From a virus: 27,955 nt of DNA. How positions within the stretch are numbered: position 1 is the stretch's first letter; each line of letters opens with the position of its first letter. Positions 1-27,955 of this stretch are shown here, one piece after another. The position numbers were made by a program, and so were the translations under genes. The stretch is from IMG/VR virus record IMGVR_UViG_3300025133_000489, positions 1 to 27,955 of that record; one strand, given 5' to 3'. The notes beneath the pieces were generated by a model. The model saw only the letters and a program-made list of their open reading frames with translations, was not told the DNA's origin and did no database searches.

Positions 1-38
1 TCCCGGTTGCGTCCTGGAGTGAAGAGACTGTCAACAGA

Positions 39-941
39 ATGTACTCCGTTGTGAGAATGACGCCGAAGGAACGATTCTTCTATTGGATTAAGGAGCGTCA
101 CAACATCTATGTGAAGGCTAAGAAACAGAAGCTGGATCCGCCGTGGACGGTGGACCACATTCTCCAGACAGAATTCTTCACCAATCCTTACCGAGAGAAT
201 GACCGCGTCACTGTCTGGTTCAGAGAGAACATCCGAGAACCGATGCGTGACATGGATGAAGTTTTGTTTGCGACTGTTGCGTTCCGGTGGTTCAACAAAC
301 CAGATCCGACTGGATTACTGTTTTTGAAGCACGGTTTTCACATACAGTGGAAACCGAAACTTGCAACCCGAGTGATCGCAAAAGCTAATGAGAGCGGTCC
401 TGTGTTCACTGGAGCCTACATGATCAAGGCAGGTAACGGTCCACGGGGATGTAAAGTGCCGAACGTCTGCGAAGCTATCACGAACGTCTGGAAGGCACGT
501 AAGCGACTGGTCAAGGTCTGTAAAGACGAGAACAGCATGGAGGCTCTGTACTCTGAGTTGAAGCAGTTCCCGCACCTTGGAGGCTTCATGTCTTATGAGG
601 TTGTCTGTGATCTGCGGTATACAGCACTGCTGGAAGACGCTACCGACATCAACACGTGGAGTAATCTCGGACCTGGAGCATCGAGAGGATTGATGCGTCT
701 TAGTGGGCAGGAGATCAAAGTACCAAAGTCAGGCATGAAGGATGCTCGTCCGAAACCTCCTGCCGATTGGTTGAAACAGTTTATGGTGTTACGCAATGAA
801 TTCAACAAAGTTCAAAAACTTAAAGGGATGAAGCGGTTTGAGATGCGGGAGATTGAACACTCGCTTTGTGAGTACGATAAGTTTGAACGTGTCCTGTTTG
901 ATCAAGGCCGGTCCAAGAGAAAATACAGAAAGGGAACATGA
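39..941 (+). CDS. Alpha-glutamyl/putrescinyl thymine pyrophosphorylase-like protein (HMUDK_hel family)
   Basis: Family members are predicted to act on phosphorylated 5-hydroxymethyluracil in DNA, displacing pyrophosphate with an amino acid or amine to make hypermodified thymines. The family pattern runs the whole length: a WIKERHNIY helix (16-24), PPWTVDHIL (34-42), TNPYRENDRV (48-57), VFTGAYMI (122-129), a helix-hairpin-helix-like FPHLGGFMSYEVVCDLRY (177-194), GPGASRGL (211-218) and a C-terminal CEYDKFERV (277-285) followed by GRSKRKY. At 300 residues it looks complete. The ATG at 57 (residue 7) is an alternative start, and the frame is open to the window edge. It overlaps the next gene by one base (or by four if that gene starts at 938) and heads a glycosyltransferase/radical SAM cassette, which fits a DNA-modification role. 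The family is recognised from memory of its motifs; the exact substrate is inferred. Confidence 0.85.
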   Translation: MYSVVRMTPKERFFYWIKERHNIYVKAKKQKLDPPWTVDHILQTEFFTNPYRENDRVTVWFRENIREPMRDMDEVLFATVAFRWFNKPDPTGLLFLKHGFHIQWKPKLATRVIAKANESGPVFTGAYMIKAGNGPRGCKVPNVCEAITNVWKARKRLVKVCKDENSMEALYSELKQFPHLGGFMSYEVVCDLRYTALLEDATDINTWSNLGPGASRGLMRLSGQEIKVPKSGMKDARPKPPADWLKQFMVLRNEFNKVQKLKGMKRFEMREIEHSLCEYDKFERVLFDQGRSKRKYRKGT

Positions 942-1912
942 TGCCGAAACGAACTCCGATTTTTAATTTGTTTTACTTATCTCACAATCCGTATGGTGGA
1001 TGGGCGACGTACACAACTCACTTGATGAAATCGTTCGAAGCAATGGGAGTGAGATCCAATCTGTTCAAGATCGGCAACAGAACTGAAAACAAGTTGCGGG
1101 ATTTTGGTTACGGAGTGCAGTATCAGAACCTGTGCTTGGAAGATGCACTGAAGGTGAGAGGGAAGAGCCTCATCACTGCTGCTGGTGGTCGTTACAAGGA
1201 CAAAACGATTGCAATGTTGGAAGGAGGTGCTTGGATAGTTAAGCACGATCCGGGGGAAGACAAATACTTCAAGTCCCCCAAGGAAAGAACAATCGTGATC
1301 CGTAGGGTGAACAAACGATATGGAAAGTTTATCCAACATCCGTTCGTTCCCTCTGGATTCTTCCTACCTGAAGAGAAGCGTGGAGCAGCAACCATATCCA
1401 GAATCGACTCGGACAAACGGTTTGAATTGGTTCTGAAATGCAATCGGTTAATGAAGCGGAAGATTGCTATCCATGGTTTTGGTCATACAAGTTATGCCCG
1501 ATTCTATCTGAAGGACAAGTATCCAGAATGGGCAAAAGTTATCAGCGTTGGTGGAGCATCTCCAACCAAGTTCCCTAAGGACAGTTTGTATCGGGGAGTG
1601 GAGATTTTACTGCCAAAGAAATTTGCGGTTGACCTGTCTGTAATCAAGAACGACGGTGGAGGCTCTCAGTATACGTTCATGGAAGCGTGGGACGCTGGTT
1701 GTGTACAGGTCGTTAACTCCGAGTGGATTATCGATGGAGATGAGATGGTGTCTGGGGTTAACTGTGTCGCAGTTGAAGACGAACACGAATTGAAAGAAGT
1801 ATTGACTTCTAATATTCCGACTGACGAAATCGTTCGGAACGGTAAGACAGCGTTGAAATTCCACGCTCCCGAGGTTACTGTTCCGAGATACTTGGAGGTG
1901 ATGTATGGGTGA
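941..1912 (+). CDS. GT-B fold glycosyltransferase (GT4-like)
   Basis: Predicted retaining glycosyltransferase using a nucleotide sugar, cytoplasmic. The N-terminal Rossmann half begins with a glycine-rich acceptor loop (NPYGGWATY, 16-24). The C-terminal half starts with the GT4-like strand TISRIDSDKRFELV (151-164) and carries DGGGSQYTFMEAWDAGCVQVV (238-258), equivalent to the nucleotide-sugar-binding EX7E region, with E248 probably contacting the donor phosphate or ribose. The start at 941 is preferred over the ATG at 938 because AAAGGGA lies better spaced from it and because MPKR starts recur in this genome. It sits between the pyrophosphorylase-like gene and a second glycosyltransferase, so the likely acceptor is a modified base in phage DNA; a protein or cell-surface glycan cannot be excluded. 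Confidence 0.8.
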   Translation: MPKRTPIFNLFYLSHNPYGGWATYTTHLMKSFEAMGVRSNLFKIGNRTENKLRDFGYGVQYQNLCLEDALKVRGKSLITAAGGRYKDKTIAMLEGGAWIVKHDPGEDKYFKSPKERTIVIRRVNKRYGKFIQHPFVPSGFFLPEEKRGAATISRIDSDKRFELVLKCNRLMKRKIAIHGFGHTSYARFYLKDKYPEWAKVISVGGASPTKFPKDSLYRGVEILLPKKFAVDLSVIKNDGGGSQYTFMEAWDAGCVQVVNSEWIIDGDEMVSGVNCVAVEDEHELKEVLTSNIPTDEIVRNGKTALKFHAPEVTVPRYLEVMYG

Positions 1913-2618
1913 CATGATTTACGTTATCCCGACCTTCAAAAGAAGGGACAATCAGAAAACCTTGAACACCTTTTTGGAGGTTGGTATAAGTCCCATCCTT
2001 GTAGGTAACTCCAAGGCAGACATTCCAGAGGGTTTCTCAAATTTTACTCTGTTCCGAGGTAAGGGGATTAGAGGGAAGCGTCAATTCATTTACAATAAAT
2101 TTTCCAAGGAAGGGAAAGTAATGATGATGGACGACGATCTTAGATTCTCCAAGCGGTTGCCCAATGGAAAAACAACCAGTGACTTCGATTTCCGAGAGCT
2201 CCTGGAAGAGTGTAACGAACTAAGCGACCTCCATGGAATCTCTGGAACCCATCCCAGATTCATGTGGAACAGATCACCCGACAGGTGGAAGATCATTGCT
2301 AAGGTCGGCGGAGTGGTCGTTATTAACCGGGACAGAATTCCAAACCCTGAAAACCTAAAATACAGACTGGAGACAAGCGAAGACCACGACTTCAACCTTC
2401 AACTAATCAGCCAAGGAGGCACTTCCGCTGTGACTTGCATGTTTTCTCACGCAGAGAAAGAGAACGCAAAAGGAGGATGCAGCGAGTGGAGAAAAGATCC
2501 TTCACAAGACGTGGACAATTTGGTTAGGTTGTGGCCTGGATACGTTTCCAAGAAAAGCAATGGAAGACCTGTAATCCAATTCAAAAAATTATGGAAGGAC
2601 GTTAATAATGAGACGTGA
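1905..2618 (+). CDS. GT-A fold glycosyltransferase, TET-associated (TAGT) type
   Basis: Small single-domain GT-A glycosyltransferase resembling the TET/JBP-associated glycosyltransferases that decorate hydroxymethylpyrimidines in phage DNA. Visible motifs are an N-terminal IPTFKRRDNQKTL (8-20), GKGIRGKRQFI (52-62), the metal/nucleotide-binding MMMDDDLRF (73-81, D76-D78) and a C-terminal ETSEDHDFNLQLISQG (156-171) that probably supplies the catalytic acid or base and acceptor contacts. GGAGG ends 7 bases before the ATG at 1905, supporting that start over the ATG at 1914. It overlaps the preceding GT-B gene by 8 bases and the ParB-like gene by 11, so the three are translationally coupled. No TET/JBP dioxygenase is seen in the window, so hydroxymethylated substrate would have to come from the thymidylate-synthase homologue or from outside the window. 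Confidence 0.75.
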   Translation: MGDMIYVIPTFKRRDNQKTLNTFLEVGISPILVGNSKADIPEGFSNFTLFRGKGIRGKRQFIYNKFSKEGKVMMMDDDLRFSKRLPNGKTTSDFDFRELLEECNELSDLHGISGTHPRFMWNRSPDRWKIIAKVGGVVVINRDRIPNPENLKYRLETSEDHDFNLQLISQGGTSAVTCMFSHAEKENAKGGCSEWRKDPSQDVDNLVRLWPGYVSKKSNGRPVIQFKKLWKDVNNET

Positions 2619-3198
2619 GTTTGTTCCAGAGGAGTTGATAGACGTTTACTCCAAGGGAGAATTACAAGGAGGCCGTGGATATCATTTTCCAGATGAAAAT
2701 GGAGAGTTGGTTCGGGTGAGTAAGACAGACGGGAAAACCCTGCAGGAACATCTGGACGGTATCGAATACATCCGAGAACTGGCAGAGCGAGGAACCAAGA
2801 TTCTGCCTCCTTTACTCCGTAGAGAACCGAACGGCAGATTCAAGAAGTTGGACGGGTTCAAACGCATCCTCGGAATGCGTGCAGCAGGTATGACGATGCT
2901 TGAATGCTTTGTCTGCGAGCCGGAGGACATGGGTAAGCAGTTCTGGTATGATGGCAGGAAGATAACATGTAAAAGTGGAGGACAACCTTACAGTTCCTTC
3001 ACCAAAGCAGTTGAATATGGAGAAGACGACAAGAGCCAAAAGCGAGGAGGGAAGATTCAATATCTGTATAATGGAGAAAGTCTAAGGTTGGAATTTCGAG
3101 AGAACATCCATCTCCATTGGGGTAAGGCTGGACGATATCGTTTGGGACTTGGAATAACTGATTTCAAAATTTTAGCGGAGGCGTTTGCAAATGGCTAA
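2608..3198 (+). CDS. ParB/sulfiredoxin-like domain protein
   Basis: The protein has a ParB-type segment: ILPPLLRREPNGRFKKLDGF (65-84) running into KRILGMRAAGMTMLECFV (85-102), matching the family's strand, ligand-binding DG-x-(H/K)-R loop and helix. The ParB/sulfiredoxin fold includes nucleotide-dependent enzymes (CTPases, ATP-dependent sulfiredoxin, free-serine kinase) as well as DNA-binding partition proteins. The C-terminal half has a conserved-looking HLHWGKAGRYRLGLG (169-183) that I do not recognise. There is no helix-turn-helix partition module and no ParA neighbour. Because it lies inside the DNA-modification cassette, a kinase or other nucleotide-dependent role on modified bases is more plausible than partition, but this is inference. 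AAGGA precedes the ATG. Confidence 0.6.
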   Translation: MRREFVPEELIDVYSKGELQGGRGYHFPDENGELVRVSKTDGKTLQEHLDGIEYIRELAERGTKILPPLLRREPNGRFKKLDGFKRILGMRAAGMTMLECFVCEPEDMGKQFWYDGRKITCKSGGQPYSSFTKAVEYGEDDKSQKRGGKIQYLYNGESLRLEFRENIHLHWGKAGRYRLGLGITDFKILAEAFANG

Positions 3199-3430
3199 GG
3201 TGGCAAAACGAGTTTACTCAAAGATCATACCGGAATCGTGTGACCGACATGCTAACCGGATCGAGATCTACAAAACCAGCGGACACAAGTACCATGTGAA
3301 TTTTAGGAACCTGCAAATCAGGCTCTCCAGAAAAGAGTTTGAAGAGTGGAAGAAAGGATTCGCTCAGGCTCTTGTAAAGTTAGGCGACAGAATGGAACAC
3401 GACACACTCCCAGAAGTGAAGGAAGACTAA
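3191..3430 (+). CDS. Hypothetical protein, 79 residues
   Basis: I do not recognise this protein. It is small and basic, with a possible beta-rich middle (RIEIYKTSGHKYHVNFRNLQ) followed by an amphipathic helix (RKEFEEWKKGFAQAL). The ATG at 3191 is preferred over an upstream in-frame TTG at 3185 because GGAGG sits at normal spacing. It overlaps the ParB-like gene by 8 bases, and its TAA overlaps the radical SAM start (TAATG), so it belongs to the modification operon and may be an accessory subunit or substrate-delivery protein. Confidence 0.6.
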   Translation: MAKVAKRVYSKIIPESCDRHANRIEIYKTSGHKYHVNFRNLQIRLSRKEFEEWKKGFAQALVKLGDRMEHDTLPEVKED

Positions 3431-4395
3431 TGCCGAAAAGATCAAAACCAGTGCAGCAGGAATCTCCGTTTTGCCTTCAGATAGAACTGGTGGAAGGTTG
3501 TAACCTACGATGTTCCTTCTGCGGTTTGAACGGCATTCGAGGTAAGGAAAACGAGTTCAAGCAGATGTCTCTGAGACATGCTGAAGATATTGCTGATCAG
3601 ATTGCAGAACTTGGTTGGAATCCTCGTCTTGAATTTGCTATGCACGGCGAACCGTCTGCTCACAGAAAGTTGGACACGGTCCTCAGGAAGTTTCGAAGCA
3701 GACTTCCCAATCACCACATGATGATGACCAGTAACGGATATGGATTTCTGTCGGACATTACTCTGGTTGATCAGGTTCTTGAATCGGTGAACGTGTTGGC
3801 TCTGGATTCATATGATGGTATCAAGATCGTTCCCAGGATTCTTAAACGGTACGAAGGGAAGCATGATGTCCGGTACTATCCGAAAGATAAGACAGCGAAT
3901 CCCCACAAGAGACGGAAACCCTCTGAGCGGTTGCTGGTTGTCATTAAGGACATCGACTCTGCAACCAGTGGCAACCATGCAACCCTGAACAACCATGCAG
4001 GAGCAGGAGCTCCAAAGAACGACAGACTCCAAGGGAAGCGTTGTGCGAAACCGTTCAGGGAGATGTCGATCCGGTGGGATGGGAATGTCGCAATTTGCTG
4101 TAATGACTGGCGTGGAGTGTACAAGTGTGGATACGCAGTCGACGAAGGGATTGAAGAGATCTGGAACGGTCCAGAGTTCGTGGCAGCACGGAAGAAACTG
4201 TACAACGGTCAAAGAGACTTCGGTCCCTGTGATGGATGTGACGCTGCTTCTTACCGGACAGGTCTCTTACCAGATAAGATGGGAAAGCAGGAGCTCAGCG
4301 GTCCATCTGAGTCCGATTTGGTCATTATTGAGGAAGCCTGTGCTGGCAGATCTTACACGGAACCTGTGTTGCGAGACTGGGAATCCAAGACGTAA
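3430..4395 (+). CDS. Radical SAM / SPASM domain protein
   Basis: Radical S-adenosylmethionine enzyme. The cluster motif CNLRCSFC gives C24, C28 and C31, which bind the catalytic 4Fe-4S cluster; MHGEP (71-75) matches the GEP SAM-binding motif. The C-terminal part has a SPASM-like cysteine set for auxiliary clusters: C205, C223-C224, C233, and C267/C270 in GPCDGC, with the typical WDGNVAICCNDW core and an IEEIWNG helix. The start at 3430 is in TAATG overlap with the preceding gene. SPASM enzymes usually act on peptides, but radical SAM isomerases have been linked to thymidine hypermodification in phages. Position at the end of the modification cassette suggests it rearranges or cross-links a group attached to the base. 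The exact reaction is unknown. Confidence 0.85.
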   Translation: MPKRSKPVQQESPFCLQIELVEGCNLRCSFCGLNGIRGKENEFKQMSLRHAEDIADQIAELGWNPRLEFAMHGEPSAHRKLDTVLRKFRSRLPNHHMMMTSNGYGFLSDITLVDQVLESVNVLALDSYDGIKIVPRILKRYEGKHDVRYYPKDKTANPHKRRKPSERLLVVIKDIDSATSGNHATLNNHAGAGAPKNDRLQGKRCAKPFREMSIRWDGNVAICCNDWRGVYKCGYAVDEGIEEIWNGPEFVAARKKLYNGQRDFGPCDGCDAASYRTGLLPDKMGKQELSGPSESDLVIIEEACAGRSYTEPVLRDWESKT

Positions 4396-4420
4396 AAAAT
4401 CCCCGCCTGTAAAGACGGGG
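4394..4420 (-). terminator. Intrinsic terminator for the minus-strand gene pair
   Basis: Read on the minus strand, a CCCCGTC / GGCGGGG hairpin (one mismatch, loop TTTACA, bases 4401-4420) is followed by A and then six T residues (complement of 4394-4399). It lies 28 bases beyond the stop of the minus-strand gene ending at 4449 and directly after the stop of the convergent radical SAM gene. The + strand side lacks a T tract, so termination should be mainly for minus-strand transcripts. Confidence 0.75.
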
Positions 4421-4448
4421 GAAAGGAGGTTTGAATTGTCGGAGAGGG

Positions 4449-4796
4449 TTAGGCTTTTCCGGCCTTGATTGCTGTAGCGAGTGCTTTGACGCCTGCTGCT
4501 GTCAGGTAGAAAGCGTTCCCACGAACGTCTTCCAGGTTGGAAATTCCCATGAGCTTTTTCTTGGCTCCCCAAGTACAGTAAACACGGGCATCCGCAGCGG
4601 AAACGTTTTCAGGGTCTGCTGCAGAAATTTGCTTGAGTGAGCGAGCCTGTCCAGACTTGGTTGCTCCAAGTTTCTTCAGGATGGAGTAAACTGCCAGTTT
4701 AGTTGGATTGAAGGTTTTCTTGTCTGCCTTCTTTGCTGCAGTTGTCTTAGAAGACTTGGCGGATACTGCTGCGACTGCTTTGGTTGACTTGGCCAT
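4449..4796 (-). CDS. Lys/Ala-rich tailed small protein, probably DNA-binding
   Basis: 115 residues on the minus strand. The N-terminal third (about 1-30) is a low-complexity Lys/Ala/Ser tail like those of bacterial histone H1-like proteins. The remainder (31-110) looks like a small winged-helix-type domain: FNPTKLAVYSILKKLG, a second helix beginning SLKQISAADPENVSAADARV, and a C-terminal FYLTAAGVKALATAI typical of wing plus last helix. AAGGAA precedes the ATG. Opposite-frame open frames here are cysteine-rich and unlike phage proteins, so the minus strand is the coding one. Possible roles are nucleoid-like compaction or transcription control; no family is claimed. It is the distal gene of a two-gene minus-strand unit. 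Confidence 0.75.
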   Translation of the reverse strand: MAKSTKAVAAVSAKSSKTTAAKKADKKTFNPTKLAVYSILKKLGATKSGQARSLKQISAADPENVSAADARVYCTWGAKKKLMGISNLEDVRGNAFYLTAAGVKALATAIKAGKA

Positions 4797-4864
4797 TGTT
4801 CTGTTCCTTAGTTTGGGTTTGAGAATTCTGTCTCTTCAGGCAGGGTAGAATAAAGTTCCCTACG

Positions 4865-4880
4865 ACACCCGTTAGGGTGT
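4865..4880. repeat. Short perfect hairpin between the two minus-strand genes
   Basis: ACACCC-GTTA-GGGTGT forms a perfect 6-bp stem with a 4-base loop. It lies a few bases beyond the stop of the upstream minus-strand gene (ending at 4886) and before the next one. There is no T tract on the minus strand, so it may be an mRNA-processing or stability element rather than a terminator. Confidence 0.45.
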
Positions 4881-4885
4881 TTCGA

Positions 4886-5146
4886 CTAATTAACCAGACC
4901 TTTAGAGTAATCGAGTTTGATTGGAAGGATGTTACATTGTTGAACATTAGGAGAACCCTCCATGTGAAAATTGTCTGCTGCAACCCAACCACCAACAGCA
5001 ACTCCACAAGATGTTGGAATTCCTCTGGAAGACATTGTGGTCAAAAACACCTTGCCGAGTTCTTCACTGATTCGTGAAACAACACAGCGAATGAATCCGC
5101 CACCAACAACATTGATTCTGACTGCCGTTCCGAGTTTGACTTTCAT
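4886..5146 (-). CDS. Hypothetical protein, 86 residues
   Basis: I do not recognise this protein. It is Val/Gly-rich and probably a small beta-barrel (SH3-like): it opens with MKVKLGTAVRINVVGGGFIR, continues VVSRISEELGKVFLTTMSSR, and has a GVAVGGWVA strand. An AAAGAAAG sequence precedes the ATG. It is the first gene of the minus-strand pair, with about 90 bases to the next gene. Competing + strand frames in the same stretch have no good ribosome-binding site. Confidence 0.6.
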   Translation of the reverse strand: MKVKLGTAVRINVVGGGFIRCVVSRISEELGKVFLTTMSSRGIPTSCGVAVGGWVAADNFHMEGSPNVQQCNILPIKLDYSKGLVN

Positions 5147-5191
5147 CGTTTCGCTTTCTTTACACTTGCGATTAGTTGTTTGCCGTGCTGT

Positions 5192-5254
5192 GTTGCTCGA
5201 CTGAGTGAAGTATTACAAGTATCGACGGGGTTGCAACCCCGCGTTGCTCGATTG
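5192..5254. promoter_or_regulatory. Operator-like region: direct repeat around a 16-bp palindrome
   Basis: The divergent intergenic region 5147-5379 contains two copies of GTTGCTCGAYTG (5192-5203 and 5243-5254) in the same orientation, 51 bases apart, flanking a perfect 16-bp palindrome CGGGGTTGCAACCCCG (5226-5241). For the minus-strand genes, a weak promoter can be drawn with TTGCAA at 5231-5236 as -35 and TAATAC (complement of 5210-5215) as -10, spacing 15, which would place the palindrome over the promoter. On the + side a TACAAT at about 5335 may be a -10 for the HNH/thymidylate-synthase operon, but I see no good -35. The repeats are directly visible; the operator role is inferred. Confidence 0.45.
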
Positions 5255-5379
5255 TGGAAGTTTTTTGTTACTGGTTTTGAAGATCCTCTGGTAACCCTGT
5301 GTTTTCATTGGCGAAACGGAACCAATTTTCTTTGGTACAATTTGTTATAGGTGGTCGATTTACCCCGAAAGGAACCCAA

Positions 5380-5880
5380 ATGGTTTCGAAAATGACGTTC
5401 AAAGAGCGGTACAATGCAAGCGAGGACGATAGGTTCTGGTCCTACGTGCAAAAGACAGACGAAGGATGCTGGGAATGGTCGGGAGGACTCTACAGTTCTG
5501 GATATGGTCAATTCCGAGGTAGTGAAACCAGAGCACATCGGATGGCCTTCGTTTTGACAAAAGGAAAGATTCCAAAGGGTCAAATTGTTTGCCACAGTTG
5601 TGACAACAAAAAGTGCGTGAACCCTGATCATTTATTTCTGGGAACGACACAAGACAACATTGATGACAAAGTTTCCAAAGGTAGACAAGCACAGGGAGAG
5701 ACACAACACCTTTCAAAGTTTACTGAGAAACAAGTGTTGGAAATTCGATCAAGATATGAGGGCAGACAGTTGAAGATCAGAGATCCTGTTGATGGGATCA
5801 AAGCATTAGCAAAAGAGTTTGGAGTTTTTGAACAAGCTATTCGAAGTATCATAAACCGATCAACTTGGAGACATATTTAA
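5380..5880 (+). CDS. HNH endonuclease (homing-type, HNH_3 family)
   Basis: A free-standing HNH nuclease of 166 residues. The core CHSCDNKKCVNPDHLFLG (71-88) carries H72, C74, C79, N81 and H84 for metal binding and catalysis, preceded by WEWSGGLYSSGYGQF (31-45) and the RAHRMAFVL helix (51-59), as in HNH_3 proteins. A C-terminal segment (136-160, DGIKALAKEFGVFEQAIRSI) looks like the DNA-binding helix-turn-helix common in these enzymes. The ATG at 5380 is chosen because GAAAGGAAC lies just upstream; the open frame extends to 5299 without a comparable site. It sits directly before the thymidylate-synthase homologue (TAATG overlap), a common kind of insertion site for homing endonucleases. Its target is unknown. 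Confidence 0.85.
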   Translation: MVSKMTFKERYNASEDDRFWSYVQKTDEGCWEWSGGLYSSGYGQFRGSETRAHRMAFVLTKGKIPKGQIVCHSCDNKKCVNPDHLFLGTTQDNIDDKVSKGRQAQGETQHLSKFTEKQVLEIRSRYEGRQLKIRDPVDGIKALAKEFGVFEQAIRSIINRSTWRHI

Positions 5881-7001
5881 TGTTCAAATTTGACAGCGTT
5901 AACACTGCGTTCCATGGATTGATAAAAAGTATTCAAGACGGAACTATTCCAACCAATGAAAGATCCAGCCGGAACGGGAAAGTCCTTCAGGTTCAGGAAC
6001 CTGTGACAGTCTGTTTTAATAATCCGAGAAATCGGGTTTTGTTTAATCAAACGAGAGACGCAAATAGTTTCTTTCATCTGTTCGAATCTTTCTGGATGTT
6101 GGCAGGAAATAACGACGTTGCATCCCTGGATCTGTACAACAGTCAGATGAAGCAGTACAGCGACGATGGAACAACATTCCATGGAGCGTACGGATACCGT
6201 TGGAAGAACTGGTTTGGATACGATCAACTTGATCTGATCGTTGCAGAGTTGCAGAAAGATCCAACGTCACGTCGCTGTGTTCTCTCGATGTGGGATGGAA
6301 GCGATGCCTGGACACATGGACCAGACGTTGAAGGTAATTCTGGACCGAAAGAACGAACACCGTTCACCGACTGTTCTGATTTGTACGTTGCAACCCATGG
6401 AGGCAAAGACGTTCCGTGTAACCTCTCTGCACTGTTTTCAATTCGACAGGAGAGAAGGGGAAGCGGAACGGTGGACAGTGCCAGACCGATTGAATATCTG
6501 GACATTCATATCTACAACCGAAGCAATGATCTGATCTGGGGATTGCTTGGAGCGAACGTGGTCCACTTCAGTTTCCTGCTCGAATACATGGCGAACAGAA
6601 TCGGCGTCAAGGTTGGGCGACAGTATCACACGTCGAACAATCTTCATATCTACACAGAGAACAACAGCGGGTTTGATGCTGATGCTCTGTTGAGGGACGA
6701 GTACAGCGGAGTTGAAGATGTTGTTCATCATGATCCACTTGCAATGGACGACATTTCGGAAGACGACCTGCAGGAATTTGTACTTGTCAATGGGAGCATG
6801 GAAGTTTGCTGCTCTCATTACGATAGTGATTACATAAGCTATGTTGTTCAACCGGCGATGAATGCTTTCAAGTGTCATAAAGCTAGAGAGTATTTCAGGT
6901 CCAGAGAATACCTGAGCCGGATTGACTGTGATGACTGGAAGTTTGTGTGTGAGAACTGGATCGATAAACGAGAAACCAATTGGAGGAAGAACAATGACTG
7001 A
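5880..7001 (+). CDS. Thymidylate synthase family protein, probable dUMP hydroxymethylase
   Basis: Transfers a one-carbon unit from methylenetetrahydrofolate to C5 of dUMP, giving dTMP or, in hypermodifying phages, 5-hydroxymethyl-dUMP. Family features seen: FHGAYGYRW (101-109), the arginine pair R131-R132 in TSRR, the nucleophile C180 in DVPCN, the nucleotide-binding YNRSNDLIWGLLGANVV (212-228) with N226, which favours uracil over cytosine, and LHIYTEN (255-261) with the conserved His and Tyr. Canonical TS has PCH; here it is PCN, and the protein is longer (373 residues) than cellular TS (about 264). The start at 5880 has GGAG nine bases upstream. With the pyrophosphorylase-like and glycosyltransferase genes in the same genome, hydroxymethyl-dUMP synthesis is the favoured role, but plain thymidylate synthesis is not excluded. 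Confidence 0.82.
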   Translation: MFKFDSVNTAFHGLIKSIQDGTIPTNERSSRNGKVLQVQEPVTVCFNNPRNRVLFNQTRDANSFFHLFESFWMLAGNNDVASLDLYNSQMKQYSDDGTTFHGAYGYRWKNWFGYDQLDLIVAELQKDPTSRRCVLSMWDGSDAWTHGPDVEGNSGPKERTPFTDCSDLYVATHGGKDVPCNLSALFSIRQERRGSGTVDSARPIEYLDIHIYNRSNDLIWGLLGANVVHFSFLLEYMANRIGVKVGRQYHTSNNLHIYTENNSGFDADALLRDEYSGVEDVVHHDPLAMDDISEDDLQEFVLVNGSMEVCCSHYDSDYISYVVQPAMNAFKCHKAREYFRSREYLSRIDCDDWKFVCENWIDKRETNWRKNND

Positions 7002-7602
7002 AGTAAATGAAACTCAAATCGGTGGCGAACATTACCAGAGCAATTTTCAGCACTGGGATCTGGTGGAGATGCTTCGTCTTCCGTACCTGGAAGCATGTGC
7101 AACGAAGTACATCCTCCGACATCGAAAGAAGAACGGGAGGCAGGATCTGGAGAAGGCTCTGCACTTCGTTCAGAAGATCCTCGAGAACGAAAAAGGTGAA
7201 CCCTTTGGTCCTCGTCCTGGGATTCTAACGCTGAACCACCTAGTGGAAACCAAGTTCTATCGGGAGAATCGGGTGGACACGAATGAAATGTGTCTGCTGC
7301 GGATTCTGTTCAGTAATGCTCCGACGAATGATGAGCTGATGTACTGTGTTGAGGTTCTGCAGCAGATGATCGCAGAGTATGGTGGACCAGCGTTGGACCT
7401 GACAAAGCCAGGACCGTCCTGGAACGACCTCACTGATCCAACCAAAGAGATTTTCACAGTTGATAAAAATCTTGAAGGTACTGTCACCCTGGAACAGTTG
7501 CGAGAATCTAATCAGCGTTGTATGGACGAAGCTAACCGGGAAGACGCTTTGATGTTTAACAACTCAGGGTTTGGAGAGCCTGCAGAAATAGATGAGTCAT
7601 GA
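6994..7602 (+). CDS. DUF3310 domain protein
   Basis: The N-terminal segment GGEHYQ...HWDLVE...LPYLEACATKYILRHRKKNG, then RQDLEKALHFVQKI (within residues 9-65) is the DUF3310 signature, common in phage replication and nucleotide-metabolism regions and sometimes annotated as nucleotide-kinase-like; its activity is not established. The rest (66-202) has no recognised domain and is acidic and helical. The ATG at 6994 has GGAGGAAG upstream and overlaps the thymidylate-synthase stop by 8 bases, so the two are probably cotranslated, which fits a role in nucleotide handling. Confidence 0.8.
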   Translation: MTEVNETQIGGEHYQSNFQHWDLVEMLRLPYLEACATKYILRHRKKNGRQDLEKALHFVQKILENEKGEPFGPRPGILTLNHLVETKFYRENRVDTNEMCLLRILFSNAPTNDELMYCVEVLQQMIAEYGGPALDLTKPGPSWNDLTDPTKEIFTVDKNLEGTVTLEQLRESNQRCMDEANREDALMFNNSGFGEPAEIDES

Positions 7603-7760
7603 TGTATGTTATAATACATAAAGGTTCCGGGTCAAAACTCGGTTCCTTTGCCGACAAACAGAACGCTGAAGAGTACGCTCAAGCATTCCGAGAAAGGAGA
7701 GGTATCCAGTGTCAGATAGAAATTATTCCAAAACAGGAACTGCTCAGCGATTCTGTTTGA
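7599..7760 (+). CDS. Hypothetical protein, 53 residues
   Basis: Starts in ATGA overlap with the DUF3310 stop. Sequence begins MMYVIIHKGSGSKLGSFADK and ends ...KQELLSDSV. The pattern of a strand, then an AEEYAQAFRERRG helix, then a QIEIIP strand is like small phage proteins of the 'cell-wide signal' or DUF type in which a helix packs on a short sheet, but no family is claimed. It fills what would otherwise be an intergenic gap. Confidence 0.55.
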   Translation: MMYVIIHKGSGSKLGSFADKQNAEEYAQAFRERRGIQCQIEIIPKQELLSDSV

Positions 7761-7879
7761 AGTGTCAGAGAGAGTTCAGGTCCAAAAGTTCTTCCAATAG
7801 AATTTGCAACACCTGTGACAAACAGGCTCATCGATCCAAGTACATTAACATCCCAAGAGAAAACAAGCGTCATGCCTAA
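7709..7879 (+). CDS. Small zinc-ribbon protein, 56 residues
   Basis: GTG start with AAAGGAGAGG at good spacing. Two knuckles, CLKC (16-19) and CNTC (33-36), separated by 13 residues, would hold one zinc ion. The remainder is basic (HRSKYINIPRENKRHA at the C terminus), suggesting nucleic-acid binding. It overlaps the 53-residue gene by 52 bases and the primase by 8 bases in different frames. Together with the strong ribosome-binding site this supports a real gene just upstream of the primase; it may be an accessory DNA-binding protein. Confidence 0.6.
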   Translation: MSDRNYSKTGTAQRFCLKCQREFRSKSSSNRICNTCDKQAHRSKYINIPRENKRHA

Positions 7880-10118
7880 ACGGACTGAGAAGCAACCGGA
7901 GAACCTGAGACCCTATACGTTCCATGGAGTAGAGTTGGATTGGTATGAAGAAGATCAAAAGGTGGATTGTCCTTTCTGTGGGAGTCATAGTTTCTATGTG
8001 AGAACTGACACTGGTGTTGCTCGCTGCTGGTCATGTAACATCAGCGAGAGTGGAACAGGTATGAACGCAAGTAGCTTCATCCGTCTGTTCCATAAGAAGA
8101 TGTTGGACATGACGACAGATTTTCATCGGGAACAGTTGCGAGTTGATAGAAAGTTGGTCAGCGTCGATGTGATTAGAAAGTTGGAGTTAGCGTTCGACGG
8201 ACAGCACTGGTTGATTCCTGGTTACAATGCTGACCTGAAGATGACCCAGTTGTATCGGTACGCAGATTTTGGACAGGGTAGGATTGCGTATCCAACTCCG
8301 GGGTTAGGTGCTGCCATGTTCGGTTTGAACATGTTCAACTCAAAGATAAGGAAGGTGGATATCGTTGAAGGTGTTTGGGATCTGGCATCAATGGCAGAAG
8401 TGTATGAACTTGGATTGGTCAACCGGAATGTGATTGGGTTACCCGGAGTTACAACTTTCAAAGATCCATGGACGAAATTGACTGGTGGTTCTGAGGTGGT
8501 TCTGTGGTTCGATAATGACCATCCCAAAGAGGATGGCACTCTGAAGGGAGGGGTTGTCGGTGTTAAGTTCGTCGGATCGAAGTTGTCGAACTGCCAGGAA
8601 CCTCCAGAGGATCTGCAGGTGCTGAAGTGGGGGGACTCTGGTTATGATCTGGAGGTCGAAAGTGGGGCAGACGTTCGCGACGTAATAACGGGGAAGATAT
8701 CGCCGGAACCGTTCGAAAATGGACACAGTTCTGGTCTGCAACCGATTTCCCTGCTAAACAAACCCGAAACAGGCTCCTCAAAGGCTCTGGGAGGCCGTTT
8801 AAGGCGTTTTAATGCTCTACGCAGCAGGTTGGGTGGGTTGCCAGAAGAATGGCTCCAGAAGGGCAAGAAAACCCGCAAAGATAAAACGCGGGAGTGTAAC
8901 GATTTCCAGCAGGTTCTGGACGCCTGGAAAGCGTGCTTCCGGTGGCGAGAGGATCTGGAGCACGTTCTGATATCGATGCTCGCTGTCGTGATCTCGACTG
9001 AGCAACTTGGCGATCAACTTTTCCTGCAGGTAATAGGTGATGCTGGTTCGGGGAAGACTCGTTTCTGTGATGCGTTCCTAACGTCGCCAACCTGTCACGC
9101 TCTGGAACATCTCACAGGGTTCCATTCTGGTTGGAAAGGTGAAGACGGTGAGGACTATTCTCTGATTGCTCGTATCGATAGGAAGACATTGATAACGCCT
9201 GAAGGAGACGTGTTGATGTCGTCTCCCAACTTCGCTCAGATTATGTCGCAGCAAAGAAGGATCTTTGACGGTACGTCTGGAGCATCATTCAAGAACCAGA
9301 AAGAGGACAGCAGGTACACAGGGTTGAGAACGCCTTGGATCATTGCCGGTACACCAACACTGATGGACAGCGATCAGAGCAGGTTGGGGGACAGGTTCCT
9401 GCGTGTTTGTATTGCAACTCCCGAACATGCAGAAAGAAGAATGATTCAACGTGCTGTTGCTCGTTCAGCCTTGACCTCTGTGATGCAGACAAGCTGTGCA
9501 GTCGATAAGACACTCACTGAAAGTAAGATGACTGAAGCATACCAACTGACAGGTGGATACGTCAGCTACTTGAGAGACAATGCCGAGAAACTTATCCAAC
9601 GGTTGAAAGTAGATGAGGAAGAACTGTTCGAACAGTGTATGGACTTCGGTGAGTTTGGGGCAGACTTTAGAGCAAGACCGAATCCCGAAGAGAAGAAGGA
9701 AAGCAATGACACCAAAGAACTCCCCACAAGACTGACCCATCAGTTCCTGCGGATGGCGTGTTGTGCTGCTGCATCAGTAGGGGAAACAGAGATCTCCAAG
9801 CGTTCCTGGGATGTGACACGTCGTGTGACGGTGGATACTTCGAAGGGTAGGACCTACGATATCGCTCAGACGTTGTTCGCAGAACAGGACACAGGGTTAA
9901 ACATGAAGACTCTGTATAACAGAGTGAACGCAACAGAGTCAGAGATAAGGAAGCTGATTCGGTTCATGCGTTCCATTAAGGTCGTTCGTAAGGTAAGCGA
10001 CTCTGAGAAATCCAAATCTGGTAGAATAAAGAAACGGGGAACGGTCTCGTATAAACTCACTGACCGCGTTTACAAACTGATGACCAGAGTGTTGGGAGAA
10101 GACAGTGCAGGCGACTGA
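7872..10118 (+). CDS. DNA primase-helicase (zinc finger, TOPRIM, ATPase)
   Basis: Replication protein that would lay down primers and unwind the fork. The N-terminal zinc-binding module uses C33, C36, C52 and C55 (CPFCGSHS...ARCWSCN). The TOPRIM-like catalytic region has VDIVEGVWD (about 162-170) with the acidic glutamate and VVLWFDNDHP (about 209-218) with the DxD pair. A superfamily 3/D5-like ATPase follows with Walker A GDAGSGKT (389-396). The C-terminal 100 residues look like a winged helix. The start at 7872 (MPKR) is preferred to 7815 because the upstream part overlaps the zinc-ribbon gene. At 748 residues it is a full-length single-polypeptide primase-helicase. The downstream SprT-like gene overlaps by 14 bases. 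Confidence 0.87.
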   Translation: MPKRTEKQPENLRPYTFHGVELDWYEEDQKVDCPFCGSHSFYVRTDTGVARCWSCNISESGTGMNASSFIRLFHKKMLDMTTDFHREQLRVDRKLVSVDVIRKLELAFDGQHWLIPGYNADLKMTQLYRYADFGQGRIAYPTPGLGAAMFGLNMFNSKIRKVDIVEGVWDLASMAEVYELGLVNRNVIGLPGVTTFKDPWTKLTGGSEVVLWFDNDHPKEDGTLKGGVVGVKFVGSKLSNCQEPPEDLQVLKWGDSGYDLEVESGADVRDVITGKISPEPFENGHSSGLQPISLLNKPETGSSKALGGRLRRFNALRSRLGGLPEEWLQKGKKTRKDKTRECNDFQQVLDAWKACFRWREDLEHVLISMLAVVISTEQLGDQLFLQVIGDAGSGKTRFCDAFLTSPTCHALEHLTGFHSGWKGEDGEDYSLIARIDRKTLITPEGDVLMSSPNFAQIMSQQRRIFDGTSGASFKNQKEDSRYTGLRTPWIIAGTPTLMDSDQSRLGDRFLRVCIATPEHAERRMIQRAVARSALTSVMQTSCAVDKTLTESKMTEAYQLTGGYVSYLRDNAEKLIQRLKVDEEELFEQCMDFGEFGADFRARPNPEEKKESNDTKELPTRLTHQFLRMACCAAASVGETEISKRSWDVTRRVTVDTSKGRTYDIAQTLFAEQDTGLNMKTLYNRVNATESEIRKLIRFMRSIKVVRKVSDSEKSKSGRIKKRGTVSYKLTDRVYKLMTRVLGEDSAGD

Positions 10119-10707
10119 GATATTGGATCGAGCGTTCGACCTGTTCAACATGAAGTTGTTTTATGGACAGTTGACGAAGTGTGTTATCCTGGTTCATCGA
10201 CATAGGGGAGCTCATGGTTACTACCATCACAAAGCGTTCCAAGAGAAGAAAACGGGAAAGGTACTGCATGAGATCGCACTAACACCTGAGACGATGCAGC
10301 GAAAGGACAAAGATATAATCTCCACACTGGTCCATGAGATGTGTCACCTGCAACATCTGACGACAGGTAAGAAGATCCCGAAGAACATCGCTCACCACAA
10401 TTCTGAGTGGGGAAAGATGATGCGGAAGGTTGGTCTCATACCGAGTTCAACCGGCCTTCCTGGCGGTAAGAAGACAGGGACGAGGGTCAGCCATTACATC
10501 GAGGAAGGAGGCAGGTTCGACACAGTATATGAGGAACACTGGAAACCTTTGAAGCATCAGTTCGAATGGTGCGAAGCGAAGGGAGAACCGAAAGAGAAGA
10601 AGGTCAGAGCCAAGAGGAAGACTTTCAAATGTGGTTGTGGTGTAAAAGCTACAGCAGAACCCGAAACGAAACTGATTTGTGGAACATGTGAGGAGGAGAT
10701 GAAATGA
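10105..10707 (+). CDS. SprT-like zinc metalloprotease
   Basis: SprT/Spartan-family protein. The active site HEMCHLQH has H77, E78 and H81 (HExxH), with the third zinc ligand H97 or H98 in AHHNSEWG, the normal spacing for this family. A C-terminal zinc ribbon uses C176, C178, C192 and C195. Eukaryotic and some bacterial relatives cut proteins crosslinked to DNA; in a phage next to the primase it may clear protein roadblocks from replicating DNA or process phage proteins. The GTG start has GGGAGA upstream and lies inside the primase 3' end, so the two are coupled. All catalytic residues are present. Confidence 0.85.
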   Translation: MQATEILDRAFDLFNMKLFYGQLTKCVILVHRHRGAHGYYHHKAFQEKKTGKVLHEIALTPETMQRKDKDIISTLVHEMCHLQHLTTGKKIPKNIAHHNSEWGKMMRKVGLIPSSTGLPGGKKTGTRVSHYIEEGGRFDTVYEEHWKPLKHQFEWCEAKGEPKEKKVRAKRKTFKCGCGVKATAEPETKLICGTCEEEMK

Positions 10708-11372
10708 GCGACGAAAAGAAAACTCCGGGAACATGGTGGTGGTTCAGAGGTGACCATGAAGGTAACTACCATGTTGGATTCCTTGTCGGCTATGACGAAG
10801 AAGGAGATGAGGTTTGGAAGGACGAAGATGGAGACAGCGGAAGAGGAGTATCTTCCAGTATCAGCTCGGAAAATGTACTGTATGAATTTGAGGGGTGTAA
10901 AGGATTTGAAGATTCTCTAGTCATTCCCGACATCCCTTCTGACTATGTTGGCAAGTACCGACATTTGACTCCACCCGATTTTCGATTCCCTGCTCCGGGA
11001 GATGCTTGGATATCTAAAACTGACTCTGGAGTCATCTTGGATTATGTTGACGACATGCCTAAGGAAAAACGGTGGATCGTTGAGATGATTCCTGAAGAGT
11101 CCGTACAGACTACGTTCAGTCGAGTAGCTAAGGAAGTTAACCAGGCTGAGACTGAAGCGATGATCGCTCACGTTAACCAGAAGAACGAACAGCAGACAGA
11201 ACCCGTTCAGGGTTTCGTGATGTACACTTATGTCAACGTGGATGCAGAGACCAAAGAACCGAAGACTATCTTTCAGTCTCCTCGCAGGTTAGATCCAGTG
11301 GAATATCCTGAGTACCATTTACTCACGGAGTCTGTCTTCACTGTTCCCTGCTCGCTGTTGCAGAAGGACTGA
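10704..11372 (+). CDS. Hypothetical acidic protein with N-terminal PGTWW motif
   Basis: I do not recognise this 222-residue protein. It is acidic, with PGTWWWFRGD at 8-17 and a Trp/Gly-rich beta-like first 50 residues (HVGFLVGYDEEGDEVW). The rest is mixed, with RFPAPGDAWISKTDSGVI around 90-107. The same PGTWW start occurs in the 45-residue protein at 11988-12125, on the other side of an HNH gene. ATGA overlap with the SprT-like gene places it last in the replication operon, just before a hairpin. Confidence 0.7.
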   Translation: MSDEKKTPGTWWWFRGDHEGNYHVGFLVGYDEEGDEVWKDEDGDSGRGVSSSISSENVLYEFEGCKGFEDSLVIPDIPSDYVGKYRHLTPPDFRFPAPGDAWISKTDSGVILDYVDDMPKEKRWIVEMIPEESVQTTFSRVAKEVNQAETEAMIAHVNQKNEQQTEPVQGFVMYTYVNVDAETKEPKTIFQSPRRLDPVEYPEYHLLTESVFTVPCSLLQKD

Positions 11373-11388
11373 GCCTCTCTGTCTCTTA

Positions 11389-11408
11389 CCTAACCCTATA
11401 GGGTCAGG
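11389..11408. repeat. Intergenic hairpin with TATA loop
   Basis: CCT-A-ACCC-TATA-GGGT-C-AGG forms a 7-bp stem interrupted by one mismatch, and contains the perfect palindrome ACCCTATAGGGT (11393-11404). An outer CCTCTC (11374-11379) can pair with GAGAGG (11413-11418). A run of seven G follows instead of T, so this is not a standard intrinsic terminator. It ends the replication block. The CTATAGGG core resembles part of a T7-type promoter, but no phage RNA polymerase is seen in the window. Confidence 0.45.
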
Positions 11409-11473
11409 GGGGGAGAGGGCGGTGCGTTTACGAAGTATAATGATAATTTCTACCCGTACAATGGGGAAAATTT

Positions 11474-11495
11474 GTTAGGCTTATATAGCGGGTTA
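11474..11495 (+). repeat. 22-bp intergenic repeat, copy 1
   Basis: This 22-bp sequence (core TTAGGCTTATATAGCGGGTT) is repeated in inverted orientation at 19459-19480 with 20 of 22 bases identical. It lies 20 bases upstream of the HNH gene at 11515. Its AT-rich TATATA centre and position just upstream of a gene suggest a promoter or regulator-binding element. Confidence 0.6.
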
Positions 11496-11514
11496 CTCTT
11501 GTGGAAGGGAACAC

Positions 11515-11988
11515 ATGAAAGACATACTGTTGACACGCGAAGAACTTCAGGAGATTGTTGAGTACCGTTCTAATGGAATGTTGATTTGGAAGGCTCATAG
11601 GTGTAGGGCACAGAAAGGGGAAAGAGCAGGGTTCAGCCACGATCATGGATTCTCTGTGACTCTCTTTGGAGCAGTGTATAGGACAGATAGACTGGTCTGG
11701 ATTATTCACCACGGAAGGGATGCTGGTCGTCTCAAACATGTCAATGGAAATCTGCACGATGATAGAATTGAAAACCTGGAAGCTATTCCTTTCAAGAGAA
11801 AAGCAAAGAGAGTGAAGAAAGATCCCATTGAAATTCCTGTATCAACTGATCCTTACTGGAAACATCTTCAGTACGCTAATGCTGCAGCGAATGGAAGAGT
11901 TGATCCAAGGTATGTCGCTCCTATTGTCCCTCATGAACCCGGAACAATCTCTGTTGAGATGATCCCAACAAAAGGATTCAAATTCTAA
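11515..11988 (+). CDS. HNH endonuclease-like protein (HNH_3 / AP2-less homing type)
   Basis: 157 residues. The pattern GMLIWKAHRCRAQKGERAG (21-39), then a strand pair HGFSVTLFGAVYRTDRLVW (44-62) and KHVNGNLHDDRIENLEAI (74-91) matches the HNH family core (usually DHINGNxxDNRxxNL), with H75 as the catalytic-type histidine. The usual D before the histidine is replaced by K, so nuclease activity may be altered. The C-terminal third (100-157) is Pro-rich and not recognised. GGAAGGGA precedes the ATG. It is inserted between the replication and packaging blocks, like many free-standing phage HNH genes. Confidence 0.75.
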   Translation: MKDILLTREELQEIVEYRSNGMLIWKAHRCRAQKGERAGFSHDHGFSVTLFGAVYRTDRLVWIIHHGRDAGRLKHVNGNLHDDRIENLEAIPFKRKAKRVKKDPIEIPVSTDPYWKHLQYANAAANGRVDPRYVAPIVPHEPGTISVEMIPTKGFKF

Positions 11989-12125
11989 TGACCGAAACAA
12001 GACAACCCGGAACGTGGTGGTATTGTGAAGGTTCGCCCGATCTTGTTCGGGATTTCACCACAGATGAACTCAGGGTATTACGTGCGTGTGTTTCTAAGGC
12101 AATTGAACTGAAGGAGAAGAAGTAA
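11988..12125 (+). CDS. Hypothetical protein, 45 residues, PGTWW motif
   Basis: Starts in TAATG overlap with the HNH gene and ends in TAATG overlap with the small membrane protein. It begins MTETRQPGTWWYCEGSPDLV, and the second half is a helix (DELRVLRACVSKAIELKEKK). The PGTWW segment matches the N terminus of the 222-residue protein at 10704, so the two may bind the same partner. Too short for the supplied frames but both junctions fit the local overlap pattern. Confidence 0.6.
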   Translation: MTETRQPGTWWYCEGSPDLVRDFTTDELRVLRACVSKAIELKEKK

Positions 12126-12313
12126 TGGGAATGTTGAAAGAGTTGTGGATGAGTAAGAAGTTCCGAGCAGCACTAACAGCGATGATCGTTGTGGTGTTGG
12201 GGACTACTGTTGGATTGGAAGAGTCTCAAGCCAGGTCATTAGTTGAGATTCTAATGGCTTACATTGTTGGTCAAGGATTGGCTGACACGGGTAAGGAAGC
12301 AAAGAAGTTGTAA
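12125..12313 (+). CDS. Small membrane protein, holin-like
   Basis: 62 residues. KKFRAALTAMIVVVLGTTVGL (11-31) is one hydrophobic segment and SLVEILMAYIVGQGLAD (38-54) a second, less hydrophobic one, ending in a charged tail TGKEAKKL. This length and the YIVGQGLADTGKE end are common in small phage membrane proteins placed near lysis or packaging genes, often labelled holin-like. No endolysin is recognised nearby, so the holin role is tentative. It is the last gene before a strong terminator. Confidence 0.65.
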   Translation: MGMLKELWMSKKFRAALTAMIVVVLGTTVGLEESQARSLVEILMAYIVGQGLADTGKEAKKL

Positions 12314-12320
12314 TCACAAT

Positions 12321-12346
12321 CCCTGCTGGTTCGCCAGTGGGGTTTT
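12321..12346 (+). terminator. Intrinsic terminator with TTCG tetraloop
   Basis: CCCTGCTGG-TTCG-CCAGTGGGG forms a 9-bp stem (two G-T wobbles) closed by the stable TTCG tetraloop, followed immediately by TTTTCCTTT. It lies 7 bases after the stop of the small membrane protein and separates that transcription unit from the terminase operon. Confidence 0.85.
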
Positions 12347-12431
12347 CCTTTGGAGGAGATAGGAATGGAGTGGATGACCTTACCTTAAAACGTACTAGGA
12401 ATTCCACCTTTATTGAATTTAAGGAATAACT

Positions 12432-13160
12432 ATGGTCAGTAGGAAGAAGAAGGAAGTGAATTCAACACGTTCAATTGAACGGTCAAGACGGAAGAAGACG
12501 TTGTCCACTTCAAGTGTTGAGGAGTTGAGATGTCAGAGTGGATGGGAGGCTTTGAGTCCTAAACATCAAGACTTCATCATGGCTTATGTTTCATGCGGAA
12601 ATCCTACTGAGGCTTGTCGAAGGAATGGATATAAGGGACCTCACAATGCTGCTGTGAAGATGATGAAGAACCCTCAGGTCAAGCAGTATCTTGGATGGTG
12701 GAAGAATAAGGTTTATGAGAGCCAGGAGATTGATACTCTTGAGCTTTTCAGTAACTTGAATCAGACCATAGCGAGGAGCATTAAAGATTATGCTGAACCT
12801 GAGTCTGGGATGTTGGAGACTAATGTCCACAACCTTTCAGATGAAGCAGCGAAGCAGGTTGACGGTATGGAACAGGAGGTTGCAGAACTGTATGGACCTG
12901 ATGGTGAAGTGGTTGGTCGTAAGATCAAAACCAAGTTGAAGCTCATACCTAAAACTCCAGCGGTGAAACTTGCTGCGGAGATTGCAGGTCTCATGGATAG
13001 AGACGAGTCCAAGAAAGCTATCATGAGTATTGACTGGGATGCGATGGTTGGGAAACCACCTGAAGCAGATGGAGAGATGGACGACATTGAAAAGAAGTTG
13101 GCAGCGATTGAAAAGAAACCCGGAACCCGAGTTAAGAAGAAAAGGAAGAGGATAAAATGA
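12432..13160 (+). CDS. terS: Terminase small subunit
   Basis: DNA-recognition subunit of the packaging motor. An N-terminal helix-turn-helix of the Terminase_2 type is visible: LSPKHQDFIMAYVSCGNPTE (41-60) followed by ACRRNGYKGPHNAAVKMMKN (61-80) and PQVKQYLGWW. The middle is helical and probably oligomerising; the C terminus is strongly basic (KKKRKRIK). It is longer (242 residues) than many family members. Position immediately upstream of the large subunit, with two tiny genes between, supports the assignment. AAGGA lies upstream of the ATG. The 118 bases before it hold the terminator at 12321 and little else: a 7-codon open frame (12365-12388) with a good ribosome-binding site but no other support. 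Confidence 0.8.
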   Translation: MVSRKKKEVNSTRSIERSRRKKTLSTSSVEELRCQSGWEALSPKHQDFIMAYVSCGNPTEACRRNGYKGPHNAAVKMMKNPQVKQYLGWWKNKVYESQEIDTLELFSNLNQTIARSIKDYAEPESGMLETNVHNLSDEAAKQVDGMEQEVAELYGPDGEVVGRKIKTKLKLIPKTPAVKLAAEIAGLMDRDESKKAIMSIDWDAMVGKPPEADGEMDDIEKKLAAIEKKPGTRVKKKRKRIK

Positions 13161-13306
13161 GCGGTCACGTACTTTGTATCATCTGGATGTATCGGTTTGT
13201 CCCACCTCAATTCGATGTTCCATCGTTGGTGTATACTCTGGTCCACCCTCATTGGGTTGGTGTCGCTCACGAAACTTTTAAGGAGGATATGGGATGTACC
13301 TGCTGA
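13157..13306 (+). CDS. Hypothetical protein, 49 residues
   Basis: Begins in ATGA overlap with the terminase small subunit. It starts MSGHVLCIIWMYRFVPPQFD and ends ...FKEDMGCTC. It is rich in aromatic residues and histidine. The ATGA junction and lack of another gene in the gap are the only support, so this could be non-functional coding potential between the terminase genes. Confidence 0.4.
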   Translation: MSGHVLCIIWMYRFVPPQFDVPSLVYTLVHPHWVGVAHETFKEDMGCTC

Positions 13307-13455
13307 ACTTAACGAATGAAGAAAAGTTGCTCATTGAAAAGGCTCTATGTCGACAGGTGACCAACTTATCCAGAGAGAAAGCTCCAGAGGCAGTCATCTC
13401 TGTTGTGGAGACGTTACTGTTGAAGATCGCAAAGATAGACAAGGAGCAGGGATGA
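13294..13455 (+). CDS. Hypothetical protein, 53 residues
   Basis: Strong AAGGAGG (13280-13286) precedes the ATG. It begins MYLLNLTNEEKLLIEKALCR and is predicted largely helical (EKLLIEKALCRQV; EAVISVVETLLLKIAKI). Its stop overlaps the terminase large subunit start (ATGA), so translation is coupled. No family recognised; small helical proteins of this kind are common between terminase genes. Confidence 0.6.
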   Translation: MYLLNLTNEEKLLIEKALCRQVTNLSREKAPEAVISVVETLLLKIAKIDKEQG

Positions 13456-15032
13456 TTGCCAAGTTGGAATCAACGCTCATCGATCCGATGAAGCTCATCA
13501 AGTTGTGCTGGCCCTCCGTTACAATCTACCGGGAGCAGAAGGAGATCCTGTACAGCGTTGAAGAGAATCCCGAGACGGTTGTTCCTGCTGCTAATCAGCT
13601 CGGTAAGGACTTCATCGGAGCTTTGTGCGTGTTGGTGTTCTTTCTGCGAAGACAGTCCGCACGGGTCGTCACAACGTCCGTAGACCAACCTCAGCTTGAA
13701 CAAGTATTGTGGGGAGAGATTGCAAACTTCATAGCGACCAGCGAGTACAAGCTACCGCTGAGGGTGAACCACCTCAGTATCAGACGTGTGGACAAGTATG
13801 GCAATGAAGATCCTAAAGGATATCTGATTGGTCGAACTGCAGCGAATCAGGCCGGTCTTCAGGGGCATCACCTTGCAAGAGGACCGGGAGGTACTCCGAC
13901 AACAATGGCGATGTATGACGAAGCAAGTGGTATCCATCCAGACATGTTTCAAGCGACTGCAGCGTGGAGACATACCATGCTCATCATTGGCAACTGCTTT
14001 CCCTGTCGAAACTATTTCTATCAGAGCAGTAAGGAAGGAGACCTCAGAGATCCACTTGATTCATCTCGACTATTACGGAAGGTAATCAAGATCAAGGCAG
14101 AACATTCCCCGAACGTTCGACTTGCATTGAGAGAAATAGAGCAGGGTCACAAACCTAGTTTTGAAGAACTGATACCCGGAGTTGTAGGCTACCGGGATTT
14201 GATCGTTCGCAGGTCGACATGGAATGAAATGGCTCAGAAGATAGGACTGGACGCAGAGTTCTATGAGGGAGCTGATGTTAAGATGTACCCCGATGAGCGT
14301 ATTCAGCAATCGGAAGAACGCTACCTCACCAACAACGACGACACAGCGATGAGCATTGGAGTGGACCCTGCTGCTGGCGGTGACAACACTTCTTTTGCTG
14401 TTGCCAGTGAAACCAAGTTGTTGAAGTTGAAATCGATGAAGACACCGAACACAATGGAAATCGTTTACAAGACCATTGACCTGATCCATACCTACGGAGT
14501 GAAGGCTCAGAACGTGGGGATTGATGCCGGTGGAGGTGGAATACAGATCGCTCACCAGCTAAGGGCGAAAGGATACAGGGTACGGACGATCAACTTCGGT
14601 GGATCGTTTAAGCTGCAGAAGCGTGCTGGAGTTGCTCCAGTGCGTGTGCGTAACGAAGCGGAAGAAAAGATGCAGGCATACAGAAACAAGCGAGCGTTCA
14701 TGTATCACCTGCTTTGTTTACGTTTAGATGAGAACAGCGGATACTCATTGTTCGATATCAGTACGGAGCAGTTTAGATATACATCAGACTTCAAGTCTTG
14801 TACACTTAGAGAACAGATGGACCCGATTCCTTTTCTGATCGACAACAAAGGAGTGATTTTTATGTTGTCTAAAGCGAGGAAGACACAAATCCCGGGTCAA
14901 CTGAATGCGGATAAGGAGATGACGTTAACCGAAATAGTGGGACACTCACCCGATGAATTGGAATCTGTGTTACTTGCATTGATGATTCAATATGAGAAAC
15001 CTCTTACACTGGGAGGTGGACTGGGAGGGTAG
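13452..15032 (+). CDS. terL: Terminase large subunit
   Basis: ATPase-nuclease of the DNA packaging motor. The ATPase half has a Walker-A-like AANQLGKD (46-53, K52), a Walker-B-like MAMYDEASGI (152-161, D156-E157) and a coupling segment after it. The RNase-H-like nuclease half has D305 in SIGVDPAAGGDNTS, D358 in GIDAGGGG and D501 in HSPDELESVLLAL, the expected three acidic residues. Walker A ends in KD rather than KS/KT, which occurs in some phage terminases but is worth noting. The ATG at 13452 has AAGGAG upstream; the open frame extends upstream but overlaps another gene. 526 residues is a normal length. Confidence 0.9.
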   Translation: MIAKLESTLIDPMKLIKLCWPSVTIYREQKEILYSVEENPETVVPAANQLGKDFIGALCVLVFFLRRQSARVVTTSVDQPQLEQVLWGEIANFIATSEYKLPLRVNHLSIRRVDKYGNEDPKGYLIGRTAANQAGLQGHHLARGPGGTPTTMAMYDEASGIHPDMFQATAAWRHTMLIIGNCFPCRNYFYQSSKEGDLRDPLDSSRLLRKVIKIKAEHSPNVRLALREIEQGHKPSFEELIPGVVGYRDLIVRRSTWNEMAQKIGLDAEFYEGADVKMYPDERIQQSEERYLTNNDDTAMSIGVDPAAGGDNTSFAVASETKLLKLKSMKTPNTMEIVYKTIDLIHTYGVKAQNVGIDAGGGGIQIAHQLRAKGYRVRTINFGGSFKLQKRAGVAPVRVRNEAEEKMQAYRNKRAFMYHLLCLRLDENSGYSLFDISTEQFRYTSDFKSCTLREQMDPIPFLIDNKGVIFMLSKARKTQIPGQLNADKEMTLTEIVGHSPDELESVLLALMIQYEKPLTLGGGLGG

Positions 15033-15033
15033 T

Positions 15034-15168
15034 GTGGAAGAGGACCCAATGGAAGATCCTTATTTACTGATGAAAGAGACTGCTCAAGCGGTCGGATGGT
15101 TTTTAATCAAGACTGCGGTTGTCGTAGGTCTTATCACATATGGTTTACACTTAGGAGGAATATTATGA
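15034..15168 (+). CDS. Small membrane protein, 44 residues
   Basis: GTG start with GGAGGG just upstream, 1 base after the large terminase stop; its own stop overlaps the portal start (ATGA). It has an acidic N terminus (VEEDPMEDPYLLMKE) and one hydrophobic segment (GWFLIKTAVVVGLITYGLHLGG). An ATG at 15049 is the alternative start. The function is unknown; the tight coupling on both sides supports reality. Confidence 0.5.
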   Translation: MEEDPMEDPYLLMKETAQAVGWFLIKTAVVVGLITYGLHLGGIL

Positions 15169-16748
15169 GCACGACAGAAATCGATTTCACTGAGACTGAA
15201 GGTCTTACAGCAGAACAGATGATGAACGAGAAAGCACAGATCCGACAGGATAAGATGGATTTCGTGGCTAACTCACATTCAAGGTCTGCAGCACTGCTGG
15301 AGAAACTGTTGGACCCACGGAGAGACGTGGATAGGGAGTGTGGGTTTCCTGTCGAGATGGATGAGACGATCATTGCTCGGATGCGTACTCGTAACAGTCT
15401 GGCGGATAAGGTGCTGAGCCTGTATCCCAACCACTGTTGGAAGACATCACCAGAGATCTTAGAGAATGCAGATCCAGATGACGTTACAGATTTTGAAAAA
15501 GCGTTTGAAGACCTGCACTCGTCTCTCCGTATTGACAATGTTCCTGTTGACAGGAAAGACGAGGAACGGGTGACGTGGTTCAACGACAACGAATCCTCTC
15601 CGTTGTGGAACATCTTTCGCAGAGCACATAAGCTCAGTGGAGTCGGTGTCAATGGATACGGGGTAATCCTGTTGGGGTTTAATGATGGGGCAGATATGGA
15701 TGAACCTGTCGAGCCTGCGGAGAGTCTTCGGTTGATCTACGCTACTCCCTATGAAGAGAGTCATGCGAGTGTTGCTTCCTTTGGAGAGGATGCTACTTCG
15801 AAAGACTACCGGCGTCCGTTGACTTACAACCTGACCACAGACGATGGAACGGTAAGTCTTCGCAGTGGTCAATCCACAGTGCAGTCGGCAAGGACAAACA
15901 CGACGTTCACCGTTCACCACAGTCGTGTCATTCACATCTGTAACGATCCAGAGTCTTCAGAGTTGTTCAGCCAGTCTCTGCTCCAGAAAGTCTGGAACCC
16001 ATTGTTGGGAACGGACAAGTTGATCGGAGCAGGTCCAGAAGGATACTGGAAAATGGCATTCACCAAGCTCCTGTTGGAAACGATGCCTGGTATCACGAAG
16101 GACGACGTGGATGTAGACTCAATGCGTGATGAGATCTTCAAGTTTGAGAATTCCATGCAGGGAGTGCTGGCATTCTTTGGTATGAAGGGAAATAGTGTAG
16201 CTCCAGAGGTCACAGATCCTGGTCCTTTCATGGACATGCTCACTGACTGGATTTCTATGGCGATGGATTGCCCTAAACGGATCTTCATGGGTAGTGAGCG
16301 TGGAGAACTGGCTTCCAGTCAGGATAAGCAGGGTTGGAACGAAGTGATCGCAGGTCTTCAAACAGGATTTGTATCTCCTCGAATCATCGCTCCGTTTATC
16401 GACCGTTTGATATACCTGAAGGTTCTGCCAGAGCCTTCTGAGGGGTACTACATCGAATGGCCAGAACTTAACAAGCAAAGCAAGTTGGAGTCAGCAGACG
16501 TTGCAGGCAAGCGAGCTGAAGCTATGGTCAAGTATGTCTCCGGTGGTGTTGGCGACGTACTCATGGGAGCAGACGATTTCCTCAAGAGGGAAATGGGTTA
16601 CTCGCAGGTAGACGTTAGGGAGATCTCAGAGAACTTCGAACCACTGCCTCAGATAGACACAGGAGAAGGAATAGAGAAAAGTCCTGTCATTCCACTGAAG
16701 ACACCAATCACCAGACCACCTCAAGGGGAAAAATCTAATGGAGGCTGA
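15165..16748 (+). CDS. Portal protein (DUF1073-like)
   Basis: Forms the dodecameric ring through which DNA enters the capsid. The 527-residue sequence follows the DUF1073/Phage_portal type: SLADKVLSLYPNHCWKTSPEI (86-106), GVGVNGYGVILLGFNDG (157-173), a beta-rich clip region, VHHSRVIHICNDPE, and CPKRIFMGSERGELASSQDKQ leading into the long stem helices. Its place directly after the large terminase and before the Mu gpF-like gene is canonical. The ATG at 15165 has GGAGGA upstream and overlaps the preceding small gene (ATGA). Start choice removes an upstream extension that lies in the 44-residue gene. Confidence 0.85.
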   Translation: MSTTEIDFTETEGLTAEQMMNEKAQIRQDKMDFVANSHSRSAALLEKLLDPRRDVDRECGFPVEMDETIIARMRTRNSLADKVLSLYPNHCWKTSPEILENADPDDVTDFEKAFEDLHSSLRIDNVPVDRKDEERVTWFNDNESSPLWNIFRRAHKLSGVGVNGYGVILLGFNDGADMDEPVEPAESLRLIYATPYEESHASVASFGEDATSKDYRRPLTYNLTTDDGTVSLRSGQSTVQSARTNTTFTVHHSRVIHICNDPESSELFSQSLLQKVWNPLLGTDKLIGAGPEGYWKMAFTKLLLETMPGITKDDVDVDSMRDEIFKFENSMQGVLAFFGMKGNSVAPEVTDPGPFMDMLTDWISMAMDCPKRIFMGSERGELASSQDKQGWNEVIAGLQTGFVSPRIIAPFIDRLIYLKVLPEPSEGYYIEWPELNKQSKLESADVAGKRAEAMVKYVSGGVGDVLMGADDFLKREMGYSQVDVREISENFEPLPQIDTGEGIEKSPVIPLKTPITRPPQGEKSNGG

Positions 16749-16962
16749 CATACGTTCCGTTGATAAAGGAGACTGTGGAAGAGTCTTCGATGCGAAGGGA
16801 TTGGAAGTTGAGAATTGTATTTGGGCTAACCTGAAAACAGGTGAGTGTGAATCTTTTGTAACGAACAGAATTGGAAAGTTCATTATCAACGCTAAGAAGG
16901 ATGCGTTTGAAAAACTCAGACAGGTGCGTCCAGCTCCAATGAGATTTGAAAGGGTTGAGTGA
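16738..16962 (+). CDS. Hypothetical protein, 74 residues, portal-adjacent
   Basis: Overlaps the portal end by 11 bases and the minor head gene start by one base. The sequence DAKGLEVENCIWANLKTGEC (18-37) followed by ESFVTNRIGKFI resembles a small beta-rich family often found next to portal genes in phages, with 'DxxG...v.wADt.TGe...y' spacing. Role unknown; a head accessory protein is plausible. Confidence 0.65.
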   Translation: MEADIRSVDKGDCGRVFDAKGLEVENCIWANLKTGECESFVTNRIGKFIINAKKDAFEKLRQVRPAPMRFERVE

Positions 16963-17933
16963 TGCCTAACGTAGATCCCAGCAGATCCAAGATATTGAGA
17001 GAACGGTTTGAGCGTGAGTTCATTCGCCGTTACAAGAAACTCAGACGCGATGTGATTGATAAGGTCGATACCGAAGATTCCTTTGGACTGAAGGCCATCA
17101 ACAACACAGTGTGGAAACCACTATCCCAGGACAAGCAAGTAAAAGAGTTTGAAAAGTGGCTGTCAACACAAGTGAAGGGGACCGTAGAGAACGGGAACTA
17201 TTGGACGCCATACATCAAAGAGAGTTACGAAAAAGGAACGTCACGTATGTACCGGGACGTGAACAAATCTCAGCTCGCTACTGATGCAGTTGGACTGGAT
17301 AGCAGTACAAAACAGTTCATCAAGTTCTCGTTGACTCGACCGGAGACAGTAGCCAAAGTGAAGATGATGGCGGGACGTGTGTTCACTGATCTGCAGGGAG
17401 TTAACTCTGCGATGAGTACACAGATGTCCCGTGTCCTTGTGGAAGGTATGTCAAGAGGAGACAGTCCACGTCTCATGGCCAAAAACATGGCTGATCGTGT
17501 GGACAAGATCGGCATCACCCGTGCTCGCATGATCGCAAGGACAGAGGTGATTCGGGTCCATGCTGAAGGGCAGTTAGACACGCTTGAAAGTTTAGGACTG
17601 GACAAGGTCCAGATCATGGTGGAATGGACGACGTCCGCTTCCCCCTGTCCATTATGCTCCGACATGTCTGGAGCAGTGTTTAAGGTAAAGGAGGCCAGAG
17701 GGCTCATTCCTAGGCATCCAAATTGTGTCTGCGTCTTTATACCTGCGAACCTCGGAGAGAGTCCCAGAGGGCAGCAGAGAGGACAGAAGAAGGTCAGAAA
17801 GGCGGTTGACAGATCGCTCAAGTCAGAGCGTCCCAAGAGCAAAAAGAATCAGTCCATTGATGCAGACAGACGGGCATCACGTTGGGCAGGAAGTCAGGTT
17901 AGAATCACTAAACGAAAAAGGAGAACCAAATGA
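16962..17933 (+). CDS. Mu gpF-like minor head (head morphogenesis) protein
   Basis: Minor capsid protein packaged in or near the portal vertex. The C-terminal gpF domain is clear: IARTEVIRVHAEGQLDTLESLG (about 192-213), VEWTTSASPCPLCSDMSG (about 220-237) with C229 and C232, and RHPNCVCVFIPA with C255 and C257, which may bind zinc. The N-terminal two thirds is helical, with a WTPYIKESYEKGTSRMYRD segment typical of this family. The C terminus is strongly basic. The ATG at 16962 overlaps the preceding stop (TGATG). Standard position after the portal. Confidence 0.85.
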   Translation: MPNVDPSRSKILRERFEREFIRRYKKLRRDVIDKVDTEDSFGLKAINNTVWKPLSQDKQVKEFEKWLSTQVKGTVENGNYWTPYIKESYEKGTSRMYRDVNKSQLATDAVGLDSSTKQFIKFSLTRPETVAKVKMMAGRVFTDLQGVNSAMSTQMSRVLVEGMSRGDSPRLMAKNMADRVDKIGITRARMIARTEVIRVHAEGQLDTLESLGLDKVQIMVEWTTSASPCPLCSDMSGAVFKVKEARGLIPRHPNCVCVFIPANLGESPRGQQRGQKKVRKAVDRSLKSERPKSKKNQSIDADRRASRWAGSQVRITKRKRRTK

Positions 17934-18229
17934 GCGACGAACCTGTTGACATGGAAGTAGGTGCGGAAGATCTGCTAAGACATAAACCCGTTCCATTGGG
18001 AAATCTGCAGTCGTTCATGGAGGAGGTGGAGTTGGTACGCAATACCGATTCCTGTTGTGACCTTGAACTACAAACCAAGTTCATAAACCAAAGACACGAT
18101 TTCAACCTGGAAGACATAACCCTTCCAGCTCCTTACTCCATGACGTTCAAGGGGAGCAAGACCACAGTCCATTGGCCTCCTAGTGAACGATTCTTGCGAG
18201 CGAAGAAAACAATTGAGGGGATGACATGA
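17930..18229 (+). CDS. Hypothetical protein, 99 residues
   Basis: Starts in ATGA overlap with the minor head gene and ends in ATGA overlap with the nuclease gene. Acidic N terminus (MSDEPVDMEVGAEDLLRHK), then a beta-like C-terminal part (LPAPYSMTFKGSKTTVHWPP). Not recognised. Confidence 0.65.
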   Translation: MSDEPVDMEVGAEDLLRHKPVPLGNLQSFMEEVELVRNTDSCCDLELQTKFINQRHDFNLEDITLPAPYSMTFKGSKTTVHWPPSERFLRAKKTIEGMT

Positions 18230-18699
18230 AACCTAATTTCTTTCTGATTTGTGTTGCCGTGTTTGGAGCCACCTTTGGATATGGAGTGATAATAAGCGAT
18301 GAGGTTGAAGATATTCAAAATCGCTATCGGGAACCTCCTGTTTCTCAAAGTCTGGAGTTTGAACCTTACGTCTATCAAGCGGAAGTGGTCTCTGTCTATG
18401 ATGCTGACACCGTAACACTGGACGTGGATTTAGGGTTCAACATTACGACAGAGCAGAAGTTCAGACTGTACGGAATCGACGCATGGGAGATGAGAGGTGA
18501 CGAGCGTTCAAAGGGTACAATTGCAAGAGACTGGTTGAGGGGTCAGATACCTGATGGATCAACTGTGTACATCAAGACAGAGAAGGACAAGCAAGGAAAG
18601 TATGGACGTTACTTGGCGACCATCCACAAAGACATCGGGGAAGGATCTCTGAATGTTAAGTTGGTGGAATTAGGACATGCCGTTTTCAAGGAGTACTGA
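18226..18699 (+). CDS. Membrane-anchored or exported staphylococcal-type nuclease
   Basis: SNase (TNase) fold endonuclease, cutting DNA or RNA with Ca2+. All catalytic positions are present: the DADTVTLD strand (59-66) with metal-binding aspartates, R80 in KFRLYGID, D85, E88 in WEMRGDE and R128 in GKYGRYLA. An N-terminal hydrophobic stretch FFLICVAVFGATFGYGVII (5-23) after MKPN is a signal anchor or signal peptide without a clear cleavage site, so the enzyme probably acts in the periplasm or at the membrane. It is 157 residues, with a short linker 24-48. Encoded in the head operon with coupled neighbours. It could degrade host or competing DNA at the envelope; that is inference. Confidence 0.85.
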   Translation: MKPNFFLICVAVFGATFGYGVIISDEVEDIQNRYREPPVSQSLEFEPYVYQAEVVSVYDADTVTLDVDLGFNITTEQKFRLYGIDAWEMRGDERSKGTIARDWLRGQIPDGSTVYIKTEKDKQGKYGRYLATIHKDIGEGSLNVKLVELGHAVFKEY

Positions 18700-18700
18700 C

Positions 18701-19198
18701 ATGATTGCTGTCTGCTTAACTGACACCAAAACCAGAATCAGAACGTTTGACACAGACCATCTGGAAGACGTTCTTAACATTGAAAGAATGAGCTTTCCTA
18801 ATCCGTGGGACTGGAAAGATTTTCACAACTACATGAGTGATCTCACTTTCAATGGTTATGTTATAACCTATTCTCCAGCTCCCTCCGAGACTGAATTTGT
18901 GGTTGGATATCTGGTATATCAGGCCATCCTTGATTCTGTGAGAATCTTCAACGTAGCTGTCCATCCAGATTTTCGATGGTTTGGATTGGGGAACAAGTTG
19001 GTCACGCGTTTGAAACAACGTACAACCTTAGTTCCTTCTTTGAAAGTTGTTGATACACTGGTCTGTGAAAAGAACCTTGACGCTCAGTTGTTCTTTCAAC
19101 ATCTGGGATTCAATTGGGTCGAGACTGTCAGGAAGGCATACATTGAAGGAGACGGGAACGCATACAGGATGGAACTATCCCTAAAGGAACAAAAGTAG
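18701..19198 (+). CDS. GNAT family N-acetyltransferase (RimI-like)
   Basis: Acetyl-CoA-dependent acetyltransferase. Motif A is IFNVAVHPDFRWFGLGNKLV (82-101), with the acetyl-CoA pyrophosphate loop RWFGLG (92-97). N-terminal IERMSFPNPWDWKDF (27-41) and C-terminal CEKNLDAQLFFQHLGFNWVE resemble RimI-type protein N-terminal acetyltransferases. The ATG at 18701 lies one base after the nuclease stop; the earlier frame start at 18677 is inside that gene. The substrate could be a phage or host protein, or an amine on a modified base. Confidence 0.82.
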   Translation: MIAVCLTDTKTRIRTFDTDHLEDVLNIERMSFPNPWDWKDFHNYMSDLTFNGYVITYSPAPSETEFVVGYLVYQAILDSVRIFNVAVHPDFRWFGLGNKLVTRLKQRTTLVPSLKVVDTLVCEKNLDAQLFFQHLGFNWVETVRKAYIEGDGNAYRMELSLKEQK

Positions 19199-19461
19199 TG
19201 AGATCAATGCCTCAATATACGGAACTGGAACATCAGCTTGACCTTCTTTTAAGTGACGGGAAACGTCACTCGTTTGCAGAGATACGGAAGGTTGTTAGAG
19301 AACACTACGACGACAGTCAACTGTCCAACGCTAACGTTACACAGGCAGTGAAGCGACTGCGGAAGAAGATGAGAACCCTGGAACCTCAGTGCGAAGTTGT
19401 TAACACTTTTGCAGGGTATAAGGGATATTGGAGGAAGTTTCGCAGGCTCGATGACAGCTAA
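19198..19461 (+). CDS. Small winged-helix DNA-binding protein
   Basis: 87 residues. LEHQLDLLLSDGKRHSFAEI, RKVVREHYDDSQLSNANVTQ and AVKRLRKKM form three helices of a winged helix-turn-helix, followed by a VVNTFAGYKGYWR wing. The GTG at 19198 has AAGGAAC about 9 bases upstream and overlaps the GNAT stop; the ATG at 19207 is the alternative. It is the last gene of its operon and ends exactly where the second 22-bp repeat begins, so it could be a regulator acting at such sites, though that link is only positional. Confidence 0.65.
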   Translation: MRSMPQYTELEHQLDLLLSDGKRHSFAEIRKVVREHYDDSQLSNANVTQAVKRLRKKMRTLEPQCEVVNTFAGYKGYWRKFRRLDDS

Positions 19462-19480
19462 CCCGCTATATGAGCCTAAT
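19459..19480 (-). repeat. 22-bp intergenic repeat, copy 2 (inverted)
   Basis: The reverse complement of this stretch matches 11474-11495 at 20 of 22 positions (core TTAGGCTCATATAGCGGGTT). It begins with the stop codon of the winged-helix gene and lies 66 bases before the protease/scaffold gene. The remaining 19481-19546 shows only the GGGAG ribosome-binding site. Confidence 0.6.
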
Positions 19481-19546
19481 GAAACGTCAATTATTTACAA
19501 ATCCGTCCTCGCCATTTAGATTTCCCCTAATCCAAGGGAGATTTGA

Positions 19547-20980
19547 ATGGCGATTACAATTGTGAACTCAAAGTTGAAGACAGGCTTCCGTAAGGAGCGT
19601 CTTCACGACCGTCCGCATATCGTTATTCCTACAACCATGATCGTTCCCGGTGTCCTTAACGGATCTGCCGGTGCTGGTTACTACTCGAAAGAGGAAAACC
19701 AAAAGAGCGTTGATCTATGGAATGGAATGCCTGTCGTAGCACCTGAACATCCGAACGATGAAGGCAAGTTTGTCTCCGCTCGGTCTCCAGATATCCTAAA
19801 TAAGTTTGGTGTCGGAATTGTGCTTAACACTCGCAATGAGAACAACCTCACAGCAGAGACATGGTTGGACGAGCGTAAGACACAGGAGGTAGATCCTCGA
19901 ATCCTGTGGAGAATATACAACAACGAACCAGTTGAAGTGAGTACTGGTTTATCTGCAGTACATAACAAGACTCCAGGAGAGTTCAAAGGGTCACGGTATG
20001 ATTGGGCAGCGTTGAACTATCGGCCTGACCACCTTGCAATCCTTACCGATCAAATTGGAGCGTGTTCTCTGGCAGATGGATGTGGACTGATGGTCAATCA
20101 GCTTACGTTCGACCAGATCCACACTCAGCTCTCATTGCTGTTGCGAGAACAGCACGCTGGATCAAATGAGATCACCTACCTTGAAGATGTCACCAGCACT
20201 TATGTGATTTACATGCTGGGAGACCAATTGCGAAAACAACCATACACGAAGACACGGGATGAACTCTCTTTGACAGGAGCTTCGGTGAATGTCGAATTGA
20301 AAAAGTCCTATGTGGTTGTCAACAGTGTTGTTGACGATCAATCAGCAGTAAGCAATTCCGCAAAAGGATCTGCTATGAATAAGACCGAAATGGTCAACTC
20401 AATTATCAACAGCGGTTGCGACTGCTGGGGAGAGGGTGAACGGGAGATCCTTAACGGATTTACCGAAGACCATCTTCAACGGATGAACAAAGGACTCACA
20501 ATCTTTGACAAACAGAACAAGATTGTGAACACGCTTCGCAAAGGTATGGAGACCGATGAATTCACCGTCACGTTCAACGACGATGAAACAGGAATCCTGG
20601 TCAACACCAAAACCAAACCTGTCACAGAACCTGTTCAGGAACCTGTACAGAACCACAAGATCACGATGGAAGATCTTCCTCAGGAGTTGCAGGATCAGCT
20701 TGCTTTCGCCAAGTCGGTTCAGAACCGTGAGAAGGATACCATCATTGAAGAAATCGTTGGCAACTCCAGCGATGAGAAAAAGGAAGGTCTCAGAAAGACT
20801 CTGGCCTCCAAATCTTTTGCTGATCTGCAGTTCATGAAAGAACTCATTCCAGCTCCAGTCACAGCAGTTTCAAACTTCGCAGGTCGTTCCGGTGGTCAGG
20901 CTCCAAAGCAGACATCGGAATCGAACTTCGACAATGACGACGCTTTGACTGTTAACGCATTCACCTTTCAGGAGAATTAA
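19547..20980 (+). CDS. DUF2213 prohead protease fused to scaffold-like tail
   Basis: The N-terminal part is DUF2213: VVAPEHPNDEGKFVSARSPD (63-82), ILNKFGVGIVLNTRN, NLTAETWLDE, PVEVSTGL (128-135) and RPDHLAILTDQIGACSLADG (159-178). H68, S132 and H162 are candidate catalytic residues. The C-terminal half (about 280-477) is acidic and helical, with a TEPVQEPVQ repeat linker near 357-366 and a Q/E/K-rich coiled segment, like capsid scaffolds. A fused protease-scaffold directly before cement and capsid genes is a known arrangement. GGGAG lies upstream of the ATG. It starts a new transcription unit after the 22-bp repeat. Confidence 0.8.
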   Translation: MAITIVNSKLKTGFRKERLHDRPHIVIPTTMIVPGVLNGSAGAGYYSKEENQKSVDLWNGMPVVAPEHPNDEGKFVSARSPDILNKFGVGIVLNTRNENNLTAETWLDERKTQEVDPRILWRIYNNEPVEVSTGLSAVHNKTPGEFKGSRYDWAALNYRPDHLAILTDQIGACSLADGCGLMVNQLTFDQIHTQLSLLLREQHAGSNEITYLEDVTSTYVIYMLGDQLRKQPYTKTRDELSLTGASVNVELKKSYVVVNSVVDDQSAVSNSAKGSAMNKTEMVNSIINSGCDCWGEGEREILNGFTEDHLQRMNKGLTIFDKQNKIVNTLRKGMETDEFTVTFNDDETGILVNTKTKPVTEPVQEPVQNHKITMEDLPQELQDQLAFAKSVQNREKDTIIEEIVGNSSDEKKEGLRKTLASKSFADLQFMKELIPAPVTAVSNFAGRSGGQAPKQTSESNFDNDDALTVNAFTFQEN

Positions 20981-20982
20981 AA

Positions 20983-21444
20983 ATGGCTAAGGGCAATTCA
21001 ATAGTCCTGTCCGCTGCTCCACGTGGAGTCCACAGTGAAGGTACTGTGAACGGTGCTGCTGTCCAGCCTGGCATGTTGCTTCAGCTTGACGTTAGTGCCG
21101 GACTCGACAGCGACGGACGACCTCATTATGAGTTGTATGCTGGAGGCACTGGTCTCCGCTCACCTCTCATCGTTGCTGACATCGGCTTCCGTGGTGGAAT
21201 CGCTTCCACTGTATACGCCGACAATGACCGCATCCGAGTTTACTACCCTCTTCCGGGTGACGAACTCAACGTACTTGTTAAGACCGGACAGGTCCTAACG
21301 TTCGGAGCACTTCTGATTTCAGAGACTGCCACCGGACTTGTACTTCTCACCACTGGTACGCCGGAGACTGAGCCTTTCATCTCATTGGAAGCTCAGACCA
21401 CTTCTGGTAGCGAGTTGGTTCACGTTCTTTGCACAGGAGTCTAA
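20983..21444 (+). CDS. Head decoration (cement) protein
   Basis: 153 residues, Gly/Ala/Leu/Val-rich and beta-rich, lacking cysteine except near the C terminus. It begins MAKGNSIVLSAAPRGVHSEG and contains RIRVYYPLPGDELNVLVKTG (86-105) and GQVLTFGALLISET. This is the pattern of small capsid-stabilising proteins found between scaffold and major capsid genes. The ATG is 2 bases after the upstream stop, with GGAG inside the upstream gene's 3' end, and it is 3 bases from the capsid gene. Function is assigned mainly by composition and position. Confidence 0.75.
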   Translation: MAKGNSIVLSAAPRGVHSEGTVNGAAVQPGMLLQLDVSAGLDSDGRPHYELYAGGTGLRSPLIVADIGFRGGIASTVYADNDRIRVYYPLPGDELNVLVKTGQVLTFGALLISETATGLVLLTTGTPETEPFISLEAQTTSGSELVHVLCTGV

Positions 21445-21447
21445 CCT

Positions 21448-22653
21448 ATGTATGTCAATGACTTTGTTTTCAATGGTCAGACCTCCGGCGAATTGGGCGG
21501 AATTCTGAACCAGGATAATGGAATGGGAGTTCGGTTTGATACCGGACTGCTGCGTCCATATTTCGAACCACGGAAGAGTGATGGTCGAATGGTTCCCGTG
21601 TGTTCGATGAACACCGGACGAACTGTCGACATCAAAGGTTCAGATGGAAAGGCACTCGTCATCAATGGCGAGAACGTCACCGCTCCCGTCATGGAAGTGG
21701 TTGAGGTAAAAGACTTGATTGACGCAGGGATTCAATCTCCTGTGTTCAATGCAACGTCTCTCACCAAAGACCAGTGGATTAAGTTTGACACCCGTGTCCA
21801 GCGTGCATTGCGGAATCGCTTGCGTGCATGGGCGGACCTGTCTGCTGCCAATCCAATGGGCGGATTCGATGGTATGTCCTCTGAGATGCTCGAATATGAG
21901 ACTATCACAGATGACGGTGAAGCTATCGTCGACATGGACGGCGTGAGCGAAGGTCGATCCGATGAGAGTACCTATCAACTGCAGGGACTCCCATTGCCGA
22001 TCACTCACAGTTCTTTCTACATCAGCAAGCGTAAGTTGGCTATCAGCCGGAAGAACGGTACTCCTCTGAGTACTATCCGTGCTGAACATGCTGCTCGACG
22101 TATTGCTGAGAAGATTGAGCAGACTCTGATTGGTACGATCACGGGTATCCAGTTTGGCGATGTTGCCAACTATGGAATTCAGCCTACTGTTTATGGTTAC
22201 CTGAATCACCCTCATCGTCTGACAAAGAGTGACTTCACTGCTTCAGCGACTGCAACAGGCGAAAACCTGTTGGATGAGTTTCTGGCAGCACGGGGTCAGC
22301 TCAACACTGCCAACTTCAACGGTCCTTGGATGGTCTATGTCTCCACGGCATACGACGACATCCTGGACGACGACTTCAAAGCCAACTCAGACAAGACAAC
22401 TCGTCAGCGTCTGTTGGAAATCGACGGCATCCAGAACATCAAGAGGTTGGACAACCTCACAGGTGATGTAATCATCTTTGTTCAGATGGACCCTGAAGTC
22501 GCTGAAGCTGTTAATGGTCTGGACCCTCAGACTGTACAGTGGGAATCGAACGCTGGGATGCGTCTTAACATGAAGGTCCTGACCATTCAGGTTCCATTCA
22601 TCAAGACGTTCTCAAGCAACACGACAGGTATCCTTCACGGAACGACATCGTAA
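21448..22653 (+). CDS. Major capsid protein (HK97/encapsulin-like)
   Basis: 401 residues. The core TYQLQGLPLPITHSSFYISK (172-191), RKLAISRKNGTPLSTIRAEH (192-211), AARRIAEKIEQTLIGT and VYGYLNHPHRLTKSDF match phage capsid proteins of the encapsulin-like HK97 type. The A-domain-like C terminus contains DGIQNIKRLDNLTGDVIIFV and MDPEVAEAVNGLDPQTVQWE. Followed by a strong terminator, as is usual for a highly expressed capsid gene. Confidence 0.88.
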   Translation: MYVNDFVFNGQTSGELGGILNQDNGMGVRFDTGLLRPYFEPRKSDGRMVPVCSMNTGRTVDIKGSDGKALVINGENVTAPVMEVVEVKDLIDAGIQSPVFNATSLTKDQWIKFDTRVQRALRNRLRAWADLSAANPMGGFDGMSSEMLEYETITDDGEAIVDMDGVSEGRSDESTYQLQGLPLPITHSSFYISKRKLAISRKNGTPLSTIRAEHAARRIAEKIEQTLIGTITGIQFGDVANYGIQPTVYGYLNHPHRLTKSDFTASATATGENLLDEFLAARGQLNTANFNGPWMVYVSTAYDDILDDDFKANSDKTTRQRLLEIDGIQNIKRLDNLTGDVIIFVQMDPEVAEAVNGLDPQTVQWESNAGMRLNMKVLTIQVPFIKTFSSNTTGILHGTTS

Positions 22654-22671
22654 CCTGTCCACCAAAACCTG

Positions 22672-22703
22672 ATCCCCTCCTCAATACCGGGGAGGGGATT
22701 TTT
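22672..22703 (+). terminator. Intrinsic terminator after the major capsid gene
   Basis: ATCCCCTCC (22672-22680) pairs with GGAGGGGAT (22691-22699), a 9-bp stem with a 10-base loop, followed by TTTTT ending at 22703. It lies 18 bases after the capsid stop and 20 bases before the next start. Confidence 0.85.
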
Positions 22704-22723
22704 CTGGAACAAAGGAATTCACA

Positions 22724-23098
22724 ATGCCGAAAAAGACAGAAGACAAGAAAAAGTATTGCTTCAAGATCCTTATGGGTCTTCATGGTGAGGGTGGAAAACT
22801 CTATGCCAACAAGAAAGCACAGAAAGACATTCAAGATCACGATGGAGACATCATCCACACGGACAGTGACCTCGCTACCAAGTTCAACAGTCGAGGAGTG
22901 ACGAAGTTCATTCCTTTCGATGCTGAAGACTTCGTTAACGACAAAGTTGAACCGGATGCTGAAGGTAACGTAGACTTCCAGGGGATGACTGTCTCAGAGC
23001 TCAAGAAGTTTGCTGACGACAATGAGATTGATCTCGGTCCAGCAACTTCCAAAGCAGACATCCTTGAAGCTGTTCTTACAGCATGGGGAGATGACTAA
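22724..23098 (+). CDS. Head protein with HeH/SAP-like C-terminal domain
   Basis: 124 residues. The C-terminal 36 residues (FQGMTVSELKKFADDNEIDL, then GPATSKADILEAVLTAW) match the helix-extended-helix (HeH/LEM/SAP-like) motif found in small phage head proteins. The N-terminal part is a beta-rich, charged segment (KYCFKILMGLHGEGGKLYAN). GGAA precedes the ATG. Downstream of the capsid gene it may be a capsid accessory or DNA-contacting protein; TAATG overlaps the next gene. Confidence 0.7.
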   Translation: MPKKTEDKKKYCFKILMGLHGEGGKLYANKKAQKDIQDHDGDIIHTDSDLATKFNSRGVTKFIPFDAEDFVNDKVEPDAEGNVDFQGMTVSELKKFADDNEIDLGPATSKADILEAVLTAWGDD

Positions 23099-23499
23099 TG
23101 CGAGCCACGGAGTCAGACCTGAGAGCAATTGTCGACACAGACACAACTCTGAATGTCACTGTGTTCCTACGGACTGCCAACGTGCTCACAGACAAAGTTG
23201 AGGATAAGGATACAGACTCGACTCTCTCAGCCAAGGAGCTGAAAGAAATTGAGATTTATCTGGCAGCTCATTTCTATTCTCACAGAGATCAATTGTACAA
23301 ATCCAGATCCACAGACAATGCAAGCGGAACGTTCCAAGGAACTACCGCTATGGGACTTGACAGTACGCAGTACGGTCAAACCGCTCAACTCATCGATTCT
23401 ACTGGTTACCTATCTCAGCTTGAACAGCAAAAACAGAGACAGGAATCAGGGATTTGGTGGTTGGGCATCACGGATGATGCAGCCTATCCCAGCACGTAA
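23098..23499 (+). CDS. Head-tail connector (neck) protein
   Basis: 133 residues. A helical N terminus is followed by LSAKELKEIEIYLAAHFYSH (43-62), then TFQGTTAMGLDSTQYGQTAQ (73-92) and LIDSTGYLSQLEQQKQRQES, a pattern seen in gp6-type adaptor proteins that sit under the portal. Position two genes after the capsid and coupled to its neighbour by TAATG supports this. The exact connector class is not certain. Confidence 0.65.
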   Translation: MRATESDLRAIVDTDTTLNVTVFLRTANVLTDKVEDKDTDSTLSAKELKEIEIYLAAHFYSHRDQLYKSRSTDNASGTFQGTTAMGLDSTQYGQTAQLIDSTGYLSQLEQQKQRQESGIWWLGITDDAAYPST

Positions 23500-23508
23500 G
23501 GAAACCTC

Positions 23509-23874
23509 ATGCCTGTCGAATACAAATCAACAGAGGACCTGACGTATTGGGCATCAGCAGGAGTTAACGACGACGGAATTGACATTGTCTCTGCTGCTGC
23601 TCTTAAACGTGGACGATTGATTATTGGGAAAAGGGAAATACAGGATGGGCTGAGTGGAGCTTTCTCGATTGATGCCATTATTACTGACATTGATTTCGCT
23701 CCGCCTATCCATTCTTTCTTCACCAGAGAAACGATAGCGAACCTTGACGAGAACGATCCCCCTGAGATCTTCGAACTTGTTGAACTCAGGGAGGTGCCAG
23801 ACATCAAAGGTAAAAACTTCAGACGTACTGGGTTGATGCTCAGATACAAAAAGAAACTTCCACCCGAAAGTTAA
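23509..23874 (+). CDS. Hypothetical connector-region protein
   Basis: 121 residues, mixed alpha/beta, no recognised domain. Segments include KRGRLIIGKREIQDG (33-47) and FELVELREVPDIKGKNFRRT (87-106). AAGGAA lies upstream of the ATG, 9 bases after the previous stop. By position it could be a head-closure or tail-completion protein, but I see no motif proving it. Confidence 0.6.
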   Translation: MPVEYKSTEDLTYWASAGVNDDGIDIVSAAALKRGRLIIGKREIQDGLSGAFSIDAIITDIDFAPPIHSFFTRETIANLDENDPPEIFELVELREVPDIKGKNFRRTGLMLRYKKKLPPES

Positions 23875-23891
23875 CCAACAAAGGAACACTC

Positions 23892-24290
23892 ATGTCAGTC
23901 TCAGAAACATTCGAAGGCAAACTGAAAGAACAACTGGAAAACCGAATCACCAGCATCATCCAGGAGAAGGATGGTGAGCAGGTTGAAATCAAGGGTTCTT
24001 TCATCGCGATCATTCTGCCAATCCTTATCCAACTTATGTCTCAGTGGATGGATGGATGTAACGACACTCCAGAACGTGCTGCAAAGCGTGTCAAGCGAAT
24101 GGGAGTGTGGACTCGAAACAACCTGATCAAAGGTATTCGGTCCGAGCCTGTGTTGAACCCAGTCGCTATGGAGTGTAACGATTCTGTCAAGGCAGTGATC
24201 GAGGAAGCGACTGTGGAAGAACTTACAGCGATCAACAAAGAGCACGCTGAAGAGTCCATCAACTGGACACCGTTCGGAGGTGTCAAATGA
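23892..24290 (+). CDS. Hypothetical protein with hydrophobic helix
   Basis: 132 residues. A charged N-terminal helix (KLKEQLENRITSIIQEKDG) precedes GSFIAIILPILIQLMSQWM (35-53), which is hydrophobic enough to be membrane-associated. The remainder is helical and basic then acidic. AAAGGAAC precedes the ATG. It overlaps the next gene by 4 bases (ATGA) and is the first member of the exported-protein run. Confidence 0.6.
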   Translation: MSVSETFEGKLKEQLENRITSIIQEKDGEQVEIKGSFIAIILPILIQLMSQWMDGCNDTPERAAKRVKRMGVWTRNNLIKGIRSEPVLNPVAMECNDSVKAVIEEATVEELTAINKEHAEESINWTPFGGVK

Positions 24291-25114
24291 GAACCCTCCT
24301 ATTCATTGCGTGCATGGTTGTTCCTGCGTGTGCTTACGCTCAGGCAAGTGCTGTTATCACAGGACCAGAGAAAGCTAACCTCGGAGATCTGGTGATCCTG
24401 TCTTCATCAGGTTCCACAGGTACTGCAACTGAATGGAGATTGGTCAATAGTGAAAAAGCATACTTGGCTCTCCAGGGTCAATGTGTCTTCGCTTCAGGCA
24501 CTGCTGGAAATTATGTGTTCGTCCTATCGGTTGCCGATTGCGACGACCTTGATGGAGCTTCGGTCTCGGTTGCAGTTCATACCGTTACTGTCGGTAATCC
24601 TAAACCAACTCCGGGTCCGCACAATCCAGACGTTCCTGTTATTCCAGAGCCTAAACTTCCAGCCTGTTCCAAGGCTATTTTCGACAGTATGAAAACTGTT
24701 GATTACAGAGGGGACGAGGTTCAAACTCTTGCGAAGAACATCAAGAACATCGCAGGGAAGGCAGCCGGATTATCCTGGACTCCTCGACAGATGAACGAGG
24801 AACTAGGGAAGATCAACTCTTCCTTTAATGACGACGACACCAAAGCGAGATGGAATGACTGGATTGTAGTGTTCGCAGATTGTCTCAAGGATGCTAAGAA
24901 AGACAGTCAGCGGAACGAAGCTATTTCAATCTTCATGGAGATCGCAGAAGGAATGGAAGAGTACCTGAAGTGGAAAGCAGCAGGCGGAACAACTTCGTTC
25001 TCATCCCCTGCTCCAACTTCTGGTTCTCTGGCAGACGTTCTCAACGCTATGAAGAATTCAGTTGGCGGTCTGAGGAACGATCTTAACTCCATCAAAAAGG
25101 AGTTAGGTGAATGA
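24287..25114 (+). CDS. Secreted protein with Ig/PKD-like domain
   Basis: 275 residues. A classic Sec signal peptide is seen: MR, hydrophobic TLLFIACMVVPAC, and a cleavage site AYA-Q (after A18). Residues 20-101 look like one Ig/PKD-like beta-sandwich (ITGPEKANLGDLVILSSSGS near the start; YVFVLSVADCDD near the end). A Pro-rich linker (103-125) leads to a helical C-terminal half with four to five helices. No enzyme motif. Coupled by ATGA overlaps to both neighbours. It may bind host envelope or pair with the following peptidase. I do not recognise the full-length family. Confidence 0.7.
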   Translation: MRTLLFIACMVVPACAYAQASAVITGPEKANLGDLVILSSSGSTGTATEWRLVNSEKAYLALQGQCVFASGTAGNYVFVLSVADCDDLDGASVSVAVHTVTVGNPKPTPGPHNPDVPVIPEPKLPACSKAIFDSMKTVDYRGDEVQTLAKNIKNIAGKAAGLSWTPRQMNEELGKINSSFNDDDTKARWNDWIVVFADCLKDAKKDSQRNEAISIFMEIAEGMEEYLKWKAAGGTTSFSSPAPTSGSLADVLNAMKNSVGGLRNDLNSIKKELGE

Positions 25115-26061
25115 CCTTTCAGATCAAACCTGAAGATTCTGGTTGGCTTGCTCCAGACCTGCGAACACGCGGAGTCCAGAAGGAAGTTGATCAGGTAATG
25201 TCTACCATGCCTTTGATGACTTCTGAAGGGGAAGCTATCAGAGGGAGTTGGAATGGTGAGACTACTCGACTTGACCAGATCCTCAAAAAACTGGCTGGAT
25301 ATTATCCAATTGTTCGACAACTGATTGGAGACTGTGTTTCCTTCGGTTGGGGTAAAGGAATCATGGTCACGCTCGCCTGCGACATTATTGTCAGAGGTGA
25401 GGAGGAGAAATGGCCTGGTCACGAGATCTGTACAGAATGGATATATGGAACTTCCCGTGTTGTCGCTGGTCGTGGTCGACTTGGTAACAGTGACGGTTCT
25501 GTCGGTGCTTGGGCAGTACAGAGCACGTCACCAGGAGGTCAGGGGACGCTTCTGCGGAAGGTTTACATCGCAGGCGGTACAACGTTCGACCTGTCGAAGT
25601 ACGATCCCAGACGGTCGAAGACGTGGGGACACCGTAGCCTTCCGCTGGAGCTCTTGGAGCCAGAGGGCGACAAACACCCAACATCTCAGAAATCGGCTCT
25701 TGTGGGGTCATTTGAGGAGGCTGCAGACGCTATTCACAACGGGTACGCAGTGCCAGTCTGCAGCAATCAAGGTCTGACAGATCGCAGAGACGCTCAGGGA
25801 TTCGTCAAAGGTTCTGGCAGATGGAATCACTGTATGGTGTTCGTTGCAGTTCGGGGAGATCGTCCCGGTCTGATGGTTGATAATACTTCATGGGGAGACT
25901 GGGTCAGTGGTCCTGCTCCAGACGACATTCCAAAAGGATGTGCATGGTTGGACGCTAAGACCTGCGACAGGATGTTGAAACAGGACGACAGTTACGCAAT
26001 TCCAGGGTTCAAAGGTTTTGAAAATAGATCGGAGAATTTCCAATGGAAACCATTCGGATAA
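25111..26061 (+). CDS. Papain-like (C1-type) cysteine peptidase
   Basis: 316 residues with the residues of a papain-fold active site in order: Q70 and C75 in RQLIGDCVSFGWG, H240 in GRWNHCMVFVAV, and N258 in DNTSWGDWVSG, the last resembling the papain N-S-W-G motif. No signal peptide is visible, unlike the flanking gene products. In phages such proteins could act in virion maturation, tail function or cell-wall attack. The coupled signal-peptide gene upstream could be an inhibitor or partner. The fold is inferred from the spacing of these motifs only; peptidase activity is untested. Confidence 0.7.
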   Translation: MTFQIKPEDSGWLAPDLRTRGVQKEVDQVMSTMPLMTSEGEAIRGSWNGETTRLDQILKKLAGYYPIVRQLIGDCVSFGWGKGIMVTLACDIIVRGEEEKWPGHEICTEWIYGTSRVVAGRGRLGNSDGSVGAWAVQSTSPGGQGTLLRKVYIAGGTTFDLSKYDPRRSKTWGHRSLPLELLEPEGDKHPTSQKSALVGSFEEAADAIHNGYAVPVCSNQGLTDRRDAQGFVKGSGRWNHCMVFVAVRGDRPGLMVDNTSWGDWVSGPAPDDIPKGCAWLDAKTCDRMLKQDDSYAIPGFKGFENRSENFQWKPFG

Positions 26062-27173
26062 AACCACGATTGATTTTCCTGGCTCTGATCTTTGGATTGA
26101 TCTCTGTTCAGGGTTGCGAACTGAAGGCAGACGAGTGGACAACATTATTCGGAACATCCAACCACGTATACACAGCGGAGGATGTAACGTTAGTGGATTA
26201 CGGAACAGTATGGTGTAATCCGTGCAGGCAAATGAAGCGAGACGTTTTTCCAAAGCTGAAGGGGATATGTGAAGTCCATCCTGTCGACGCTGATTCTCTT
26301 TCCAAAAGTGAGAGGGAAGAAAGAGGGATAACTCATTACCCAACATTGAAGTTGATTGTAAGAGATCCAGAAGGAGTATGGAGACACCTTCCAAGATCCG
26401 GCAGCACTGCGAACGGTGTCAGCAGAACTGAATTCGTTCAGTGGGTTGGATACACCAGTCTGGACAAGATCAAAACAGAAGTCAACAGAGTTCTGAAAGA
26501 ACTAAACTCCAATGTCTCGAAAGGTTCTCCCGCTGTCGAATTCAAAGAGACTCCAGAACGCTCGTTCAAGAACAAACCTCCTCAAGTAAAGGTCGCCTAT
26601 GAAACCACAGAACTTGTGAAGATCCCTGGTTCAGGTTGGAACGAAGGGAGAACAGCGTGCGGAGATAAAACCTGTTCAATGTGTTACTCACAGTACATAA
26701 CTCAGACTGTCACCAAATACAGAACGGAGGATGCAGGTCAAGCTAACTGTCCACAGGAAGTCGTTGACAAGATGCTTAAATCCTTAAACGTGAAAGAAGG
26801 TGATCATCTACTGGATATTGGATGCGGGGACGGCAACATTCTCAGGACTGCCGTCTCCCGCTATGGATGTACAGGGATTGGAATCGAGATTGATCCAGTC
26901 AAAGTAAAGCAGGCCAGAGAACTTATTGAAAAGGAGGGGATGTCAGACCGGATTGTGATTATTGAGATGGATGCTGCACTGTTCAAGCCTGAAGATTATG
27001 GAGTGACGTGTGCAGTCGCTTATCTCTATCCTGAGACATTAGAGAAACTCCTTCCGATGCTTGAACCATTATCCAGGTTTGCATCAGCCTTCCACGATGT
27101 TCCAGGGTTAGAAATGTCAAAGATTGACAAAGTCTATTTGCGGAAAAACAACTTCGCAAATTTATTCCCATGA
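26043..27173 (+). CDS. Exported thioredoxin-methyltransferase fusion protein
   Basis: 376 residues with two domains. After a basic N terminus, a hydrophobic segment (10-22) ends at VQGC (22-25), possibly a lipoprotein site at C25. A thioredoxin-fold domain follows with WCNPC (57-61) and the cis-proline loop THYPT (97-101, P100). Residues about 110-235 form a linker with C206, C211 and C214. The C-terminal class I SAM methyltransferase has motif I LLDIGCGDGNIL (256-267), GIGIEIDP (278-285), D310 and AYLYPETLEKLLPML (326-340), most like lysine-methyltransferase (FAM173/aKMT) sequences. Exporting a SAM-dependent domain is odd. GGAGA 7 bases upstream fixes the start; it overlaps the peptidase gene by 19 bases. 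Confidence 0.8.
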   Translation: METIRIKPRLIFLALIFGLISVQGCELKADEWTTLFGTSNHVYTAEDVTLVDYGTVWCNPCRQMKRDVFPKLKGICEVHPVDADSLSKSEREERGITHYPTLKLIVRDPEGVWRHLPRSGSTANGVSRTEFVQWVGYTSLDKIKTEVNRVLKELNSNVSKGSPAVEFKETPERSFKNKPPQVKVAYETTELVKIPGSGWNEGRTACGDKTCSMCYSQYITQTVTKYRTEDAGQANCPQEVVDKMLKSLNVKEGDHLLDIGCGDGNILRTAVSRYGCTGIGIEIDPVKVKQARELIEKEGMSDRIVIIEMDAALFKPEDYGVTCAVAYLYPETLEKLLPMLEPLSRFASAFHDVPGLEMSKIDKVYLRKNNFANLFP

Positions 27174-27207
27174 CTTACTCCTAAGAACATCATCAACGAG
27201 GAATAAC

Positions 27208-27393
27208 ATGTCTGTCAAAAAGGATAAAGACAGTGATCAAGAATCAAATGAATCTGAAGAGTCTTCAAGATGGTCTCTCGCTGAAAAGATTGCTTCCAAG
27301 ATCACAGGCAAGCAATTCACAATCATATTCATCGTGATCATTGTGGCATACGTCGCCATTGAGATCACCAAACTAATAAAGGAAGCGGAGTAA
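27208..27393 (+). CDS. Small membrane protein, 61 residues
   Basis: A charged, Ser/Glu/Asp-rich N terminus (about 1-30) is followed by one transmembrane segment FTIIFIVIIVAYVAIEI and a short charged tail. The ATG at 27208 has GAGGA upstream; a longer frame start lies inside the preceding gene. TAATG overlap with the next gene. Holin or holin-partner is possible but not shown. Confidence 0.65.
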   Translation: MSVKKDKDSDQESNESEESSRWSLAEKIASKITGKQFTIIFIVIIVAYVAIEITKLIKEAE

Positions 27394-27680
27394 TGCCTGT
27401 CATCACATTAACGTTGGTTCAGTCGTTGATTCTTATTTTCGGACTAGCTGTTGCTTTCTTTGGACGGGATTACAGTCTAAGGAATCGAGGATCCTGTCGA
27501 AAAGCGTTTGCTCTATTCTCGGTTCTCTTGGTTATAACTCAGTTCAGCTATCTCACCAATGTTCATGCTGAACACGTCGTCTGTATTACGGAAGCTCCTT
27601 CTGACGTTGAAATGCTTCCTTGTGAAGAAGAATTTATTTCCGTTGGGTTGGACTTTCCAATTCATGCTGTGCAAAACTAA
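27393..27680 (+). CDS. Membrane protein, 95 residues
   Basis: Two hydrophobic segments, ITLTLVQSLILIFGLAVAFF (4-23) and AFALFSVLLVITQFSYL (38-54), separated by a basic loop (RDYSLRNRGSCRK), then an acidic soluble C terminus. By the positive-inside rule the loop is cytoplasmic and both termini face outward. It is coupled to the previous small membrane protein by TAATG; the pair might be lysis or superinfection-exclusion proteins, but no motif shows it. Confidence 0.65.
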   Translation: MPVITLTLVQSLILIFGLAVAFFGRDYSLRNRGSCRKAFALFSVLLVITQFSYLTNVHAEHVVCITEAPSDVEMLPCEEEFISVGLDFPIHAVQN

Positions 27681-27702
27681 ACGTTTTGATGAAGGTTGAG
27701 TA

Positions 27703-27955
27703 ATGGGTAATCCATTAGGACCAATTGAAGGTACGAAGTACATCAATCCCTCTGTGACCGGCATTATCTATGTCGACGCCAGTGGGCTTCAACGTACTGA
27801 CGGTCCAACCTGGGACGGAAGCACGCTGGCTGTCGGTCCTGCTGGTGATGGTACGGGGACGGTAAACGCTGAATACTTTCGCGTAGGTGAAACCAATGTA
27901 TTCGATCACGCTACGGTCGGTACATACTGGTTCAAAACGTACTGGTCAGGAGCCG
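27703..27955 (+). CDS. Partial structural-type protein, runs off the window
   Basis: The 84 visible codons from an ATG with AAGGTTGAG upstream begin MGNPLGPIEGTKYINPSVTG and continue with Gly/Thr/Tyr-rich beta-like sequence (TVNAEYFRVGETNVFD), like phage tail or fibre-type proteins. The gene has no stop before 27955. Assignment is by composition only. Confidence 0.5.
   Translation, partial: MGNPLGPIEGTKYINPSVTGIIYVDASGLQRTDGPTWDGSTLAVGPAGDGTGTVNAEYFRVGETNVFDHATVGTYWFKTYWSGA

Follow-up and report, generated by a model that had tools for sequence, protein, structure and literature searches.

P0001, a gene of a virus from the IMG/VR collection, joins a predicted export signal, a thioredoxin and a methyltransferase in one protein. 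We consider it about an even bet (probability roughly 0.5) that this protein is exported and probably fixed to a lipid or membrane anchor, that it is a two-headed enzyme made by a tailed phage of planctomycetes, and that it works as the partner of the peptidase encoded upstream in a late cassette directed at the envelope and perhaps at lysis. The reading starts from properties that we computed: the export signal, the folds, the conservation of motifs, purifying selection and synteny with peptidases.

The window, that is the whole stretch of DNA analysed, is an IMG/VR record of 27,955 bases. It encodes portal- and capsid-related proteins (PHROGs) and a primase, a gene content that identifies it as a tailed phage. 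Genomic relatives of the upstream peptidase, P0002, lie mostly in Planctomycetota, with a few in Bacteroidota (Mucilaginibacter, Flexithrix) and one in a Proteobacteria MAG; on the basis of these homologues we assume a planctomycete host. The Mucilaginibacter relatives of the papain-like protein (L077, L078; 40–44% identity) suggest that related prophages exist outside the planctomycetes. Elsewhere in the window, positions 938-2618 and 5865-7001 hold a TET-associated-type glycosyltransferase (PF20691), a second possible glycosyltransferase and a thymidylate-synthase-like protein, possibly for DNA base hypermodification, and 3427-4395 encodes a Radical SAM/SPASM protein. At 18226-18699 the window encodes a Staphylococcal-nuclease-like protein that has a hydrophobic segment near its N terminus; in another contig (L182:5818-6168) a gene resembling it comes after the fusion gene.

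The fusion gene and its parts

P0001 is a single ATG open reading frame with only one plausible start, preceded by GGAG at about 10 bases and overlapping the stop of the preceding gene. Its parts are as follows.

26043..27173, + strand: P0001, exported (predicted) thioredoxin–methyltransferase fusion gene, 376 aa in a single frame
26043..26117, +: putative Sec/lipoprotein-type signal segment, residues 1-25, METIRIKPRLIFLALIFGLISVQGC (sequence, modelled helix and family-wide signal-peptide test)
26163..26450, +: thioredoxin domain, residues 41-136 (PF00085 above cut-off)
26211-26225, +: WCNPC of the thioredoxin domain; C58 and C61 invariant among the fused proteins aligned
26340-26342, +: candidate cis-proline P100, placed from sequence and invariant among the fused proteins aligned
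26583..26732, +: predicted beta-hairpin linker, residues 181-230 (AlphaFold2, low confidence, pLDDT about 55)
26658-26684, +: CGDKTCSMC in the hairpin linker, residues 206-214, a conserved Cx4CxMC motif
26745..27170, +: aKMT-like class I SAM methyltransferase domain, residues 235-376 (Pfam, alignments, sequence and structure matches)
26814-26834, +: methyltransferase motif I, DIGCGDG, a conserved column
26886-26888, +: acidic residue E282 (post-I), a conserved column
26970-26972, +: D310 of the methyltransferase, a conserved column

The first-pass annotation had read a signal- or lipoprotein-like N terminus, a WCNPC thioredoxin and a complete class I methyltransferase in one frame, and sequence, Pfam and AlphaFold2 bear it out. 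Its reading of the architecture and of the SAM pocket stands, as does that of an exported N terminus; it had missed CGDKTCSMC (206-214). The N terminus has a positive n-region, a hydrophobic stretch and a lipobox-like VQGC; this is a loose match, and LVGC in the relative L128 is canonical. Pfam places Thioredoxin (PF00085) at residues 41-106 with 25.0 bits against a gathering cut-off of 23.5. An AlphaFold2 model built from a 22-row alignment has a helix at residues 8-23 and pLDDT values of about 90 in the thioredoxin block and about 97 in the methyltransferase block; the hairpin strands that carry the cysteine motif (181-193 and 218-230) are modelled with low confidence. Like other thioredoxin/PDI-like proteins, the domain has the fold, WCxxC and a proline that should be cis; it differs from them in being a weak sequence match, predicted to be exported, and fused to a methyltransferase.

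What kind of methyltransferase is this? Pfam models match residues 220-338 (CMAS, 9.6e-13; Methyltransf_25, 1.1e-8), and Foldseek places the model closest in the PDB to Salinibacter 5bxy with bound SAH (1.7e-11) and to Sulfolobus aKMT 5fad (2.4e-10) and 5fa8 (SAH/SAM). A sequence search agrees that aKMT-type enzymes are closest. Against NCBIfam NF041081 (aKMT), P0001 scores 47.2 bits, below the cut-off of 200, and its host relative L098 scores 160.8 bits. Best sequence, profile and structure matches all lie with the aKMT/FAM173 enzymes (ATPSCKMT, ANTKMT), with which P0001 shares motif I and the acidic post-I residue. By sequence and model the domain is an aKMT-like class I fold with its SAM-binding residues complete, and lysine methylation is suggested by homology. 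A methyltransferase domain lacking its SAM pocket, which had been named as fatal to the annotation, is not what we find. The known aKMT/FAM173 members are cytoplasmic or mitochondrial, whereas P0001 is predicted to pass through Sec and is fused to a thioredoxin and a cysteine motif. Cyclopropane synthase, suggested by the CMAS match, was dropped as an identity because structure and NCBIfam point to aKMT. A PADLOC match to mad2 (2e-16) was also dropped, since it spans the common methyltransferase core only; when mad2 is represented by its NCBIfam model, the score is 16.5 bits, where 720 would be required. PHROGs offered no useful name.

Recurrence and export of the family

Single-sequence searches of IMG/VR with P0001, and with the capsid protein, gave no match. 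Alignment A4 of the exported methyltransferase domains retrieved 35 viral loci, among which thioredoxin, a Cx4CxMC-type motif and methyltransferase occur together in L128, L129/L130 and L131. Scanning with the fused proteins brought in L238 and L245 (thioredoxin N-terminal), L237 (thioredoxin C-terminal, the opposite end to P0001) and the thioredoxin-less L239 and L244. The thioredoxin of L237 scores 41.7 bits in Pfam; that of L245 is short and has no Pfam thioredoxin match. The domain search that the first-pass annotation had proposed thus yields at least six further lineages. Its remark that no standard phage protein has this architecture holds for annotated phages, where P0001 finds generic, partial methyltransferase matches only, but uncultivated phages show recurrence. 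The recurring architecture is new within a little-known family of exported methyltransferases.

The near-identical pair L129/L130 has a dN/dS of 0.37 overall and 0.15 in the thioredoxin part, and values below 1 in three close pairs indicate purifying selection. Could a frameshift or a faulty assembly have joined two genes, as the first-pass annotation had allowed? We found nothing in favour of such an artefact and give it practically no credence: since the same fusion stands in independent contigs and the L129/L130 pair is under purifying selection, a frameshift origin is excluded in practice.

Many phage members have signal peptide, CxMC and methyltransferase without thioredoxin (L135, L141, L146 and L151 among them), and in L132, L137, L139, L140 and L144 the cysteine motif follows the methyltransferase domain. 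The window protein, L237 and L239 share [IV]xG[TS]GWx5Cx4CxMC[YF]xQY with small departures. The strict Cx4CxMC pattern occurs in 20 of 6221 open reading frames, 17 of them exported methyltransferases and 2 the gene upstream of one; the CGDKTCSMC-type motif is conserved in, and nearly specific to, this family. Genes directly upstream of the exported methyltransferase in two contigs (L149:2147 and L152:2464) carry Cx4CxMC alone, as if split off. In a tree that leaves out the later-found L237, L238 and L245, 16 phage methyltransferase rows form one clade (support 95/92); the five thioredoxin-fused rows group with moderate support (87/52), and four of them with 100/93. The contig of L143 (L186) has two different exported methyltransferase genes, at 3062-3727 and 8757-9545.

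Relatives also occur in planctomycete genomes. Of a first sample of 392 Planctomycetota genomes across the phylum, only 8 contain the strict family. When these genomes were searched with P0001, nearly all open reading frames among the best matches began with a signal peptide or lipoprotein signal. These comprise a signal plus one domain (L098), a sulfatase fusion (L099), two genes in tandem (L101), double domains (L103, L104) and TIGR03000-type partners (L102, L089), with L100 also among the best matches. The family is concentrated in one planctomycete class, where it is common: of 398 genomes of this class, 162 match the phage-type profile at E<=1e-12. About 100 of these genomes are at or below 1e-20, and the matches in the roughly 60 between 1e-12 and 1e-20 may include other methyltransferases. 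A signal peptide is present in 33 of the 34 best host open reading frames; the exception is a fusion whose 5' end is truncated in the locus. Of 18 second-tier frames, 14 pass the signal-peptide rule described below. Host copies are fused to sulfatase, PQQ-propeller or TIGR03000 domains; in L099, L193, L203, L235 and L202 we see sulfatase or PQQ-type propeller fusions, or four methyltransferase domains per protein. They share the methyltransferase family and export with P0001. The host copies read differ in having neither thioredoxin nor CxMC motif, and the phage copies form a separate clade.

Is export a property of the family or an error in one gene? We applied one fixed signal-peptide rule to all candidate starts of family open reading frames and of control methyltransferases. 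Thirty of the 35 distinct family frames at >=76 bits carry a signal peptide; among about 36 other, weaker-scoring methyltransferase frames none passes with ATG and one with GTG. Because the family passes the rule and other methyltransferases do not, export is a family trait, a habit of the lineage rather than an error. The puzzle of SAM supply raised by the first-pass annotation is therefore real and wider than one gene.

SAM, the methyltransferase cofactor, is normally found only inside cells, and we know of no supply of it outside the cytoplasm and of no periplasmic pool. The puzzle would vanish if the N-terminal helix were a signal anchor that kept both enzyme domains on the cytoplasmic side, with its ample SAM, an orientation that the first-pass annotation had offered. 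The FAM173-type relatives are indeed membrane-anchored with access to SAM (PMC5828452). We nevertheless judge reverse topology improbable. Positive residues precede the helix, nearly all the best planctomycete relatives have signal peptides, relatives bear cleavable-looking or lipobox signals (LVGC in L128), and several are fused to extracytoplasmic-type sulfatase, PQQ-type propeller or TIGR03000 domains. Ribosomal proteins, also proposed as substrates, are unlikely for an exported enzyme.

Whether methylation truly occurs outside the cytoplasm is the main uncertainty. The exported fold may instead have ceased to methylate and now serve an envelope protein as a binding module for SAM-like molecules, nucleotides or other ligands. 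This would suit the lack of any known periplasmic SAM pool, and motif I is altered to GCED in one phage copy (L245) and reads EPGPGDGR in some host copies. However, most copies keep motif I, the acidic residue after strand 2 and D310, and the best structural matches are SAM- or SAH-bound enzymes; we regard loss of activity as rather unlikely.

Peptidases and other neighbours

The genes around P0001 are listed here.

23892..24290, +: small protein that spans the membrane once and by its sequence is at best holin-like; small membrane-protein genes stand there in several related loci
24287..25114, +: putative exported protein (signal peptide in sequence) with a PKD/Ig-like N-terminal part, judged by eye, and a helical C terminus; no Pfam family match
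25111..26061, +: P0002, candidate papain-like cysteine peptidase, no signal peptide (GDCVSFG, WNHC and N-x-SWG; alignment; weak plant cysteine-protease match)
27208..27393, +: small protein with a single predicted membrane span, just downstream of the fusion gene
27393..27680, +: small protein with two hydrophobic segments

P0002 overlaps the fusion gene by 19 bases. It has no Pfam or PHROG match itself and no match in the annotated phage collection; sister upstream genes match Peptidase_C1. Searching with it matched 73 viral contigs, and the signal-less papain-like family A5 is widespread in planctomycete phages (window 25111-26061 and 73 viral loci).

Among the tabulated loci, 16 of 28 methyltransferase genes have a peptidase no more than two genes upstream, in many cases overlapping the next gene or at most 43 bases away. 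It is papain-like, of differing subgroups, in the window, L240 (L128), L241/L242 (L129/L130), L185 (L137, with one gene between), L139, L140, L237 and L245, and beyond the tabulated 16 also in L142. An HExxH metallopeptidase is directly adjacent in L132 (where it bears PG_binding_1), L238 and L244, and within two genes in L239, L147, L149 and L152. L141 has a subtilase farther upstream, and the phage members L135, L145 and L151 have no adjoining peptidase. Pfam backs several of these assignments. Two of the synteny peptidase profiles were built from genes first noticed by position; papain profile A5 and the L147, L149 and L152 matches are free of that bias. That unrelated peptidase classes swap at one position suggests that proteolysis and the exported methyltransferase are functionally paired.

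Ahead of the pair there are often genes for small membrane proteins and for exported PKD-like proteins; in L002 and L006 the papain-like gene is likewise preceded by a counterpart of the 24287..25114 gene. The exported partner is modular, since the place of the fusion gene is taken by an exported thioredoxin without methyltransferase in L002/L188 and by an exported protein without either in L006. The exported thioredoxin at L002:7115-7780 and the thioredoxin-less exported protein at L006:7936-8334 have a common, LSxxxxxLHxxxH-like C-terminal module.

The order of small membrane proteins, signal-less hydrolase and exported protein resembles that of phage lysis cassettes (holin, endolysin, exported spanin). 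Here, by contrast, the hydrolase is a peptidase of varying class and the exported protein an enzyme rather than a spanin; the small membrane proteins would be the holin candidates, in records that may be fragments. Amidase_2, Phage_lysozyme, SLT and Amidase_3 are absent from 23 records, nearly all of this set, which is consistent with the peptidase as lysin, although the contigs may be incomplete.

Would the same genes serve purposes other than lysis? The pair might remodel the envelope, modifying receptors or surface proteins, with the peptidase doing the same by cleavage, so as to block superinfection or keep new virions off debris. Export and peptidase pairing suit this equally well and no lysis phenotype is known, but the peptidases lack signal peptides, the cassette stands beside late structural and small membrane-protein genes, and canonical lysins were not found in the 23 contigs; we hold remodelling to be rather unlikely. 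Still less probable is a virion-associated enzyme acting at entry on the envelope of the next host: the gene does lie between head-connector-like genes and a tail-fibre-like gene, but a Sec signal is unexpected in a virion-packed protein.

Possible action at the planctomycete envelope

How might a late envelope cassette work? We infer its substrate, SAM source, timing and role in lysis from the features above. Late in infection P0001 would be exported through Sec and held on the envelope side of the membrane. Its WCNPC thioredoxin would reduce or reshuffle disulfides in cysteine-rich envelope proteins, and its methyltransferase would methylate envelope proteins, either at lysines as in aKMT/FAM173 relatives or at freshly freed thiols. 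Thiol methylation would block re-formation of disulfides and make reduction irreversible; it is a speculation drawn from the partnership of thioredoxin and cysteine motif. Opening of the membrane would then release the signal-less peptidase to cleave the loosened proteins and aid lysis, and the same opening could supply SAM.

Planctomycetes have cysteine-rich YTV wall proteins (PMC8567305) and a protein sacculus with disulfide bonds (PMC2754498). Among the enzymes, FAM173B, a homologue of aKMT, methylates lysines and has a putative transmembrane segment (PMC5828452), and the unrelated METTL7B methylates thiols (PMC7921093). Phage exit could use a peptidase and a disulfide reductase, which favours a late envelope cassette. 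Peptidoglycan that lysozyme can attack is present in planctomycetes too (PMC4432640), and a lysin for a proteinaceous wall is therefore not strictly required. Since many relatives have no thioredoxin, reduction cannot be the shared core function, and host copies cannot depend on a phage holin for SAM. A broader proposal, which we advance tentatively as less probable than the cassette itself, is that planctomycetes methylate proteins SAM-dependently outside the cytoplasm through a dedicated exported family, from which phages made a peptidase-coupled, sometimes thioredoxin-fused cassette that reduces, methyl-caps and cuts disulfide-linked envelope proteins.

Searches of the open-access literature found no earlier description of exported or periplasmic methyltransferases or of planctomycete phage lysis, and no described lysis system for the planctomycete envelope, although one may have been published elsewhere. 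Activity of the exported enzymes would mean that SAM, or something equivalent, gets into the periplasm of planctomycetes, which standard models of bacterial physiology do not provide for; with so many host copies, cultured strains allow a direct test. As for the phage cassette, it hints at a way in which phages may take apart the unusual planctomycete envelope with its many cysteines, and would be a first handle on lysis there.
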